Shown in pieces: positions 1 through 64,000 of a DNA stretch of 64,000 nt (positions are counted from its first letter, which is position 1; each line of letters begins with the position of its first letter). The position numbers and the translations under genes were made by a program. The DNA comes from Oecophyllibacter saccharovorans. GTDB taxonomy: Bacteria > Pseudomonadota > Alphaproteobacteria > Acetobacterales > Acetobacteraceae. The stretch spans positions 248,001-312,000 of the forward strand of contig NZ_CP038143.1 of the NCBI RefSeq assembly GCF_006542375.1. Direction: 5' to 3'. Under the pieces are notes generated by a model. The model had not been told where the DNA came from. It saw only the letters and a list, made by a program, of their open reading frames with translations, and searched no databases.

Positions 1-1
1 G

Positions 2-778
2 GCGTCAGGCGTGTTGCTGGCCGAAGAACACCAGATGATTCAGAATGTCATGGCTCTGCAGACGCGCTCTGTCACCTCGGCCATGACGCCCCGTGATGAA
101 ATCGTTTACCTGGACCTGCAGGAAAGCCTCGAGAGCCAGCGTGACAAGGTGCAGGCCAAGCCGTATTCGCGTTACCCCCTCTGTGAAGGCGGGCTCGACC
201 GGGTGATCGGCTCCATCCGCGCTGAAGATGTGCTGGTTGCGGTAGTAGATGAGCCCTCTGTGCTGACTTCCGCCCCCCAGCCCGCCCGCAACCAGATCTT
301 CAAGCGGCGGCGCAACGTGCTCTCCCTGCCGGACACGCTCAACCTGTGGGAAACCCTGGCGCAATTCGACACGCACGGGGCCGGTTTCGCGCTCATCATC
401 AATGAATACGGGCTGGTCGTGGGTCTCATCACCTACAAGGACATCATGGGGGCCCTGATGGACGGGCTGGCCAATCCATTTGAGGAGCAGGCCATCGTCA
501 AGCGTGATGATCATTCCTGGCTGATCGACGGGGCAGCTCCTATCGGCGACGTCATCCGCGATCTTGAAATGCCCCTACACAATGAAACCGCCCATTTCGA
601 CACCATTGGTGGGTTCGTCACCAATCGTCTGCGCCGCATGGCACGCAAAGCCGACCGGGTCGAGGTATCAGGGTTCCGCTTTGAGGTGGTGGATGTGGAG
701 GGATTCCGGATCAACCAGCTTCTGGTGACAAAAATGGGGGAACAGACCAGAAAAAACAGGCGCCTTCCCCTGCCCTGA
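2..778 (+). CDS. CBS-pair / CorC-HlyC domain protein (hemolysin family), 5' truncated
   Basis: The reading frame is open from the window edge, so the N-terminal part, normally a membrane domain in this family, lies outside. What is visible is a pair of CBS domains (opening with the family phrase SAMTPRDEIVYLD) and a C-terminal CorC_HlyC domain containing TIGGFVTNRLRRMARKADRVEV. Proteins of this type (CNNM/CorC or TerC-CBS-CorC) are inner-membrane proteins linked to divalent cation or polyamine handling, with CBS domains as nucleotide sensors. Which membrane domain is attached cannot be seen, so no specific substrate is proposed. It runs in the same direction as the nicotinamidase gene, 27 bases ahead of it. 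Confidence 0.85.
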   Translation, partial: ASGVLLAEEHQMIQNVMALQTRSVTSAMTPRDEIVYLDLQESLESQRDKVQAKPYSRYPLCEGGLDRVIGSIRAEDVLVAVVDEPSVLTSAPQPARNQIFKRRRNVLSLPDTLNLWETLAQFDTHGAGFALIINEYGLVVGLITYKDIMGALMDGLANPFEEQAIVKRDDHSWLIDGAAPIGDVIRDLEMPLHNETAHFDTIGGFVTNRLRRMARKADRVEVSGFRFEVVDVEGFRINQLLVTKMGEQTRKNRRLPLP

Positions 779-805
779 AGCCCGCTTTCCCGGAGCCAAC
801 CCATC

Positions 806-1411
806 ATGGTCCAAAATCCTCCCGTCCCGGCCCATTGGAAAGGTTTCCAGCCCCAACCGGGGGATGCGCTGCTCATCGTCGACATGCAGGCAGATTTCAT
901 GCCAGGCGGTGCCTTGGCCGTGCCGGAAGCCGACCGGCTCATCAAACCCATCAGCCGCATGGCAAAGAATTTCGCAACTGTCATCGCAACGCGTGACTGG
1001 CACCCAGACGATCATTGCTCCTTCACCGCTGAAGGCGGCCAATGGCCTGTACATGCCCGCGCCGGCAGCCCGGGCGCCGCTTTCGCGCCAGGCCTGGTTC
1101 TGCCGCCCCGCACGCTTATCTGGTCCAAAGGATCAGAAAAAACGGCAGAGGCTTATTCAGTTTTTCAGGATGAAAACGGCCAGGCCTCGGGATTTGCGGA
1201 CAAGCTGGCTGACTATGCCCCCAAGCGCCTTTTCATCTGCGGCGTGGCGCTTGAATACTGCGTGCAGGCCTGCGCGCTGGACGCGCTGAAAGCAGGCGCC
1301 AAGGCCGGCTACAAGGTCTGCCTCTTTCCCCAGCTCTGTGGCAGCCTGCATCCCCCAGCATTGCCCCTGGCCCGACTGGAAAGGGCCGGCGTCGTGCTTT
1401 ATCGCGTCTGA
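806..1411 (+). CDS. pncA: Nicotinamidase
   Basis: Cysteine hydrolase that converts nicotinamide to nicotinate for NAD salvage in the cytoplasm. The isochorismatase-like fold is shown by the start of strand 1 with the catalytic Asp (ALLIVDMQADF, Asp26), the metal-binding segment TRDWHPDDHCSF (D..H..H pattern), a Lys in IWSKGSEK, and the nucleophile Cys at about residue 152 in GVALEYCVQACALDAL. These match the Asp-Lys-Cys triad plus metal site of PncA. At 201 residues it has the normal family length. The 3' end overlaps the convergent glycoside hydrolase gene by 13 bases. A related amidohydrolase is possible but the metal motif favours PncA. Confidence 0.88.
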   Translation: MVQNPPVPAHWKGFQPQPGDALLIVDMQADFMPGGALAVPEADRLIKPISRMAKNFATVIATRDWHPDDHCSFTAEGGQWPVHARAGSPGAAFAPGLVLPPRTLIWSKGSEKTAEAYSVFQDENGQASGFADKLADYAPKRLFICGVALEYCVQACALDALKAGAKAGYKVCLFPQLCGSLHPPALPLARLERAGVVLYRV

Positions 1412-2934
1412 TCCAGCCAGCCACCCTGGAAGCCTGCTTTCTTCAAGGCTGCCTGAATGACGGGATTGCGCTTCATGACGTTCCAGACGAAACCGTTCCG
1501 CCAGTTTGCAATCATCAGCAGAATGGGTCCCTGATCGATGCCAATCTGCTGAGGATCGGCCCAGAAACCTTCAGGCGTGACGTAACTTGGATTGAAAGCA
1601 TCCACAAAGCCGTAACGGTTGTAGATCCGCTTGCCATAATGCGCTTTCATATCTTCAAGTGTCGGCAGTGCGATCTCCGGAGCAAAGGCGATTGACCCCC
1701 CTGCAGCTGTCGGGGCGATCGTGCCATCATCACTGACGTAATCAGCGCCGGCACCACGTGCGTTATAGGCCATGAAGTGGCGTTGCACCCCATCCACCCA
1801 CCGGGTGCCCTCCCCTGGTCCATCACTGGCTGTCAGGCCCCAGAGCGTGGCGCCGTAATCTTTCCAGTGACCGGGATTTCTGCGGGCATAGGCCAGCTGG
1901 GCATAAGCTGCCTTTCGCCCGTTGGAGAAATAGTCATTGTGGTGCTGGCGGTTGAAGTCGTCCTGCAGGTCGCGAAAATCAATCCAGGATTCGGAATACT
2001 GGTGACCGAACAGCGGGGCGAAGTTCAGGAACTCATGGCCTTCAAACGTTTTCCACTGCCCTGCGAAAGTGGCCGTCCAGGCCTGCCAGGTGGAAGCAGG
2101 CAGAGGATGGGTCGGCGAGCCCAGCGCAAGCAGATAGAGAATCAGTCCTTCATTGTACCCGCGCCATTCACTGCTCAGGAAATGAGAGGTGGGCGTGGGT
2201 GACCAGCCCATGTTCAGCAATGGTGGGTGCGGCTCCATCCACGGCCAGTCCACACGCCCGTACAGTGCCGCAGCAGTCCGACGGATTTCCTGCTCCTGCG
2301 CGTTTTCCTGATCAAAATAGGATTGGGAAAACAGCACGCCGACCATCAGCAAGGCAGTGTCGACGCTCGACAGCTCTGACCAGTCCGCAAAACGCAAACC
2401 CGTATGCGGATTGAGGAAATGATAGAAAAACCCCCTGTAGCCGGCCGCCCCGAGAGCTGAGTCGTTCTGGGGCAAGGCAAGCAGAAAGCGCAGCGTGCGC
2501 AACGTGCGCTCGGCCGCCTGCTGGCGGGTGATATATCCCTGATCAACGCCGATCCCGTAAGCCGTCAGCCCGAAGCCGACCGAAGCAATGCTGGCCGCCC
2601 CCTCCGGCAGGGGCGCGCGGTCGGGGATCAGACCGTTTTCAGGATTAGCCGTTTCCCAGAACCAGTCGAACGTCCGTCGTTCCAGATCTTCGACAAAAGC
2701 CCGGTCTGCTGGTGCCAGATCACTGAATTTCGCCGGGCCCTTCCCTGGAGCCAGCGGCTGTGTCTGCGCTTGTGGCGGCGCCTGATCCTGGGCGCGAGCG
2801 TTACTGCCAGGATAAAGCACCAGGAAAGCGGCTGCCAACCCGGCCGTTCCACGCAGGAGAACGTTCCTGACCCTGGCGAGAGTGCGTATATGTGGCGCAG
2901 CAGAAGGAAGGCTGATTACGGAAGATGGGGCCAT
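1399..2934 (-). CDS. Glycoamylase-domain glycoside hydrolase, exported
   Basis: A 511-residue protein with a hydrophobic N-terminal segment (LLRGTAGLAAAFLVLY) ending in NARAQ, which fits a signal peptide into the periplasm. The rest matches the glycoamylase-like family (PF10091, related to GH144 beta-1,2-glucanases), starting with LERRTFDWFWETANPENG and running through GFGLTAYGIGVDQGYI, YSESWIDFRDLQDD and the late GPILLMIANWRNGF. Known members act on beta-1,2- or other glucans; the substrate here is not visible. It starts only 15 bases after the stop of the C39-ABC exporter gene, so it is almost certainly in the exporter operon. That placement is unusual for a glucan hydrolase. Confidence 0.85.
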   Translation of the reverse strand: MAPSSVISLPSAAPHIRTLARVRNVLLRGTAGLAAAFLVLYPGSNARAQDQAPPQAQTQPLAPGKGPAKFSDLAPADRAFVEDLERRTFDWFWETANPENGLIPDRAPLPEGAASIASVGFGLTAYGIGVDQGYITRQQAAERTLRTLRFLLALPQNDSALGAAGYRGFFYHFLNPHTGLRFADWSELSSVDTALLMVGVLFSQSYFDQENAQEQEIRRTAAALYGRVDWPWMEPHPPLLNMGWSPTPTSHFLSSEWRGYNEGLILYLLALGSPTHPLPASTWQAWTATFAGQWKTFEGHEFLNFAPLFGHQYSESWIDFRDLQDDFNRQHHNDYFSNGRKAAYAQLAYARRNPGHWKDYGATLWGLTASDGPGEGTRWVDGVQRHFMAYNARGAGADYVSDDGTIAPTAAGGSIAFAPEIALPTLEDMKAHYGKRIYNRYGFVDAFNPSYVTPEGFWADPQQIGIDQGPILLMIANWRNGFVWNVMKRNPVIQAALKKAGFQGGWLDQTR

Positions 2935-2949
2935 GATAAATCCTGACGG

Positions 2950-5226
2950 TTATGCCGGACTGCCAGACAGACCGCCGGCAGTGGGGCCAGGAGCGGAAGG
3001 CGCCTGAGGCGACGGCGCGCCTCCGGCAGGCGGCCGGGGGCCATTAGTGCCAGGCTGGGCAGCAGCCCCACCGCCGACAAGCGCCCCCAGATTCAGGCGC
3101 ACAGAAGCATTTTCAATCGTTTCCAGACGATGGGCCACAATAACGCGCGTGATCTTGAGTTCATCAAGAAAGGCCGAAATCTTTCTCTCACGCTCTGAAT
3201 CCAGATTACTGGTCGCCTCGTCAAGAAACAGAATTTTGGGCCGCCGGTAAAGGGCACGGGCCAGGATCATGCGTTGGCGCTGCCCGCCTGAAAGTGTGCT
3301 TCCCATCTCGCCCACCAGGGTCTCAAAGCCCATGGGCATGCGTTTGATGTCGTCGAGAATCTGGGCGTTCTTGGCACATTCCTCCACCCAGGGCATGTCG
3401 ATATTGTCTGCAAAGCCGGCAATGTTTTCAGCAATGCTGCCCGAAAGCAGGATATCATCCTGCAGGACGCCTGCGATCTGGCTGCGATAGGCCTCGATGT
3501 TATTGGGACCCAGGGCCTGGCCGTTCCAGTAGATTTCCCCCTCTTCCGGATGGCTCATCCCCATGAGGATGGAAAGCAGGGTGGATTTGCCGCATCCGGA
3601 AGGACCGGTGATCGCCAGGCTCTCGCCGGCTTCGATGGTCAGGTTGAGATCCTTGAATACCCAGGAATCTTCCTTGCCGTAACGATAGCCAAGATTGCGG
3701 CATTCCAGCAGGGGCACCCCTTCCACTTCAGGCGGCGGTCCCTGGGGCAGCAGCTTCATGCCTGAAGTGCCATCAGGACCGGCCGGTCCGTCAGAGGGCA
3801 CCAGGTCAACTTCCCCTTCATTGGTTTCGGATTTCGCCAGCGCGATATCGGACAGGCGGTCCGTATGCACTTTGAGGTTGCGGATCTTGAAGGCAGCGGA
3901 AATAAGATTGCCCAGACGGCTGGAAAACTGGTCACGGTAGCTGAGAAAGGCCACCAGAACACCCACGGTCATGCTGCCGTCAAGGACCATGTTTGCCCCC
4001 AGGATCAGCATCAGCAACCGGTCAAAACCGAAGATGATATCATTGGCGCGCGAGAAGATCAGATCGTAGCGCTGGATCTTGAACTTGGCGTTGATGCTGT
4101 CAATCAGCTTGTTGACCCAGCCGACCTTCCGCTTTTCCTCAAGACCGAGCAGCTTGATGCTGCGAATGCCGCGGAGGGTCTCAAGGAACTGGCCCTGGCG
4201 CGCGGCGTCATGGACGAGGACTTCCTGCGACATTTCCCGGTAGGGGCCGTAATAGATCACACGGACCAGGATATCGATCAGCGAGGATGCCCCCACGACC
4301 AAGGCAAGCCACTGACCGTAGATGATGATCATCACCAGCATGCCGACCGCCATCAGCCCGTCCATGATGACCTGCACCACATCAGTGGTGAAGGCCTGCT
4401 GAATGGCGCCCAGGCTTCCGAAACGCGACAGGATGTCACCCGCGCCACGCTTGCTGAAATAATCCTGCGGCAGGCCGAGCAGATGACTGAGCAGGCTGAC
4501 ATTCCATTGAATGGAGATCCGCGTGGACATGAGCATGACTGTCCAGGAGCGGAAGGTGGAGATAACCGCCTGCACGAGCAGCAGAATCCCCATGCCGACA
4601 GCGATCGTCCACAGCAGGGAATGATCGCTTGTCGTCAGCACTTCATCAATGATGACCTGCGAAAGCATCGGGTTGATGAGGGCGATGACCTCCAGCCCCA
4701 GCGACAGAGCGCCCAGCGCCAGCAGCGTGCCCTTCAGAGCGCCCACATGGCGGAACATGTCGCGGATACTCAGCAGATGGCGGTCATCGCGCTTCTCGAA
4801 TTTCGCCGTCGGCGTCAGCTCCAGCGCCACACCGGTGAAATGCTTGGAGACCTCGGGATAGGTCAGCTTGCGCGGCCCCTGCCCCGGATCAATGATCTCG
4901 ACGTATTTGTCGCCCGCTTTCACCAGCACGACGAAGTGATTGAAGTCCCAGTGCAGGATGCAGGGCACGCTCAGCTTGCTCAGGGAGTCCAGATCAAGCT
5001 TGAGCGGACGCGCCTGCAGATCAAAGCGCCCAGCCAGATGAATGAGCGTGCGCAGTGTCAGCCCGGAGCCTGAAAGCCCGGCCTGTCGACGCAGGGTGGA
5101 GATATCTATCAGATGGCCATGCGCATTGAGGATCATGGCCAGGCAGGCCAGGCCGCATTCAGCATTTTCCGACTGCAGGATGGTCGGAATCTTCTTGCGG
5201 AAGCTGGTAACGATCGGCTTGAGCAT
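2950..5226 (-). CDS. Peptidase-C39 ABC exporter (PCAT), bacteriocin processing and export
   Basis: A 758-residue inner-membrane exporter that should remove double-glycine leaders and export the mature peptide. An N-terminal C39 peptidase domain (about residues 10-140) has a complete active site: Gln18 and Cys24 in QSENAECGLACLAM, His97 in HWDFNHFVVL and Asp113 in IIDPGQG. Six transmembrane segments follow (about 165-440), then an ATPase with Walker A GPSGCGKST (near 542), signature LSGGQRQR (near 647), Walker B ILFLDEATS and the H-loop VIVAHR. The last 45 residues are a Pro/Gly/Ala-rich tail not typical of the family. The start codon overlaps the HlyD stop by one base (TGATG), so translation is coupled. 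The likely substrates are the two leader peptides near 11.1-11.8 kb. Confidence 0.95.
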   Translation of the reverse strand: MLKPIVTSFRKKIPTILQSENAECGLACLAMILNAHGHLIDISTLRRQAGLSGSGLTLRTLIHLAGRFDLQARPLKLDLDSLSKLSVPCILHWDFNHFVVLVKAGDKYVEIIDPGQGPRKLTYPEVSKHFTGVALELTPTAKFEKRDDRHLLSIRDMFRHVGALKGTLLALGALSLGLEVIALINPMLSQVIIDEVLTTSDHSLLWTIAVGMGILLLVQAVISTFRSWTVMLMSTRISIQWNVSLLSHLLGLPQDYFSKRGAGDILSRFGSLGAIQQAFTTDVVQVIMDGLMAVGMLVMIIIYGQWLALVVGASSLIDILVRVIYYGPYREMSQEVLVHDAARQGQFLETLRGIRSIKLLGLEEKRKVGWVNKLIDSINAKFKIQRYDLIFSRANDIIFGFDRLLMLILGANMVLDGSMTVGVLVAFLSYRDQFSSRLGNLISAAFKIRNLKVHTDRLSDIALAKSETNEGEVDLVPSDGPAGPDGTSGMKLLPQGPPPEVEGVPLLECRNLGYRYGKEDSWVFKDLNLTIEAGESLAITGPSGCGKSTLLSILMGMSHPEEGEIYWNGQALGPNNIEAYRSQIAGVLQDDILLSGSIAENIAGFADNIDMPWVEECAKNAQILDDIKRMPMGFETLVGEMGSTLSGGQRQRMILARALYRRPKILFLDEATSNLDSERERKISAFLDELKITRVIVAHRLETIENASVRLNLGALVGGGAAAQPGTNGPRPPAGGAPSPQAPSAPGPTAGGLSGSPA

Positions 5227-6524
5227 CAGTGACGTTTCCCTGACAGCGAGATGACGTCATCAGCCATCGAAATGATCGGATCGAACAGCCACTGATAAAG
5301 CTTGCGACGGTCAGTGGCGATGTCAGCCTCAACAGCCATGCCGGGTTGCAGGCGCTCCTTCTTGCCATAGGCACGGACGAAATCCTGGTCCGGCAGCACG
5401 CGCACGCGGTAGACATCCTGCGGGGGATGCTGAGCCGCTGCCCCCTTGCCCTGGGGGGCCACCGAGCCTGCCTGATCAGGCATGGGGGCGCGCGTCACTT
5501 CAGTGACCGTGCCCTTGTAGAGGCCGAATTTCTGATAAGGAAACGGCGCGAATTTCAGCAGCACCCGCTGACCCGGCCGCAGGAAGCCGATGGCATGGCT
5601 GTCGACATAGAGTTCCGCCTGGAGAGTAGCGTTGTCGGGCAGCAGCGTGGCCATGGGCTGGCCTACCGATACGCGCTGACCCACATAAGTGCGGATACCG
5701 TCAATCACGCCTGCAACAGGAGCGACGATCAGCGTTTCCGCCTGGCCGCGTGCCTGGGTGATCTGGCGGTTGAGATCAGCCAGGCGTACGTCAATGTCGG
5801 TCACGTCCTCCTGGACCTTATAGGGATGCCGGTCGATTTTATACTGCAGGTCATTGATCTGACCGCCCGTCTCCACCATTGAGCGCAGGGTCTGGGAATG
5901 GGTGTTCATGAACTGCACGTAAGAGAAAAGCTGGCTCTGGAACTGCCCTTCCGAGACCAGATGCATGCCGATGGCTGTGCGCATCTCCTGCATGGCATGT
6001 TCGATCAGCGGCAGGGAGGTGTTGTCACGCTGGATCTGGGTGCCAAGCATCTCCCGCTGCTTCTGGAGCGTGACGAGTTCCTGTTTGAAGGAGGCCAGCT
6101 CTATCGGTGCGTCCGTCAGCAGAAGCTTGCGGCGCGCGGTCAGGAAATCGCGCTCATTCAGAAGGTGAAGCAGGGCCTGCTTGCCCGTCGGGCCGGCTGA
6201 AGACCAGCTTTCCACATCGACCGTATAAAGGGCCTGGCCGGCGTGAACGCTCATGCCTTCCTTGATATGAGCCGTAGTGACCACACCAGCCTGGTCGGCG
6301 GTGATCACGACCAACCCGCCTGGCGGCATCAGCTGGCCGGTGGCATGGACGCGACGGGTATAGCTGCCGAAAATAACATAGATGATCACGCCGAGAACCA
6401 GCGCCATCGTGCACCAGGCGGCGATCTTGCCTGATACCGGCTCGATCTCCAGGGTATCGCCGATCCAGGCTTCCTGTCGCCATTTCAGAGCTTCCGTACG
6501 AAAGAGCGGTTGCCCGTTTGCCAT
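5226..6524 (-). CDS. HlyD-family membrane fusion protein (CvaA-like adaptor)
   Basis: Periplasmic adaptor joining the inner-membrane ABC exporter to TolC. A short cytoplasmic N-terminus is followed by one membrane anchor (about residues 38-60, ALVLGVIIYVIFGSY), a lipoyl/barrel-sandwich half (GGLVVITADQAGVV), long helical hairpin segments and the closing half VAPVAGVIDGIRTYVGQRV, then the beta-barrel domain. At 432 residues it has the usual size of CvaA-type adaptors. A ribosome site GGAAAGG lies just upstream of the ATG. It is the first gene of the minus-strand export operon and is divergent from the TolC gene, with which it should assemble. Confidence 0.93.
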   Translation of the reverse strand: MANGQPLFRTEALKWRQEAWIGDTLEIEPVSGKIAAWCTMALVLGVIIYVIFGSYTRRVHATGQLMPPGGLVVITADQAGVVTTAHIKEGMSVHAGQALYTVDVESWSSAGPTGKQALLHLLNERDFLTARRKLLLTDAPIELASFKQELVTLQKQREMLGTQIQRDNTSLPLIEHAMQEMRTAIGMHLVSEGQFQSQLFSYVQFMNTHSQTLRSMVETGGQINDLQYKIDRHPYKVQEDVTDIDVRLADLNRQITQARGQAETLIVAPVAGVIDGIRTYVGQRVSVGQPMATLLPDNATLQAELYVDSHAIGFLRPGQRVLLKFAPFPYQKFGLYKGTVTEVTRAPMPDQAGSVAPQGKGAAAQHPPQDVYRVRVLPDQDFVRAYGKKERLQPGMAVEADIATDRRKLYQWLFDPIISMADDVISLSGKRH

Positions 6525-6694
6525 GCTTTACCTTTCCAGCGTATTTTGAGACACGTTTACCATCAAGAGGCACTCCCCTGACAGCCATCCCGCCAGAATT
6601 TTCGGACCGGGTCTTCATTTACCTTAAAATCAATAATTCGTATACCAGTATATATGTATGATTTTAACTTCCTGAGAGAGTCGAAGAGACCTTG

Positions 6695-8101
6695 ATGAGC
6701 AGAAAAGTCCTTTTTTCCACCCTGACCGTAGCGGCCTGCCTCCCGCATCTCGCGAGTGCTGCGCCTGTGCCGGTTATAAGGAAACAGATTGACCTGCGAC
6801 AGGCGCTCATATCGGCTTATCAGACCAATCCCGAGCTTCTGCGCCAGCGCGCCCTGCTGCGGCAGACGGATGAAGGCGTCTCACAGGCGCATTCAGGCTG
6901 GCGCCCCACGATCACCGGCAATGCCACGGCTGATTATAACCAGACGAATTACGTCTCGCACATCGCAAGCCCCCTTTCAGGAAAAAACTTCCGCTATACC
7001 CAGCGTTTTGCAGCGCCTGGCTACAATACCGGCGTGACGGTTTCCGAGCCCATCTTTCAGGGGGGCAAGACCGTTGCCTCGACCCGCAAGGCCGTCAATC
7101 AGGTCTATGCCGGGCGCGCGCAACTGATCAACACCGAACAGCAGGTGTTCCTGGAAACGGTGCAGGCTTACGTGAATCTTCTGCGCAGCCGCCAGCTGCT
7201 GGAACTCAACCGCCAGAATGAGATCACCCTGGCCAAGCAGGCCCAGCTGGCAGAAGAACAGTTTCAGTACAACCAGAACACACGCACGGACGTGCTGCAG
7301 GCCAGGTCCCAGCACAAAAGCGCACAGGCCGACACCCTGCAGGCCCAAAGCGATTACGCCATTGCCAAAAGCCAGTTCCAGAAGGTCGTGGGGTTTATGC
7401 CGCCTGACAATGTGGTGCCCGCCCGGCCCCTGGCTCTGCCCCTGCGCAGTTCGCAGGAAGCGGAAATGCTCGCCCTGACGCAGAACCCCAATATGATCGG
7501 CGCCAAATATGCGCTGGAGGCGGAAAAGGCCAATCTGAAGGTCGCCTTCTCCGCGCTGCTACCCAAGATTTCCATGCAGGGAAGCTACAATTACGGCGTC
7601 AACCAGGATTCGTCGAAATTTACCCAGGACAGTGAATACGTCGCCATCCAGGCCAATCTGCCCATTTATCAGGGCGGCGCTGAATATTCCCAGATCCGTG
7701 CTGCACGACAGGGAATCAGCGCAGCGCAGCAGGCCCTGGCCGAGCAGAGGCGCGATGTCATCCAGAGCACGGTTGCGGCCTGGCAGAAATTTGCGGCCGA
7801 TACTTCCAAATATGTCGATAACCAGAAATCCGTGCTGCTTGGCGAAGCGGCTTTCAAGTCCATTCAGCAGCAGGAGCTGCTAGGCGTGCGCACCACCTTT
7901 GAAGTGCTGCAGCAGCAGCAGATTCTCTTTGGCCAGCAACGTGCCTTGATCCAGAACCACGCTGATCTGGTCATCGATTCCTATGCGCTTGCTGCCCAGA
8001 TCGGCCAGCTTACGGCTGAAGGCCTGAAGCTCCAGACCCCCCTTTACAATCCGCGTGCCAATTACGACCGGGTGAAATGGAAGATGATCGGCACCCGCTG
8101 A
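6695..8101 (+). CDS. TolC-family outer-membrane efflux protein
   Basis: Outer-membrane channel of a type I secretion complex. It begins with a signal peptide (TLTVAACLPHLASAAP) and contains the two repeats of the TolC fold, for example QIDLRQALISAYQTNPELLRQRALL and VSEPIFQGGKTVASTRKAVNQV, then the second repeat NLPIYQGGAEYSQIRAARQG and a terminal LGVRTTFEVLQQQQ. The ATG at 6695 is preferred over an in-frame TTG immediately upstream because the purine-rich stretch GAGAGAGTCGAAGAGA precedes it. It is divergent from the HlyD/ABC operon with a 170-base AT-rich promoter region between them, so the three components are probably co-regulated. Confidence 0.93.
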   Translation: MSRKVLFSTLTVAACLPHLASAAPVPVIRKQIDLRQALISAYQTNPELLRQRALLRQTDEGVSQAHSGWRPTITGNATADYNQTNYVSHIASPLSGKNFRYTQRFAAPGYNTGVTVSEPIFQGGKTVASTRKAVNQVYAGRAQLINTEQQVFLETVQAYVNLLRSRQLLELNRQNEITLAKQAQLAEEQFQYNQNTRTDVLQARSQHKSAQADTLQAQSDYAIAKSQFQKVVGFMPPDNVVPARPLALPLRSSQEAEMLALTQNPNMIGAKYALEAEKANLKVAFSALLPKISMQGSYNYGVNQDSSKFTQDSEYVAIQANLPIYQGGAEYSQIRAARQGISAAQQALAEQRRDVIQSTVAAWQKFAADTSKYVDNQKSVLLGEAAFKSIQQQELLGVRTTFEVLQQQQILFGQQRALIQNHADLVIDSYALAAQIGQLTAEGLKLQTPLYNPRANYDRVKWKMIGTR

Positions 8102-8178
8102 GCCGTGCTGAGGCCTGGGCTTTGAAGCCAGAGCCAACCAACGCCTGAAGTGACTCTGAAAAGACGGCCCTTCCCCCT

Positions 8179-8222
8179 CCTGATTAGTTGAGTCTTTTTC
8201 TTAAAGACGACCACCAATCAGG
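8179..8222 (+). terminator. Nested inverted repeat downstream of tolC-type gene
   Basis: CCTGATT (8179-8185) pairs with AATCAGG (8216-8222), and inside it GTCTTT (8192-8197) pairs with AAAGAC (8203-8208) around a 5-base loop. It begins 78 bases after the TolC stop. The inner stem has T-rich sequence in its loop but there is no clean T-run after the outer stem, so termination is plausible, not certain. Confidence 0.4.
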
Positions 8223-8268
8223 TTCCGCACGCCAAAGCCGTCTTGCGCACCACGTCCCCGCAAAGAAA

Positions 8269-8300
8269 ACACCCCGTGCCTTTTAAAAGGCACGGGGTGT
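8269..8300 (-). terminator. Strong terminator for the Hint-protein gene
   Basis: A perfect 32-base palindrome (ACACCCCGTGCCTTTT and its complement) lies 78 bases downstream of the Hint gene stop. Read on the minus strand it is followed by TTTTCTTT, which is the expected uridine tract. On the plus strand there is no comparable T-run, so it mainly serves the minus-strand gene, though it may also block read-through from tolC. Confidence 0.8.
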
Positions 8301-8377
8301 CTCATCTCTCTTACTTTCTTCTCACAAACACCCAATCCTGCAGGATGGCCCTAAGGCCGCCCTGCAGGTTATCGGTG

Positions 8378-9934
8378 TCAGCCAGCGACAGCCAGACGCT
8401 CGGGTTGCACGGACAGGTCATTTTCACCCTGCAGCAGATACGGGCCAGCTGCCAGGATTTCAATAGCCACCAGCTGGGAAGCAGCGTTTTTGTCTGCAGA
8501 CAGCGGCAGCCAGGCGCGACCGTTGGTCCAGCGGCAGGGGGTCTGCTCAACCACATCCCAACCCGCAAGATCTGCCTGCTGCAGATGGGCGCTTAGATCA
8601 CGGCTTTCATCACCAGCGAATCCGCGCACCTGGCCGACCAGAACACCTAGGTGGCGGCGGTCATCAACAAAGGGGCCGATAGTCTGGTCCGGGCGGGCGG
8701 TGCGGGAGCACACATACACACCGGTAGCGGAAGCCGGCACCTCGAAGGTCACCCAGTTACCATTGCGGCGCTGGGCAGAGAGGCGCTGACCATCCTTCGT
8801 CTCCAGGTACAGATCCGGCTCGGAAGACAGCACGGGCTGAGCCGGCGCTGCGTAACCGGCTGCCTGCGCACGGGCCTGCAGGCGTTCGTAAAGCGGCTGG
8901 ACAAAAGCGGTCTCGACGCAGAGCGGGGCGGCCGCATCATCCCAGCTCTTGCTGCCCACGGAATGGATCTGGAAGGCCGTGCCGGCCGGCATCACGTGCG
9001 GGGTGTCCAGATAGCTTTCGGTCATCGCGCCGTTGGCGTTGATCACGGCGTGGTCCTGCAGCTCGACGTGATAGACATCAAACGCACCCTGGCGGACATC
9101 ACGGACGATGCTGGAGCCGTTGACCAGCATGCGGGCCGGCACGAAGCGGCCATCAAAATACATGCAGTGCTCGGGCGTGACGGTCAGGTCCTGCATCGGC
9201 ACGTTGTCACCCAGCGAATCCTTGCGGAAGGTCACGGGCTGTTCGTCAAGAGAAGCCTGGGAAACCGTCTTGCGCACCAGGGCCTGAAGCGGCGCGAACC
9301 CCTTGCGCCCCTCCTGCCAGGTCGCCACCCGGTCACCCGCCTTCAGGGACTCGACCGCGCGATATCCTTCGGCGGTCTCGATCAGGCTACCGGCCAGAAA
9401 GCAGACAACCACATCCGGCACACCGGAAGTAGCAGCATTCATGCCGGTATCATATTCAGCCCCCTGGTTAGGAGTATCATGCCCATCCGGTAGATTCTGC
9501 TTACCAGTATAGGCATTGGCATCCATATTCTTTACAGAATCTGTCGAAATGCCAATATAGTTATCTCCTGCTACCAGAGAACTCGTACCTTCAGAACCCT
9601 GCGGAGAAAAGATGAGAATGGTGGCACCATCTGGAGTTGTTTTATACCCTACAAAAGCCATCTGCATGTCCACCTCTCCGCCGGACCCATTGACAACATG
9701 AGCTGTCACTATTTGGCCCACTTGAGTGATGGTAGTAGCATTATCAAATGTGATTGATTGAACATCATAGGTTTGATTAAGAGGACCGTACTTTACTTTA
9801 GGATCGCCACTCCAGTCAAAGCCATCGCCTTGACCGTTCGGTCCATTATAGGTGTAAGTACCCATCGCATGGTCCTGGCCATTAGGAGAAGTAGCATCTC
9901 CGAATGTCGTGCCCGCTGGAATCGTTGCAGCCAT
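8378..9934 (-). CDS. Hint_2-domain protein with acquired N-terminal domain
   Basis: 518 residues in three parts. Residues 1 to about 175 form a domain shared with the next gene upstream (10250-10843): FDWSGDP, TILIFSPQG, NAYTG and QNLPDG recur in both. A Hint (hedgehog/intein) module starts at the Cys of VVVCFLAGSLIETAEGYRAV and carries LKAGDRVATW, the TPEHCMYFDGRFVPA histidine motif and HVELQDHAVINANG. A C-terminal region of about 200 residues contains DDRRHLGVLVGQVRG. Hint_2 proteins are common in Acetobacteraceae and are usually linked to secreted or surface proteins; self-cleavage at the Cys is inferred. No double-glycine leader or signal peptide is seen. The ribosome site is GAGGATTTTG before the ATG. 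Confidence 0.85.
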   Translation of the reverse strand: MAATIPAGTTFGDATSPNGQDHAMGTYTYNGPNGQGDGFDWSGDPKVKYGPLNQTYDVQSITFDNATTITQVGQIVTAHVVNGSGGEVDMQMAFVGYKTTPDGATILIFSPQGSEGTSSLVAGDNYIGISTDSVKNMDANAYTGKQNLPDGHDTPNQGAEYDTGMNAATSGVPDVVVCFLAGSLIETAEGYRAVESLKAGDRVATWQEGRKGFAPLQALVRKTVSQASLDEQPVTFRKDSLGDNVPMQDLTVTPEHCMYFDGRFVPARMLVNGSSIVRDVRQGAFDVYHVELQDHAVINANGAMTESYLDTPHVMPAGTAFQIHSVGSKSWDDAAAPLCVETAFVQPLYERLQARAQAAGYAAPAQPVLSSEPDLYLETKDGQRLSAQRRNGNWVTFEVPASATGVYVCSRTARPDQTIGPFVDDRRHLGVLVGQVRGFAGDESRDLSAHLQQADLAGWDVVEQTPCRWTNGRAWLPLSADKNAASQLVAIEILAAGPYLLQGENDLSVQPERLAVAG

Positions 9935-9974
9935 AATTCAAAATCCTCGCAAGAAAGAAGGTAAGAGATAAATT

Positions 9975-10003
9975 ATCTTAAGATACCCTTCTCACCTTCA
10001 CAA
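9975..10003 (-). promoter_or_regulatory. Candidate promoter of the Hint gene
   Basis: On the minus strand TTGTGA (-35, complement of 9998-10003) and TAAGAT (-10, complement of 9975-9980) are 17 bases apart. The -10 sits in the perfect palindrome TATCTTAAGATA, a possible operator. A very similar arrangement precedes the stand-alone paralogue at 10917-10946, which supports the call. The remaining 9935-10249 gap holds the terminator and ORF remnant listed separately. Confidence 0.5.
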
Positions 10004-10049
10004 CCAGAAATTAACCTGTTTCTCAAATAAAAAGTGTCTTAAAAACAGG

Positions 10050-10081
10050 AATACCCAGAGAACCGGAGCTCTCTGGGTATT
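10050..10081 (-). terminator. Terminator copy A of the bacteriocin/Hint locus
   Basis: AATACCCAGAGA (10050-10061) pairs with TCTCTGGGTATT (10070-10081) around an 8-base loop. On the minus strand it is followed by CCTGTTTTTAAG, a uridine tract. The same stem with the same flanks recurs at 11000-11032, so the 3' region has been duplicated. Confidence 0.7.
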
Positions 10082-10122
10082 TTCCCAGCGTACCTAGATT
10101 TTCAGCCAGGTGGCGCGAAGAA

Positions 10123-10270
10123 TCAGGCCTGATTCAAACTTGACAGTGACCAATAAGCCTCAAGATTTTCTTGAAGAAAATATGAAGCCCAAGGATGAAT
10201 AATCTCAAAATCATCCTTTAATTCTTACTGCAGGTATTCCAGCCATTTTTCAGATGAAAATGATTCCTGA
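10123..10270 (-). pseudogene. Decayed ORF downstream of the stand-alone domain gene
   Basis: On the minus strand, in a frame shifted from the preceding gene, the codons read SSEKWLEYLQ, a TAA stop (10225-10227), then ELKDDFEIIHPWASYFLQEN and on to a TGA at 10123-10125. The 33-codon segment after the TAA has no usable start codon and a protein-like composition. Its stop codon and the following DNA align with the stop and 3' flank of the first bacteriocin gene. It could be the remnant of a lost small gene or of a longer form of the preceding protein. Function unknown. Confidence 0.35.
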
Positions 10271-10843
10271 AGGAACGTCGGAGATAGCAGCATTCATGCC
10301 GTCATCGTATTCAGCCCCCTGATTAGGCGTGTTCGTCCCATCGGGGAGATTCTGCTGACCGGTGTAAGCATTGGCGGACATGGCGCTGAGGGTAGAAGAA
10401 GCAATGCCAACGTATTTGTTACCCGGCACCAGGGTTGTTGGACCATCCGTCGTCGCCCCGCCCTGCGGAGAGAAGATAAGAATGGTAGTACCATCCGGAG
10501 TTTCGTTAAAGCCAACATAAGTCATAACTACATCGAAGACTTCACCGCTGGTGTCATCCACCACCTGGGTGTTCACCGGCTGGCTCAACTTGGTGATTTC
10601 CGCACCAACCTTCTGGCCGTCCTTGGTGATTTCCCCACTATCAGGGAAAGTAATTGAAGCGACAACAAGCCTTCTGCTCATAGCACCGATATTGATTCTG
10701 AACTGGGGGTCGCCACTCCAGTCGAAGGAATCACCCTGACCCTCCGGCCCTTCATAGACATAAGTACCCAGAGCATGTTCGCTACCGGTATTTGAGCTGA
10801 CATCATCAGCGAAAACGACAGACGGTCTAATAATAGCAGTCAT
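10250..10843 (-). CDS. Stand-alone paralogue of the Hint protein's N-terminal domain
   Basis: A 197-residue protein of unknown function. Nearly its whole length aligns with the first 175 residues of the Hint protein downstream: GTYVYEGPEGQGDSFDWSGD against GTYTYNGPNGQGDGFDWSGD, and PDGTTILIFSPQG, QNLPDGTNTPNQGAEYDDGM against their counterparts. It ends DVPSGIIFI, at exactly the point where the partner enters its Hint module (GVPDVVVCF). It is acidic, has one obvious hydrophobic residue cluster only at the end, and lacks a signal peptide or double-glycine leader. It is lower in GC than most genes here. The ribosome site AAGGGAAACC precedes the ATG. The domain may be secreted by the neighbouring exporter, but that is inference. 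Confidence 0.8.
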   Translation of the reverse strand: MTAIIRPSVVFADDVSSNTGSEHALGTYVYEGPEGQGDSFDWSGDPQFRINIGAMSRRLVVASITFPDSGEITKDGQKVGAEITKLSQPVNTQVVDDTSGEVFDVVMTYVGFNETPDGTTILIFSPQGGATTDGPTTLVPGNKYVGIASSTLSAMSANAYTGQQNLPDGTNTPNQGAEYDDGMNAAISDVPSGIIFI

Positions 10844-10916
10844 TATTCAGGTTTCCCTTAAAGTAAATAAAAGTAGAGCCACTCCTATTACAGGACGTTA
10901 TCTCTCTACCCTTATT

Positions 10917-10946
10917 ATTTTAAGGTGCCGTTTTCCCCACCCACAA
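10917..10946 (-). promoter_or_regulatory. Candidate promoter of the stand-alone domain gene
   Basis: Minus-strand TTGTGG (-35, complement of 10941-10946) and TAAAAT (-10, complement of 10917-10922) are 18 bases apart, about 75 bases upstream of the ATG. The flanks (AATTCTGATTGTGG and AAGGGTA) resemble those of the Hint gene promoter. Confidence 0.5.
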
Positions 10947-10999
10947 TCAGAATTGAAACTGCTGGGTATGAGGGAGCTGAACATGACTTCAAAAACAGA

Positions 11000-11032
11000 A
11001 ATACCCAGAGAGCCGAAACTCTCTGGGCATTC
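11000..11032 (-). terminator. Terminator copy B, end of the bacteriocin gene pair
   Basis: AATACCCAGAGAG pairs with CTCTCTGGGCATT around a short loop, about 40 bases after the stop of the first-listed bacteriocin gene. Minus-strand read-out continues into TTCTGTTTTTGAAG. It is a near copy of the element at 10050-10081. Confidence 0.75.
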
Positions 11033-11072
11033 TTCTAACTCACCTTGCTTTTCAGCACAGTGAAGGAAGAAA

Positions 11073-11426
11073 TCAGGTCAGGGAGCTGCCGCCACCCGCA
11101 CCGGCATTGGCCGGGGAGATCGTGCCGCTGGTGATGCCCTGCATGATCTGCTTCTGGACATCAGCGGTGCCGGAGTTACCGTTAACCGCACCCAGGATCG
11201 CACCACCGATAGCACCGTAGGCGGCGCCGTAGATCACGCCAACCAGGTTGCCGACGGGGCCCAGGCCGACCTGGCCGCCGTTGCTGCCACCGAAGCGACC
11301 ACCGATGATGGCGCCGGCTTCACCGCAATCAGCAGCCATGTTGATGGCGCCAGCGACGGAGTCCACGAAACCCAGGGAGAAACCACCGGAGACTTCTTCA
11401 ACTTCGAAAATGTTAAGTTCCTGCAT
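11073..11426 (-). CDS. Double-glycine-leader bacteriocin precursor, peptide A
   Basis: A 117-residue precursor. The first 15 residues MQELNIFEVEEVSGG are a classic double-glycine leader (M-R/Q-E-L...E..VSGG), as in microcin V and class IIb/IIc bacteriocins. Cleavage after Gly15 would give about 102 residues. The mature part is rich in Gly and small hydrophobics with repeated GxxxG spacing (GAIIGGRFGGSNGG, GNLVG, AIGGAILGAVNG), a single Cys in AADCGEAG and a Ser/Gly-rich end. Such peptides usually insert in target membranes. It follows peptide B in one transcription unit (78-base gap) and has AAGGATTATCCTC before the ATG. Family placement is strong; target and activity are unknown. Confidence 0.88.
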   Translation of the reverse strand: MQELNIFEVEEVSGGFSLGFVDSVAGAINMAADCGEAGAIIGGRFGGSNGGQVGLGPVGNLVGVIYGAAYGAIGGAILGAVNGNSGTADVQKQIMQGITSGTISPANAGAGGGSSLT

Positions 11427-11458
11427 GAGGATAATCCTTCAAAAAATGTTTTCTGGTT

Positions 11459-11483
11459 CTTTCAGGCCTAATAGACCTGAAAG
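11459..11483 (-). promoter_or_regulatory. Hairpin between the two bacteriocin genes
   Basis: CTTTCAGG (11459-11466) pairs with CCTGAAAG (11476-11483) around a 9-base loop, and a second small stem TTTCCC-TTA-GGGAAA (11488-11502) lies next to the stop of peptide B. Neither is followed by a uridine run on the minus strand, so they look like mRNA-processing or stabilising hairpins, not full terminators. They could set the ratio of the two peptides. Confidence 0.4.
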
Positions 11484-11504
11484 TTAATTTCCCTTAGGGA
11501 AAAA

Positions 11505-11834
11505 TCAGATGCCGCCGCCGGTCACGATGCTGCCGCTGACGATGCCCTTAACGGCATTCGCCTCAACCTGAGCTTCACCGGACTGACCGTTCACGAAGCC
11601 CTGGGCCACGCCAGCAATGGTGCCACCGATGGCGCCACCGACGGTGCCAACCAGGTTGCCGAACAGGCCGATGCCGATCACGCCGCCGTTGCTGCCACCG
11701 AAGCGACCGCCGTAGATGGCGCCGGTCCAGCCGGAGATCATGCCATAGTTGATGGCACCGGCGAGGGAATCAGCGAAGCCCTGGCTCAGGCCACCGGAGA
11801 CTTCTTCAACTTCGAAAATGTTAAGTTCCTGCAT
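11505..11834 (-). CDS. Double-glycine-leader bacteriocin precursor, peptide B
   Basis: A 109-residue precursor and the first gene of the pair. It has the same leader, MQELNIFEVEEVSGG, encoded by identical DNA to peptide A, giving a mature product of about 94 residues. The mature part shares GAIYGGRFGGSNGG, GNLVG and GGAIGG with peptide A and is also Gly-rich with GxxxG repeats, but has no Cys and carries a Trp (SGWTGAIYGG). Two non-identical GxxxG peptides side by side is the hallmark of two-peptide bacteriocins. GGAGTATTGAA precedes the ATG. The exporter with matching C39 peptidase is 5 kb away. Whether the two peptides act together is untested. Confidence 0.88.
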   Translation of the reverse strand: MQELNIFEVEEVSGGLSQGFADSLAGAINYGMISGWTGAIYGGRFGGSNGGVIGIGLFGNLVGTVGGAIGGTIAGVAQGFVNGQSGEAQVEANAVKGIVSGSIVTGGGI

Positions 11835-11959
11835 TTCAATACTCCATGCATTAAGATTTAAGTGACCCTCCCGCAGCCTCTTGAGAACCTACCGGGAACC
11901 TCTCTTTGGGCCCCTTTCGAGTTCCTCACCGCTGAGGCCGTCTCGGGATCACGACTCTT

Positions 11960-12350
11960 TCTTAACAGAAGCTAATGAGATTTGAAAAGAGTTTTTTAGG
12001 AATTGTTAACCACAAATAGTTCACATTTCACATTACTGTTCTGCAGATCAGGAAAATTTACTTAGTCAATATAAGAAATATTAAAATAAAACCAAAATAA
12101 ATTATGGAATTTCATATTTCATTTACATAATTATACATGAAAAATTATGACAATTATGGGGAAATTTGAAGACAGTTCTAGTTCTCTCCTATATTCAACT
12201 GAAATTCCTCATGCCATTTAATTATAATATACCTGAATAATATTGCTTAACATTCTGTCATGAAACGGAAAATATGTATGAACATTCTCAAAATAAAGTC
12301 ATACCAGACGAATTTATTCCTAAAACATTAAACCCATTTTCAGCGCGTTT
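11960..12350 (-). other. AT-rich non-coding stretch upstream of the bacteriocin genes
   Basis: A run of about 390 bases very rich in A and T (for example around 12061-12130), in contrast to the GC-rich flanks. No ORF above about 25 codons with a plausible ribosome site was found on either strand. It may hold the promoter and regulator sites of the bacteriocin genes; the 130 bases next to peptide B (11835-11960) are GC-rich leader sequence. Strand given is that of the presumed target genes. Confidence 0.5.
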
Positions 12351-12418
12351 TTCTCAATCCAGGCCAAAAAAAATTCACCTGGAAGGCAATTTTTCTGTTT
12401 TTTTCCGTTTTTTCTGGT

Positions 12419-12624
12419 GATTCGCAGGAAGAATCGGGCTTTTCAGACCCTTTTAGAAGCCCTCCATTCCCCACCTGGAAGGAGCCAAAAGGGCTTTTTG
12501 CAGCCTGATTCGCCCTAAATGCCCTACGGACACGGACCATTTTGCCGAATCCTGACCCTGATTCGCTCTTTTCGACCGAACGAATCAGCGCAAATCCGCA
12601 AACGTCCAGTTCAGGACCCGATTC
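12419..12624. repeat. Cluster of seven GANTC sites
   Basis: GANTC occurs at 12419, 12431, 12507, 12547, 12560, 12582 and 12620, seven times in 206 bases where less than one is expected by chance. GANTC is the CcrM methylation site of many alphaproteobacteria. An open frame of 130 codons across it on the minus strand is not protein-like. The rest of the gap to the tRNA shows nothing recognisable. Confidence 0.55.
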
Positions 12625-12853
12625 AAGCCGGTCTAGGAGGCCCTCTGCCCCTGCATGACCTGAGCTCCACACCCTGATGAGGACTGGCTCATAATAAGAG
12701 AGATGGGCGAATCGCTTTTGCTCTGCATGCACCCGCTACCATCTGGCTCCGCCCCGTATGAGGGGCAACGCAAGCAGCAGAGAACACACCTGATCCCTCA
12801 AGGGATCGGCCAGCACGCAGATAAAAACAGTTTTGCAAAATCAGGAAAGGCAG

Positions 12854-12930
12854 TGGCGCGCCCTGCTGGATTCGAACCAGCGACCCACAGCTTAGAAGGC
12901 TGTTGCTCTATCCAGCTGAGCTAAGGGCGC
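12854..12930 (-). tRNA. tRNA-Arg (anticodon TCT)
   Basis: The minus strand folds as a 77-base cloverleaf: acceptor GCGCCCT/AGGGCGC, D arm GCTC/GAGC, anticodon stem ACAGC/GCTGT around loop CTTCTAA (anticodon TCT), T arm GCTGG-TTCGAAT-CCAGC, discriminator G and an encoded CCA. Confidence 0.97.
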
Positions 12931-13010
12931 GAAAACCTGCATGGGCGCTCAAAGGCCAGCAGGAAGAAACAACTGAACCAGGGCTTAGCGCCGAGAGGGT
13001 TCAGGATCTC

Positions 13011-13087
13011 TGGTCGGGGCGCCCGGATTCGAACCGGGGGCCTCTTGTTCCCAAAACAAGCGCGCTACCAGGCTGCGCTACGCCCCG
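13011..13087 (-). tRNA. tRNA-Pro (anticodon TGG)
   Basis: A 77-base cloverleaf on the minus strand: acceptor CGGGGCG/CGCCCCG, D arm GCGC/GCGC, anticodon stem CTTGT/ACAAG around TTTGGGA (anticodon TGG), T arm CCCGG-TTCGAAT-CCGGG, and an encoded CCA. An upstream TATATAAG near 13180 could be its -10. Confidence 0.97.
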
Positions 13088-13240
13088 ACTGAGTGAGGCG
13101 GAGACTAGCTTTTCTCCTCCCCACAAACAAGAGCGCCAGAAAAGCGGCTTTTGCGACCTCTTCTCTCTGCACCCTCTTATATAAGACAGCGCCATTGACC
13201 CGGGACATATAAGGCAGACCTTCGGGAAGGCGCGCAGGCG

Positions 13241-13810
13241 TCAGCCCTGGTCGTTCTTGTTGAGAGGGGGCACGAAAAGCGGTGCAGTGTCCCAGGGGAA
13301 CAGCACCCAGGTGTCCTGCGCCACTTCCATAACGTAATGATCGGTAAACGGCATGCCTTCAGGCTTGGCATACAGGCAGGCAAACACGGCCTTAGGCAGC
13401 CTTTCGCGCACGTAACGCGCGGTTACCCCTGAATCGACCAGGTCATCAACAATCAGAAAGCCTTCTCCATCACCCGCCGCTTCCGGTGCCTTGAGCGTAT
13501 GGGGCTCGTGTTGGGTCCCCGCTTCACCGGCATAGCTGGCCACTGAAATGGTTTCGATCAGCCGGCAGCCAAGTTCACGGGCTAGAATCGCTGCCGGGAT
13601 AAGCCCACCTCGCGTGATGGCCACCAATCCCTTGAAAGGCGGATGGGTCTGCATGAGCGCCGCAGCCAGCTGGCGCGCATCGCGGTGCAGCTGGTCCCAG
13701 GTGACAGTGGCATAATGCACTGTGGCGGGCGTCATGGGCGCTGGCTCTTGCGGGATGGCAGCAGCGGGAGAATCCGGGGCGGAAGGCTTGGCGGGATGAG
13801 ATGCAGTCAT
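13241..13810 (-). CDS. gpt: Xanthine-guanine phosphoribosyltransferase
   Basis: Purine salvage enzyme that joins guanine or xanthine to PRPP in the cytoplasm. The PRPP-binding loop FLIVDDLVDSGVTA, the early VAITRGGLIPAAILARELGC, and the end KPEGMPFTDHYV...DTWVLFPWD align closely in order with E. coli Gpt. The first 30 residues are Pro/Ala-rich and extra relative to E. coli; an internal ATG (MTPATVHYATV) would give a normal-length protein, so the start is uncertain. It stands alone between tRNA genes. Confidence 0.93.
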   Translation of the reverse strand: MTASHPAKPSAPDSPAAAIPQEPAPMTPATVHYATVTWDQLHRDARQLAAALMQTHPPFKGLVAITRGGLIPAAILARELGCRLIETISVASYAGEAGTQHEPHTLKAPEAAGDGEGFLIVDDLVDSGVTARYVRERLPKAVFACLYAKPEGMPFTDHYVMEVAQDTWVLFPWDTAPLFVPPLNKNDQG

Positions 13811-13905
13811 GAGCTTTCATCTGCCTTTATTGGCCATAATTTGCAACCGGCCTGTGCATTCTGGGCACCCCCTTCTTTACGCATCTCCTAGCGTACACTC
13901 TCTTA

Positions 13906-13935
13906 TATATGTGGCCTCTTTTCAGGGACCTTGAA
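13906..13935 (-). promoter_or_regulatory. Candidate gpt promoter
   Basis: Minus-strand TTCAAG (complement of 13930-13935) and CATATA (complement of 13906-13911), 18 bases apart, about 95 bases upstream of the gpt start. The surrounding TATATAAGAG is echoed near 13180 upstream of tRNA-Pro. Matches to consensus are only moderate. Confidence 0.35.
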
Positions 13936-13962
13936 TTTCAGTAGAGCGGTAGCTCAAAAAGA

Positions 13963-13988
13963 AAAGCCCGACCAAAAGGCCGGGCTTT
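13963..13988 (-). terminator. Terminator of tRNA-Asn
   Basis: AAAGCCCG (13963-13970) pairs with CGGGCTTT (13981-13988). On the minus strand the stem is followed by TTCTTTTTGAG, a clear uridine tract. It lies about 45 bases past the end of the tRNA. Confidence 0.85.
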
Positions 13989-14034
13989 GCTGATCCCCAA
14001 GGGGCAAATTCTATAAATAGGTCTTCAGTAAAAA

Positions 14035-14110
14035 TGGCTCCCGAAGTAGGACTCGAACCTACGACCCAGCGATTAACAGTCGCTTGCTCTACCAACTGAG
14101 CTATTCGGGA
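14035..14110 (-). tRNA. tRNA-Asn (anticodon GTT)
   Basis: A 76-base cloverleaf on the minus strand: acceptor TCCCGAA/TTCGGGA, D arm GCTC/GAGC, anticodon stem AGCGA/TCGCT around CTGTTAA (anticodon GTT), T arm GTAGG-TTCGAGT-CCTAC and an encoded CCA. Confidence 0.97.
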
Positions 14111-14198
14111 ACGGATGAGGAGTATGTATCCCACTCTCCCGAAGCGGTAAAGCCCCTTTTTAAGGGTTTTCCATTTTCCCTCCGAGGTTGCGCACGCC

Positions 14199-14669
14199 TT
14201 ACAGTTCTTCCCGACCTTCCGTCGCCAGCTGGTCCACCAGGTCATTCTCCGGATTGCCGGAATGTCCCTTGACCCAGACCCACTCCACCTGATGACGCGC
14301 TGCCGCCTGCAGGAGACGTTGCCAGAGTTCCCGGTTGGCAACCGGGTCACCCGCCGCATTGCGCCAGTTTCGTTTCTGCCAACCCACATGCCAGGTGGTT
14401 ACCCCATTACGTACATAAGTACTGTCCGTATGCAGCCGCACCCGGCAGGGGCGGCTGAGCGTTTCCAAGGCGATGGCCGCGGCCGTCAGCTCCATCTGGT
14501 TATTGGTCGTCTCGACCGCGCCGCCCCGCAGCTGGCGCTCCCGCCCGCGCCAGCGCAGCAGCACCCCCCAGCCGCCCGGTCCCGGATTGGGCTTGCAGCC
14601 ACCATCAGTCCAGATCTGGACGATTTCACGTTCTGCAGGGTCAGAGTTCTTCTCAACGGTCTCATTCAT
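14199..14669 (-). CDS. rnhA: Ribonuclease HI
   Basis: Cleaves the RNA strand of RNA-DNA hybrids, removing primers and R-loops. All four acidic catalytic residues are present: Asp22 in WTDGGCKPNPGPGG, Glu60 in NNQMELTAA, Asp82 in LHTDSTYV and the final Asp in GNPENDLVDQLA. The basic handle region (TTWHVGWQKRNWRN) is also there. The 156-residue length is normal for the family. Its ATG overlaps the thrB stop by four bases (ATGA), so it is translated together with thrB, a pairing seen in other alphaproteobacteria. Confidence 0.97.
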   Translation of the reverse strand: MNETVEKNSDPAEREIVQIWTDGGCKPNPGPGGWGVLLRWRGRERQLRGGAVETTNNQMELTAAAIALETLSRPCRVRLHTDSTYVRNGVTTWHVGWQKRNWRNAAGDPVANRELWQRLLQAAARHQVEWVWVKGHSGNPENDLVDQLATEGREEL

Positions 14670-15736
14670 GCTTTCACCCCTCTTCCCCCACCATCTTTCA
14701 GGGTTGTCCCTACCGGCTGGCTGAACACCTGGGGAGAAAGACGCATGAAATGACGCAACCGCTCGGCATAAGCCCAGGGATCCTTGCGCGTCACCTGGGC
14801 GTCAGGCGGCGTGTGGGTCCAGTCATACAGGCGTGTAAGCAGAAATCTCATGGCTGCCCCCTGGCACAGAACCGGCAATGCTGCCCGCTCGGCAGGTTCA
14901 AGAGGACGCAGGCTTTCATAGCCTTCCAGCACCGCAGCGGCTTTTTCCGGGCTGAAGATCACCCGCGCCCCCGGTACAGCGACTGACTGGCGCTCAGCCG
15001 GACCCACTTCCTCGAAGCACCAGGCATTCAGCACGATGGCCAGATCGTAAGCCAGGAAATCTGTGCAGGCGAAATAAAAGTCGATCACGCCAGACAGACG
15101 CCTCGCATCGGCGCCTGAGAGGAAAAAAACATTGTCGGGGAAAAGATCGGCATGGATCTGACCGCGGGGCAGCGCTTCGGGCTTCGGCCAGGCGGGAAGC
15201 AGGCGCGACAAAGCCTGCCCGGCCTCAGCCTGCAGGGTAGAAATTTCCGGGCTCTCCCCCCCTTTTCCGTCACCGCAGGCTTCAAGAAGCACAGGCCAGG
15301 CCTCCGGTCCCAGACGGTTGGCACGCGCCCCCATCCCTTTGCCGGCTTCATGAAGTTCAGCCAGAGCCCGCCCGACTGCCCGGCAGGCCCAGACGTCAGG
15401 ATGTGCTTGGGAACTGCCGGGCAAAAAGCTGACGATCACACCCGGCTTGCCTGCCAGCTGGGACAATGTCCGGCCCGTCCGGTCTGCGATGGGCTGCGGG
15501 CAGCTGAGACCCCGGGCGGACAGCCTGCCCATCAGCTCCAGAAACCAGGGCAGCTCGGCAGGGTCCATGCGGCGTTCGAAAAGCGTCAGGATGAACCGGC
15601 CCCGGGTGGTCTGAAGCAGGAAGTTGCTGTTTTCCACTCCCTCAGCGATTCCCTGGAAGGCGACAAGCTCTCCCAGATCGTAATGGTTCAGAAACTCCCG
15701 GACCTGTTCTGTCGAAAGGGGCGTGTAAACCGCCAC
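14666..15736 (-). CDS. thrB: Homoserine kinase (ThrB type II)
   Basis: Phosphorylates homoserine in threonine synthesis. It belongs to the aminoglycoside-phosphotransferase-like (APH/choline kinase) fold group, not the GHMP group. Seen are the N-terminal EGVENSNFLLQTTRGRFILTLFE, the catalytic-loop IHADLFPDNVFF and the metal-binding VIDFYFA. The 356-residue length is slightly above the usual 320. A GTG start is used, 6 bases after the ispH stop, so ispH-thrB-rnhA form one operon. Confidence 0.93.
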   Translation of the reverse strand: MAVYTPLSTEQVREFLNHYDLGELVAFQGIAEGVENSNFLLQTTRGRFILTLFERRMDPAELPWFLELMGRLSARGLSCPQPIADRTGRTLSQLAGKPGVIVSFLPGSSQAHPDVWACRAVGRALAELHEAGKGMGARANRLGPEAWPVLLEACGDGKGGESPEISTLQAEAGQALSRLLPAWPKPEALPRGQIHADLFPDNVFFLSGADARRLSGVIDFYFACTDFLAYDLAIVLNAWCFEEVGPAERQSVAVPGARVIFSPEKAAAVLEGYESLRPLEPAERAALPVLCQGAAMRFLLTRLYDWTHTPPDAQVTRKDPWAYAERLRHFMRLSPQVFSQPVGTTLKDGGGRGVKA

Positions 15737-15742
15737 GACCGC

Positions 15743-16732
15743 TCAGGTTTCGTCAGAAAGAGGATGCGGCAGGCGGAAATTGATATTTTCCTCTTTGACG
15801 ATTCGTTCCTCGATCTGCAGGTCATAGCGCCGCGACAGAGCTGTGATCATCTCCTGCACCAGGCTTTCGGGCGCGGAGGCGCCTGCACTGATGCCCAGGG
15901 TCTTCACCCCTTCAAGTTCGCTCCAGTCCATATCGGACAGTTTCGGCACCAGCAGGGCCCGCTTGGCGCCCGAGCGCTCGGCAACTTCCCGCAGGCGCTG
16001 GGAATTGGAGGAATTCGGCGCGCCGATCACGATCACGAGGTCGCATTCCGGTGCCAGTTCCTTGACTGCCATCTGACGATTCGTCGTGGCATAGCAGATG
16101 TCCTCGCGCCGCGGGCCCTCGATATTAGGGAAGCGCTGGCGCAGGATCTCGACGATTTCCGCTGTGTCATCCACCGACAACGTGGTCTGGGTGATAAAAG
16201 CGAGCTTATTGGGGTCCTGGGGATCAACCGTGCTCGCTTCACGCGCATCATTGATGAGCGTCACAGCACCTGGGGGAAGCTGGCCCATCGTGCCCACCAC
16301 TTCAGGGTGGCCGGCATGGCCGATCATCAGAATATGCCGCTGATCAGGCCCACCCCCCGCAAAGTGCCGCTCCGCCTCCCGGTGGACCTTGGAGACGAGC
16401 GGGCAGGTGGCATCCAGGTAAAGCAGGTTGCGCCGCCGCGCCTCGGCAGGCACGGATTTGGGCACGCCATGGGCTGAGAAGACGACATGCGCGTCTTCAG
16501 GCACTTCGTCCAGCTCCTCGACGAAGATGGCGCCCTTGGCTTCCAACCCTTCAACAACGGTCCGGTTATGAACGATCTCATGGCGCACATAGACAGGCGC
16601 GCCGTAGCGGCGCAGGGCTTCTTCCACCACACGGATGGCACGGTCAACGCCGGCACAGAAGCCGCGCGGCCCCGCCAGCAGCAGGCGCAAGGGGGCTTTC
16701 TGATCGGAAGGAAGTTCAGGAAAAGGCATCAT
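15743..16732 (-). CDS. ispH: 4-hydroxy-3-methylbut-2-enyl diphosphate reductase
   Basis: Last enzyme of the non-mevalonate isoprenoid pathway, a [4Fe-4S] protein making IPP and DMAPP. The three cluster Cys are present in [12 protein letters not shown] (Cys26), [12 protein letters not shown] and [11 protein letters not shown], along with the family phrases [30 protein letters not shown] and the PNSSNSQRL motif. The 329-residue length is typical. GGAG lies 7 bases before the first of two adjacent ATG codons. It works with ispA and dxs further along this window. Confidence 0.96.
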
Positions 16733-17047
16733 GTTTTCTGCTCCGGGGCAGCAGGTGAAAAGGCAGAGCTGGGCTCGGAGGTCAGCACAGGGGACATCTG
16801 AGCGGGCATGGTATTCCCCAGGCAGTCAAAGGTCGATACGATAAGGCGCTCCGGTTGCCACAGGCGCTGATGCCGCACAGCCAGCCAGGCTCCGGAAACG
16901 CGCAAATAAGAGGGGCAGGAATACGGCTTTGACACCGTCCCTGCCGCGCTTATAGGGAGAGAGGGGCTCTTCCCGCAATGTCTGCCCGTCACCCACCAGC
17001 TGTTTCGCGCTCAGACAGCCGGTCCTCATGTGGAGTTACCAGCGCCG
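16733..17047. other. Intergenic region between divergent ispH and lipoprotein genes
   Basis: About 315 bases without a convincing gene. It should contain the outward promoters of ispH and of the lipoprotein gene at 17048, but no clear -35/-10 pair or hairpin was recognised. Confidence 0.4.
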
Positions 17048-17725
17048 ATGCCCAGAACCGGTCAGCCCGTGTCGTCCCTTTCCACTCCCTTCTCTCGCCG
17101 CGCTTGCGGTGACCAGGCGAATGGGAGACTGCGCACAACCAGGCTGGCCCTGACGCTGGGGGGTCTGGTCCTTACAGGTCTGCTCGGTGGATGTGCCGAT
17201 GAAAACCAGGTGACGAGCGTCAAGTTCGCACCGGCCTGCCCCACAATCGAAGTGCCGGGTGTAGCTGCAGACCGCAATCTCTATGACGGGCAGGGCCTGG
17301 ATGTGGCGCATCTGGTCAGCCAGACGCAGATCGTCAACGTGCACGGCGATTGCGACAAGGGCGGTCAGGATTCGAGCCATCGCCCTCTGACGCGGGTGCG
17401 GGTCAGCGTGGACCTGCATCTGGAGCGCGGTCCCGCTGCTACCCAGAACAGAATCACCGTCCCCTATTTCATTGCGATCACCCGCAACGGTGCCATCGTG
17501 GACAAAAAGGTTTTTGAGGACACTTTCCCGCTCACAGCGCACAAGCCTTCTGAAACCGTCAGCACCCCCCTGCGACTGATTGATCTGCCCTCCGGCAGCA
17601 ATGCGCATTACAGCCCCTATACCCTGGAAGCCGGGCTGCAGCTGACCCATGGCGAGCTGGACTATAATTACAGCCATCTCCTGCCGGCCAAATTCATCAA
17701 CACGACTCCGGAATCAACGCGCTGA
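17048..17725 (+). CDS. Putative lipoprotein of unknown function
   Basis: A lipoprotein-type signal is clear: a basic n-region, the hydrophobic run LALTLGGLVLTGLLGG and the Cys of GGCADENQ. The mature part is about 175 residues, soluble and beta-rich in appearance, with two further Cys pairs possible (FAPACPTIEV, NVHGDCDKGG). No named family was recognised. The ATG at 17048 is preferred because GGAG lies 12 bases upstream; a GTG at 17030 would extend it by six residues. The following gene is convergent. Confidence 0.75.
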   Translation: MPRTGQPVSSLSTPFSRRACGDQANGRLRTTRLALTLGGLVLTGLLGGCADENQVTSVKFAPACPTIEVPGVAADRNLYDGQGLDVAHLVSQTQIVNVHGDCDKGGQDSSHRPLTRVRVSVDLHLERGPAATQNRITVPYFIAITRNGAIVDKKVFEDTFPLTAHKPSETVSTPLRLIDLPSGSNAHYSPYTLEAGLQLTHGELDYNYSHLLPAKFINTTPESTR

Positions 17726-17744
17726 GGCCAGCCGGCCTTCTCTG

Positions 17745-18860
17745 TCAGGCGGGGGTCAGGGAGCGCCAGGGGTATTCCCCCTCCTTCAGCAGCCCCAGCG
17801 TGAAACGGATGAGATAATCCGCCACGCGCCGTTCATTGAACAGGCGGCCGTATTTTTCCCAGCCGGCCCCGGCAACGCGCTGGCGTTCGGCAGGATGGGC
17901 GCGGTAGCGGGTCAGCAGGTCCGCCAATTCCTCGAGAGAGGAGAAAAACGCCATTTCCCCCTCTGAAAACAGAGTCTGATAAGCCGTGCTGCGTTCCATG
18001 AACACCAGCTGGCCATTGCCGATCATGTGGGCCAGACGGTCAGAACTGTAGAGAAAGGCATCAGAACGCCGGCTGGCATTGAGCCCCATGGCGGCAGTTG
18101 CAAGCAGTTGCGCATAGTCAGCGCCCCGGCGGTAAGGCTGTCCGCGCACGCCTGCACAGTTCAGGCGGAAATCACCAGGTAACCGCGCCAACAGATGGGT
18201 CAGGAAACTTTCCATGTCCCACCACTGCCCGCAGATCAACCGCTTGTCGCTGCCCTGCCCGCAGGCATAGAAGAGATCGGCCTCAAGCTTTTCCTGAAGA
18301 AAGTTGCGACTACGTTCGACGGAAAAATCCACCGGGTTGGGCAGAAAGCCAACAGCCCCGCGTGGCCCGACGATCCGGCGCAGAATCGGCCCAGCCGTCG
18401 TGGCGAAACTAGCGTCAACCACCTGGTGGCGTGCGGCAAAATCACGCCGGTTATCGGGCACGAACAAAGCATCGACATTCCATTGCGCGCTTGCCATTCC
18501 GGGATGGCGGCTGCGAATGCGTGCAATGGTCTCAGGCGGAATCATGTAACCGTGACCGAGCAGAAGCACATCCGGACGTGCTGAAGCCACAAAGGCTTCA
18601 AGCCCGCGGCACAAAGCACGTCTTCCCAGCCAGCGGCTTCCGCACCAGCCGCCTGCCCGCGCTACGTCCCGGTAGGAAATGTCGATCACCTGATGGCCGT
18701 TGCGCACCAGGCCGTTGCTCAGCTTGCCACCTGTCCCGAACTGGCTGGGTGTCGTTTTCTTGAGGCTGAAGAAAAAATCACTGACATGAACGATCTTGAG
18801 AGGCTGCCCCTGCCAGGGAGGCGGCAGCCCGTCCTGCGCGTTCTTCAGTCCCGCCACCAT
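17745..18860 (-). CDS. Glycosyltransferase, CgeB-like
   Basis: A 371-residue GT-B type protein similar to the CgeB/glycosyltransferase group 1 family. It starts with a Rossmann-like strand (LKIVHVSDFFF) and has the C-terminal donor-site pattern ALMGLNASRRSDAFLYSSDRLAHMIGNG (here AAMGLNASRRSDAFLYS), then LVFMERSTAYQTLFSEGEMAFFSSLEELADLL, where CgeB-type enzymes detect the tip of damaged or pointed sugar targets. The acceptor is unknown; cell-surface polysaccharide is the usual setting. It overlaps the upstream coiled-coil gene by 16 bases and is probably co-translated with it. Confidence 0.75.
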   Translation of the reverse strand: MVAGLKNAQDGLPPPWQGQPLKIVHVSDFFFSLKKTTPSQFGTGGKLSNGLVRNGHQVIDISYRDVARAGGWCGSRWLGRRALCRGLEAFVASARPDVLLLGHGYMIPPETIARIRSRHPGMASAQWNVDALFVPDNRRDFAARHQVVDASFATTAGPILRRIVGPRGAVGFLPNPVDFSVERSRNFLQEKLEADLFYACGQGSDKRLICGQWWDMESFLTHLLARLPGDFRLNCAGVRGQPYRRGADYAQLLATAAMGLNASRRSDAFLYSSDRLAHMIGNGQLVFMERSTAYQTLFSEGEMAFFSSLEELADLLTRYRAHPAERQRVAGAGWEKYGRLFNERRVADYLIRFTLGLLKEGEYPWRSLTPA

Positions 18861-19525
18861 TGGACCGGCTGGGGTTCGTCCTCCACCACGATCTCGTCAA
18901 AAACGAGCGAGGAATCCTCAACCGCCTTTTCCGCCTGCGCCGCCCCTTCTTGTCCCTCAAACATGTGGGCGGCTTTCGGAGGCCGGCCCACCGGACGGCG
19001 GATAGGGGTCTTCTGGGCTTTCAGAACCAGGATTTCCTGCTCTCTGAGCGCCAGCTTCTCCGTCAGTTCTTTGACTTCCATCTGCAGGTGGCCCATGCCC
19101 GTTTCCAGGCTGCGCAGACGTGATTGCAGGTTGGCGATCTCGACTTCCCCGTCATGGCTGCGGCGCTGCTCCCGGCGCAGGGCCTGGCGCAAGCGCTCAG
19201 TCTCACCCTGTTCTTCACTCGCAGCCGGCGTGCGAGAAGGAGCTGGTCGACTGGCAGAACCATTGCGTGCACCGCGACTCAGCGCCTGGTGCTCGACCAC
19301 CACCTGCCCCTCACCCACGAAACGCCGCCGGCGCTGAGGAGAAGTGGGCAGGCTCGGGGGCGAAACGGTTCTGCCTCCGCTCGGACGCGATACGGGTGCA
19401 GGCGTTGCTGAAACCCGGGCCGGACGGCCAGATGGCATTTCATCCCCCGCCCGGCCGGAGCCCAGACGCTCCAGGGCCTGCCGCATCGATTCTTCGGTAA
19501 GCTGCGTATCTTCAGCCATTTTCAT
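18845..19525 (-). CDS. Coiled-coil protein of unknown function
   Basis: 226 residues with no recognised family. Residues 1-100 are Pro/Ser/Arg-rich and probably disordered. Residues about 105-170 form a heptad-patterned coiled coil (TERLRQALRREQRRSHDGEV, GHLQMEVKELTEKLALREQE). A basic patch PIRRPVGRPPK resembles an AT-hook-like GRP motif. The end is acidic, then EPQPVQWWRD. No signal peptide, so cytoplasmic. It overlaps the glycosyltransferase gene, which suggests a shared job, perhaps as a scaffold. An alternative ATG two codons later is equally possible. Confidence 0.65.
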   Translation of the reverse strand: MKMAEDTQLTEESMRQALERLGSGRAGDEMPSGRPARVSATPAPVSRPSGGRTVSPPSLPTSPQRRRRFVGEGQVVVEHQALSRGARNGSASRPAPSRTPAASEEQGETERLRQALRREQRRSHDGEVEIANLQSRLRSLETGMGHLQMEVKELTEKLALREQEILVLKAQKTPIRRPVGRPPKAAHMFEGQEGAAQAEKAVEDSSLVFDEIVVEDEPQPVQWWRD

Positions 19526-19824
19526 CTTTTATTGTATCTTTTGACTTATGGAGGGGCTGACTTAGCAAGCTCTGGGCTTGCCGGGCCGGCGTTACTGTCG
19601 GGGTATAATCACTTCCAGGTTCTGTCCTGATCTTTCCTGATTCCAGATTATGGGAATATCCCTGACAAACAGGCAGCAGAAGCATTCTGGCCGACGCGAA
19701 CAGCCGAATCCTTCACTGTCGCCTTAAGCAGATTTCTGGAAATGGAAGGCGTCAGACAGATCACTTCTGTGAAGACGTGACTTAATCTAAAGCAATTTCG
19801 CCCTGCTGTCACGCCTTCAGCTTT
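19526..19824. other. Intergenic region, about 300 bases
   Basis: No gene seen. A good -10 match TATAAT at 19607 on the plus strand lacks a well-spaced -35 and no plus-strand gene follows closely. The minus-strand promoter of the coiled-coil gene should be here. Confidence 0.3.
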
Positions 19825-20583
19825 CTAGTGCCTGCACCCTTCCCCCAAAGCGCCCTGAATGGCTTGAGCGGTCGTGGCGTAGGTCGTCTGCAGCTGCATC
19901 ATCTGCGTCGCCACGCCCTTGAGCGGCTCATTTGCGCTGATTTCTTTCTTCAGAACGGCCTGTAGTGAGGCCGGTATGGGTTGCCTGAGCTGGCGTATCA
20001 GAAAACGATCATAAGACAGGCCGTAGAGCCCTTGGGCTCTCTTGAGCAGGGCCGCTCCCCCAGAAGACAGATCAGTGCTCAGCTTCAGGTCGGCCGAGCG
20101 CGCCAGAGCAGTGGTCTTGTCCTGCAGAGCCTGGTAACCCTTGGCAACATTCTTGCCCAGATCCTGCATAACCGAACTGTTGCTGTGGGTAGTAGCCAGG
20201 CTTGCAATCGCAATAAGCAGGCGTTCCCGCTGATCCATGGTCTGCAAGGTCAGAACATCTGAGACGGTCAGCATGATCTGGCCAGGCGGCCCGTAACCCG
20301 GCAGGGGTGGTGCGGGCGGGGGTGGCGGTGTTGAGCAGGCGCCAAGCATACCCAGGGCCAGTCCCATTCCGCTGATCGTTGCGAGACGGGCCGGGCGCTT
20401 AGCTGGAAAGGTGCCGGCAAGCAGGAACGGCCGTTGTCCCTCCAACAACGGGGAGTGGAAATCAGCCTGCAAGTTGCGCTGCCAGCAAAAAAGGAATTTC
20501 CAAAGCCCGTCCGTTCCCGAAGATTTATCTTGCCTCAATCTCTCGTTCCTCAATTTCCGCAGGCGCAGGGCTTGGATTCCCAT
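19825..20583 (-). CDS. Putative lipoprotein, DUF4142-like
   Basis: The certain part begins at a lipoprotein signal, KRPARLATISGMGLALGMLGACSTPPPPP read in two pieces: basic KRPAR, then hydrophobic up to the Cys of LGACS. The mature part is helical, with LTLQTMDQRERLLIAIASLA, SSVMQDLGKNVAKGYQALQD and VLKKEISANEPLKGVATQM, a pattern like the DUF4142/ferritin-like periplasmic family. The start is uncertain: the ATG at 20583 gives 72 residues before MGLALG, most of which do not look like protein, whereas the ATG at 20367 gives a signal without basic residues. No Cys or metal ligands suggest catalysis. Confidence 0.6.
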   Translation of the reverse strand: MGIQALRLRKLRNERLRQDKSSGTDGLWKFLFCWQRNLQADFHSPLLEGQRPFLLAGTFPAKRPARLATISGMGLALGMLGACSTPPPPPAPPLPGYGPPGQIMLTVSDVLTLQTMDQRERLLIAIASLATTHSNSSVMQDLGKNVAKGYQALQDKTTALARSADLKLSTDLSSGGAALLKRAQGLYGLSYDRFLIRQLRQPIPASLQAVLKKEISANEPLKGVATQMMQLQTTYATTAQAIQGALGEGCRH

Positions 20584-20616
20584 TCACCTGGCTTCCCTTC
20601 AATGGAGTTCCATCCT

Positions 20617-21108
20617 ATGTCTCCCCACCTGTCGCAGGCGCTGACAGCCCCTTCCCGACCTAACGTAATCCATAGCATCCTGCGAGGCAGTTTCATATTC
20701 GGTGCCCTTCTGAGCGCAGGCGGTCTCATATCCGCAGCTCTGGCTGCCCATCTGCCCGCACATTTTTTCGTGCCGGCCGTTCCTCCCTCTCTTCCCGACG
20801 GACGGCACATGCTGGCCACGGCTGCCGGAATGGCGCAATGGCAGGGCGCAGCTCTCTGCCTGCTGGCCCTGGCTGCTTCGCGACTGCGGCCGCTGCCTGC
20901 TCTTTGCGCCCTTATCGGCATGGGAGGCGGTGCGCTGATGTTCTGTGGAACCGTCACCCTGCGCGCCTTCGCCCTTCCATGCGTGCCCCTGCTGGCCCCG
21001 GTCGGCGGAATGGGACTGATTCTCTCCTGGATTCTCCTGGGTTTTGCGTTTCCAGGACGAAAGCAATGGCTCGATTCGCAAAATGCACAGGAACAGAAAA
21101 AGCTTTAG
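20617..21108 (+). CDS. DUF423 membrane protein (YgdD-like)
   Basis: Small inner-membrane protein with about four hydrophobic segments (FIFGALLSAGGLISAALAAH, GAALCLLALAA, ALCALIGMGGGALMFCGTV, GGMGLILSWILLGFA) and the conserved early GA...A...AAH arrangement of DUF423. Function of the family is unknown. The ATG at 20617 is chosen because GGAG lies 9 bases upstream; the frame is open further 5' but that part is not membrane-like. It is divergent from the lipoprotein gene. Confidence 0.8.
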   Translation: MSPHLSQALTAPSRPNVIHSILRGSFIFGALLSAGGLISAALAAHLPAHFFVPAVPPSLPDGRHMLATAAGMAQWQGAALCLLALAASRLRPLPALCALIGMGGGALMFCGTVTLRAFALPCVPLLAPVGGMGLILSWILLGFAFPGRKQWLDSQNAQEQKKL

Positions 21109-21163
21109 CTTTCAGCCAGGCATGCGACCTGCCGGAAAAACCCTGCACGGCCGTTCCTCAGGC

Positions 21164-21559
21164 TTAAGCCCGGGCATTTCCGTTATCAGTTTGATGCTTC
21201 CTGCGCCGCAGCAACCCAATGATCCAGAGAGCCAACAGCTGCACGGAAAGCGCAAACCCGAAACAGACCAGCACCATGACGATGAGAAGAATCTGCTCGC
21301 GTCCGATCTCGCTCTGTACATGCAGCCAGCCATAAAGCCGGGGCCAGATCGGGGCAGCCAGAATGACATGCATGGCCCGGCCGGCGGGAGGCCAGAAACG
21401 AACCAGAGCCAGCAGCCCGACAGTCATCCCCACCAGACAGGCCGTGCGCCCCAGGGTCGCAGCGATGCTTATCGGCGCTGCCGGAGAGGCCTCTGGTGGC
21501 CCCTGCCTGTCGCCATCCTGGTCTGCAACGCGCAGGTTCCGGTCCTCTTCAGCAGCCAT
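21164..21559 (-). CDS. Small membrane protein of unknown function
   Basis: 131 residues with a hydrophilic N-terminus of about 35 residues and two or three membrane segments (TACLVGMTVGLLALVRFW, ILLIVMVLVCFGFALSVQLL, ALWIIGLL) ending in LLRRRKHQ. The start at 21559 is fixed by AAGGAGG seven bases ahead of the ATG. It is convergent with the DUF423 gene. No family recognised. Confidence 0.65.
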   Translation of the reverse strand: MAAEEDRNLRVADQDGDRQGPPEASPAAPISIAATLGRTACLVGMTVGLLALVRFWPPAGRAMHVILAAPIWPRLYGWLHVQSEIGREQILLIVMVLVCFGFALSVQLLALWIIGLLRRRKHQTDNGNARA

Positions 21560-21621
21560 ATACCCTCCTCCTTGTCCTGCGACAGTCACTCACGATAAGC
21601 TGTTTTCCTTTCGCTCTTATC

Positions 21622-22320
21622 ATGAAAAGCCCCTTTCCCGACATGGTCACCTCCCTGATGAAGCATTTCGAAAACAGCAGGACTACCTCCACCCTGCCAG
21701 CTGCAACTCTCTTCAGCCTGGGGCTGAGCGCTTTCATGATCGTCAGCTCGACACACGCCCAGACACCTCAATCCTCCACGCCCGCTATTGCAGCGCTTCC
21801 CGCTGCATCCGGTGGGGCAAAGCCTGCCAGTCAGGCAACGCAGGCAACAAAGATTCCCGGTGACGCGGATGCCAAGCTGCTTCCTCCCGCGCCTGCACCT
21901 CATCTGGCTGAAACCACCGTTGCGCCCGAGCCCACGCCTTACCCGGCAGCTGATCTGGCCCCCATTCAGGTCAGGGAAGCCTTCATGACCGCTGCCAGGA
22001 CGCATCGGCGCGTTCTGCTGGTTTTCGGCGCCAACTGGTGCCCGGACTGTCGCATCCTTGCAGGCATTTTTTCCCTGCCTGACGTTGCGCTCTGGCTTGA
22101 AAAGAATTTCGTTGTCGTGCCGGTCAATGTTGAACGCCTGCAGACCAATCTGGATCTTGCCCGCCGTTACGGCGTGAAAGTCACGGCCATTCCGACGGTT
22201 CTGGTACTGACCCCCCAGGGGCGGCTGCTCAACCCTGATACAGCAGAAAGCCTTGGAAATGCGCGGCGCATGTCACCACAGGCCGTGGTTGACCTGATTG
22301 CCGAATGGGCGCGGCACTGA
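21622..22320 (+). CDS. Thioredoxin-family protein, exported
   Basis: An N-terminal hydrophobic signal (LFSLGLSAFMIVSSTHAQ) leads into a Pro/Ala-rich linker and then a thioredoxin fold with the active site ANWCPDCRILAG (CPDC), a following helix, and the cis-Pro loop KVTAIPTVLVLTPQG. This fits a periplasmic thiol reductase or DUF255/thioredoxin-7 type protein. The partner is unknown. The ATG at 21622 has no clear ribosome site; an ATG at 21643 is an alternative. Confidence 0.8.
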   Translation: MKSPFPDMVTSLMKHFENSRTTSTLPAATLFSLGLSAFMIVSSTHAQTPQSSTPAIAALPAASGGAKPASQATQATKIPGDADAKLLPPAPAPHLAETTVAPEPTPYPAADLAPIQVREAFMTAARTHRRVLLVFGANWCPDCRILAGIFSLPDVALWLEKNFVVVPVNVERLQTNLDLARRYGVKVTAIPTVLVLTPQGRLLNPDTAESLGNARRMSPQAVVDLIAEWARH

Positions 22321-22361
22321 CTTTAAGCTGGAGCCCTTAGAGCGGCAGAGCTCAGTTGCGC

Positions 22362-23612
22362 TCAGCTGAGTGAGGCCACGAAATTCGCCAGTCGGTCGCA
22401 GCCTTCCTGCAGGTCTTCATCTGAAGCCGCGAAAGACAGCCGCAGATGCGGCCCCAGCCCGAAAGCGCTTCCCGGCACCGTGGCCAGCCACGCTTCTTCC
22501 AGCAACGCTTCAGCGAAATCCTCGTCGTTTTGCAGCTTGCGTCCTGCAGGCGTGGTCTTGCCCATCAGCGCCGCCAGACCGGGATAAGCATAGAAGGCGC
22601 CTTGGGGTAACGCACAGGTAAGACCAGGGATCTGGCGCAGACGCGCCACCACCTGATCACGCCGGCGCTGATAGGTCGCACACATTTTTTTTATGCCGGC
22701 ACTGCCACTGCGAAGCGCCGCCGCCGCCCCGCCCTGCGCCAGCGTGCAGACACCTGAAGTCGCATTGCCCTGCACCTTGAGCATGGCGCTGATCAACGCT
22801 TCAGGCCCGCAGGCAAACCCGACACGCCAGCCGGTCATGGCATAGGCCTTGCTGACGCCATTGACGATAAGCACCCGCTCCGCCAGATCAGGCGCGACCT
22901 GCAGCAGGGAAAGCGTCTGCTGCCCGTCAAAAACGAGATGTTCATAAATCTCGTCACACATCACCATGACATGCGGCGCTTCCCGCAGGACTTCAGCCAG
23001 GGCTTCAAGATCAGCACGTTCCAGAATCGCACCGGTCGGATTGTTGGGGAAATTCAGCACCAGCCAGCGGGTGCGGGGAGTGATGGCCTGGCGGATCTTC
23101 TGCGGATCAGGGCGGAAGCCGTCCTCCTCCCTGCTCGGAACGATAACCGGCCTGCCACCGAACATGCCGGCAATCAGCGGATAACTCACCCAGTACGGCG
23201 CAGGCACGATCACTTCATCACCCTCATTGAGGGTAGCCATGAAGGCATTGAAGATGAGCTGCTTGCCGCCATTGGCCACCATCAATCGCGACAGAGGCAC
23301 CTGCAGACCGTTTTCCTGCCTGAACTTATCCGCCACGGCTTCCAGCAGCGCTTTCTGCCCGGCAAGCGGGGGATAGCCGGTTCTGCCAGCCTCCACCTCT
23401 GCCACGGCACCAGCCAGAGCTTCAGGAGGCGAAGCAAAATCAGGCTGACCCAAAGCCAGAGAGATAACCGGCTTGCCTTCCGCCACCAGTTCACGAGCGC
23501 GTTTGGCCATGGCCAGGGTGGCCGGCACCGGAAGCGCGCGCAACCGATCGGCCGGACGGAAAGCCGTCTTTGCCGGTTCTGGAAGGTCAGCCGCTGGACG
23601 CGCAGAGGTCAC
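22362..23612 (-). CDS. Pyridoxal-phosphate aminotransferase, class I/II (aspartate type)
   Basis: Fold-type I aminotransferase of 416 residues. It shows the substrate-site opening GKPVISLALGQPDF, the PLP-binding FPNNPTGAILER (Asn) and the Schiff-base Lys in VNGVSKAYAMTGWRVGF, plus the C-terminal Arg region HLRLSFAAS. This is the subgroup that includes aspartate/prephenate aminotransferases. It overlaps the stop of an upstream paralogue by four bases, so the two are translated together. The exact amino acid preference cannot be read. Confidence 0.9.
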   Translation of the reverse strand: MTSARPAADLPEPAKTAFRPADRLRALPVPATLAMAKRARELVAEGKPVISLALGQPDFASPPEALAGAVAEVEAGRTGYPPLAGQKALLEAVADKFRQENGLQVPLSRLMVANGGKQLIFNAFMATLNEGDEVIVPAPYWVSYPLIAGMFGGRPVIVPSREEDGFRPDPQKIRQAITPRTRWLVLNFPNNPTGAILERADLEALAEVLREAPHVMVMCDEIYEHLVFDGQQTLSLLQVAPDLAERVLIVNGVSKAYAMTGWRVGFACGPEALISAMLKVQGNATSGVCTLAQGGAAAALRSGSAGIKKMCATYQRRRDQVVARLRQIPGLTCALPQGAFYAYPGLAALMGKTTPAGRKLQNDEDFAEALLEEAWLATVPGSAFGLGPHLRLSFAASDEDLQEGCDRLANFVASLS

Positions 23613-24814
23613 GATGTCAGGCTTTCACAGAAACGCCGGATACGCCGGCAGGCTTCCTCAAGGAGCTCAGTGGCCGTGGCGTAGGAAACCCGGAAATAAC
23701 CAGGCGTCAGAAAAGCTGTGCCGGGCACGGTAGCCACGCCCGTTTCCTCCAGCAGAGCCTGAACGAAATCCTCATCACTCTGCAGCTCTCTGCCGGCCGG
23801 TGTTTTTTTGCCCAGCAGATCTTTCAGGGAGACAAAAACATAGAACGCCCCTTCCGGCCGGGCACAGCTTAGCCCTGGCACAGTTGAAAGCTGATCGACC
23901 ACCAGGTCGCGGCGTTGGCGGTAGACTTCGACCATCTCATCAATGCAGTCCTGCGGCCCTGAAAGTGCCGCTACCGCTGCAGCCTGCGCTATGGAACACG
24001 TATTGCTCGTGCTCTGCCCCTGGAGTTTGACCAGCTGGCGGGTCAGCTCGAGAGGGGCGGCCGAAAAGCCGATGCGCCAACCGGTCATGGCATAGGCCTT
24101 GCTGACGCCGTTCATGGTCACGGTCCGCTCTTTCAGGCGCGGCTCGACCTGGGCCAGCGTGACGGCCCGGTGCCCGTCATAAAGCAGCTTGGCATAGATA
24201 TCATCGGTCAGAATCCAGATATCGGGGTGAGCCAGCAGAACTTCAGCCAGCGCCTGCAACTCATCAGTCGTATAAGCGCTGCCGGTCGGATTGCAGGGAG
24301 AGTTGAGAACGAGCCAACGCGTACGGGGAGTGATGGCTTCTTCAAGCTGCGCAGCCGTCAGTCGAAAGCCGGTTTCAGGCGCTGTCTGAACCACCACGGG
24401 CTGGCCATCAGCCAAGCGGACGATATCAGGATAGGAAACCCAGGCCGGCGCTGGAATGATTACTTCATCACCGGGATTGAGGGTCGCGGTCATGACATTG
24501 TAGATGACCTGCTTGCCACCCGTTGAAACGCAGATTTCCTCAGGCAAATAGTCCAGACCGAAATCCCGCTTCAGCGCCACTGCGATCGCCTGCCGCAAGG
24601 CAGGCGTGCCTGCAACATCCGTATATTTCGTCTCACCTGCACGGATGGCCTCTATCGCGGCTTCTTTGATGAAGGCGGGGGTGTCAAAATCCGGCTCTCC
24701 CGCTGAAAGGCTGATGATATCACGCCCTTCCGCCTTGAGGGCACGGGCCTTCTGGGTAATGGCAATGGTCTGGCTGGGCAGGATACGCCCCATGCGTTCA
24801 GCAGCAACGGACAT
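23609..24814 (-). CDS. Aspartate aminotransferase, tandem paralogue
   Basis: A 401-residue class I aminotransferase with EGRDIISLSAGEPDF, LNSPCNPTGSAY, and the PLP-Lys in MNGVSKAYAMTGWRIGF. It is closely similar along its whole length to the next gene, with GAFY, LLEE..ATVPG motifs in both. The start at 24814 (MSVAAERMG) is chosen by family alignment; the frame is open further upstream. AspC-type activity (oxaloacetate/glutamate) is likely for this copy; the canonical LSAGEPDFDTP is kept here and altered in the other. Confidence 0.9.
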   Translation of the reverse strand: MSVAAERMGRILPSQTIAITQKARALKAEGRDIISLSAGEPDFDTPAFIKEAAIEAIRAGETKYTDVAGTPALRQAIAVALKRDFGLDYLPEEICVSTGGKQVIYNVMTATLNPGDEVIIPAPAWVSYPDIVRLADGQPVVVQTAPETGFRLTAAQLEEAITPRTRWLVLNSPCNPTGSAYTTDELQALAEVLLAHPDIWILTDDIYAKLLYDGHRAVTLAQVEPRLKERTVTMNGVSKAYAMTGWRIGFSAAPLELTRQLVKLQGQSTSNTCSIAQAAAVAALSGPQDCIDEMVEVYRQRRDLVVDQLSTVPGLSCARPEGAFYVFVSLKDLLGKKTPAGRELQSDEDFVQALLEETGVATVPGTAFLTPGYFRVSYATATELLEEACRRIRRFCESLTS

Positions 24815-24955
24815 GACAGCGTTTGGAAACCTCTGTTCTGGCACAACATGTTTTCTGCCGGAAAGGTGCCGGCGCGAAAGACAGCAGGGAGATACGTTAT
24901 CATGTCGCCTCCCTGTTTGGCAGGGTCTGACCCTTATTGCCTGGTGCCCCACACA

Positions 24956-24993
24956 GAAAGGACCGTGCTGCGATTACGCGGCACGGTCCTTTC
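24956..24993 (-). terminator. Terminator of the ffh-rplS operon
   Basis: A perfect 13-base stem, GAAAGGACCGTGC (24956-24968) with GCACGGTCCTTTC (24981-24993), 56 bases after the rplS stop. The T-rich end of the stem serves as the uridine tract on the minus strand. Confidence 0.8.
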
Positions 24994-25048
24994 TGAAAGA
25001 GAAATTCCTCGGCAGGGGTTCAAGCCGAGGGAACTTCTGGGCCTATAC

Positions 25049-25444
25049 TCAGGAAGCAGGCTGTTCGGCAGCGGCTTTCTTCACCTCGCGCGGGCGCTCG
25101 GCGATACGTGCAGCCTTGCCGGAGCGGCCACGCAGGTAATACAGCTTCGCACGACGCACCTTGCCACGACGGACAACATCGATGCTGGCCACCGCAGGTG
25201 AGTAAAGCGGAAACACGCGCTCCACCCCTTCACCGTTGGAGATTTTGCGTACCGTGAAGGAACTGCCCAGGCCCTTGTTGGCACGGGCGATCACCACGCC
25301 TTCAAAATTCTGGACACGCTCACGCGTTCCTTCAACCACGCGCACGCCCACCCGGACCGTGTCACCAGGGGCAAACTGGGGAATGGCGCGTTTGGCGGAA
25401 AGGCGCTCCATCTCGCGCGCTTCAAACTGCTGAAGAGTGTTCAT
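25049..25444 (-). CDS. rplS: 50S ribosomal protein L19
   Basis: 131 residues with the full L19 pattern: [51 protein letters not shown] and [17 protein letters not shown]19 sits at the 30S-50S interface. A short Ala/Glu/Lys tail follows. It is the last gene of the ffh-rpsP-rimM-trmD-rplS operon, 44 bases after trmD, and is followed by a strong terminator. Confidence 0.98.
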
Positions 25445-25488
25445 GATCTAAACTCCTGGAAACACCAAAATAAAAAGAACTGAGTTGA

Positions 25489-26199
25489 TTAACTGATAGG
25501 CCGTTTTTCGTGCGTTGCCCAGAGATCGGGACGGCGCGCACGCGTTACGGCACATGACTTTTCAGAGCGCCAGCGGGCAATGGCCCCATGATGGCCTGAC
25601 AGAAGCACTTCCGGCACCTTGCGCCCTTCCCACTCCGCAGGACGGGTGTAATGCGGGTATTCAAGCAGACCATTGGCAAAGCTTTCCTCATCCGCACTCA
25701 GGGCAGACCCCATTACCCCGGGCAGGAGGCGCACGCAGCCGTCCAGCAGGGCCAGGGCCGGGATTTCGCCGCCTGAAAGAACGAAATCACTGAAGCAGAG
25801 CTCCTCGATCCCACGCTTTTCCAGAACACGCTCATCCACACCTTCAAAGCGACCGCACAACACGATCACCCCCGCCCCCCGGGCCAGTCTGGCCACATCC
25901 TTCTGTGTCGCCCGGCGTCCCCGGGGCGTGGGATAAACCACCGGGCGTGACGTATCGCCGCCCAGGCCGGCCACAGACTGGAGCGCTGCATCCAGCACAT
26001 CAGGCCGCATCACCATCCCCGCTCCCCCGCCGAAAGGCGCATCATCAAGCGCACGATGCGCGCCCAGACCGAACGGCCGCAGGTCATGGGCATGACAGGA
26101 CCATACCCCTTTCTGCAGCGCCCTTCCCGCCAGCGACAGGCCGAGCGGGCCCGGAAACATCTCCGGGAAAAGGGTAAGAATGTCAGCCCGCCAGCTCAT
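25489..26199 (-). CDS. trmD: tRNA (guanine-N1-)-methyltransferase
   Basis: Methylates G37 of tRNAs reading CNN codons, preventing frameshifts. The SPOUT knot motifs are visible: [55 protein letters not shown] and [20 protein letters not shown]. The 236-residue length is typical. Its start overlaps the rimM stop by four bases. Confidence 0.97.
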
Positions 26200-26747
26200 G
26201 AGCGCACCTCGACCTCGCCAGCCAGATCTCCCTTGACGTCCACGCTGCCAGGCAGACAGACCGTCAGGCGACGGTGCGCCACGTCGATTGCAGGCACGCA
26301 GGCATGCGTGAACGGCACGATCTCTCCGCTGCCAAGCTCCAGACTGGTCCCTGCACCGTAATCATGCACCAGCACAACACGACCCAGGGCTTTACCTTCA
26401 GGCGTGACGGCTTCCATGCCGAGCAGATCGGCGTGATAGAAGCTGTCCTCTTCAGGCGCCGGCAACACCTCACGAGCCGCGTACAGCTTCCGGTTCACGA
26501 GCTTTTCAGCTTCGGATCGATCCGTCAGGGGGGATCCGTCCACTCTGATAAGCTGGGCAATCCCCTGCCCTTGCCAGCGGATCCGCCACTGCTGCCCGTC
26601 CAGGTCATGCAGCGGACCGATCTTCTCCACCGTTTCGGGGGATTCAGTGGCCGGATACAGACGCACCAGACCACGCACCCCATGCGGCTTGCCGATGGTG
26701 GCGATCAGGATATCCGGTCTGTTGTCATCTGCAGCGGACTGAACCAC
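26196..26747 (-). CDS. rimM: Ribosome maturation factor RimM
   Basis: Helps 30S head assembly by binding S19. The N-terminal [18 protein letters not shown] and the C-terminal PRC-barrel pattern ([38 protein letters not shown]) are diagnostic. It lies between rpsP and trmD in the usual order and overlaps trmD by four bases. Confidence 0.96.
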
Positions 26748-26786
26748 GCACAGGGCTCCACAAGAAAAACGGACTTAAGGAGAAGC

Positions 26787-27152
26787 TCAAGCAGCCGCTT
26801 CTTCAGAAGCGGTTTCCGAAGCCGCGGCGGCGGCAGCTGCACGCTCCTGGGCTTTCTTCTTGGGGGCGGATTTCTTGGGCTGCTCGTGGAACACCGGCAT
26901 CGGCGCCAGACCGGCTTTGCCCAGGAAACGTGCCACACGGTCGGTCGGCTGCGCACCTTTGGAAAGCCAGTGCTGCAGGCGTTCTTCTTTCAGACGGACG
27001 CGGTCTTCATGCTCGGCAGGCAGCATAGGATTGTAAGTGCCCACTTTTTCGATGAAACGGCCATCACGGGGATCACGGCTGTCAGCCACAACGATGTGGT
27101 AGTAAGGGCGCTTCTTGGCGCCTGCGCGGGAAAGACGGATTTTAACGCTCAT
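26787..27152 (-). CDS. rpsP: 30S ribosomal protein S16
   Basis: 121 residues beginning [20 protein letters not shown], followed by [20 protein letters not shown], the conserved core of S16. The C-terminal 35 residues are an Ala/Lys/Glu-rich extension common in alphaproteobacteria. The start at 27152 is set by homology; upstream in-frame sequence is ffh downstream spacer. Confidence 0.98.
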
Positions 27153-27198
27153 ATTATCTCCTGAACCGTAAACTATTCCAGAACCTGCAAACCGGGTT

Positions 27199-28611
27199 TC
27201 AGCCCATGGGATGGCCGGGACCGCCAATTCCCTTGAACATGTCGCCCATGCCGCCAGCCTGACCGAGACCACGCATGATGCCGGCAAGCCCCATCTTGTT
27301 GATGCGCTTCATCATGGTGGACATCTCGTCAAACTGTTTCAGCAATCTGTTGACTTCCGCCACGCTCGTTCCGGAACCGGACGCGATGCGTTTCTTGCGG
27401 GAAGCCTTGATGATGGAAGGGGAACGGCGTTCCGCCTTCGTCATTGAGGAAATGATGGTCTTGTGCCGGTCAAAAACCGACGTGTCGAGCTCCTTGCCGG
27501 CCAGCTTGTCCTTCAGCTTGCCCATGCCGGGCAGCATTCCCAGCAGGCCTGAGATGGACCCCAGACGGTTGAGCTGGTTGATCTGCGACATGTAATCGTC
27601 GAGATCGAACTTGCCCGCCATCATTTTTTTCGCGACACGCTCGCCTTCCTCGTGGTCAAGCTTTTCAGCCGCCGTCTCCACGAGACCGGCAATGTCGCCA
27701 AGCCCCAGGATCCGCCCTGCGACGCGTTCGGGATGGAACTCCTCAAGCGCCTCCAGGTTTTCCCCTGAACCGGTGAACTTGATCGGCGCGCCCGTCACCG
27801 CCTTCATGGAAAGGGCCGCGCCTCCGCGCGCATCGCCGTCCATACGGCTCATCACGACGCCGGAAATGCCTACCTGCTCCTTGAAGGCACGCGCCGTGTT
27901 CACCGCGTCCTGACCTGTCATGCCGTCCACGACCAGCAAGGTCTCGGCCGGGTTGGTCTCGTCGCGGATCTGGCGCACTTCTGCCATGAGGGGCTCGTCA
28001 ATCGCCAGGCGACCGGCTGTGTCGAGCACCACCACGTCAAACCCTTCGCGGCGTCCGGTCTCCATGGCGCGCCGGGCGATCTCAACGGGCGTTTCACCCG
28101 CCACAACAGGGAGGCTCTTCACCCGCCCCTGCGTCAACCCGCCTGCGCGCTCAGCCAGCTGCTGAAGCTGCAGCTGGGCAGCGGGGCGCTGCACATCCAG
28201 ACTGGCGAGAAGGACACGCTTGTGCTCACGCTGGGCCAGTCGCAGGCCGATCTTGCCGGCAGTGGTGGTTTTCCCGGCCCCCTGCAGCCCCACCATGAGC
28301 AGTGGCACCGGCGCATTGGCGGCCAGGTCAAGCGGCACGGCACCGGCGCCGCCCAGGGCTTCGACCAGGGCGTCATTGACGATCTTGGCCACCATCTGCC
28401 CCGGTGACGTGCCTTCCAGCACTTCACCGCCGATGGCGCGCTCCTTAACCTTGCTGACAAAACTGCGCACCACCGGCAGGGCGACGTCAGCTTCCAGCAT
28501 GGCCAGCCGCACTTCGCGCATCGCTTCCGTGACATCGTTTTCCGAAAGCTTTCCCCCTTTGGAAAGCCCTTCGAAAACCTTCGACATCCTACCGGAAAGC
28601 TGCTCGAACAC
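27199..28611 (-). CDS. ffh: Signal recognition particle protein Ffh
   Basis: GTPase that with 4.5S RNA brings membrane proteins to FtsY. Seen are the N domain, the G-domain motifs [40 protein letters not shown] and [14 protein letters not shown], and a Met-rich M domain ([25 protein letters not shown]). The GTG at 28611 (then [15 protein letters not shown]) matches the usual start and has GGAG nine bases upstream, giving 470 residues. First gene of the translation operon. Confidence 0.97.
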
Positions 28612-28780
28612 GCACCATTTCTCCACGCAACCGACAAAACGGTAATTCACGCCAAACACGTCACTGCGCGAACCCTCGCGGAGTGACGTGTCCGAAAACA
28701 TGAATGTTCCTAAAGGGCCCCCTGCCGGGCGTCAAGCCTTGACGGCGGAAACAAGCCTGACTAATCCAGAAAGCTGTTCC

Positions 28781-28870
28781 GGAGAGGTGGCCGAGTGGTT
28801 TAAGGCAGCGGTCTTGAAAACCGCCATAGGTGGAAGCCTATCGTGGGTTCGAATCCCACCCTCTCCGCCA
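28781..28870 (+). tRNA. tRNA-Ser (anticodon TGA)
   Basis: A 90-base cloverleaf with long variable arm: acceptor GGAGAGG/CCTCTCC, anticodon stem GCGGT/ACCGC around CTTGAAA (anticodon TGA), T arm GTGGG-TTCGAAT-CCCAC and encoded CCA. It sits at the left edge of a lower-GC block. Confidence 0.97.
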
Positions 28871-28973
28871 CAGGCATTTCCCAAAGCCTCGAATACGGAC
28901 AAATTGCTTCAGTCTCTCTAAAAATAGCGAGGCTGATTTCGTTACTGCAGTGACAATCCAATAACTGATGGGC

Positions 28974-30167
28974 TTAAGGTTTTAAAAGCGCGCGGCCACT
29001 ACCAATCACCAGACATCCTAACACAGCTAATAAGATACTTCCCACAAGCGTTACTGAAATGGAAAAATGATCCAATAAGAAACCGCCAAAAACGGCTCCC
29101 AGAAGAATGGAGAGTTGGATCGCTGCAACCATCAGAGCTCCCCCTTCTTCGGCAGCTTTCCCAACATTCTGGGCCAACCAGGTCATCCAGATGACCGACA
29201 TGGCCGTATTCATTGCACCCCATACAGCCATTACAACCACTACCACCACCAGCGAGTGACCGCCCAGCAGAAGCCCCAGTGTGCAAGCGCCCTGTACCAT
29301 CACCGGTATTTTTAATCCTCCTGATATCCTGCTTTTTGCCAGATAACCTGCTGTCCAGGTACCCACAAAACCTGCACAGCCCAAAATAAGAAGGAGAATT
29401 GAGAGTGTCTGAACAGAGACTCCGGTCACTTTTTCCAGGAACGGACGCAAGTAAGTAAACAGAGTAAAAGCCGCCCCCCAGGACAACATGGCTCCTATAA
29501 GACCACGCAGAAAATAAGACTGTCGCAACAGTTCAAATAGTCCTCGGAAACTTTGCCGCTGCCTGACTGGCAAAGAAGGGAGAGTGCCCAAAAGCCAGAT
29601 GATATTGAGTATAACGGCCGGAACAAGTGCCCAGAACACAGTTCGCCATCCGAAAAGACTGCCAAGATAGCTACCGATTGGGGCGGCAAAGGCAGCGGCC
29701 GCAGCTTGCCCCCCATACATGATCCCCAGTGCATGTGATATTTCATCTTCAGGAACCAGGCGCATAATCACCGCTGTTGCCAGGGCCCAAAACCCCCCGA
29801 TACATATTCCTAACAGCGCACGCCCCAAAAGAAGTCCCAAGAAATCCGGCGTCGATGCCACCATGATCAGTGAAATCAACATACACCCGGTTAAGCCGAT
29901 CAAAACCCATTTCCGGTTCAGCATACCTGCTATGGTAGTTACAAGCAGACTGGCCGCAACAGCGAAGAACCCGCTTACAGAGATCGCCTGGCCCGTTTGC
30001 CCCACTGTTGCATGCAGACTCGCTGCCATCGGGGTCAATAAACTGACCGGCATAAATTCTGAGGCAATCAGCAGAGCCACGCACAAAGCCATGGCCAGGA
30101 CTGCACTCCAAGCGCCCGATCCCCCGTGGGAAACATTTTCTGCCGTCTTTTTAGATGAATCTTTCAC
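28974..30167 (-). CDS. MFS exporter, NepI-like (purine nucleoside efflux type)
   Basis: 397 residues with twelve membrane segments. The N-terminal part closely follows E. coli NepI: SEFMPVSLLTPMAASL, GRALLGICIGGFWALATAV, MRLVPEDEI and IGSYLGSLFGWRTVFWALVP. NepI exports purine ribonucleosides; the substrate here is inferred only from this similarity. It is divergent from a LysR regulator, 184 bases apart. Base composition is clearly lower in GC than the surrounding genes, a sign of transfer. Confidence 0.85.
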   Translation of the reverse strand: MKDSSKKTAENVSHGGSGAWSAVLAMALCVALLIASEFMPVSLLTPMAASLHATVGQTGQAISVSGFFAVAASLLVTTIAGMLNRKWVLIGLTGCMLISLIMVASTPDFLGLLLGRALLGICIGGFWALATAVIMRLVPEDEISHALGIMYGGQAAAAAFAAPIGSYLGSLFGWRTVFWALVPAVILNIIWLLGTLPSLPVRQRQSFRGLFELLRQSYFLRGLIGAMLSWGAAFTLFTYLRPFLEKVTGVSVQTLSILLLILGCAGFVGTWTAGYLAKSRISGGLKIPVMVQGACTLGLLLGGHSLVVVVVVMAVWGAMNTAMSVIWMTWLAQNVGKAAEEGGALMVAAIQLSILLGAVFGGFLLDHFSISVTLVGSILLAVLGCLVIGSGRALLKP

Positions 30168-30351
30168 GTGCCATCGCCCTAACTCGTGAGAATATGAGAA
30201 TAATGGCCACGTTACGAAAGAATCTATTCAGCAATTACCCCTTTAGATCAGCATGAACTTATCAATATATTCGAAGAATAGAGCAGCTGTATCGCGAGAC
30301 CACGCCCTTTCTAAGATGCGCCCTTCGAACTGACAGAATGGACAAGCACCG
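30168..30351. promoter_or_regulatory. Divergent promoter region between MFS and LysR genes
   Basis: An AT-rich 184-base interval. It has a direct repeat GAGAATA (about 30188-30203) and a short inverted repeat GAAT-CT-ATTC near 30220-30230, typical sizes for LysR operators, though no full T-N11-A box was confirmed. Control of both genes by the LysR protein is likely from arrangement. Confidence 0.4.
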
Positions 30352-31323
30352 ATGTCGCGTTCTCTTCTGAGCCATCTGGCCTTTAACCATCTGGTATGGT
30401 TCCAAACTGTTGCTGAAGAGCGCAGCTTCACAAAAGCAGCCGCCAGGCTGGGAGTGGCACAGTCCACGCTCAGTCATGCCATAAGACAATTGGAGATAAC
30501 GCTCGGTTTTCGGCTTCTGACGCGTACTACGCGCAACGTTGCAATCACGGCAACTGGTGAACGATTTCTGCAGATTCTGGCGCCACGCCTATCCGAAATA
30601 GAAAGTATCGTCACAACATTAAGAGCCGCTGACGACAAACCCATTGGCACAATTAAACTGACTCTCTCCGATCACGCTCTGAAAAGCGTGGTATGGCCGA
30701 AGCTCAAAGCGGTATTGCAAGCGTATCCAGAGGTGAAGGTTGAATTTTCCCTTGATAACGGCTTCTGCAACATCATCGAAAAAGGTTTTGATGCAGGCGT
30801 AAGACTGGGAGAAAGCCTTGAAAAAGATATGATCGCCGTTCGGATCGGACCCGACTGGCGCCTCATCGCTGTGGCTGCACCCAGCTATCTTGAAACGCAC
30901 GGGCGCCCTGAACATCCACGGGAGCTGGTAAGACATAGCTGCCTGAACATGCGCCATAAAACTTCCGGCGCTCTTTATGCCTGGGAATTTGAAAAAGACG
31001 GTCAAGCCCTTCGGATCAGAGTTGAAGGACAGCTGACTTTCAACGATTCCTACCCCATGATAGATGCGGCAATAAGCGGGTATGGGATCGCGTATGTACC
31101 TGAAGATTTGGCCCTAGAAGAGCTCCGCAACGGAACACTTGTTCAGATTCTCGATGACTGGAGCCCGCTTTTTGAAGGGTATCATCTCTACTATCCGAGT
31201 GCCCGGCAGAATCCACCCGCTTTCCAGTTGATCGTGACAGCTCTGCGCGCCCACAAACCTTGGGATGAGATGCCCTTTACCCCAGAAGCTCTTTCCACTC
31301 CTCCACGCTCTGGCCGGAGCTGA
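30352..31323 (+). CDS. LysR-family transcriptional regulator
   Basis: 323 residues. The N-terminal winged helix (FNHLVWFQTVAEERSFTKAA, RLGVAQSTLSHAIRQLEITL, GFRLLTRTTRNVAITATG) is typical of LysR, followed by a two-lobe effector domain (IGTIKLTLSDHA, YPMIDAAISGYGIAYVPEDL). It most resembles the GcvA/DsdC-like group of regulators next to transporters. It is divergent from the NepI-like exporter and probably controls it. The last 16 codons run into the convergent DsbA-like gene, a 47-base overlap that suggests an imported or shifted 3' end. Confidence 0.93.
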   Translation: MSRSLLSHLAFNHLVWFQTVAEERSFTKAAARLGVAQSTLSHAIRQLEITLGFRLLTRTTRNVAITATGERFLQILAPRLSEIESIVTTLRAADDKPIGTIKLTLSDHALKSVVWPKLKAVLQAYPEVKVEFSLDNGFCNIIEKGFDAGVRLGESLEKDMIAVRIGPDWRLIAVAAPSYLETHGRPEHPRELVRHSCLNMRHKTSGALYAWEFEKDGQALRIRVEGQLTFNDSYPMIDAAISGYGIAYVPEDLALEELRNGTLVQILDDWSPLFEGYHLYYPSARQNPPAFQLIVTALRAHKPWDEMPFTPEALSTPPRSGRS

Positions 31324-31822
31324 AGCGGTCGTCGATCAGGCCGTTCACCATGAAAGTCGGCGTCACGTGGATGCCGTTCTGGCGGCCGTAGCGGGCCTGA
31401 CGCTTGATTTCCTGCGTTACAAGGAGAGAACGGAAAGCTTCCGCAAGCTCAAGGCCAGCAAGTTTTTCAATTCTGCCCAGGATGCCGGCCGGGGTCTCGT
31501 TCATGTTGGGGCCGCTGCAGTGCTCCTCCATCACGAACTCGGTCCGGTGCGCACCGATCGCAAGCAGGGCTTTCCAGGCCTGTTCGCGACCGCCCGTTCC
31601 CAGCTGCGCTGCAGTCACGGCGCGGATGACGACCGGCGACCAGAGGTGCCAGGGCTGGGAATAGAGATGCACCTGCAAGGTCATCTGGTCCGGCCCCACT
31701 GTTTCCAGAAGCGGCATGAGCTTCAACAGGGCGCGGGCGCAGAAGGGACAGGTCGGCTCAATGAAGATTTCAAAAAGCTTGGGGCCCTGGCCCCAGACCA
31801 GGGGAGAAATCGAAACTGCCAT
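31277..31822 (-). CDS. DsbA-family thioredoxin-like protein
   Basis: 181 residues with a thioredoxin fold carrying CPFC in EPTCPFCARALLKL, an inserted helical domain, and the cis-Pro loop GIHVTPTFMVNG. No signal peptide is present, so it is probably cytoplasmic, like FrnE/disulfide isomerase relatives. Substrate unknown. Convergent with the LysR gene. Confidence 0.85.
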   Translation of the reverse strand: MAVSISPLVWGQGPKLFEIFIEPTCPFCARALLKLMPLLETVGPDQMTLQVHLYSQPWHLWSPVVIRAVTAAQLGTGGREQAWKALLAIGAHRTEFVMEEHCSGPNMNETPAGILGRIEKLAGLELAEAFRSLLVTQEIKRQARYGRQNGIHVTPTFMVNGLIDDRFSSGQSVEEWKELLG

Positions 31823-31934
31823 GGCGTGTCCTCACGGATTGCTGAGTTGAAGGGTATTTGAAGAAAAAGTCTAACCCGCAATCTGAAGCCTGTCTGCAAC
31901 TGACACCCTTCAATCCGTGCATGCCACCAAACAG

Positions 31935-31962
31935 AAAAGGCGCTCCCGAAGGAACGCCTTTT
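31935..31962 (-). terminator. Terminator after the DEAD-box helicase gene
   Basis: AAAAGGCG (31935-31942) pairs with CGCCTTTT (31955-31962) 40 bases after the helicase stop; the T-run is at the end of the stem on either strand. Confidence 0.65.
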
Positions 31963-32001
31963 CATCACCGAAATATGCAAGCACCCAGGCCTTTGCCGGT
32001 C

Positions 32002-33288
32002 TCAGCGGCGACCACCGGAACGCGGGCCACGCGGCGCGCTGGACGGGCGACGTCCGCCCCCGCCCTGCCCGCCCGGGCGCCCGCCACGACCGCGACCACG
32101 GCCGCCGCCCCCCAGAACCGGCGGCGGCAGGGTCGAGTTCTGCGCCGCCTCGGAATGATGGGGATGGTCGGTGATGACAGGCACCTTCTGGCCGATGCGT
32201 TTTTCGATATCACGCAGCCAGGCGCGCTGTTCGGCATCCACCAGGGAGACGGCCTGCCCCTCGCGCCCCGCACGCGCCGTGCGGCCGATACGGTGCACGT
32301 AGGATTCCGGCACGTTCGGCAGATCGTAATTGACCACATGCGAGACGTCATCCACATCAATCCCGCGCGCAGCGATATCAGTGGCCACCAGAACGCGCAC
32401 ACTGCCGTCACGGAAGCCGGCCATGGCCCGCTCACGCGCGCCCTGTGACTTGTTGCCGTGAATGGCGGCGGCTGTGATGCCATGCTTGTTGAGGTAATCC
32501 GCAACCTTGTTGGCCTCATGCTTCATCAGCGTGAAGACCACGGCGCGCTGGACGTCGTCCTTCTTCAGCTGGTGCAGCAGGGCTTCCTTCTTGTTGCCCG
32601 CATCCACAAAGAGAACGCTCTGGTCAATACGCTCCACAGTGGTGGATTCCGGCGTGACCTGCACCGTTGCCGGGTCCTTGAGCAGGGAATGGGCCAGATC
32701 CCGGATCGATTCAGGCATCGTTGCTGAAAACAGCAGGGTCTGCCGCTGGGCCGGGAGCTGGGCCACGATGCGCTTGATATCGTGAATGAACCCCATGTCC
32801 AGCATGCGATCCGCTTCATCCAGCACCACGATTTCAGGCGTGGAGAGATCAATGAAGCCCTGTCCGACCAGATCCAGCAGACGGCCTGGTGCTGCTACCA
32901 GCACGTCCACACCGCGCTTCATGGCTTCGACCTGCTTGTTCTGCCCCACACCCCCGAAGATCACCGCATGGGTAAAACCGGGAATATGGCGGCCGTAAGC
33001 AGCGATATTGGCATCAATCTGGGCGGCGAGCTCACGCGTCGGCGCCAGGATGAGCGCGCGCATGCCCCGGGGTTTCGGAGGACGGGGATGGGTCAGCAGC
33101 TCATTGAGGATGGGGAGGGAAAAAGCGGCGGTCTTGCCAGTGCCGGTCTGTGCCAGGCCAAGCAGATCGCGCCCTTCCATCAGATGGGGAATGGCCCCGG
33201 CCTGAATGGGCGTGGGGGTTTCATATCCTTCGTCCTGCAGGGCCTTCTGGATGGGCTCAGCCAGACCAAGCGCCGTAAAACTGGTCAT
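32002..33288 (-). CDS. DEAD-box RNA helicase (RhlE-like)
   Basis: ATP-dependent RNA unwinding protein of 428 residues. Ordered motifs: Q motif ([14 protein letters not shown]), Walker [19 protein letters not shown] in [17 protein letters not shown] in [10 protein letters not shown], and helicase C motifs [14 protein letters not shown] and [10 protein letters not shown]. The C-terminus is a Gly/Arg-rich RNA-binding tail ([11 protein letters not shown]). GAGGAGAT precedes the ATG at 33288, which fixes the start. It probably acts in ribosome assembly or mRNA turnover. Confidence 0.94.
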
Positions 33289-33398
33289 AATATCTCCTCG
33301 TGCGACAGCATAACCCATCAATCATGGGTCTGATCTCACCATGATAAATGGGAGCCATGCAGTCCTGATACTAGGGCACTCTTAGCCGGAGAACAAGC

Positions 33399-34034
33399 TC
33401 ACTTCTCGGGGCCAAAGCGGTTAAAAGCCACCAATGCCTGCAGCGGAAGCAGCGGCAGGCGCGGCCCGGGCGCTGCAAGCTCACGCCCGATGGCAACATA
33501 CATCACGACGATATGATCTGCCGGCAGATTGATGATCTCAGCGACCTGATCGAAATCGAAGCCGTCCATCGGGCAGCTCTGCAACCCGCAGGCCTCTGCA
33601 GCCATCATGAGTGCGTAAGCCGCCAGCCCGCAGCTCCGCACCCCTTCATCGCGCTGGAGCTGGGGACGGCCACTGTAGAATTCAGGAATGAGCTTGCCGA
33701 CGTAAAGGTCCCGTATCTCGGCCGGGGCAGTGGCCCAGCACTGCTCGGGGTCCTTTTCCCAGGCCTTGAGATCTGCGCACAGAACGATCAGGGCCGAAGC
33801 ATCGGTCACCTGCGGCTGATCCCAGGAAGCCTCACGCAGTTTGCGGCGCTGGGCGGGGTCGCTCACCACCAGAAATCGGAACTGCTGGAGATTGAAAGCG
33901 GTGGGAGAAAGCCGGGCTTCTTCCAGAAGGGCCAGGATTTCCGACTCTGTCATCTGGTAGGCCGGATCAAAATTCCGAACAGCACGCCGGTTCCTGATGG
34001 CTTCCAGAACAGGGGAATTCGAAAGAGCGGTCAT
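33399..34034 (-). CDS. Nitroreductase-family protein
   Basis: FMN-dependent oxidoreductase of 211 residues. It begins VLEAIRNRRAVRNFDP and continues with LLEEARLSPTAFNLQQFRFL and the C-terminal AAYALMMAAEACGLQSCPMDGF, the usual flavin- and dimer-contact segments. Substrate unknown; related enzymes reduce nitro compounds, quinones or flavins. It stands alone. Confidence 0.9.
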   Translation of the reverse strand: MTALSNSPVLEAIRNRRAVRNFDPAYQMTESEILALLEEARLSPTAFNLQQFRFLVVSDPAQRRKLREASWDQPQVTDASALIVLCADLKAWEKDPEQCWATAPAEIRDLYVGKLIPEFYSGRPQLQRDEGVRSCGLAAYALMMAAEACGLQSCPMDGFDFDQVAEIINLPADHIVVMYVAIGRELAAPGPRLPLLPLQALVAFNRFGPEK

Positions 34035-34114
34035 GAAGGCATCTCCAGGAAAGGCGGCTGTGAAAAAATTACAGAAGAAAGTTTACGAAAAGAAAAACGG
34101 CTGTGAAATCTTTC

Positions 34115-34930
34115 TCAGAAATCCGGCCAGCACGGGGCCAGGCACCCTCCCTGGCGAAAAGGGCTTATGCGCCGCGCCAGTCCGGTTTCAGGATCGGTTT
34201 CAACCATGAGGCCGCAGACCGTCGCCTCTCCCTCTGCCGGCTGGTAACGCTCAGCCGGCACCTTTTTGAGCAGACGGCTCAGGGCATTCTGCTTCATCAT
34301 GCCGATAACACTGTCATAGTCGCCGCACATGCCGGCATCACACTGAAAGGCTGTTCCACCCGGCAGAATGCGCTGATCAGCTGTCGGCACATGGGTATGC
34401 GTGCCGATGACAAGTGAAACATGCCCGTCGAGAAAACAGCCCAGCCCCATTTTTTCACTGGTCGCTTCAGCATGCACATCCACAATGATGGCGTCGACCG
34501 TCCGACCGAGCTTGTGGCGGCTGAGCGTTTCAGCCAGCACGCGGAAGGGATCGTCGAGAGGATCCATGAATATCCGCCCCATGACATTGATCACCAGGGC
34601 CTTGCGGTCACGCGGCAGGTCGATCAGACAGCTGCCATGACCCGGCGTGCCCGGGGGCGAGTTGACAGGCCGCACCACGGAAGGAAGCTGGTTGATCGCG
34701 CCGATCAGGTCGCGTCGGTCCCAGGCATGGTTGCCAAGGGTGATGACATCTACCCCGCCCGCCAGCAGGTCACGGGCGGTTTGCGGAGAGAGGCCGAAAC
34801 CATGTGAGGCATTCTCACCATTGACCACGACGAGATCGAGAGACAGCTTCTCCCGCCAGGACCGCAGATGGCGCAGGACCGCTTCACGCCCGCTTCGCCC
34901 GACGATATCTCCCAGAAACAACAGGCGCAT
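34115..34930 (-). CDS. YmdB-family metallophosphoesterase
   Basis: 271 residues matching the TIGR00282/YmdB family. The binuclear metal ligands are in FLGDIVGRSGREA, VNGENASHG, TLGNHAWD and GTHTHVPTADQRI. B. subtilis YmdB hydrolyses cyclic AMP and affects biofilm genes and RNA turnover; the role in this organism is inferred at family level only. The gene follows the 5-formyl-THF cyclo-ligase gene by 46 bases. Confidence 0.93.
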   Translation of the reverse strand: MRLLFLGDIVGRSGREAVLRHLRSWREKLSLDLVVVNGENASHGFGLSPQTARDLLAGGVDVITLGNHAWDRRDLIGAINQLPSVVRPVNSPPGTPGHGSCLIDLPRDRKALVINVMGRIFMDPLDDPFRVLAETLSRHKLGRTVDAIIVDVHAEATSEKMGLGCFLDGHVSLVIGTHTHVPTADQRILPGGTAFQCDAGMCGDYDSVIGMMKQNALSRLLKKVPAERYQPAEGEATVCGLMVETDPETGLARRISPFRQGGCLAPCWPDF

Positions 34931-34976
34931 AATCTCTCCTTGGCTCTCTCTCCCGGCTTGCGCCGCCTAACTTCTA

Positions 34977-35606
34977 TTAACTGGGAAAATGCAGAACTTC
35001 CCTTTCGGTGGCGAGGCAGGAAAGCGGTTGATCATGCCGGCCTGCAGGTACTGCTGTCACTTCCTGCGAGGCCTGCGCGTAACCTATGGCTGGCAAGTCC
35101 CGGTAACGGGCCAGGGTGCGGTCGTAATACCCGCCGCCATATCCAAGCCGGCCGCCGCAACGGTCGAAACCAACAACTGGCACCAGAATCAGGTCCGGGC
35201 GGCACAGAGGCGCTGCAGGATATACTGTTCCAAAGAGCCCTTTTCGCAGGGAAACGCCCGGATACCAGCGCCGAAAGCGAAGCGGCTGACCCCTGGGCGG
35301 GGTTTCAGGCAGACATATCTGCCGCCCCAGACGCCAAAGCGCCCGGCAGAGCGGGCGAAGATCGACCTCTCCCGGCAAGGGCCATACGCAGGCGACATTT
35401 CGGGCTTGAGAACGGTAGATCAACGTCGTGAGCGTTGTGACGATTCGGCGATTTACAGAAGGCAGCGGGGCAATGCGGTTCAGCAGCAGGCTTCGTCGCA
35501 GGACCGCTTTACGGGCCTCGATCTCCGAATGGGCCAAAGCCGACTCTCTGAAAGAGGTTCTGGTCGGATTGGGCTGACTGGAAAAATGAAGAAGCGGAGC
35601 CACCAT
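34977..35606 (-). CDS. 5-formyltetrahydrofolate cyclo-ligase
   Basis: Converts 5-formyl-THF to 5,10-methenyl-THF using ATP. Recognised by the N-terminal RKAVLRRSLLL, the CVWPLPGEVDLRPL strand and the ATP-site motif GYGGGYYDRTLARY. At 209 residues it is a normal YgfA/MTHFS homologue. Its ATG lies near the 3' end of the 6S RNA, the same zapA-ssrS-ygfA order as in E. coli. Confidence 0.93.
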   Translation of the reverse strand: MVAPLLHFSSQPNPTRTSFRESALAHSEIEARKAVLRRSLLLNRIAPLPSVNRRIVTTLTTLIYRSQARNVACVWPLPGEVDLRPLCRALWRLGRQICLPETPPRGQPLRFRRWYPGVSLRKGLFGTVYPAAPLCRPDLILVPVVGFDRCGGRLGYGGGYYDRTLARYRDLPAIGYAQASQEVTAVPAGRHDQPLSCLATEREVLHFPS

Positions 35607-35629
35607 GGCCGTTGGACTTGTCGACCTCC

Positions 35630-35755
35630 AGGACCTGCTTAGACAGGTGGGCGCCAGATACCGTAACCAGGGTTACGACAGAGCCAGCTCCCTAGGAAGT
35701 GCTTATCGGCCCAGGGGTTGAATTGCCTGACAAACCAGGCAGCTCCATCTCCAGT
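35630..35755 (-). ncRNA. ssrS: 6S RNA (ssrS), approximate ends
   Basis: The 206-base gap between zapA and the cyclo-ligase gene holds a 6S-like transcript on the minus strand. The 5' half has AACCCCTGGGCCGATAAG, close to the CCCCTGAGCCGATA motif of E. coli 6S RNA. The 3' half has CGTAACCCTGGTTACGG and CTGGCGCCCA. CCTG and CAGG blocks in both halves can pair to close the long hairpin. 6S RNA binds sigma-70 RNA polymerase. The context matches the conserved zapA-ssrS-ygfA order. The ends are estimated. Confidence 0.75.
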
Positions 35756-35812
35756 AATGGCAGCCACGGTAAAAAAGCGCAAGCGGGAAAGGCTTTTTCC
35801 CAAAATCCCGAG

Positions 35813-36181
35813 TCAGGTGCCTTCTGCCTGAGCAGAACCGGTTTCGCCGCTCACCTGGTGTACGAGTTTCTCAACGAGTTCGGCAAGCTGCCCCAGACGC
35901 TCCGTCTCGTGGTCACTGCTGGCCAGAAGGTGACGTGCCTGCTCGAGCTCCTGCCGGTCTTCCTCACTTACGGCCTTTGCCCGCAGCTCCTGGATTTCAT
36001 CGGCCATCAGCAGGGCGGCCAGGAAAAGCGCATGGGCATCGCTTGCCGGCGCCAGTGCATTGCGCACCTGCTCGACCTGCTGTTCAACCAGATGGGCCAG
36101 CTGATGCACCCGCCCTTCCTGGCCATCCTGACAACCGACGACATAGCTGGCATTTCCAAGCGTCACGCTCACTTGCGCCAT
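35813..36181 (-). CDS. zapA: Cell division protein ZapA
   Basis: 122 residues. The N-terminal globular domain (MAQVSVTLGNASYVVGCQDG) and the C-terminal coiled coil (ADEIQELRAKAVSEEDRQEL) match ZapA, which crosslinks FtsZ filaments at the division ring. It follows a small coiled-coil gene with three bases between them and precedes the 6S RNA. Confidence 0.88.
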   Translation of the reverse strand: MAQVSVTLGNASYVVGCQDGQEGRVHQLAHLVEQQVEQVRNALAPASDAHALFLAALLMADEIQELRAKAVSEEDRQELEQARHLLASSDHETERLGQLAELVEKLVHQVSGETGSAQAEGT

Positions 36182-36184
36182 CTT

Positions 36185-36541
36185 CTAGTCTTCCTCTCTC
36201 TGATGGGCGGGCGCCTCTGCCCCCTCTCCTCTCTTCTCTTGCGGATCGACTTCGGCCCTGAACACCGCTTCTTCCTGCACGCTATCAGCTGCTGCTGGCT
36301 GGGAAGGCGTCTCCAACAGGGCGCGCAACCGGTCTTCAAAACCAGCCAGCTTCTGTTCCAGCAGGCGAAAAGCCGCTTCTGTCTCCGAAGCGCGCTCTTC
36401 CTCCTGGAGGTCACGCTGCTCCAGGGCGAAAGCCAGTCCCTGCAGCCCAGTCTCCAGCCGTCGCATGGCCTTTTCACGCTGCTCGGATTGCTGCCGGGCC
36501 CGTTCCAGCCTGCTCAAAGACCTGTTATTTTCTGCACTCAC
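36185..36541 (-). CDS. Small coiled-coil protein upstream of zapA (DUF4164-like)
   Basis: 118 residues, mostly heptad coiled coil (SLSRLERARQQSEQREKAMR, EAAFRLLEQKLAGFEDRLRA) with a Pro/Glu-rich acidic tail. Alphaproteobacteria often carry a short DUF4164 coiled-coil gene before zapA, which fits. A cell-division link is inferred from the three-base spacing to zapA. Confidence 0.65.
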   Translation of the reverse strand: MSAENNRSLSRLERARQQSEQREKAMRRLETGLQGLAFALEQRDLQEEERASETEAAFRLLEQKLAGFEDRLRALLETPSQPAAADSVQEEAVFRAEVDPQEKRGEGAEAPAHQREED

Positions 36542-36766
36542 GCGCCATACCTTGATTTCTGGGTCTTAACTTCTGATCTGATCTTATCAGGACGCTTGCG
36601 CCAACGCCGCATTCATATTTATGCCATCTTGACATAAACAAACTGGCAGAAACACGGCAAAGCTTTCATTGAGCCAAAAGTTTTCCTGCCCCTTTTCCTT
36701 CGCACGCATCTTCCTGCACCAGCCCGGCGAGAAAAAGGACAGACGCTGCCTGCGCGAAAGCCTCCC

Positions 36767-37165
36767 ATGCCTGAAGCCGCCCTTTTTCCCGCCCCTTGGG
36801 TCATTACGCCGGACCGAGCTGCTTTTCAGGCGGCATTCACCCGCTTCGGCCCGAGAGGCTTCACGGCCATTTCGCCCCTTTTTGGCGGCTGCGCCTTCGG
36901 TCTCACCTGGTGGCAGGACGTCACAAAAGGAGACATTCTTCCGCCTACCCTACTGGATTGCGGAGAAGCGGCCGCCATGGCGCTTTATTACCTGCAGCAC
37001 AGCTCTCCCTCTCAGGGGGTGATCTGCCGGAACCTGGCCCCTTCCCTGCTGCATGCACTGCCTCTAGCCTTGAAACACCGGCTTTTTACAGCCTATCCCG
37101 CCGAAGCACAGATGAGCACGAGCCCCACGAGACGAGAGCAAGAGAAAGCCCATGACTGCTGTTGA
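36767..37165 (+). CDS. Hypothetical protein, co-translated with the ThiE-like gene
   Basis: 132 residues of unknown function. It has a mid-section GCAFGLTWWQDVTKGDILPP, a Cys/Glu pair in LLDCGEAAAMALYYL, and a C-terminal part that may be only the overlap with the next gene. No signal peptide. It overlaps the ThiE-like ORF by 14 bases and lacks a strong ribosome site, so it could be short or part of a coupled pair. Confidence 0.5.
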   Translation: MPEAALFPAPWVITPDRAAFQAAFTRFGPRGFTAISPLFGGCAFGLTWWQDVTKGDILPPTLLDCGEAAAMALYYLQHSSPSQGVICRNLAPSLLHALPLALKHRLFTAYPAEAQMSTSPTRREQEKAHDCC

Positions 37166-37847
37166 TACCTCTGAATCCCCCCCTCATCAGGTGGATCTGT
37201 ACCCTGTTCTGCCTGCCATCCTGACCCGCAATACCGCCGCTCTCGGAGCGCTTGAAAAACCTTTGGGAGACCTGCTGGCAGCCCCACAGGTGACGGCCTT
37301 GCGCTATTGCTTTTCGGCACCTCCTTATCCCCCAGCCCTTGATGCGCTGCTCTCTCTCGCCCAGAGTCATGACGTGGCTGTCATTGCAGCGCCTCATGGC
37401 GAAGATCTCCAGACTCTCACGCGCCTGATAAATGCCCTGCCGCTGGAGAAAATCGACGGCATACATCTTGAAACTCTGGCCGCTTTCAAGGCTTTACCGC
37501 CTCGCAAGAGCGGAAAGAACGCTTTTCAGATCGGCTGCAGCTGTTCCAGTCTCGACGAAGCCATGCGGGCCGGGGAAGCGGGCGCGGACTATGTCAGCTT
37601 TCCTGCCGCTGAGACCACACTGTTTCAGCAATGGGCGCTCATGACAGAACTGCCCTCCGTCGCTGAACTGTTGCAGGATATATCGCCTGCTTCTCTCCAG
37701 CCTGGCTCAGAAACAGAAAAAGCCGTGGCGGCTGCACAAGCGGGGGCAGATTTTATCGCTTTTCCCGTCGGGGACTCACCAGCGGCCTGGCCGGAAAACG
37801 AACGTCTCTTTCAGGCGCTTCTAGCCACTTTCACGACCCTTGCCTGA
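37152..37847 (+). CDS. Thiamine-phosphate-synthase-like TIM-barrel protein
   Basis: 231 residues with a TenI/ThiE-type barrel pattern: LYPVLPAILTRN at strand 1, VAVIAAPHGED, IDGIHLETLAAFKAL, IGCSCSSLDEAMRAGEAGAD and, at the C-terminus, AAQAGADFIAFPVGD. The usual ThiE motifs are weakened: GHSCHS-type phosphate loop is GCSCSS and the HLGQ motif is HLET. It may be a non-canonical ThiE or a protein with another role. It is translationally linked to the upstream ORF. Confidence 0.7.
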   Translation: MTAVDTSESPPHQVDLYPVLPAILTRNTAALGALEKPLGDLLAAPQVTALRYCFSAPPYPPALDALLSLAQSHDVAVIAAPHGEDLQTLTRLINALPLEKIDGIHLETLAAFKALPPRKSGKNAFQIGCSCSSLDEAMRAGEAGADYVSFPAAETTLFQQWALMTELPSVAELLQDISPASLQPGSETEKAVAAAQAGADFIAFPVGDSPAAWPENERLFQALLATFTTLA

Positions 37848-37871
37848 AAAATAAGCGGCTCGTTCTGGCGT

Positions 37872-38600
37872 TCAGTACAACTCGCGATCGGTCACGTAGA
37901 AGACCCCGTTTGACTGCTTATAACCCCGCCTGCCGATCCGCAGGCTGCCTTCCCGGTTGCTGATCTGAATCACATCGCCAGGCAGAAGACGCAGGCTGAC
38001 AGGCTCGCCGGTCAGGGTACGGGTTTGGATGACCCCACCGGCACGGCGTGCTTCAGGGGTTGCCAGCTTTTTACGAAGATGATGCGGCGTCCATTTGCCG
38101 ACAAGAATCGTCTGGCCGATGAAGAATTTCAAACGCTGATAGTTGACCGGGTCAAGCATACCCTGCCCCGGCCAGCTACGGCTCAGCGCCTCGATCTGCT
38201 GATTGGGCATTGCCAGGACAGTGTAAGGCCCCCCACCCTGGAGCCATCTTTGCCAGCCCGCCTTGACAGCCATGGTGTAATAATCAGCAAGCTCGATAGA
38301 GCCAGCCAGATTGTCATCCAGGGAATTGTCCGCATAGGACATGTTGGGAATGGCTTCATAAGCCACCCTGCTGTCGGGCGCCACGCGCCCGGCACGGGGA
38401 AGCGGCGGATGGTACTGCCGGCGCAGGCTCGTCTCTTCAGGTAGAAGGCGCGCCACGTCTGAAGGACGGACCAGGGTCAGATTCTGCCGATTGGGGGGCT
38501 CCGGCTTCTGCCCGTTTGTGGTGCATCCTGCCAGAAGGGGCAGCACCAGAAAGCCCCGGGCCAGAAGTGCTCTGCTTGCGGAAGATCGTTTTTTCAGCAC
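37872..38600 (-). CDS. Fasciclin-domain lipoprotein
   Basis: 242 residues. Lipoprotein signal ARGFLVLPLLAGCTTNG gives a lipid-anchored Cys. The C-terminal half resembles a fasciclin/FAS1 domain: LQGGGPYTVLAMPNQQIEAL, then LKFFIGQTILVGKWTPHHLR with a typical H/L-rich second motif. Such domains mediate adhesion or surface packing. It follows the Gly-Trp-rich lipoprotein gene with a seven-base overlap, so both are probably made together for the envelope. Confidence 0.75.
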   Translation of the reverse strand: MLKKRSSASRALLARGFLVLPLLAGCTTNGQKPEPPNRQNLTLVRPSDVARLLPEETSLRRQYHPPLPRAGRVAPDSRVAYEAIPNMSYADNSLDDNLAGSIELADYYTMAVKAGWQRWLQGGGPYTVLAMPNQQIEALSRSWPGQGMLDPVNYQRLKFFIGQTILVGKWTPHHLRKKLATPEARRAGGVIQTRTLTGEPVSLRLLPGDVIQISNREGSLRIGRRGYKQSNGVFYVTDRELY

Positions 38601-39157
38601 CCGTCACCTCGCATTTTCCACCCCATGACCCGGTCATTCACCAGCTCGAAAGTCGTCTGGCAGGAAGTGGTGGTCACGATGGGCGCAGGCGGACCGGCAT
38701 AGCCCCACGGGCCTCCCCAGCCCCAACCCCATGGGCTGTCCCATCCCCAGCCCCAACCGCCCCAACCCCAACCCCAGCCGGGATCCGGGTCAGTGAAGGT
38801 CGTGTCTGTCTGGTTATAGGCCAGGAATTCATGTCCCTGCGTCTGGAACACGCCCGTCGGCACACCGAAACGGTCCACGATCTGCAGGGCCGTATCGCCC
38901 ACCAGGGAATTCAGCACCTTGGGATTCTGCAGCGGCGGTATGCTGCAGGCAGAAAGACCGCCTCCCATCATCGCAGCCATGACGCTAGCGAGAAGGAATT
39001 TCCGGGCCTTCCTGCCCGGAAACCCTGTAGTGGAAGCCACAGAACTGACAGGTGGCACCTCGCGCTGCCAGGTCTTTGAAACCTCCTGGCAGGCTCGGCC
39101 AACACAAGACCAGCGCCCGTTATCGATCACGTCCTTCTCCCCCGGTCGTGCCACCAT
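38594..39157 (-). CDS. Gly-Trp-rich putative lipoprotein
   Basis: A lipoprotein signal is seen at RKARKFLLASVMAAMMGGGLSACSIPP, read in part as FLLASVMAAMMGGGLSAC. The mature protein has LNSLVGDTALQIVDRFGVPT, reminiscent of SmpA/OmlA-type folds, then a run of WG/GW repeats (GWGWGWGGWGWG) and a final CQTTFELVNDRVMGW. The start is uncertain: the ATG at 39157 has GGGAAGG just upstream but leaves about 55 residues before the signal; a GTG at 39040 would start close to it. Function unknown. Confidence 0.65.
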   Translation of the reverse strand: MVARPGEKDVIDNGRWSCVGRACQEVSKTWQREVPPVSSVASTTGFPGRKARKFLLASVMAAMMGGGLSACSIPPLQNPKVLNSLVGDTALQIVDRFGVPTGVFQTQGHEFLAYNQTDTTFTDPDPGWGWGWGGWGWGWDSPWGWGWGGPWGYAGPPAPIVTTTSCQTTFELVNDRVMGWKMRGDGC

Positions 39158-39317
39158 CACTGCCTTCCCTCTCATCCGTCCAATTGACGGGCTGCCTCTC
39201 CGGATGTTGTCAGGGCGTTTTCTTCCCTGTCCCGATCACTTAAGATCCGGGTCTATTAAGATCTGGTTAGACTTTTTTCGCTTCTTCTACCAGTCTTCCA
39301 CCAGAGCCGCCTGCAGG

Positions 39318-40310
39318 CTACACCAACCACAGCACATCGGTGATTTTCGGCGCCCCTGTTGCCAGCATGACCAATCGGTCGAAACCCAATGCGATCCCGG
39401 CACAGGGGGGCAGATCAGCCAGAGCTGCCAGAAAATCCTCATCAAGCGCCCAGTCCTGATCAGGGACCACACCCAGACGCCTGGCGCGGTCCAGCTGAAA
39501 ACGGCGGCGCTGCTCCTGGGGATCCGTCAGTTCCTCAAAGGCATTGGCAAGTTCCAGCCCACCCGCATACAGCTCAAAGCGCAGGGCTGCGCGGGGATCA
39601 TGAGGATCAACCTGAGCCAAGGCCGCCTGGGGGGCGGGCCAGTGCGTCAGAAAAGTCGGCCTCTCCCATCCGATATGCGGCTCAACGCGTTCCAGCAGCA
39701 GACGGAAAAAAAGATCTTCCCAGCTTTCGCCCGCTCTCAGGGCAACATGGGCCTGACGTGCCAGCGCCCGAGCATCCTCATTGGTCGCCAGCAGGTCAGG
39801 CACGCCGCCGTAACGGGCAAAAGCCTCCTGCATGGTCAGACGCTCGAAGGGCCGTCTGATCTGCACCTTGCGTCCCTCCCGCATCACGACAGGCGGCAGG
39901 AGGGATTGGAAAAGCCGCTCCGTTTCCTCCATGAGCGCAGCCAGGCTGGCCAGCGGGCGGTACCATTCCAGCATGGTGAACTCAGGACGGTGGGTCGCGC
40001 TTTCCTCACCGTTGCGCCAGACGCGCGCAAGCTGGAAGATCTTCTGGCCCGTAGCTGCCACCAGACGTTTCATGGCAAATTCCGGGCTAGTGTGCAGAAA
40101 ACGGGCTTCCAGCTCCCCCTCCGACGTTTCCAGCTGCGTCCGGAAGCATCGCAGATGCACTTCTTCTCCGGGGACTTTCACCAAATAAGGGGTTTCGACT
40201 TCCAGATAATCCCGCGCAGTGAAAAAGGCCCTGATCCCCTGGGCAAGCAGGGCACGCCTTCTGAGCAGGGGCAGACGGTCGGCAATGTGCCTGGAAGCTG
40301 GAGAAGTCAC
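39318..40310 (-). CDS. epmA: EF-P (R)-beta-lysine ligase EpmA
   Basis: Attaches beta-lysine to a Lys of elongation factor P. It is a class II lysyl-tRNA-synthetase-like catalytic core without anticodon domain: motif 2 region ARVWRNGEESATHRPEFTML, EWYRP, and motif 3 GIALGFDRLVMLATG. A GTG at 40310 is preferred (GGAG eight bases upstream), giving 330 residues, the usual EpmA length. It is divergent from epmB, and efp is two genes on, which supports the function. Confidence 0.95.
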   Translation of the reverse strand: MTSPASRHIADRLPLLRRRALLAQGIRAFFTARDYLEVETPYLVKVPGEEVHLRCFRTQLETSEGELEARFLHTSPEFAMKRLVAATGQKIFQLARVWRNGEESATHRPEFTMLEWYRPLASLAALMEETERLFQSLLPPVVMREGRKVQIRRPFERLTMQEAFARYGGVPDLLATNEDARALARQAHVALRAGESWEDLFFRLLLERVEPHIGWERPTFLTHWPAPQAALAQVDPHDPRAALRFELYAGGLELANAFEELTDPQEQRRRFQLDRARRLGVVPDQDWALDEDFLAALADLPPCAGIALGFDRLVMLATGAPKITDVLWLV

Positions 40311-40543
40311 ATCAATCACTCCTGTATCAAAATACCTGAGACACACTTAACCGGCTGGTCTGGAACACCCTGTCACCTGTTAAAAAATGCGCGTCTGAGA
40401 CCCCGAGATAAAATGCTTCAGTAGCTGAACGACAACACTTCGGGCTTGCAGCAGCAAGCACCTCTTTGCCAGAAGTTCCACTGGCAAGAATCTTTTCAGG
40501 GCTTTCACCCATAAATCACCCATAGAAAAGCAAGAGGGGCAGC

Positions 40544-41674
40544 ATGTCTGAACATTCCGGCGCAAGCCCTTCTTCGACGCTCCGCACACCGGAAGCGCTG
40601 ATCAAACACGGCCTGGCTGAGCCTGAAACGCTTTCAGGCCTGCAGGCGCTGGCTGAACAGTTCTCCATCGCCATTCCGCCCGCTTTCGCCGCCCTGCTGA
40701 AAACCCGGTCTCCTGGGAATGCCAACTCTGATCGCAACTCCGACCCGATCGGCCTGCAGGTACTGCCGGATGCGCGCGAGCTCGCCACAGCTCCGCATGA
40801 ACGCGCTGATCCGATCGGTGATGACGCCCTGTCGCCCGTCCCCGGGGTGGTGCATCGTTACGAAGACCGGGCTTTGCTGAAACCTCTTCTCGTGTGTCCG
40901 CTCTATTGTCGTTTCTGCTTCCGCCGGGAACATGTGGGGCCGGATGGTGGCCTGCTGGACGAAGCGGCGCTGGAGCGTGCCTTCACCTGGTTTGAAACCC
41001 ACTCGAAGGTCACGGAAGTCATCCTCACGGGGGGTGATCCGCTCATGCTGTCGCCGCGCCGCCTGAAGCGGATCATCCGCCGTCTTTCCGGCATTCCCCA
41101 TATCCAGACACTGCGCCTTCACAGCCGGGTCCCCCTGGCCATGCCGGAACGCCTTACCGAGGAACTCCTTGACGCCCTTGAAACGGAAAAGGCGTTCTGG
41201 CTGGTCATCCATGCCAACCATGCAAGCGAACTGACCCCTGAAGTCCGCCAGGCCCTCCGACGTGTTCAGGCCCGCGCCATTCCGGTCCTTTCACAGTCGG
41301 TTCTGCTGAAAGGCGTCAACGATACCGTGGAAAGCCTGGAAAGCCTGCTGCGGGCGCTGGTGCAGGCACGCGTCAAACCCTATTATCTTCATCACCTTGA
41401 TGCGGCCCCGGGCACAGCACATTTTCACGTCCCGGTCGAGCAGGGCCGCAGCCTGCTGCGCCAATTGCGCGGCCGCGTTACGGGCCTGGCCTGGCCGACC
41501 TATGTGCTCGACATTCCGGGAGGTGCAGGCAAGGTGCCCATCGGCCCGGATTATCTTCTTGCCGAAGAACAGAGCCTCCAGCCCCCTTCCGGAACGTGCA
41601 AAGCAACTGACGGCGAACCATTCAGGAAACGCCGCGTTCAGGCAGCGGACGGACAGGAACATCCCTTTACCTGA
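40544..41674 (+). CDS. epmB: EF-P lysine 2,3-aminomutase EpmB
   Basis: Radical SAM, PLP-dependent enzyme that makes (R)-beta-lysine for EpmA. The cluster motif is PLYCRFCFRREHVG (CxxxCxxC with the preceding Cys), then TGGDPLMLSP, TLRLHSRVPLAMPERL and PVLSQSVLLKGVNDTVE. At 376 residues it is slightly longer than E. coli EpmB because of a variable C-terminal tail. Divergent from epmA across about 230 bases. Confidence 0.95.
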   Translation: MSEHSGASPSSTLRTPEALIKHGLAEPETLSGLQALAEQFSIAIPPAFAALLKTRSPGNANSDRNSDPIGLQVLPDARELATAPHERADPIGDDALSPVPGVVHRYEDRALLKPLLVCPLYCRFCFRREHVGPDGGLLDEAALERAFTWFETHSKVTEVILTGGDPLMLSPRRLKRIIRRLSGIPHIQTLRLHSRVPLAMPERLTEELLDALETEKAFWLVIHANHASELTPEVRQALRRVQARAIPVLSQSVLLKGVNDTVESLESLLRALVQARVKPYYLHHLDAAPGTAHFHVPVEQGRSLLRQLRGRVTGLAWPTYVLDIPGGAGKVPIGPDYLLAEEQSLQPPSGTCKATDGEPFRKRRVQAADGQEHPFT

Positions 41675-41854
41675 CCCCCTCTTCCTGCCATCCTGACCCA
41701 GTCATCAGCGTCAGCCTCTGGCCTGCCTGCCAGAGACAGCTCCGTTCGCGGGCAGTGCGCGCGTTCTGTCCCGCCTTGCTTCCTGTGGCCCGCACCCGCT
41801 AGAACGCGCTTCAGGCAAAGCGTAAATAATCTTCAGGGGCAGCCAGGAACCGAC

Positions 41855-42421
41855 ATGAAACAACAAGCCAATCTCATCCGCGCCGGCCAGGTCATCGAAC
41901 ATAACGGTCGCCGCTGGACCGTGCTGAAACAGCAGATTCTCACCCCCGGCAAGGGGGGCGCCTTCATCCAGGTTGAAATGCGCGACCTGGTGACAGGCAA
42001 CAAGTCCAACGAGCGCTGGCGCACGGCCGATACCGTCGAACGCCTGATCACCGAGGACAAGGATTACACCTATTCCTATATGGACGGCGACAACATCGTG
42101 CTGATGGACCCGGAAACCTTCGAGCAGGCCATGCTGCCGCAGGATATTCTTGGTGATCAGCTGCCCTTCCTGCAGGACAACATGGAGCTGAGCGTCAAAC
42201 TGGTGGAAGGCGATCCGGTTGCCGTGACCCTGCCGCCGCATGTGACCCTGGAGGTCACGGAAGCCGATCCCGTGGTCAAGGGTCAGACGGCCAGCTCCTC
42301 CTACAAGCCTGCCAAGCTCTCCAACGGGGTCAAGACCATGGTCCCCCCCTTCATCGAAGCCGGCGAACGCATCGTCGTCCGCACGGATGACGCCTCCTAC
42401 GTCGAACGCGCAAAGGACTGA
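41855..42421 (+). CDS. efp: Elongation factor P
   Basis: Helps ribosomes through polyproline stretches. 188 residues; the modified Lys is Lys33 in LTPGKGGAF, with SSYKPAKLSNG and VPPFIEAGERIVV later. The Lys context is of the beta-lysylated type, matching the nearby EpmA/EpmB. A CAGGAACC site precedes the ATG; the upstream interval has a CTCTGGC/GCCAGAG hairpin near 41716-41735. Confidence 0.98.
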   Translation: MKQQANLIRAGQVIEHNGRRWTVLKQQILTPGKGGAFIQVEMRDLVTGNKSNERWRTADTVERLITEDKDYTYSYMDGDNIVLMDPETFEQAMLPQDILGDQLPFLQDNMELSVKLVEGDPVAVTLPPHVTLEVTEADPVVKGQTASSSYKPAKLSNGVKTMVPPFIEAGERIVVRTDDASYVERAKD

Positions 42422-42426
42422 TCACC

Positions 42427-43263
42427 ATGCGTCTCACCCCCCATATGGCTGTCATGCAGGCAGCCGCCCAGAAAGCGGCGCGCAGCCTGGTCCGTGATTT
42501 CTCGGAAGTGGAACAGCTGCAGGTCAGCATCAAGGGGCCGGGCGATTTCGTCTCCCAGGCCGATCTGCGTGCTGAAGCGACCCTGCGTGAGGAGCTGGAA
42601 CACGCCCGTCCCGGCTACGCCTTCCTGATGGAGGAAAGCGGAGCAAGCGGCAGTGACAACTGGACCTGGCGCTGGATCGTGGACCCGCTCGACGGCACCA
42701 CCAATTTCCTGCATGGCATTCCCCACTGGGCGATTTCCATCGGACTGCAGCGCCGCCATGAAGATGGCACGCTGGAGATGATGGCAGGCCTTGTCTACAA
42801 CCCGATCGCCAATGAAATGTTCTGGACCGAGAAAGGCATGGGCGTCTTTCTCAACAATGAACGCCGCCTTCGCGTGTCCAGTCGCCGCAAGCTGTCAGAA
42901 GCCCTCTTCGGCACCGGCATTCCCTTTGCCAAGGCTTCGGAAGAACGTATCGCTGCCTTCGGTCGCACGCTCGGCGCGCTCATGCCCAAGGTTGCCGGCA
43001 TCCGCCGCTTCGGGGCAGCCGCGCTCGACCTGGCCTGGGTGGCAGCTGGCCGTTTCGACGGTTTCTGGGAATTCGGCCTCAAGCCCTGGGACTGTGCGGC
43101 AGGCCTGCTGATGGTGCGTGAAGCCGGTGGTTATGTCACCGATGAAACCGGTCATGACCTCACCGACATTGACGGGGACGTTAACATCATCGCTGCCAAC
43201 CCCTATTTCCACGGCCCGCTCAAAGATCTGGTGGCTTCCGCTCTGAAGCAGAGTGGGCAGTAA
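42427..43263 (+). CDS. Inositol monophosphatase family protein (SuhB-like)
   Basis: Mg2+-dependent phosphatase of 278 residues. The two metal motifs are GDFVSQADLRAE, EESG and WIVDPLDGTTNFLHG, followed by the C-terminal WDCAAGLLMVREAGGYVTD. Known members act on inositol phosphates or, as SuhB, bind RNA polymerase and ribosomal RNA operon factors. It starts only 5 bases after efp and is probably co-transcribed with it. Confidence 0.94.
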   Translation: MRLTPHMAVMQAAAQKAARSLVRDFSEVEQLQVSIKGPGDFVSQADLRAEATLREELEHARPGYAFLMEESGASGSDNWTWRWIVDPLDGTTNFLHGIPHWAISIGLQRRHEDGTLEMMAGLVYNPIANEMFWTEKGMGVFLNNERRLRVSSRRKLSEALFGTGIPFAKASEERIAAFGRTLGALMPKVAGIRRFGAAALDLAWVAAGRFDGFWEFGLKPWDCAAGLLMVREAGGYVTDETGHDLTDIDGDVNIIAANPYFHGPLKDLVASALKQSGQ

Positions 43264-43342
43264 ATCCACACCTGACAAACCTTTTCCCGCAGGAAGTCTG
43301 AGCCATTGCCACACATGGCTTCTTGCGGCTAGGGTCCCCCTC

Positions 43343-44443
43343 ATGACTGTGCGGAGACTTGGTATTCCTGCCGATTTACTTAACCCGACCCGAAAATCGG
43401 ACAGGAAACCTGTTTTCGCCAGGCTGCGCGTGCTTGTCACCGCTTTCGCAGCAGCAAGTTACGTCAGTTCAGGCGGGCTTTGCAGCCTGTTCCTTGCAGC
43501 ACCGAAACAGGCTGCAGCCCAGGTCTCCACGGATTTCGGCGCCCTGCCGGCAGAACCGGTCCATCATGGATCTTCTACCCACCCCGCAGCGCACTCGGCT
43601 CACCACGCTGCGCCTTCCCACGCTGCGCGCAGAAGTTCTTCCTCAAAAAGCGTTTCAGCAGTGAAAGCATCGTCCCGCGCTGCCCCGCTGCCGCCCGCGC
43701 CTCAGCGCCCTGGTTTCACCACCGTGCCGGCCATCCCGGCCGGTCCACCCAAACCGGTCGTTATCGCGCCGCCTTTCGTGCCGGTGCCCACGCATCCCCC
43801 CGTGCCCCCGGAGTCGGTGATCGCCAATCCCCAGGCCGGCAGCCGCATCGTCCCGCTTCCGCAGGCGAGCGGTTCATCGACTGACCTGCGGGTTCTCTTT
43901 GCGCCCAACAGTGCGGCACTGAATGCCCAGACCATCGAGGCGCTTCGCAAAGCGGGTCATGATCTGGCGGCCATGCCTGAGCGGCGCATCTTCCTGCGCG
44001 CTTATGCCGAGCTGCCGGGCCAGGACGTCTCCATGCCGCGCAGGTTGGCCCTGCAGCGTGCCCTGGCCGTGCGTTCGCTGCTTGTCAGCAGCGGCGTGGC
44101 AACAACACGAATTTATCCCGTCGCCTATGGTCGTCCCTCCCCGCAGGACCATGACCCGGGCGACAGGCTGGACCTCATCACCCAGGCCAACCCTCCTCCT
44201 GCCGTCACGCCCGTGCCGGGTGAGCCGGTTCATGATGGCCAGCCTTACGATCCCCTATTGTCGCCCGTAAATTATTCCGCCTCTCCCCTTCACGCCAACG
44301 CGCCATCTGCACGTTCAGGTCACAATGCGGGTAAAAGGAGCGCGGTTACAGGCGATGTTTCCCGGAAGAACACCCGGACTTCCTCCGGCTCTTCCTCTTC
44401 CTCTGGCAACGCGCCCCCTTCACAAGGAGCCTCCGGGCCATGA
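43343..44443 (+). CDS. OmpA-like periplasmic protein, first gene of a MotA/MotB-like operon
   Basis: 366 residues from the ATG at 43343 (AGGG ten bases upstream). A hydrophobic N-terminal part (FARLRVLVTAFAAASYVSSG) is a likely signal or anchor. A long Pro/Ser/His-rich linker follows, then a degenerate OmpA-type domain (LRVLFAPNSAALNAQTIEAL, MPRRLALQRALAVRSLLVSSG), normally peptidoglycan binding. The tail is Ser/Pro-rich. It overlaps the MotA-like gene by four bases (ATGA). Function in this operon is unknown. Confidence 0.75.
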   Translation: MTVRRLGIPADLLNPTRKSDRKPVFARLRVLVTAFAAASYVSSGGLCSLFLAAPKQAAAQVSTDFGALPAEPVHHGSSTHPAAHSAHHAAPSHAARRSSSSKSVSAVKASSRAAPLPPAPQRPGFTTVPAIPAGPPKPVVIAPPFVPVPTHPPVPPESVIANPQAGSRIVPLPQASGSSTDLRVLFAPNSAALNAQTIEALRKAGHDLAAMPERRIFLRAYAELPGQDVSMPRRLALQRALAVRSLLVSSGVATTRIYPVAYGRPSPQDHDPGDRLDLITQANPPPAVTPVPGEPVHDGQPYDPLLSPVNYSASPLHANAPSARSGHNAGKRSAVTGDVSRKNTRTSSGSSSSSGNAPPSQGASGP

Positions 44444-45657
44444 CCCCTCCCACGCGTTACCTGGTCCGTATGGGCCTTTTCCTGATCGCCATCCTTCTGG
44501 TCGCACTGATCAAATTCAGTGTCCTGAGTGATGCCTTCGCCTCCAACCCGGCCCTCAACGCCCTTATTCTGGGTGTGCTCGTGCTGGGCATCTGCTGGAA
44601 TTTCTATCTCGTCCTCAAGCTGCGCCCTGAAGTCCGGTGGATTGCCCTGCTGCGCAGCCCGCGCGAGGGAATGGCTGTTCCGCCGCCTCCGCAGCTGCTC
44701 GCTCCGATGGCAGGCCTGCTGACGACCCAGAAATCCCGCACCGGTCATCTGGTTCTGTCGCAGCAATCAGCCAACACGCTGCTGGACAGCGTTTCCTCCC
44801 GTCTTGAGGAAGGCCGCCAGATCTCGCGCTACCTTACCCAGCTTCTGATCTTCCTGGGCCTGCTCGGCACGTTCTACGGGCTCATCCTGACGATGCGCTC
44901 CATCGCGGACGTCATCGGCAACATGAACTTGGCCACCAATGACCTGCTGGTCATGTTCGACACGGTCAAAGGCGGCCTGGTGCACCCGCTGCAGGGCATG
45001 GCAACCGCCTTCTCCGCTTCCATGTTCGGTCTGGCCGGCGCACTGGTTCTGGGATTTCTCGATCTGACCGCCGGTCAGGCCCAGACCCGGTTCTTCAACG
45101 AGCTCGAAGAATGGCTGGCCGGTCACACGCGTTACGAGCTTCCGGCTGAACTTGCGCGTGAAATCGCGCAGGATGCGGCTGAAAGCGCTGCTCTCGGCGC
45201 TGAAATCGGCGCGCAGGATGCCACCGCTGCCGCAGCGCGTGCAGGCCTTCTGGGCGGCAACACCACCAATGTTCTGGTTGAGGAAGTCGCCACCTCCAGC
45301 TACAGCACCGGCGGTGCGGGCAATCTGGGGGCTTCGCTCTCCACGTGGCTGCCCCGCGTTCAGGACTTCATGCGCCTGACCACTGAAAACGTGACGCTGA
45401 TGCAGCAGAACGTGACAGCTTTGCGCACCCTCGTGCGTGACGGAGAGGAAAGCCGCCGCCAGCACCATGAAGCCCTGCGTGCCCTGACCCAGGCCATCGA
45501 GCAGCTGGGTGAGCAGACTTCCGCCACGCAGATCCTGCAGCAGATCGAACGTCAGCTCGCAGCCCTCCGTGAGGATGTGCGTCACGCTGAACGCCGCGAG
45601 GAGCACCGTCATCATCATGATGACCACCGCGACTCCCATCACACGCGGGAGGACTGA
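44440..45657 (+). CDS. MotA/TolQ/ExbB-like proton-channel subunit
   Basis: 405 residues. An N-terminal membrane segment (LFLIAILLVALIKFSV) and ALNALILGVLVLGICWNFYL are followed, after a cytoplasmic part, by the channel helices QLLIFLGLLGTFYGLILTMR and HPLQGMATAFSASMFGLAGA, the TolQ/MotA signature. The remaining third is a helical cytoplasmic tail (LMQQNVTALRTLVRDGEESR) ending in a His-rich stretch, EEHRHHHDDHRDSHH. It is followed after three bases by a MotB-like gene. Long tails and the lack of flagellar genes argue against a flagellar motor. Confidence 0.85.
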   Translation: MTPPTRYLVRMGLFLIAILLVALIKFSVLSDAFASNPALNALILGVLVLGICWNFYLVLKLRPEVRWIALLRSPREGMAVPPPPQLLAPMAGLLTTQKSRTGHLVLSQQSANTLLDSVSSRLEEGRQISRYLTQLLIFLGLLGTFYGLILTMRSIADVIGNMNLATNDLLVMFDTVKGGLVHPLQGMATAFSASMFGLAGALVLGFLDLTAGQAQTRFFNELEEWLAGHTRYELPAELAREIAQDAAESAALGAEIGAQDATAAAARAGLLGGNTTNVLVEEVATSSYSTGGAGNLGASLSTWLPRVQDFMRLTTENVTLMQQNVTALRTLVRDGEESRRQHHEALRALTQAIEQLGEQTSATQILQQIERQLAALREDVRHAERREEHRHHHDDHRDSHHTRED

Positions 45658-45660
45658 GCC

Positions 45661-46611
45661 ATGGCGCGGCGCAGACGCCTCGGCCCGGTCGCCGAACTGA
45701 ACGCATGGCCCGGCTATGTGGACGCCCTGTCCACCCTGCTGATGGTCCTGACCTTCCTGCTGCTGTTCTTCGTGATCGGTCAGCAGCTCCTGGCCATGAT
45801 GCTGACGCAGCGTCAGCACAAGCTGGACATGCTCGATTCCTCGGTCAACAAGCTGCAGAGCTCCCTGGCCCAGAGCCAGAGCGCCGATCGGCAGAAAAAC
45901 AGCCAGCTTGCCGCCCTCCAGGCGGCTCTGGCAGACGCCAATCGCCGTCTTGCTGAAGCGCAGGCGCAGAATCTGGTCAATGGCGGGGCTGAGATGGTCG
46001 TCATCAATGGCCTCACCCAGCGCATCAACGCGCTCACCCAGCAGCTTCAGGGCTATGCGGACGCCCTGAATCTCGAGAAGAACGCGGTGGCATCCCGCCA
46101 GGGTCTGATCAATGACCTGGACCATAAGCTGGCTCAGGTCGACAAGGCCAACAACCTCAATAAATACCAGTCCAAGTTCTTTGCAGAGCTCAGCCAGCTC
46201 CTCAAGGGACACAAGGGTATCGAGGTGGCAGGCGATCGCTTCCGCTTTCAGGCGGAAATTCTCTTCCCGCCTGGCAGCGACCAGCTGACACCGGAAGGTG
46301 TGCGTGAGATCCGTCTTCTGGGTAAAACCCTGAAGACCATCGAACGCGAAATTCCCGCCAGCACGCCCTGGGTTCTGCAGGTGGAGGGCTATGCCGATCG
46401 CATGCCGATCCATACCCCGACCTATCCGAGCAACTGGGAGCTCTCGGCAGCCCGCGCCATCACGGTGGTCAAGCTGCTGATGGAGGAAGGGATCAACCCC
46501 CACCATCTGGCTGCCACAGCCTTCTCCAGCTATCAGCCGCTGGGCCCTGAAAACACCCCTGAAGAGCTTGCGCGCAACCGCCGCATCGAGTTCCGCATCA
46601 CCCCGCCCTGA
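45661..46611 (+). CDS. MotB/TolR-like channel partner with OmpA domain
   Basis: 316 residues. One membrane helix with the ion-binding Asp21 (WPGYVDALSTLLMVLTFLLL) is followed by a long periplasmic coiled coil (DMLDSSVNKLQSSLAQSQSA onward, about residues 60-170), and an OmpA-type peptidoglycan-binding domain (ILFPPGSDQLTPEG, LQVEGYADRMPI, NWELSAARAITVVKLLMEEG, RNRRIEFRI). With the preceding gene it should form a proton-driven stator-like unit of unknown output. Confidence 0.88.
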   Translation: MARRRRLGPVAELNAWPGYVDALSTLLMVLTFLLLFFVIGQQLLAMMLTQRQHKLDMLDSSVNKLQSSLAQSQSADRQKNSQLAALQAALADANRRLAEAQAQNLVNGGAEMVVINGLTQRINALTQQLQGYADALNLEKNAVASRQGLINDLDHKLAQVDKANNLNKYQSKFFAELSQLLKGHKGIEVAGDRFRFQAEILFPPGSDQLTPEGVREIRLLGKTLKTIEREIPASTPWVLQVEGYADRMPIHTPTYPSNWELSAARAITVVKLLMEEGINPHHLAATAFSSYQPLGPENTPEELARNRRIEFRITPP

Positions 46612-46654
46612 TCAGGGTCGATCGGCGCTGCCTTGCGCAGCACGGTCACAGGAG

Positions 46655-46700
46655 AAGCGCCGGCAGAGGGCAATCCCCTCTCTGGCGCTTTTCTGCTTTT
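46655..46700 (+). terminator. Terminator of the OmpA/MotA/MotB-like operon
   Basis: AAGCGCCGGCAGAGGG pairs with CCCTCTCTGGCGCTT, followed by TTCTGCTTTT, about 45 bases after the MotB-like stop. Confidence 0.8.
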
Positions 46701-46808
46701 CGGGCCCTCTGCAGATTTATCCCCTTTCCTGAAGGCCGGTTGGGCGCACTATCATTGAAATGAACTGAATGCACTGACACTCCGCGCAAAATCCCCTATA
46801 CAGCCCGT

Positions 46809-48611
46809 ATGACCGACACGCCCCTCTCACAGATCCGCAATTTTTCGATCATCGCCCATATCGACCACGGCAAATCCACCCTGGCTGATCGGCTGATCGA
46901 AGCCTGTGGGGCGCTCACCGCCCGTGAGATGAAGGGGCAGGTTCTCGATTCGATGGAGCTGGAGCAGGAGCGCGGCATCACCATCAAGGCGCAGACCGTG
47001 CGCCTCACCTATCCGGCCAAGGACGGAAAGACCTATATCCTCAATCTCATGGACACGCCCGGCCATGTGGACTTCGCCTATGAAGTCAGCCGTTCCCTGG
47101 CAGCCTGTGAGGGCTCACTGCTCGTCGTCGATGCCTCCCAGGGAGTGGAAGCGCAGACTCTGGCGAATGTCTATCAGGCCATTGACGCCAATCATGAGAT
47201 CGTTCCGGTTCTCAACAAGGTGGATCTGCCGGCTGCCGAGCCTGAAAAAACCCGCCAGCAGATTGAGGAGGTCGTCGGCATTCCAGCTGATGAGGCAGTG
47301 GAGATCAGCGCCAAGACGGGTCTGAACATCGAAGGGGTGCTCGAGGCCCTGGTGCGGGATCTGCCGCCGCCTGAAGGCGACCCCCAAGCCCCCCTGCAGG
47401 CCTTGCTGGTTGACAGCTGGTATGATTCCTACCTGGGGGTCATCATTCTGGTCCGGATCAAGGAAGGCACGCTCAGGACAGGCGACAAGATCCGGATGAT
47501 GGAGACCGGAGCCACCTACAATGTCGATCAGGTCGGCGTCTTCCGGCCCAAGATGACGCCAGTCAAGGCGTTGGGACCGGGCGAGATCGGCTATATCAAT
47601 GCAGCCATCAAGGCGGTGGCCGACTGCAATGTCGGCGATACCATCACCCATGACCAGCGCCCGGCCCCGGCTCCCTTGCCCGGCTTCAAGCCTTCCATTC
47701 CGGTCGTGTGGTGCGGCCTGTTCCCCGTTGACGCGGATGATTTTGAAAAACTGCGTGACAGCCTGGGGAAACTGCGGCTGAACGATGCTTCCTTCCATTT
47801 CGAGATGGAAACTTCCGCAGCCCTCGGGTTCGGTTTCCGCTGCGGCTTTCTGGGATTGCTCCATCTTGAGATCATTCAGGAGCGCCTGTCGCGCGAGTTC
47901 AATCTCGACCTGATCGCGACTGCCCCTTCCGTCGTCTACAAGCTCTACCGGACTGACGGCAGCATGGAAGAGCTCCACAATCCGGCCGACATGCCTGATC
48001 TCTCGCTGGTGGAACGCATTGAAGAGCCCTGGATCAAGGCTTCCATCATGGTGCCTGATGAATATCTCGGCGCCGTGCTCACATTGTGCAGCGAGAGACG
48101 GGGCGTGCAGCTGGATCTCACTTATGTCGGCAATCGCGCCATGGCGGTTTACCGTCTGCCTCTCAACGAAGTGGTGTTTGATTTCTACGACCGGCTCAAA
48201 TCCCTGACACGCGGTTACGCTTCCTTTGACTATCAGATGGACGGGTACGAGGAGAGTGATCTCGTGCGCATTTCCATTCTGGTCAATCATGAACCGGTGG
48301 ACGCGCTTTCCTTCGTGGCGCATCGCTCGGCTGCCGATGCGCGCGGGCGCGCCATCTGCGCCAAGCTCAAGGAGCTCATTCCGCGTCAGCTGTTCAAAAT
48401 CGCCATTCAGGCTGCCATCGGCTCCAAAGTCATCGCACGCGAGACAATCGGAGCCCTGTCCAAGGACGTGACAGCCAAATGTTACGGCGGCGATATCTCG
48501 CGCAAGCGTAAACTTCTGGAAAAACAGAAGGAAGGGAAAAAGCGTATGCGCCAGTTCGGCAAGGTGGAAATTCCACAGAGCGCCTTCCTTGCCGCACTCA
48601 AGATGGACTGA
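46809..48611 (+). CDS. lepA: Elongation factor 4 (LepA)
   Basis: Ribosome-associated GTPase involved in initiation and back-translocation. All G motifs are present: [14 protein letters not shown] (G1), [36 protein letters not shown] and ISAKTG. The EF-4-specific C-terminus ([20 protein letters not shown]) is intact. The 600-residue length is standard. Confidence 0.98.
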
Positions 48612-48614
48612 GTC

Positions 48615-50030
48615 ATGGTGCATGCCGCCGCCCTGCTCGTATGTCCCCGCTCAGCCCCGGCTCTGGCCTGGTGGCTGGCACATCATGTGGCGGTAGGCTT
48701 TTCAACCCTGCTCGTGGCAGCCGACAGGAAGAACCGGTCCTGTCTGGACCTGCTCGACACTGCAGCGCAACTCTTCGACCTACGCCAAACGGACGTCGAA
48801 GAAAGCAGTATTGATTCACAGCCAGCTGTGCACACCCTGCTGAAAAGTGGCGGCCAGAAGCCTGACTGGGTTCTCCAGCTCGCAGAAGACGAATATTTCC
48901 TTCCTGCCGCTGAAACAGTCAGCGAGTTTCTCCGTACTGCGCTTTCGCTTCCCGAAGCTACCGTTGAGCCTTCCGCAGGACTGAGCCCTTTAAGTGTCAA
49001 CTGGTGCATCACCGGTCTGAACGGCCATGCTCCAGCCAGCGTCGCCAGTCGCTCTCCGCGTGCGATGTATACCCGTCACGCGCCCATCACTTTCCCCGAC
49101 CACCGCGTGACGCGCAGTTTCTTCTCCCCTGATGCCCCGAGCCTGCCGGATCCCTTCAGCCACGCCCGCCATACGCCAGACTGGTCGCAGGCCCGTATCC
49201 TGCATGATGCCGCCGTAGCTTCACACGGTGCGGCCCGAGCCTATTACGACCGCAATGAAGAGAGCGACAGCGGCAGCGAGCGCTTTCTGCCGCAAACCCG
49301 CCTGGTAGCAGCCAGCCTCGTGCAGACGGCTCTCTACCGGCTTTGGCAGAGGCTCCGTAGAACTTCACCAAACTCTTCCGCATCTCCCCTCCCCCAAACT
49401 GACGCTGCACTGGGAGGGGATTTTTATCTGGCCGACACTGCGCCCGCGCAGAACGCCGACCCAAAGGCGCTCCGCCTGCTTGTCATTGACAGCGCCTCAG
49501 GCAGAATGGCCTGGAAACGCAAAGAAACCTGGCTGGAGGAGGACACACCCCTGTGTTTCCAGCCTGCCCCTGCAGACGATCAGCGCGGCTGGCTTTTCCC
49601 CCGCACGCCGATCGCGCTGCCCTATCTTCCGCGTCATGATGCCTCCCGCCAATCCCTGGGCGAGCTTCTCGCGCTCACGGCAGTCCGGCTGCAGCGCGAG
49701 GGCAAGCAGGTGATCTTCCGACATGCCCTGGGCGGCGAACGCGTTGTTCTGCCTGAAAACCGTTCGGCTTATCTCGCGCCTAATCCGCCGCCCGAACCCG
49801 ACCTCAGCGGACGGTGCCTCAGAACAGCCCTTGCAGATCTCACCCGCTACGGGCTTTCAGCAGATGGCCTGACACAGGCCCTGCGTACAACCTGCTGTGC
49901 GCCCATGCCTTCCGTCCTGGGAGGCGTTCTGGCTCAACTGCCCGAAAGTGACCGGGCGGTCCTGTTGGACACTTCGCCTTTCCTGCAGCAGATCTTTCCG
50001 TCTTCAGCTCCGGAAAAGCCGCTTTCCTGA
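48615..50030 (+). CDS. Putative glycosyltransferase, GT2/GT92-like, divergent
   Basis: 471 residues. The N-terminal region resembles the GT2_4/GT92 group: a VCPRSAPALAWWLAHHVAVG opening (compare the usual yl.eWi.yH...G), DWVLQLAEDEYFLP at the place of the DxD motif, and SVNWCITGLNGHAPASVASR where relatives have W..FG..GH. The remaining 300 residues have no recognised family. No membrane segments. Sugar and acceptor unknown. It follows lepA by three bases, so it may be co-transcribed. Confidence 0.6.
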   Translation: MVHAAALLVCPRSAPALAWWLAHHVAVGFSTLLVAADRKNRSCLDLLDTAAQLFDLRQTDVEESSIDSQPAVHTLLKSGGQKPDWVLQLAEDEYFLPAAETVSEFLRTALSLPEATVEPSAGLSPLSVNWCITGLNGHAPASVASRSPRAMYTRHAPITFPDHRVTRSFFSPDAPSLPDPFSHARHTPDWSQARILHDAAVASHGAARAYYDRNEESDSGSERFLPQTRLVAASLVQTALYRLWQRLRRTSPNSSASPLPQTDAALGGDFYLADTAPAQNADPKALRLLVIDSASGRMAWKRKETWLEEDTPLCFQPAPADDQRGWLFPRTPIALPYLPRHDASRQSLGELLALTAVRLQREGKQVIFRHALGGERVVLPENRSAYLAPNPPPEPDLSGRCLRTALADLTRYGLSADGLTQALRTTCCAPMPSVLGGVLAQLPESDRAVLLDTSPFLQQIFPSSAPEKPLS

Positions 50031-50074
50031 AGCCCGGGAACCGTCAGTCCGAGACACGTTTCAGGAGTTGTCTC

Positions 50075-51400
50075 TTGCGCGCCTTACTCGACCGTTATTT
50101 CCATATCTCCGGCCGCCGCTCCACAGTCAGGCGGGAAGTCATCGCCGGGCTGACCGTCTTCGGGGCCATGGCCTATATCGTCGCCGTCAACCCTGCCATC
50201 CTGGCTGCGACAGGTCTCGACCGCCATGACATGGTCCTCACCACGATTGCGGGTGCCGTGGCAGGCACGCTCATCATGGCCCTCTGGGCGCGGCTGCCCA
50301 TCGCCCTGGCGCCGGCCATGAGCAGCAATGTCCTGTTTGCCCAGGTCATCGTTCAGCAGGCGCATGTCGGCCCCCGGACGGCTTTTACGGTCGTTCTGTT
50401 CAGTGGGCTCTGCTTCACCCTTCTGTCTCTGACCCGGCTGCGCCAGAAGATCAGCCAGGGGTTTCCGCCTTCCATCATTCTGGGCATCCAGGTCGCCATC
50501 GGGGTTTTTATTGCGCGAGTCGGGCTAATTTCCGGCGGGGTGGCTGTTCCCACGCCGGGGGGGCTGGGCTTCGGCTCTCTGGCTGATCCCCGGGTTCTGC
50601 TGGTCCTGGGAGGCATTTTGGTGTGTGCCATTCTCAGCGTGATCCGCCTGCCTGCCGGTCTGCTCCTGACCATTCTGGCGCTGACAATTGCCGGAGCGAT
50701 GATTTCTCACGACGGTCAGAAAATCACCCGCCTGCCCGACCACTGGATGGACTGGCCCCATTACCCGACCCACCTCCTGCTGCCTTTTGATTTCAGTGAC
50801 TTTTTCGCCCATATCGGGCTTCTGCTGCCTATCACACTTTATGTGCTGCTCAGCGATTTCTTCGATGCCACCGGCACGCTGCTGAGCGTCGCCCATCGCG
50901 CCGGCCTCTGCGGTACAAAGGAACATCCCGATCTCGACCGCCGCGCCTATGCGTCGGACGGCGCGGGAAGCATTGTCGGGGCCATGCTCGGCACCTGCAC
51001 GGTTTCAGCTTATGTCGAAAACCTGGCCGGCGCTGAAGTCGGCGGGCGGACGGGTCTCAGCGCACTTGTGGTGGCTGTCCTGTTCGGTCTTTCCTCTTTT
51101 CTCTGGCCCCTGATCACCTCCATTCCGGCCATTGCCACCGCGCCCATCCTCGTGCTGGTGGGCCTCAACATGATGGGCGGCCTGGCGCGGCTGCCAAGCG
51201 CGCAGGCTGAGGCGCTGCCACCTCTCTGCATGCTCCTGATCGCCGGGGTAACTGGCAATTTCATGCTCAGCCTGGCCTGTGGCATGCTGCTTTATACCGG
51301 ACTGGCGCTGGCTCTGCGCCGCTTCGAGCAGCTTACCTGGACAGTACTCGGGCTTGATGCGGCTTTTGTCTGCTACATGGTTCTCCAGAGCCGTTTCTGA
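50075..51400 (+). CDS. NCS2-family purine permease (guanine/hypoxanthine type)
   Basis: 441 residues with about 13 membrane segments. The AzgA-like group is shown by REVIAGLTVFGAMAYIVAVN, IALAPAMSSNVLFA, IILGIQVAIGVFIA and SDFFDATGTLLSVAHRAGL. It would import purine bases for salvage, which fits the gpt gene elsewhere in the window. A TTG start at 50075 is used with AGGAG just upstream. Confidence 0.9.
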   Translation: MRALLDRYFHISGRRSTVRREVIAGLTVFGAMAYIVAVNPAILAATGLDRHDMVLTTIAGAVAGTLIMALWARLPIALAPAMSSNVLFAQVIVQQAHVGPRTAFTVVLFSGLCFTLLSLTRLRQKISQGFPPSIILGIQVAIGVFIARVGLISGGVAVPTPGGLGFGSLADPRVLLVLGGILVCAILSVIRLPAGLLLTILALTIAGAMISHDGQKITRLPDHWMDWPHYPTHLLLPFDFSDFFAHIGLLLPITLYVLLSDFFDATGTLLSVAHRAGLCGTKEHPDLDRRAYASDGAGSIVGAMLGTCTVSAYVENLAGAEVGGRTGLSALVVAVLFGLSSFLWPLITSIPAIATAPILVLVGLNMMGGLARLPSAQAEALPPLCMLLIAGVTGNFMLSLACGMLLYTGLALALRRFEQLTWTVLGLDAAFVCYMVLQSRF

Positions 51401-51516
51401 TTCTGATCAGCCCTGGCGCAGCACTCGTCAGACGCCTGACAGGAAAAATTTTCAGATCCTGCAACGCGCCAGGCTCTGTAACGAAAAGGTGTAAAACGCG
51501 GGAAATCTTGTATGCC

Positions 51517-51957
51517 ATGGCTCTGAAAGCCCATACTGAGCCCATGACCGCTGCACTGCTGCCTCTTCCTGGCTCCTCCAAAACACTCCCCTTCCTGGAT
51601 TATCGGGGTCTGCATTGCCCGATGCCGCTTCTGAAGCTACGCCGGGCTCTGCGTGATCTGCCTGCAGGAAGCGAGGTATTCGTGCTCTGTTCAGATCATA
51701 CCACTCTCAAGGACATACCTGCCTTCTGCAGAAACAGAGGTCATCGCCTGCTGGAAACGGTCTCTCTTCCGGCAGCCGGTGCCACATCGTCAGGCGCACC
51801 CTCCGAAAACTGCGTGCTGCGTTTCCGGTTACGCTGCCATGTCAATCAACCCAGCCAGGGAGGAGCTGACAACGGGGTAAAAATACCCGCAGGAAAATCC
51901 ACACTTTCAGAGCGGCAATCATCTGAAGGACTGGAAAAAAACCGCTTATCGCGGTAA
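51517..51957 (+). CDS. TusA-like sulfur-carrier protein
   Basis: The core of about 80 residues follows the TusA fold: LDYRGLHCPMPLLKLRRALR with the active Cys in HCPMP, then AGSEVFVLCSDHTTLKDIPA and CRNRGHRLLET. TusA relays sulfur for tRNA thiolation, but other TusA-like proteins have different roles. A polar C-terminal tail of about 45 residues is unusual. The ATG at 51517 is likely; TTG upstream is possible. Confidence 0.82.
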   Translation: MALKAHTEPMTAALLPLPGSSKTLPFLDYRGLHCPMPLLKLRRALRDLPAGSEVFVLCSDHTTLKDIPAFCRNRGHRLLETVSLPAAGATSSGAPSENCVLRFRLRCHVNQPSQGGADNGVKIPAGKSTLSERQSSEGLEKNRLSR

Positions 51958-52035
51958 TGCCCAATAAGCTTTCCGGCCTGTCCCTTCAGGCATCATGCCT
52001 CCGGCCCCTCCGCCCGGCCACATTCTGGAGACCTC

Positions 52036-52401
52036 ATGCCCCACGCCTCCCCTCGCACAGCCGCTCCAGCTCAGGAGACACCCATTGACCAGCTGTCCTT
52101 TGAAGGGGCGCTGGCCGAGCTGGAACAGATTGTCCACGGCCTGGAAAGCGGCCAGATGCCGCTGGAGGAGACAATCTCGGCTTATGAGCGGGGAGCTGCA
52201 CTGCGCCGCCATTGCGAAACACGGCTGGAAGAAGCTGAAATGCGCGTTCGCGCCATCGTCCGAAACGGAGCACAGGACCTGCAGGACATTGCGGGCAACG
52301 GCGCTGACGGGGAAGCACCCCCCGGCCATGGCACGCAGCCGCCCCTTGAAGATCTAACCCTTTCACCCAGCCGTCGCCCCGGCGAGGAGAGTCGCGCATG
52401 A
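52036..52401 (+). CDS. xseB: Exodeoxyribonuclease VII small subunit
   Basis: 121 residues. The core SFEGALAELEQIVHGLESGQ...PLEETISAYERGAAL...CETRLEEAEMRV (read in parts) matches XseB, which works with XseA in single-strand DNA degradation. The C-terminal 35 residues are extra. It starts the xseB-ispA-dxs-tlyA run and overlaps ispA by four bases. Confidence 0.95.
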   Translation: MPHASPRTAAPAQETPIDQLSFEGALAELEQIVHGLESGQMPLEETISAYERGAALRRHCETRLEEAEMRVRAIVRNGAQDLQDIAGNGADGEAPPGHGTQPPLEDLTLSPSRRPGEESRA

Positions 52402-53390
52402 GACCCCCTTCTTTCTCCGCCCTCCCCTTTGATCTTTCATCATGCGTTCGGGCACCGTCCGGCACGGCCAGCTCTGCAGCCGCTGCAGGGGCAGAAAAAC
52501 CGACCCTGAAAGAAGCCCTGGCGACGGCCTGCCAGGAACTCGAACATACCATTGATACCCTTCTGCCGGTCGAGCCGTGTGACGAAGGCGTGCTGTTCGA
52601 GGCTATGCGTTATGCCGCCATGGGAGGCGGTAAGCGTGTTCGAGGCTTCCTGGTTCTGCAGGGTGCCGCCTTGTTCGGCGCTGATCACAAGGAAGCTCTG
52701 CGAGTGGCAGCTTCCGTCGAATTCCTGCATGCCTATTCTCTGGTCCATGACGATCTGCCTGCAATGGATGATGATGATCTCCGCCGCGGGCGCCCATCCA
52801 CCCATCGCCAGTTCAACGAGGCGATGGCCATTCTGGCAGGCGACGCGCTCCAGACAGCCGCTTTTGATATCCTGCTCCAGCCCCCCACCAGCCCCGATGC
52901 CACCATCCGCGCCGAGCTCGGCCTTGCCCTTGCCCAGGCCTCTGGCGGCCGCGGCATGGTCGGCGGACAGGTGATCGACATCTGTGGTGAAGGCAAGGCC
53001 CTGTCCCTCGAACAGGTGCGCCGCCTGCATGCGATGAAAACCGGAGCGCTGATCCGCTATGCCGCTGAGGCCGGGGCCATCCTGGCAGGTGCATCCGCAG
53101 AGGACCCGCGCCGCAAGGCGCTGAGGCAGTATGGCGATGACCTGGGCACTGCTTTCCAGGTCGCCGATGATGTGCTGGACAGTACGGCCAGCACCGAGGA
53201 GCTCGGCAAAACAGCCGGCAAGGATGAAAACGCCAGCAAATCCAATTATGTGGCCCTGCTCGGCATTGACGGCGCCCGCAAGGAAGCGCGCCGGCTCAGC
53301 GACCGGGCGATTGACACGCTGTCCATTTTCGGCCCCCAGGCCAGACTTCTCCGCGAGCTTGCGGATTATTTCGTTGAACGCAGGAACTGA
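52398..53390 (+). CDS. ispA: Polyprenyl synthetase, farnesyl diphosphate synthase
   Basis: Makes farnesyl diphosphate from IPP and DMAPP. Both Asp-rich motifs are present: [15 protein letters not shown] and [13 protein letters not shown], together with [13 protein letters not shown]. The 330-residue length is a little above normal because of an N-terminal extension of about 35 residues. It sits between xseB and dxs in the standard order. Confidence 0.95.
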
Positions 53391-53398
53391 TCGGCTCC

Positions 53399-55513
53399 AT
53401 GACTACTTCACCTCCCTCCTCTGCGCCTTTCCCCCCCAAGCCTGATTCCTCCAGGCCAGGCGCGGCTGAGCCACAGTCATCCGCACACAATCCCTCCCGG
53501 AAACGCACCGCCCACTCCGTGCCTGCTTCCGACCCCACGACACGTCCCGTCCCTGGTCGTTACCCCCTCCTGGACCGCGTGCACGTACCTTCAGACCTGC
53601 GTAATCTTTCCATCGAGCAGCTGCAGACCCTGGCTGATGAAGTCCGTCATGAAACGGTTGAAGCCGTCGCCAAAACCGGTGGCCACCTGGGCGCGTCACT
53701 TGGCGTGGTGGAACTCACGGTGGCCATGCATGCGGTTTTCAACACGCCTGATGACCGCATCATCTGGGATGTGGGCCACCAGGCCTACCCGCATAAGATC
53801 CTGACGGGTCGACGCGACCGCATCCGCACCCTGCGCCAGCCTGGCGGCCTGTCAGGCTTCACGCGCCGCTCCGAAAGTCCCTATGACCCCTTCGGCGCCG
53901 CGCATTCCTCCACCTCCATTTCAGCCGGGCTCGGCATGACGGTGGCCAACCACCTGCACGCACGCCATGACCCGGCTTACAAGGAACGCAACGTCATCGC
54001 CGTGATCGGCGACGGCTCCATCTCGGCCGGCATGGCTTATGAGGCCCTCAACAACGCCGGCGCGATGGGAGAAGCGGCTGAACGCCTGATCGTCATCCTC
54101 AATGACAATGAGATGTCGATCGCCCCGCCTGTGGGCGCCATGTCGAACTATCTGTCACGCCTCATGACTTCCCGGCGTTTCCTGACCTTGCGTGACATGG
54201 CAGGAAAACTGGCGCGTCGTCTGCCCTATGGCCTGGACCGCACTGCCAAGAAGGCGGAGGAATATGCCCGCGGCATGATCACCGGCGGCACCCTGTTCGA
54301 GGAAATGGGCTTCTACTATATCGGCCCCGTTGACGGCCACGACATGAACCAGCTCGTGCCGATCCTGCGCAACCTGCGGGATTCGGAGAATCACGGCCCT
54401 GTCCTCCTCCACGTCATCACTGAAAAAGGGCGCGGCTACCAGCCTGCAGAAATGGCCGGGGACAAATACCACGCCGTCAGCAAATTCGATGTCGAGACCG
54501 GTCAGCAGAAAAAAGCCCCGGCCACTGCCCCCACCTATACCAGCATCTTCACCAAGGAACTGATGCACCGGGCCCATAGTGACGACAAGATCGTGGGCAT
54601 TACCGCTGCCATGCCCAGCGGGACAGGATTGAGTGATTTTGCCAAGACCCACCCCGAGCGTTTCTTTGATGTCGGCATTGCCGAGCAGCACGCCGTCACT
54701 TTCGCCGCTGGCCTGGCCACTGAAGGCTACCGGCCCTTCTGTGCCATTTACTCCACCTTCCTGCAACGCGCCTATGACCAGGTCATGCATGATGTGGCGC
54801 TGCAGAACCTGCCGGTGCGCTTCATCGTCGACCGTGCAGGCCTCGTCGGGGCGGACGGCGCCACCCATGCTGGCTCCTTTGATCTCAACTACCTGTGCTG
54901 CCTTCCCAACATGACTGTCATGGCCCCTTCCGATGAAGCGGAGCTCATGCACATGACCGCCACGGCATGGGCTCATGACAGCGGTCCGACCGCTGTTCGC
55001 TTTCCACGCGGAGCCGGTCGGGGGGTCAATTTGCCGACAGAGGGAACCGTCCTTGAAATCGGCAAGGGACGGATCGTCCATGAAGGCCTCGGCAAGCACG
55101 GCATTGCCCTTCTGGCTCTTGGGCCGCGCCTGCATGAAGCGCTCAAGGCCGCCGAGGAACTGGAAAAAGAGGGGCTTTCCGTCACGGTTGCTGATGCCCG
55201 CTTTGCCAAGCCCGTTGATACAGACCTCATCGACGAGCTGGCACGCAACAATGACGTGCTGGTAACGATCGAGGAAGGGGCGGCAGGCGGTTTCAGCTCG
55301 CAGGTTGTTCAGCATCTTGCAGCCACCGGCCTGCTGGACCAGGTGCGATTCAGGCCCATGGCTCTGCCTGACACCTGGATCGACCACAACACGCCTGAGG
55401 CCCAATATGAAGAAGCCGGGCTGACAGCCGGACACATCGCCCAGGTGGCCCGTGACGCTTATCATCGCAGCCCGTCCACCTCTGCCGGCGCCCCCAGCGG
55501 GTCGAAGGCCTGA
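53399..55513 (+). CDS. dxs: 1-deoxy-D-xylulose-5-phosphate synthase
   Basis: First step of the non-mevalonate pathway, a thiamine diphosphate enzyme. ThDP site [20 protein letters not shown] and the [11 protein letters not shown] loop, plus the transketolase core [13 protein letters not shown] and [16 protein letters not shown] are present. It is 704 residues because of a Pro/Ser-rich N-terminal extension of about 55. Starts eight bases after ispA. Confidence 0.97.
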
Positions 55514-56319
55514 TGGCCAAACGGCGCGCCGACCAGCTTCTTGTCGATCGCGGCCTGGTGGAAAGCCGGAGCCGGGCGCAAGCGCTCATCATGGCAGGCC
55601 TTGTCTATGCCGGTCCCCAAGCCGACAAGCCCGTTACCAAGGCCGGCGACCAGATCGCTGAAGACATGCTGTTGACTGTCAAAGGGCAGGACCACCCCTG
55701 GGTGTCACGCGGAGGGCTCAAGCTGGCGCATGCGCTGGAATATTTTGGCCTTTCAGCGGAAGGGAAGGACGCTATTGATGTCGGCGCCTCCACAGGCGGC
55801 TTTACGGACGTGTTGCTGACCCATGGTGCGCACCACGTCTGGGCAATCGATGTCGGACACGGTCAGCTTGCCTGGAAACTGCGCTCCGATCCCCGCGTCA
55901 GCGTGCTGGAGAAAACCAACGCCCGTCACCTGACCCGCGCCCATGTTCCGGATGAAGTGGACATCGTCGTCTGCGATGCCAGCTTCATCGGTCTGCGTAC
56001 TGTGCTGCCCGCAGCCCTTGACCACGTCAGGCCCGGCGGGTGGGCGGTTGCACTCATCAAGCCGCAATTTGAGGCCGGCCGTGAGTTTGTCGGCCCGAAA
56101 GGCGTGGTGAGAGATCCGCAGGTTCATGAACGGGTCTGTGAAGAGATCCGGACATGGTTTCAGGGCCTTCCCGGCTGGCAAGTGCTGGGAATCGAACCCA
56201 GCCCCATCACCGGCCCTGAAGGCAACCGTGAATTCCTGATCGCCGCCCGCAAGGGGAGTGAAGGGCCTGGTGATGCGCAAAAGCACTCTGTTGCGGAATC
56301 TCCGGCAGTAGGTCTCTAG
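55513..56319 (+). CDS. tlyA: TlyA-family rRNA methyltransferase
   Basis: 268 residues: an S4 RNA-binding domain (RADQLLVDRGLVESRSRAQA) followed by an FtsJ-type methyltransferase with the SAM site DVGASTGGFTDVLLTHGA and ALIKPQFEAGREFV. TlyA 2'-O-methylates rRNA and gives capreomycin sensitivity in mycobacteria; hemolysin naming is historical. It overlaps the dxs stop by one base (TGATG). Confidence 0.95.
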   Translation: MAKRRADQLLVDRGLVESRSRAQALIMAGLVYAGPQADKPVTKAGDQIAEDMLLTVKGQDHPWVSRGGLKLAHALEYFGLSAEGKDAIDVGASTGGFTDVLLTHGAHHVWAIDVGHGQLAWKLRSDPRVSVLEKTNARHLTRAHVPDEVDIVVCDASFIGLRTVLPAALDHVRPGGWAVALIKPQFEAGREFVGPKGVVRDPQVHERVCEEIRTWFQGLPGWQVLGIEPSPITGPEGNREFLIAARKGSEGPGDAQKHSVAESPAVGL

Positions 56320-56362
56320 AATGTCTTTGGCGCTGCTGTTTTTCTTGCGCTAAGGTCATCTC

Positions 56363-57661
56363 ATGACCACGTCTTCTGCGGCCCCTGTCGCCATGCCGGC
56401 TTCCAGCTCTGCCCCCACTTCAGTTCCGGAGGCCCTCGGATCCCTGCAGAACACGTCAGTCCCTGACCTGACCGCAGATGAGCGGACGCGCATTCAGGCC
56501 AAAGCTGCCCTTTTCGCACCACCTCCTGCCCGAACAGCAGACGGCCGCAAGGATCTCGTCGGGCTTTCACGCGAAGAGCTGGGACAGGCCATGGTTGAGA
56601 TCGGCGAAAAGCCTTTCCGGGCCAAACAGCTCTGGCATTGGATCTACCATCAGGGCGCGACCGATTTTTCGGCAATGTCCACGATCTCCAAGCCCATGCA
56701 GGCCAAGCTTGCAGAACATTTCGTCGTCGGGCGCCCCGGCATTGCCGACGAACAGACTTCCAAAGATGAAACCCGGAAATTCCTGTTTCGTTTCCGCGAC
56801 GGGCAGGAAGCGGAAACCGTCTATATTCCCGACCGCCGGGAAGACCGCGGGGCTGTGTGTATTTCCTCTCAGGTCGGCTGCACCCTCTCCTGCACCTTCT
56901 GCCATACAGGTACCCAGAAGCTGGTGCGTAATCTCGGTGCGCCCGAAATTGTCGGGCAGTTCATGGCAGCGCGTGACAGTTACGGCGAGTGGCCCAGCCC
57001 TGCGGGAGACACACCGCGTCTGCTTTCCACCATCGTCCTGATGGGCATGGGTGAGCCGCTCTACAATTATGACAATGTCGCCAAGGCCATGAAGATCATC
57101 ATGGACGGGGACGGTATCGGCCTGTCACGCCGACGTATCACTTTGTCCACCTCAGGCGTGGTGCCGATGATGGCGCGATGCGGCGAGGAGCTGGGCGTCA
57201 ATCTGGCGATCTCTCTGCATGCCGTGACTGATGAGCTGCGCGATCAGCTGGTTCCGCTCAACCGCAAATATCCCATCAAAGAACTCATGGCCGCCTGCCG
57301 TGCCTATCCTGCCGCTTCCAATTCACGCCGCATCACTTTCGAGTACATCATGCTGCGCGGGATCAATGACAGTGACGCGGAAGCACGTGAACTGGTGCGC
57401 CTGCTCAAGGGCATCCCGGCCAAGGTCAATCTCATTCCCTTCAATCCCTGGCCCGGCTCGGATTTCAAACCCTCGACCCGGGAACGGCTGGCCAGTTTCG
57501 CCAATATCATCATGGATGCCGGTTATTCCGCGCCCATCCGCATGCCGCGCGGCCGGGATATCCTGGCGGCCTGTGGACAGCTCAAGACTGCCAGCGAACG
57601 ACGACGACGCGCAGAGACCCTGGCTGACACGCCTCCCCTGCCTGCCCCCAATTCCTGGTAA
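56363..57661 (+). CDS. rlmN: Dual-specificity rRNA/tRNA methyltransferase RlmN
   Basis: Radical SAM enzyme for A2503 of 23S rRNA and A37 of some tRNAs. The cluster motif [18 protein letters not shown] is present, with SSQVGC before it and [19 protein letters not shown] (here [11 protein letters not shown]), [10 protein letters not shown] and the second catalytic Cys near DILAACGQL. It has a Pro/Ser-rich N-terminus of about 65 residues, longer than E. coli RlmN. Confidence 0.97.
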
Positions 57662-57697
57662 TCTTTGTCCCGAGCTCAAAAGGAGCGCCCTGCTTTC

Positions 57698-58957
57698 ATG
57701 AAACCCATCACTTCCCCTTCTGCCCCTTCTCCAGGCAATGGCATCAAGAAAGTGGTCCTGGCCTATTCCGGCGGTCTCGATACCTCGGTTATCCTGCGCT
57801 GGCTTCAGCAGCATTATGGCTGTGAGGTGGTCACCTTCACGGCCGATCTCGGCCAGGGCGAAGAGCTGGAGCCCGCAAGACGCAAAGCTGAAAAAATGGG
57901 CGTGAAGGAGATTTTCGTCGAAGATCTCCGTGAAGCCTTCGTCAAGGATTTCGTGTTCCCCATGTTCCGGGCCAACACGCTTTACGAGGGCCAGTATCTT
58001 CTCGGCACTTCCATCGCCCGGCCCCTGATCTCACAGCGGCAGATCGAGATTGCCGAAGCGGTGGGCGCGGATGCCGTGGCGCACGGGGCGACAGGAAAGG
58101 GCAATGACCAGGTCCGCTTCGAACTTGCCTATTATGCTCTCAAGCCGGATATCAAAGTGATCGCGCCCTGGCGGGAATGGGACCTGACCTCACGGACGAA
58201 GCTTCTGGATTTCGCTGAGAAAAACCAGATTCCGATCACCAAGGACAAGCGCGGGGAAGCGCCTTTCTCCGTTGATGCCAACCTGCTTCACTCCTCCTCG
58301 GAAGGAAAGATTCTCGAAGACCCGGCAGTGGGGCCGGATGAAATCGTCTTCCAGCGCACCCGCTCTCCTGAAGAGGCGCCTGACACGCCGACTGAAATCA
58401 CCATTGATTTCCATCATGGTGACCCGGTGGCGCTGAACGGTGTCGCCCTTTCCCCGGCAACCTTGCTGACACGGCTCAATGAACTTGGCCGCACCAACGG
58501 GATCGGGCGTCTTGATATGGTGGAAAACCGCTTCGTGGGCATGAAATCACGCGGGATCTACGAAACGCCTGGCGGCACCATCCTGCTGGCGGCCCATAGG
58601 GCGATGGAGACCATCACCTTGGACCGCGAAGCAGCGCATCTCAAAGACAGCATAATGCCGCGCTATGCGGAGATCATCTATAACGGTCTCTGGTTCTCGC
58701 CTGAGCGCCGGATGCTGCAGGCCCTGATCGATGCAAGCCAGCATTCTGTCAATGGGCGCGTGCGCCTGAAGCTTTATAAGGGTAATGTCATCTGCACAGG
58801 GCGCGAAAGCCCCGACAGTCTTTACGACGCCCGTGTGGTAACATTTGAAGATGACGCCGGTGCCTATGACCAGACGGATGCCCAGGGCTTTATCCGCCTC
58901 AATGCGCTCCGCCTGCGGCTCGGAGCCCAGAAAGGCAGGCGCGGCGGCGCTCTCTGA
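57698..58957 (+). CDS. argG: Argininosuccinate synthase
   Basis: Joins citrulline and aspartate in arginine synthesis. The ATP pyrophosphatase motif is [14 protein letters not shown], followed by [33 protein letters not shown] and [20 protein letters not shown]. The ATG at 57698 follows AAAGGAG; 419 residues. Confidence 0.98.
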
Positions 58958-59016
58958 TCCCTGGGCGATCCGGCTCTGACCGATCGCCCTATTGAACGAA
59001 AAACGGAAGAACAGAC

Positions 59017-59523
59017 ATGCGACACAGTCTTCGCTCTACCCTTTCCCTGCTGGCTCTCACGACCTTCATGGGCCTGGGCGCCTGCGGCTCGAGTGAAAAG
59101 CCGGAGCTCACCCCCGACCAGTTCATGGCTCAGGTCGACAAGATGCCGGGCGTCAAAGTGCTGCCGGACGGTCTGGCCTACAAAGTGCTGAAATCCGGCC
59201 CCAAGGACGGACCCAGTCCCAAGCAGGGCTCGACCATGATGGTCATCTATGAAGGGCGTCTGCCGGACGGGGCCATTTTCGACAGTTCGGAGATGCACAC
59301 CGGTGCAGCCTATATGGAAATGCCGCTTGATGGCGTGATCAAGGGATGGATGGAAGGCCTGCCCAAGATGCATGTCGGCGATACATGGGAACTCTTTGTT
59401 CCGCCCCAGCTTGGCTACGGTAAACGCTCCCTCGGGATCATTCCGCCCAACAGTCCGCTGATCTTCAAGATCCAGCTTCTGGGGGTCGACAACGACATGG
59501 GCGAAGGCCCGGGCGCCAACTGA
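59017..59523 (+). CDS. FKBP-type peptidyl-prolyl isomerase, lipoprotein
   Basis: 168 residues. Lipoprotein signal LLALTTFMGLGACGSS puts it in the cell envelope. The FKBP domain has YEGRLPDGAIFDSSEM, VIKGWMEGLPKMHVGDTWEL and the terminal YGKRS...IPPNSPLIFKIQLL. It likely assists folding in the periplasm. GC-rich, no anomalies. Confidence 0.94.
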   Translation: MRHSLRSTLSLLALTTFMGLGACGSSEKPELTPDQFMAQVDKMPGVKVLPDGLAYKVLKSGPKDGPSPKQGSTMMVIYEGRLPDGAIFDSSEMHTGAAYMEMPLDGVIKGWMEGLPKMHVGDTWELFVPPQLGYGKRSLGIIPPNSPLIFKIQLLGVDNDMGEGPGAN

Positions 59524-59613
59524 TCTCTTTCATAGAGTAACGGCTCTCCAGCCCCTCCCTCTCCGGGGAGCGGGCGTTCTCTCCGTTCCTGTCTTCCAGA
59601 AAGTCCCCTCTTC

Positions 59614-60603
59614 ATGCAGCGTGTTTTTTCCGGTATCCAGCCCACCGGCATTCCTCACCTTGGGAACTATCTCGGTGCGCTCCGGAACTGGGCCACCCTG
59701 CAGAAGGATCATGACTGCCTGTTCTGCCTGGTGGACATGCACTCCATCACGATGCCCTGGGAGCCTGAGAAACTGCGCCAGCAGACCCTGGCCAGCACAG
59801 CCTGCCTTCTGGCCTCAGGCATTGAACCGACACGGCTCTACAACCAATCCGCCGTCAGCGCTCATGCCCGGCTTGGCTGGATCTTCAACTGTATAAGCCG
59901 CCTCGGCTGGCTGAACCGCATGACCCAGTTCAAGGACAAGGCGGGCAAGAACCGCGAGAACCATTCAGCCGGCCTGTATGTTTATCCCAACCTCATGGCG
60001 GCGGACATTCTGGCCTTTCAGGCCACGCGCGTGCCGGTCGGTGACGATCAGCGCCAGCACATTGAACTCGCCAATGATATCGGCCAGAAATTCAACCATG
60101 ATATGGGCGTGGACTTCTTTCCCACCATTGAGCCCCTCATCCCCCCCCAGGCCGCCAGGGTCATGAGTCTGCGCGACGGCAGCAAGAAGATGTCAAAATC
60201 CGATCCGTCCGAGCAGAGCCGCATCACCCTGACCGATACGCCTGACGAGATCGCCCAGAAGATCCGACGCGCCAAAACCGATCCTGAGCCGTTGCCCGGT
60301 GAGGCCTCAGGGTTGGAAAACCGCCCCGAAGCACGCAATCTGCTGAGTATCTACGGCGCCATGTCCGATCGCTCACTGGATGATCTTCTGAGTGAATTCG
60401 GCGGTCAGGGCTTCGGCACTTTCAAAACAGCCCTGGCCGACCTGCTGGTCGAGAAACTGGCTCCTGTCGCAAGCGAGACCCGTCACCTCCTGGCTGATGA
60501 AAGTCATCTGCTGGAAGTCTTGCGCCAGGGCGCTGCGCGCGCGCGCAGCGTGGCTGACCCGATCGTTGATGAAGCAGAGCGCCTGGTAGGCTTCCTGCGC
60601 TGA
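59614..60603 (+). CDS. trpS: Tryptophanyl-tRNA synthetase
   Basis: Class I synthetase of 329 residues. It has the TIGN-type HIGH motif in QPTGIPHLGNYLGA, MTQFKDKAG, VPVGDDQRQHIELA and the KMSKS loop in SKKMSKSDP. The length matches bacterial TrpS. Plus-strand, single gene, convergent with lpxB. Confidence 0.97.
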   Translation: MQRVFSGIQPTGIPHLGNYLGALRNWATLQKDHDCLFCLVDMHSITMPWEPEKLRQQTLASTACLLASGIEPTRLYNQSAVSAHARLGWIFNCISRLGWLNRMTQFKDKAGKNRENHSAGLYVYPNLMAADILAFQATRVPVGDDQRQHIELANDIGQKFNHDMGVDFFPTIEPLIPPQAARVMSLRDGSKKMSKSDPSEQSRITLTDTPDEIAQKIRRAKTDPEPLPGEASGLENRPEARNLLSIYGAMSDRSLDDLLSEFGGQGFGTFKTALADLLVEKLAPVASETRHLLADESHLLEVLRQGAARARSVADPIVDEAERLVGFLR

Positions 60604-60644
60604 GCGCTTGATCCCGGCCGCTCAGCTCCGGCCTGCGGTTCTTT

Positions 60645-62105
60645 TCAGGAAGGGTGTTTTCCCCCTTCTGGCTTTTCCTCTACCTTTAAAGGCAGGTCGG
60701 CAGAGTGATCTTTGGCAGGTTCAGCTTCCCGTCCCGAAGAGACTGAAAGGGGCGGGTTTGTAAGGTCTGCTCGGTCCGCCGAACTGGTTGTTAACCCCTC
60801 CTGCTCCAGCCGCGTCGCCAGCGGTGCCAGACAGGATTGTCTCTCCTTTTCGCGGCTTTCCAGCATTTCCCGCTCGCGCGGCTTCAGGTCCGCGCGCAAC
60901 TCTGTCAGCGGGGTTTCCATGAGCTTCATGACAGCTTGTGCGGCACTGTCGGAAGGGCTTTGCCCCTCCTGGGCCTGAAGCTGCTCCAGCACCGCGCCGA
61001 AGGCCCCGCGTTGGGCATCGGCAGCCAGGGGATCGGTCAGCAGAGTCGTGACCTGATCTGCCAGTTTCTCGGGCGTGCAGTGTTCCTGCAGCAGTTCCGG
61101 CACAATCTCACGATTGGCCAGCAGATTGATCATTGACACATAAGGCACAGTCAGCATGCGCCTCGCCAGAAAGCCAGAAAGCGGATTGACCTTGTAGGTT
61201 ACCACCATCGGCACCCGCCCCATGGCCAGTTCCAAGGTCGAGGTACCTGACTTGGTCACCGCAGCCTGAGCGGCGGCAAAGGCATCGTGCTTGTCTTCGA
61301 TATCCGTGATGAGATGCGGCGCCACTTTCCATCGCTTGACCAATCTGTGCACCTGGTCAGCACAGGCAGGCGGCACGGGCATCACAACGCAGAGATCAGG
61401 AAATCTCCTGCGGAGCCGGTTCACCATCTTCTCAAAAACCGGCATGAGCCGAGGCACTTCCGTCTTCCGGCTACCTGGCATCAGAATCAGGATCGGCACG
61501 TCAGGCGCAATGTCATGGCGCTTACGAAAGCGCTCTCCATTTCCCTCCGTCACGCCTGCCTGCAGGACCGGATGACCCACGAATTCCGTTGCAAAGCCGC
61601 GTTTGGCAAACCATTCCGGCTCAAAGGGAAACAGGCACAGCAACTTGTCCCACATGCCGCGATATTTCTTCAGCCGTCGTTCCTGCCAGGCCCAAACCTG
61701 CGGCGCGACATAATGCAGACGACGCACCTTCAGCGGCGTGATGCGCTCCAGAAGCCGCATGGCAAAACCGGGGCTATCAATCGTGATCACCACATCCGGC
61801 CGCCGCAAAGCGATATCTTGCTCAGCCTGCAGGAGGCGTTGCGACAACAGGGGCAGGCGCGGCAGGACTTCCGTCAGCCCCATCACCGACAGGTCGCTCA
61901 TGGGAAACAGGCTGTGCAGCCCTAGAGCTTCCATCCGCCCCCCGCCCACACCAGCAAAAACCAGCATGGGGTCCAGCTTGTGCAAAGCCTGCATCAGACG
62001 CGCCCCGATCACATCTCCGCTCGGCTCGCCGGCCAGAATCCAGACCACCCGTCCCCGGTAATGCAGGGGAACCTGGCCCTGCACCGGCGCCATGTGCACG
62101 CCCAT
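60645..62105 (-). CDS. lpxB: Lipid-A-disaccharide synthase
   Basis: GT19 enzyme that makes the lipid A disaccharide. Seen are the N-terminal ILAGEPSGDVIGARLMQAL, the core VITIDSPGFAMRLLE, YVAPQVWAWQERRLKKYR, ILMPGSRKTEVPRLMP, and SGTSTLELAMGRVPMVVTYK. The first 400 residues match the family; the remaining ~85 (from DLKPREREMLESREKERQS) are an extra polar tail. It indicates a Gram-negative outer membrane. Confidence 0.95.
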   Translation of the reverse strand: MGVHMAPVQGQVPLHYRGRVVWILAGEPSGDVIGARLMQALHKLDPMLVFAGVGGGRMEALGLHSLFPMSDLSVMGLTEVLPRLPLLSQRLLQAEQDIALRRPDVVITIDSPGFAMRLLERITPLKVRRLHYVAPQVWAWQERRLKKYRGMWDKLLCLFPFEPEWFAKRGFATEFVGHPVLQAGVTEGNGERFRKRHDIAPDVPILILMPGSRKTEVPRLMPVFEKMVNRLRRRFPDLCVVMPVPPACADQVHRLVKRWKVAPHLITDIEDKHDAFAAAQAAVTKSGTSTLELAMGRVPMVVTYKVNPLSGFLARRMLTVPYVSMINLLANREIVPELLQEHCTPEKLADQVTTLLTDPLAADAQRGAFGAVLEQLQAQEGQSPSDSAAQAVMKLMETPLTELRADLKPREREMLESREKERQSCLAPLATRLEQEGLTTSSADRADLTNPPLSVSSGREAEPAKDHSADLPLKVEEKPEGGKHPS

Positions 62106-62180
62106 CGCTTTCCCCCTTCTCTCTGCGTATGTTTCTGAACGCTACCCGCAAAATGCTGCCGGCAGCCGATCAGATTAATA

Positions 62181-64000
62181 TCAGCTGCGCAGGGTTGCGC
62201 CCGTCGCCTTCTCGACCGCCTCGGCCAGGGCCCTGGTCACCGCTTCAAGCTGAGCGTCCGTCAGACTTTCCGTGGCAGGTTGCAAGGTGACTTCCACCCC
62301 CAGAGACCGCATACCTTCCGGCAATCCCGACCCTTCAAAAACGTCGAAAAGGCGCACATTGCTGATCATTCCGCGTTGCGGCAGCGCCCGTTCCGCACCA
62401 CGCACAGCCTTGAGCACATCCTGCGCCTGAACCTGCGGGCCCGCAAGAAAAGCGAAATCCCGCCGGACAGGTTGGAGGGGAGACAGCACAGGCGCCCCCC
62501 GCCCTTTACCTTGACGGGCCTTGGGTCTGGGAAGGACATCCAATGCCAGTTCGAACATGGCGACCGGTCCTACAAAGCCGAATTCCCGCGCCAGGCGTGG
62601 GTGGAGCTCGCCGAAAGTGCCCAGCACCTTCTTAGGCCCCTGCCGCAACTGCCCGGAACGTCCGGGATGATAATAGGCCGGCGCCTCAGCCACAGTGGTA
62701 AGGCCCGCCTGGTTTACCCCCACTGCCAGAAGCGCAGCTGTCAGGTCATCGCGTGCCGCTTCCCACCCGAAGCCGTGCCCCTTCCGCCCTGGTCTGCGCG
62801 CTGTCTGCCCCCCCCGGACACCCGCCAGAACCATCCTGCCCGCATGTTCTCCAAAGGCCGGGCCGAGTTCGAAAAACCCTGCTTCACCTTCCTGGCCCAG
62901 ACCGCGAGCCAGATTTCTTTCCAGCGCCCGCAACAGGGGAATGAGCGGCGTCGGGCGCAGCTGATCCAGATCAGCGGCAATCGGATTGAGCAATCGCTCT
63001 CCTGCAGGAGCGCCACCAAAGCGTTCGGCATCCTGACTGCTGACGAAAGAGAAACCAATCGTCTCCATCAGCCCACGCCCAGCACAGAGACGGCGCAGCA
63101 GATTCAGGCGGCTCTGCTCAGGGCTCAGGGCTGAGGTGGCAACCTGGGTACGCTGGGGCAAGCGCAACGGGGTAACGGCATCAATGCCGCGCAGACGCAG
63201 CACCTCCTCCACAAGATCCGCCTCGGCTTCTGCAGCAGCAACATTTTCCTCGGCGCGCCGGGCGCGGCTCTGGTCCAGCTCAGGCGCCTGGGCCAATATC
63301 CCTGCAGGGCTGGCGATGTCATTACGCCAGGAAGGCACGCCAAAAACAGCCCGGTCCGCCTCACGGGAAAGGAGTTCAAATCCCAGTCCCTGCAGCATGG
63401 TCACCGCTTCATCCGGGCTGACATCCAGGCCGGCCAGATCCTTGAGACGGGCAAAACGCAGGCTGGCCTGACGCTGCCAGCCCGGCTCTGCGCCCGCACT
63501 CACCACTGGCCCTGCTTTCCCCCCGCAAAGCTCCTGAATCAGCGCTGTCGCCGCCTCCAGGCCTTCGCGGACCCGGGCCTGATCCACGCCACGCTCGAAG
63601 CGGTAACGGGCATCGCTCTGCAGACCCAGCCTGCGTCCGGTCAGCGCAACCCGAACCGGGTCGAACAGGGCTGATTCAACGAATACATTCTGCGTGTTCT
63701 CATCCACCGCGCTGCTCTGACCGCCCATGATGCCGGCCAGGGATTGCGGTCCGCTCGCATCACGGATGACGATATCCTGGGTCTGCAAGGCGTAGTCCTG
63801 GCCGTTCAGGGCCTGGAAAGTCTCCCCTTCCTGCCCGTGACCGACGGTCAGCACTGGCCCTGCCAGTCTGTCAGCATCAAAAACGTGCAGGGGGCGTCCC
63901 AAGGCGATCATGAGATAATTGGTCACGTCCACAAGCGCTGATTGCGGCCGCAGCCCCACACTTTCCAGGCGTCGTCTCAGCCAGGCGGGGCTCGGACCGT
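62181..64000 (-). CDS. pheT: Phenylalanyl-tRNA synthetase beta subunit, 5' truncated
   Basis: The frame is open to the window edge, so the N-terminus lies beyond position 64000. What is present: the B3/B4 editing domain (SALVDVTNYLMIALGRPLHVFDADRL, read from ALVDVTNYLM), GIMGGQSSAVDENTQNVF, VDQARVREGLEAATALIQEL, the core, and a C-terminal FDX-ACB domain (LQPVRRDFAFLAGPQVQAQD). A pheS gene is expected upstream. Confidence 0.95.
   Translation of the reverse strand, partial: GPSPAWLRRRLESVGLRPQSALVDVTNYLMIALGRPLHVFDADRLAGPVLTVGHGQEGETFQALNGQDYALQTQDIVIRDASGPQSLAGIMGGQSSAVDENTQNVFVESALFDPVRVALTGRRLGLQSDARYRFERGVDQARVREGLEAATALIQELCGGKAGPVVSAGAEPGWQRQASLRFARLKDLAGLDVSPDEAVTMLQGLGFELLSREADRAVFGVPSWRNDIASPAGILAQAPELDQSRARRAEENVAAAEAEADLVEEVLRLRGIDAVTPLRLPQRTQVATSALSPEQSRLNLLRRLCAGRGLMETIGFSFVSSQDAERFGGAPAGERLLNPIAADLDQLRPTPLIPLLRALERNLARGLGQEGEAGFFELGPAFGEHAGRMVLAGVRGGQTARRPGRKGHGFGWEAARDDLTAALLAVGVNQAGLTTVAEAPAYYHPGRSGQLRQGPKKVLGTFGELHPRLAREFGFVGPVAMFELALDVLPRPKARQGKGRGAPVLSPLQPVRRDFAFLAGPQVQAQDVLKAVRGAERALPQRGMISNVRLFDVFEGSGLPEGMRSLGVEVTLQPATESLTDAQLEAVTRALAEAVEKATGATLRS

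Follow-up and report, generated by a model that had tools for sequence, protein, structure and literature searches.

How can one domain come to exist twice at the same locus, once fused to a Hint module and once alone, beside what looks like a bacteriocin export system? This question was raised by an earlier note on a 64,000-nucleotide stretch of DNA (the window), in which the shared part was read as a cargo domain available in a self-cleaving and a non-cleaving form. The source genome (1.94 Mb, the sole genome of its genus in our set) contains one Hint_2 gene and two copies of this domain, termed the passenger domain. It belongs to the Acetobacteraceae, the family that also includes A. farinalis and four Bombella species. 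The locus is arranged as follows.

2950..5226, minus strand: ABC exporter with an N-terminal C39 peptidase (Peptidase_C39 E 1.5e-37, ABC_membrane, ABC_tran)
5226..6524, minus strand: HlyD-type adaptor (HlyD_3 E 2.6e-18)
6692..8101, plus strand: TolC-type outer-membrane protein (OEP E 1.5e-49)
8378-9934, minus strand: Hint-protein gene, 518 aa, ATG start
8378..9001, minus strand: C-terminal domain of the Hint protein, residues 312-518 and stop codon, no Pfam name (conservation)
9002..9403, minus strand: Hint_2 domain, residues 178-311, with Cys178, Thr253-Pro-Glu-His256 and His289 (Pfam, conservation, predicted fold)
9404..9934, minus strand: passenger domain of the Hint protein, residues 1-177, Cys-free (BLASTP, profile, composition)
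10041..10127, minus strand: duplicated block upstream of the Hint gene, terminator-like hairpin at 10050-10081
10250..10843, minus strand: stand-alone passenger paralogue, 197 aa, Cys-free, Hint-free, ATG start (ORF, BLASTP, composition)
10991..11077, minus strand: duplicated block upstream of the stand-alone gene, terminator-like hairpin at 10999-11032
11073..11426, minus strand: double-glycine (GG)-leader peptide 1, 117 aa (MQELNIFEVEEVSGG...)
11505..11834, minus strand: GG-leader peptide 2, 109 aa, leader as in peptide 1

Two paralogous genes with a boundary at the Hint cysteine

BLASTP comparison of the 518-aa Hint protein with its 197-aa neighbour revealed 98 identical residues among 195 (50%, E 2e-56), which bears out the paralogy claimed in the earlier note, and the blocks QNLPDG and TPNQGAEYD that it had cited each occur in both proteins. 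The match spans all of the short protein and residues 1-177 of the long one, so that the shared part is real and its length by alignment is 177 residues rather than the 175 first given. At the boundary, I195 of the short protein is aligned to V177 of the Hint protein, after which the short protein adds FI and ends, while at the codon level ATT TTC ATC and the TGA stop align with GTC TGC TTT CTG of the Hint gene. The stand-alone protein had been said to stop exactly at the Hint Cys of its partner; this holds to within 2 residues, with the end lying 2 residues past Cys178. Examination of the sequence downstream of the stand-alone gene found no relic of a Hint domain. Over 177 aligned codons the paralogues have a dN of 0.36 and a dS of 1.45 (dN/dS about 0.25), so both copies look maintained. 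The 87-nt blocks preceding the two genes are 75% identical, each with a terminator-like hairpin of 14-15 bp, and this common upstream block, together with the dS and dN values, is as expected from an old tandem duplication. A promoter scan yielded 4 sites versus 2.8 expected and was uninformative.

The Hint domain keeps its catalytic residues, with N-terminal cleavage the probable outcome

Analysis of the Hint protein indicated that residues 177-311 match PF13403 (Hint_2) at E 2.7e-34, with 119.1 bits against a gathering cut-off of 28.4, and that the catalytic Cys1 (Cys178) and the block-B TxxH motif (T253-H256) are present. Among 137 different Hint genes from the fetched loci, which were filtered on Cys at position 1, His256 and His289 are invariant and position 253 is T (106) or S (31); four further Hint listings in which Cys1 is absent are fragments or decayed copies. 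Near the end of the domain there is no fixed Asn, position 301 being D in 70, N in 37, E in 29, and S in 1 of the 137, and the His-Asn dipeptide is absent from the end of the window Hint domain (VELQDHAVINANGAMTESYLDT). Because the His-Asn end is absent, N-terminal cleavage is likelier than splicing, and established Hint chemistry is the basis for expecting such cleavage.

The predicted structure is confident over the Hint part and resembles BIL, intein, and Hedgehog structures, with a Z score of 12.3 against the bacterial BIL domain 2lwy (2.1 Å over 119) and of 10.1 against Hedgehog 1at0 (2.8 Å over 118). A sequence search of the PDB with the Hint part gave nothing convincing, the BIL domain 2lwy appearing at 0.098. 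Residues 312-518 constitute a domain conserved across Acetobacteraceae Hint_2 proteins (GPFVDDRR, RWT), which has no match in a Pfam search and is barely reached by the fold comparison; it is a possible export or anchoring module.

The passenger domain belongs to an unnamed family of acetic-acid bacteria

The passenger domain matched no family in Pfam, NCBIfam, or PHROGs. With a two-row profile of the window copies, searches of 100, 397, and 385 genomes yielded nothing at E 0.001 or better beyond the source genome; four weak matches had E values of 0.004-0.007, and two of these contain internal stops. Passenger-domain scans of plasmids, viruses, and genome contigs likewise found no member, and a phage search with the whole Hint protein as the query gave no match. 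The structural model of the passenger is poor (mean pLDDT 50); Foldseek with this model returned nothing at E 0.001 or better, and the PDB sequence search with the passenger profile returned nothing convincing (best 0.069).

Candidates for distant members came from comparison by eye of short passengers and from the GG peptides upstream of the A. farinalis Hint genes. A non-window profile was built from seven passengers, two from A. farinalis, two from Saccharibacter, and one each from genomes G285, G289, and G013, the last three reached via the peptide search before being used as rows. With this profile, whose rows were picked partly by eye and by neighbourhood, the stand-alone protein was found at E 3.2e-7 and the fused passenger at 3.3e-5; among about 150 passengers, the one ranked after them reached 0.58. 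The hhalign probability was 73.5% for the window passengers versus no more than 2.8% for 47 other clusters. A nine-row alignment was then run against 77 genomes, hand-picked from those already examined, mostly small and including the peptide-positive ones. The members are the two window copies (G000), two in A. farinalis (G030), those in G013, G285, and G289, one at a contig end in G355, and four, one with a stop, in Saccharibacter sp. 17.LH.SD (G140, the same genome as G777). A match in Gluconobacter sphaericus (86% coverage), where the passenger is an S/T/N-rich stretch, and one in A. oryzoeni (95% coverage), where the Hint protein has about 1,040 aa, were not counted as members.

An orphan domain was therefore rejected, since profiles with distant rows find members in five other acetic-acid genera. 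The earlier note had stated that the domain matches no known family and had called for a sensitive profile search and a look for further Hint fusions. The lack of a curated family stands, the uniqueness does not, and the searches supplied both distant homologues and the fusions: of the 10 members found elsewhere, 9 carry a Hint fusion, and the contig of the tenth (G355) ends before the downstream part. The sole stand-alone member found is 10250-10843.

Origin of the stand-alone copy

With all ten other members fused where visible, loss of Hint in the window is favoured, and the stand-alone copy most likely either shed its Hint module or never acquired one. A different history, compatible with the mechanism proposed below, is that a foreign Hint module was attached to the passenger at the Cys, with no Hint lost from the sister copy. 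Third-position GC content is 0.395 in the passenger and steps up at the Cys to 0.815 in the Hint part; of 134 other Hint genes, only 2 have a jump of more than 0.4. In addition, the window Hint part groups with Bombella Hint parts carrying another passenger (SH-aLRT 82). The same tree is weak, however, passenger GC3 is lower anyway in 100 of the 134 genes, and every other member is fused where visible; such module exchange is thus possible but doubtful. The members do not form one clade in the Hint-part tree (5 changes versus a shuffled mean of 9.6), which counts against the mechanism proposed below, although their Hint parts may still have a single origin.

GG-leader peptides adjoin the passenger family

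The window combines GG leaders with a C39-ABC exporter, two features of a GG-leader bacteriocin locus. The A. farinalis peptides score 34.6 and 38.5 bits against DUF5862 (PF19180; cut-off 33.3 bits), and the window peptides lie below this cut-off, at 18.2 bits for peptide 1 and without a match for peptide 2. When the window and A. farinalis peptides were combined in a profile, it matched 18 of 397 family genomes; the 12 genomes with a best E of 5.2e-12 or better were accepted as real, one being that of the window and the other 11 providing 12 regions.

In A. farinalis, each of the two tandem Hint genes has a window-like GG peptide directly upstream. The distance from a GG peptide to a Hint gene or piece of passenger is no more than about 0.3 kb in both A. 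farinalis units and in G285, G289, G013, G355 (a passenger piece, up to the contig end), and G040, where the Hint gene carries another passenger. Of the six genera with the passenger domain, five have it next to GG peptides; in the sixth, Saccharibacter, the 16-18 kb fetched for the four members contain no GG peptide. In the five Bombella-genus regions with a window-type peptide, about 3.8-4.5 kb separates the peptide from the closest Hint gene, which carries another passenger; the intervening genes include a multicopper oxidase in the one annotated region. C39-ABC and HlyD genes are found in 7 of the 12 fetched peptide regions, as well as in the window. The 9,710-base contig that carries the G285 copy also encodes a Rep3 initiator and a relaxase-like protein (below cut-off), with no exporter; therefore, the peptide and the passenger-Hint gene can travel as a pair. 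The presence of the passenger domain beside GG peptides in other genera suggests that the two work together.

A leader-motif scan around Hint genes (L036-L129), with a pattern drawn from known leaders and with five loci from closely related Bombella-type genomes, placed 10 of 12 matches within 1 kb of a Hint gene, a zone of 187,543 of 1,267,355 bases. Of these ten, eight represent different GG peptides, encoded next to an unrelated passenger in Bombella or Bombella-like genomes. In the profile search a window-type peptide occurs within 1 kb of only 1 of 94 non-member Hint genes; a Fisher value computed with that search is set aside as biased, since G285, G289, and G013 had entered the passenger profile by way of their peptides. 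The motif matches indicate that the GG-peptide link extends beyond the passenger family of the window.

In Bombella-type genomes, a second kind of GG-leader peptide (MRALN..ELDSVSGG, MRTLNEHELNEVSGG) flanks Hint_2 genes whose passenger is unrelated (L077:6687-7049, 9132-9473; L085:3616-3978, 6084-6425; L088:2075-2434, 4471-4794; L080:9129-9470; L093:9128-9487). Separately, at about 9.1-16.3 kb in four loci (L164-L167), GG-leader peptides lie beside a C39-ABC/HlyD/TolC exporter in four Bombella species, namely Bombella favorum (G250), B. intestini (G209), B. mellum (G356), and B. apis (G389). In the accessible part of a published BAGEL4 screen of Bombella, no bacteriocins are reported (PMC9147383).

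Hint_2 proteins carry many different passengers in Acetobacteraceae

Hint_2 was detected in 156 of 200 family genomes, with up to 18 scored per genome, and 138 excised passengers fell into 49 clusters. The passengers are rich in S, T, N, and G. Cys accounts for 79 of 55,779 residues in 145 different passengers (0.14%), for 1.24% of the Hint and C-terminal parts, and for 0.85% of 12 other window ORFs. A Cys-poor composition is usual for exported proteins. The general theme, as read from these sequences, is a variable passenger on a constant Hint domain and C-terminal tail. Stand-alone twins were rejected as a general pattern: in a check covering passengers in loci of 4 kb or more, 16 of 138 have a same-locus paralogue, always inside another Hint gene.

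The abundance of Hint_2 and the diversity of its passengers favour an explanation in which Hint_2 with the C-terminal domain serves many unrelated surface passengers as a tail common across Acetobacteraceae, GG peptides being nearby by chance. Hint genes on many small plasmids, one of them beside an O-heptosyltransferase gene for autotransporter repeats, point the same way. We nevertheless consider this explanation unlikely, given the GG peptides adjoining members in five genera, the concentration of GG motifs at Hint genes, and the G285 pair on its 9.7 kb contig with no exporter.

Some individual Hint_2 genes were recorded in passing. Very small Acetobacter plasmids carry them (NC_021979.1, 3,851 bp; AP014883.1, 6,331 bp; NC_021977.1, 11,105 bp). 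On an Acetobacter oryzoeni plasmid (L204), an annotated autotransporter strand-loop-strand O-heptosyltransferase gene (6073-7332) adjoins the Hint protein (2834-6067), which suggests glycosylated surface passengers. The passenger of the Hint gene in L021 (residues 1-213) resembles a trypsin-type protease by eye (LTAAHVV, GSSGGPV).

A proposed mechanism and its alternatives

We propose that the passenger-Hint-C-terminal precursor would be exported and that Hint would catalyse an N-to-S acyl shift at Cys178. Water or a different nucleophile would then free the passenger at Val177, as with Hedgehog or N-cleaving BIL domains, and no splicing would take place. The GG peptides would be exported by the adjacent C39 ABC system, and the released passenger may work alongside them at or outside the cell surface, for example by forming part of a bacteriocin-like activity, carrying it, or protecting it. 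The tandem duplicate that stands alone would encode something close to the released passenger. We give this reading, a Hint-released passenger from an exported precursor acting outside the cell with GG peptides, slightly better than an even chance. The Cys-poor passengers count for it; the missing Hint relic, the Saccharibacter members without a GG peptide, the distant Bombella Hint genes, the rarity of GG peptides near non-member Hint genes, the poor passenger model, and a Hint-part tree in which the members are not one clade count against it. The cargo-domain reading of the earlier note survives in that the domain occurs with and without Hint beside a GG-leader/C39 system and the catalytic residues are present, but the stand-alone form is an exception and not a standing alternative.

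The stand-alone copy might instead be cytoplasmic, lacking the C-terminal domain, and serve for example as an immunity protein or a regulator binding the partner of the released passenger. The protein has no GG leader or obvious signal peptide by eye, its gene has its own upstream hairpin block, both copies are under selection, and no other immunity gene was recognised at the locus. On the other side, a stand-alone homologue was found nowhere else and the export role of the C-terminal domain is itself putative, and we regard a cytoplasmic role as improbable.

It is very unlikely that the Val177 thioester is passed to a GG peptide, lipid, or sugar in a Hedgehog-like ligation system for bacteriocins; in that event the passenger would be attached to a peptide or to the cell surface, and the Hint-less twin would be the unattached form. 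Equally hard to credit is an inactive Hint domain kept as a structural remnant, given the retention of Cys178, T/S253, His256, and His289 across the 137 Hint genes.

Significance and comparison with known systems

Hint_2 is very common in acetic-acid bacteria and their relatives, yet almost nothing was found in print. Literature searches, with most subscription journals outside their coverage, found no paper pairing the Hint domain with Acetobacteraceae or Gluconobacter and none on DUF5862. Among the matches listed, those for bacteriocin or C39 contained no mention of a Hint domain, and those for PF13403 were unrelated HINT2 papers. Hint-domain proteins beside a polyketide cluster in Asaia are mentioned in passing in the part of one article available to us (PMC8776678). 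Through its tie to GG-leader peptides, the passenger family offers a testable function for at least one Hint_2 class, and the naturally occurring Hint-bearing and Hint-less copies provide a built-in control for what cleavage achieves. It further directs attention to bacteriocin-like loci in bee symbionts that have escaped annotation.

Like GG-leader class II bacteriocins and microcins, the locus has the leader motif, Gly-rich peptides, and C39-ABC and HlyD genes nearby; unlike them, its peptides fall under the DUF5862 cut-off, are bacteriocin-like by sequence alone, and have a putative Hint partner of a kind that none of the papers searched describes. The order of passenger, Hint, and post-Hint region (312-518) and the Hint fold (1at0) recall Hedgehog/Hog proteins, although the part corresponding in position to the sterol-recognition region has no Pfam match and is barely covered by the fold comparison. 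According to the portion of PMC7765530 that was available, BIL domains sit in variable parts of bacterial proteins; A-type domains have a conserved His-Asn at the C-terminal end, and B-type domains have the intein motifs minus the C-terminal one and undergo N-terminal cleavage. The predicted fold of the window Hint part is BIL-like (2lwy). It lacks the His-Asn end of the A type and differs from BIL domains in being followed by a conserved domain of about 200 residues, and its motif pattern, judged by motifs alone, is compatible with the B type. With the Hint_2 (PF13403) proteins of Alphaproteobacteria it shares Cys1, TxxH, the conserved His, and a Hint domain of about 135 residues, and with those of Acetobacteraceae the same C-terminal domain after Hint. 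By these features the window Hint protein is a variant of known Hint_2/BIL proteins, set apart from other Hint_2 proteins by an unnamed passenger family, its link to GG peptides, and the presence of a Hint-less twin.

Follow-up and report, generated by a model that had tools for sequence, protein, structure and literature searches.

We wanted to know what kind of system is encoded by two adjacent genes for small double-glycine (GG) leader peptides, found in a 64-kb stretch (the window, to which all coordinates refer) of a 1.94-Mb genome of the family Acetobacteraceae. The initial annotation had read them as a two-peptide class II bacteriocin, and the results presented below point rather to class II microcin-like peptides with a putative antibacterial action.

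Two paralogous GG-leader peptide genes

The annotated open reading frames were recovered at the same coordinates, 11073..11426 (117 aa) and 11505..11834 (109 aa). Since both are on the minus strand, a correction to the initial reading, the 109-aa gene, named here pepA (11834->11505), comes first and is followed by pepB (11426->11073). A strong intrinsic terminator (10999..11032, minus strand, fold -24.2 kcal/mol, z = -6.0) is found just downstream of pepB, so that the two genes look like one transcription unit; no promoter was identified for them. Both precursors begin with the same 15-aa leader, MQELNIFEVEEVSGG, located at 11790..11834 in pepA and recognized by the leader pattern at 11382..11426 in pepB (both minus strand). 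The two leader sequences (15 codons, 45 bases) differ by one synonymous change and by no amino acid, and the GG motif predicts C39 cleavage after Gly15. The mature peptides would thus be of 94 aa (8.8 kDa, pI 4.7) for pepA and of 102 aa (9.4 kDa, pI 4.2, with one Cys) for pepB, with calculated average masses, if unmodified, near 8,790 and 9,386 Da. They are rich in glycine (30% and 27%, respectively) and contain 15 and 14 GxxxG repeats, about twice the 7.8 and 6.6 obtained when the residues are shuffled at constant composition (p 0.0002 and 0.0008, respectively). The mature parts had been described as related but not identical, with GGRFGGSNGG and GNLVG in both. These motifs are indeed shared, but the peptides are closer than claimed, being full-length paralogues that are about 60% identical and align end to end. 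Only pepB of the two ends in GAGGGSSLT.

The leader is associated with a C39 export machinery

As annotated, genes for a C39 exporter, an adaptor and a TolC protein lie in the same locus, 3-9 kb from the peptide genes. The C39 peptidase ABC exporter (PCAT; 2950..5226, minus strand, 758 aa) is encoded by the only C39 gene of the genome, and its catalytic triad C24/H97/D113 is intact within 'ECGLACL', 'NHFVVL' and 'IIDPGQG'. The two other components are a HlyD-type membrane fusion protein (MFP; 5226..6524, minus strand, 432 aa) and a TolC-family outer membrane channel (6692..8101, plus strand, 469 aa) scoring above the TIGR01844 cut-off. The best NCBIfam match of the exporter is TIGR03796, with 485.6 bits and thus below the equivalog cut-off of 853.3. 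The product of a gene 15 nt from the exporter gene (1399-2934, minus strand) has a glycoamylase domain (PF10091) and an N-terminus resembling a signal peptide; this gene was not seen adjoining the exporter in relatives.

In the whole genome, the leader pattern matched only twice, at pepA and at pepB, while 397 genomes of the family gave 41 matches in 23 genomes and the reversed-pattern control gave 0, so the pattern is not a chance finding. A C39 exporter is present in 21 of the 23 leader-bearing genomes versus 109 of 372 others (Fisher p = 3e-9) and in 12/12 genomes containing the mature family of pepA and pepB described below (p = 1e-6), these statistics ignoring kinship between Acetobacteraceae genomes. 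Moreover, the four Bombella genomes without C39 are also without leader peptides. Altogether, the restriction of the leader to pepA and pepB, the single C39 gene and the co-occurrence across the family indicate that both peptides are very likely C39 substrates.

The mature peptides belong to a family of Acetobacteraceae

With pepA alone as query, the contig scan gave 0 matches, whereas with close relatives as queries it gave eight named loci. Members of the mature family were found in Acetobacter farinalis, A. orleanensis, an Acetobacter metagenome-assembled genome (MAG), five Bombella species, and four further genomes (G013, G040, G245 and G249). Seven glycines are invariant (26, 38, 42, 63, 71, 75 and 79 in pepA numbering), among which G63, G71, G75 and G79 form a 4-spaced glycine zipper; the C-termini are not conserved. 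The number of peptides per locus varies, with one in G245 (L027), G040 (L032), G249 (L094) and B. pluederhausensis (L041), two in the window, A. farinalis and the other Bombella, and three in G013 (L030). In the Bombella and Acetobacter relatives, dN/dS is mostly about 0.1-0.3 (for diverged pairs of Bombella pepX, dN 0.12-0.32 versus dS 0.85-1.5), showing that the family evolves there under purifying selection and therefore consists of functional genes. The second peptide of Bombella is 92-99% conserved between species.

Beyond Acetobacteraceae, a search of 385 genomes of the class with the family alignment returned only the window's own genome and one borderline match, and the PF19180 profile, which also misses the window's own peptides, had 0 matches in 398 genomes of the phylum. 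The initial statement that such systems are little described in this group agrees with the literature: BAGEL4 detected 0 bacteriocins among 22 genomes of Bombella (PMC9147383), a genus in which the family is nonetheless present, and a comparison of Commensalibacter mentions nothing beyond a 'bacteriocin exporter' COG shared by all genomes (PMC10149009). Gram-negative genomes have been screened for GG peptides by Dirix et al. 2004, as cited in PMC9746304.

Other families with unrelated mature parts have the same leader in the same bacteria. In G245, five tandem paralogous GG peptides with MREIS...VAGG-type leaders are encoded directly upstream of a C39/HlyD exporter (L100, 9720-11963, minus strand). 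A second, Cys-containing GG-peptide family with an AYAGYLAGxYN motif occurs in the Acetobacter genus group (L077, L078, L080, L082 and L083), some of these loci also encoding an exporter and a Hint protein of their own. In G262 (L084), GG peptides adjoin a C39-type exporter gene apparently split into several ORFs.

In profile searches against bacteriocin and microcin families, neither pepA nor pepB had a match above cut-off. Neither matched the MccV profile PF17508, to which a single relative had a match, below the cut-off (15 bits against 27, E 0.038). DUF5862 (PF19180), to which no function is attached, covers the glycine-zipper core of the family: the A. farinalis peptide is above its cut-off (34.6 versus 33.3 bits), pepB is below it (18.2 bits), pepA is unmatched, and 10/16 family members match at E < 0.1. 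The literature covered, mostly outside subscription journals, contained no mention of DUF5862, which is weak evidence of novelty. Three relatives matched NF038167 weakly (best E 0.0035). This family comprises the cyanobacterial CTB-family bacteriocins, which, like NHLP-type systems, also combine GG-leader peptides with C39 exporters; here, the exporter differs by its score below the TIGR03796 equivalog cut-off. Several members also matched PHROG 32251 (phrog_32251; best 3.7e-13, pepB 6e-5), and a phage or plasmid origin was rejected as relatives were absent from the phage, plasmid and IMG/VR records; both the matches and the negatives are weak because of the Gly-rich composition and the BLAST low-complexity filter. 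PADLOC gave no match, and a defence-system protein was likewise dismissed. No solved structure matched the peptides significantly. Since the AlphaFold model of pepA is of low confidence (pLDDT 54), the helical hairpin that it suggests is only suggestive.

The locus resembles class II microcin systems

Class II microcins have 15-18 aa leaders ending in GG or GA and are exported by PCAT, MFP and TolC (PMC10233263, PMC9746304). The leaders of pepA and pepB are of this type, and the genome encodes a C39 PCAT with its triad together with the MFP and TolC. Four of the five parts of the class II microcin layout, GG precursor, immunity, PCAT, MFP and TolC (PMC9746304), are thus present, the immunity part being the one absent. 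Class IIa microcins (MccV/colicin V, MccL, MccN and others) are alike in their GG leader of 15-18 aa, in being Gly-rich and unmodified, in their mature mass of about 5-10 kDa and in their PCAT, MFP and TolC export (PMC10233263, PMC9746304). Known microcins contain a mean of 23.8% glycine (PMC10233263, PMC9746304), and Xylella provides a precedent for tandem MccV-like genes (PMC10233263). The large size of the mature peptides had been noted in the initial annotation; 8.8 and 9.4 kDa are not odd for class II microcins, although they are at the top of their range (PMC10233263).

In contrast to class IIa microcins, pepA and pepB have no MccV profile match and no adjacent immunity gene, and their family has a constant Hint_2 neighbour and was found in Acetobacteraceae only. 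The conserved C-terminal Ser/Gly-rich motif of class IIb siderophore microcins is absent across the family, and no siderophore-attachment genes were found among the scanned neighbours. An immunity gene accompanies every verified class II microcin (PMC10233263), in general a small protein of 51-216 aa that is usually transmembrane, but no plausible coding ORF for a small transmembrane immunity protein was seen near the peptides, so that formal membership of class II microcins fails by this one feature. Also counting against a microcin are the acidity of the peptides, the lack of an above-cut-off family match, and the conservation of the second Bombella peptide, since many bacteriocins typically turn over fast. 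Weighing these points, we are inclined to think that the pepA/pepB system functions in the manner of class II microcins, and we prefer to call its products class II microcin-like peptides, with a putative antibacterial action.

The same results bear on the annotated two-peptide (class IIb) bacteriocin, in which pepA and pepB would be inactive alone and would form a pore together. As in Gram-positive systems of the lactococcin G type, two adjacent GG-leader genes encode peptides with GxxxG motifs, here with the same leader and apparently in one unit closed by one terminator. However, GxxxG motifs and adjacency alone do not distinguish such a bacteriocin from tandem class II microcins. Known class IIb peptides differ from pepA and pepB in mature length and acidity: those studied here are much longer and acidic. 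They are, moreover, paralogues over their full length and not dissimilar partners, no immunity gene is visible, and relatives carry one, two or three such peptides, without any fixed or obligate pair. For these reasons, we no longer regard the locus as a two-peptide bacteriocin, a reading that has become unlikely.

A Hint_2 protein accompanies the peptide family

Next to the peptide genes, a 518-aa protein (8378..9934, minus strand) is composed of an N-terminal passenger (residues 1-177), a Hint domain starting at Cys178 and containing TPEH (T253-H256), and a conserved C-terminal region of about 200 aa. It scores 119.1 bits with Hint_2 (PF13403; cut-off 28.4) and is the product of the only Hint_2 gene of the genome. 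Foldseek matched its Hint part to inteins and bacterial intein-like proteins (BILs), including the C. thermocellum BIL 2lwy and Tetrahymena BIL2 6y75, and the protein shares the Hint fold, Cys1 and TxxH with Hint_2/BIL proteins. In polymorphic toxins, the variable part is a C-terminal toxin located after HINT, and HINT is associated with export of the T2SS, T5SS, T7SS or TcdB type (PMC3482391). The 518-aa protein reverses this organization, the variable part being N-terminal and the C-terminal 200 aa or so conserved.

A Hint_2 protein is encoded near mature-family peptides in all 12 genomes where the contig permits assessment, namely the window's genome, G245, A. farinalis, the Acetobacter MAG, G013, G040, G249 and five Bombella; A. 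orleanensis is outside this count as a contig end cuts its locus. Two tandem peptide-Hint units are present in A. farinalis, with peptide-to-Hint gaps of 88 and 60 nt, and two units are also present in the Acetobacter MAG, while in Bombella the distance is about 4 kb. Given the Hint counts of the genomes, the probability of such proximity by chance in five independent genomes is about 6e-9, a rough and post hoc estimate. In Bombella (L031 and L033-L035), copper-resistance-type genes, multicopper oxidase-like and CopB-like by sequence alone, lie between the peptides and the Hint protein.

The combination of exporter, GG peptide and Hint gene is seen with unrelated mature peptides too (L078, L082, L106 and L107), but several other exporter loci are without a Hint gene. 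When ten of these Hint proteins were compared in pairs, the N-terminal passengers were similar in only 2/45 pairs and the Hint and C-terminal parts in 45/45, the passenger of one protein (L107) not being cleanly cut out as its Cys was not located by motif. By these comparisons, the passenger is exchangeable and the remainder conserved. We found no counterpart of the constant Hint_2 neighbour in the literature on described microcin systems, and no study joining a Hint domain, type I secretion and a bacteriocin in a search that covered few subscription papers.

This association raises another explanation, in which the peptides are exported by C39 but are not antibacterial and act with the Hint passenger at the surface, in a matrix, in signalling or in interaction with a host. 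It would account for the Hint_2 neighbour in 12/12 assessable genomes and beside unrelated GG peptides with exporters, for the missing immunity gene and for the slow evolution in Bombella, and Neisseria Nap GG-leader peptides mediate autolysis, a non-competitive role (PMC11798529). On the other hand, the hydrophobic glycine-zipper sequence, the variation in copy number and the patchy distribution suit toxins at least equally well, and profile searches revealed no known adhesin or matrix domain in the mature peptides. We hold this explanation to be possible, with the odds against it.

For the favoured microcin-like system, the following mechanism can be proposed. The C39 exporter of the locus would recognize both precursors through their 15-aa GG leader and cut them after Gly15, and the unmodified peptides of 94 and 102 residues would leave through HlyD and TolC. 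They would most likely insert, as helical hairpins with packed GxxxG faces, into the membranes of competitors, pepA and pepB acting as independent paralogues in a small arsenal and not as obligate partners. The Hint_2 neighbour would be part of the peptide module, and probably cuts itself at Cys178, releasing or attaching the exchangeable passenger, which may serve as a partner, a surface anchor or a protection. A stronger proposal, about which we are rather doubtful, is that GG peptides and passenger-Hint protein form one functional unit, where the self-cutting Hint would free or couple a peptide-specific passenger acting on behalf of its cognate peptide as receptor, anchor or immunity. If true, this would be a microcin-like system in which Hint-processed partners replace classical immunity proteins.

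To our knowledge, Enterobacteriaceae are the source of nearly all verified class II microcins. Acetic-acid bacteria, including bee symbionts (Bombella), would widen this range with a microcin-like family that has a dedicated exporter, and the family would supply candidates for competition in insect guts and fermentations. The constant Hint_2 neighbour could also make it possible to test what the many Hint proteins of these bacteria do.

Local history of the locus

Between the Hint_2 and pepB genes, a stand-alone ORF of 197 aa (10250..10843, minus strand) shares 50% identity with the passenger at the N-terminus of the Hint_2 protein and ends at the Hint boundary. This size is within the range of immunity proteins and the product is not membrane-like; a non-classical immunity protein could be encoded near the peptides. 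An 87-nt direct repeat is present at 10041-10127 and 10991-11077, each copy containing a terminator; the terminator at 10050..10081 (minus strand) is a second copy of the one that follows pepB. The passenger ORF is probably what is left of a second peptide-Hint unit. Most simply, a peptide-terminator-Hint unit would have been duplicated in tandem, giving an arrangement like that of A. farinalis, and one Hint/C-terminal part and one peptide would then have been lost. This history is inferred, as the stretch between 9935 and 10250 showed no detectable trace of a peptide or of a Hint domain.

Such a remnant is also what would be expected if pepA and pepB were decaying, non-functional paralogues in a degenerating locus, and the dN/dS of about 0.8 between their mature parts (dN 0.43, dS 0.54) goes in the same direction. 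Nevertheless, the reading frames of both genes are unbroken, their leaders and zipper glycines are conserved, purifying selection acts on homologues elsewhere and the exporter triad is intact, which makes decay very improbable.

Genes for tRNA-Arg and tRNA-Pro adjoin the locus, and a tRNA-anchored island was considered and set aside as no att-like repeat was found. Between pepA and these tRNA genes, the GC content falls to 0.44 at 12001-13000 versus about 0.60 in the flanks, possibly marking an insertion boundary.
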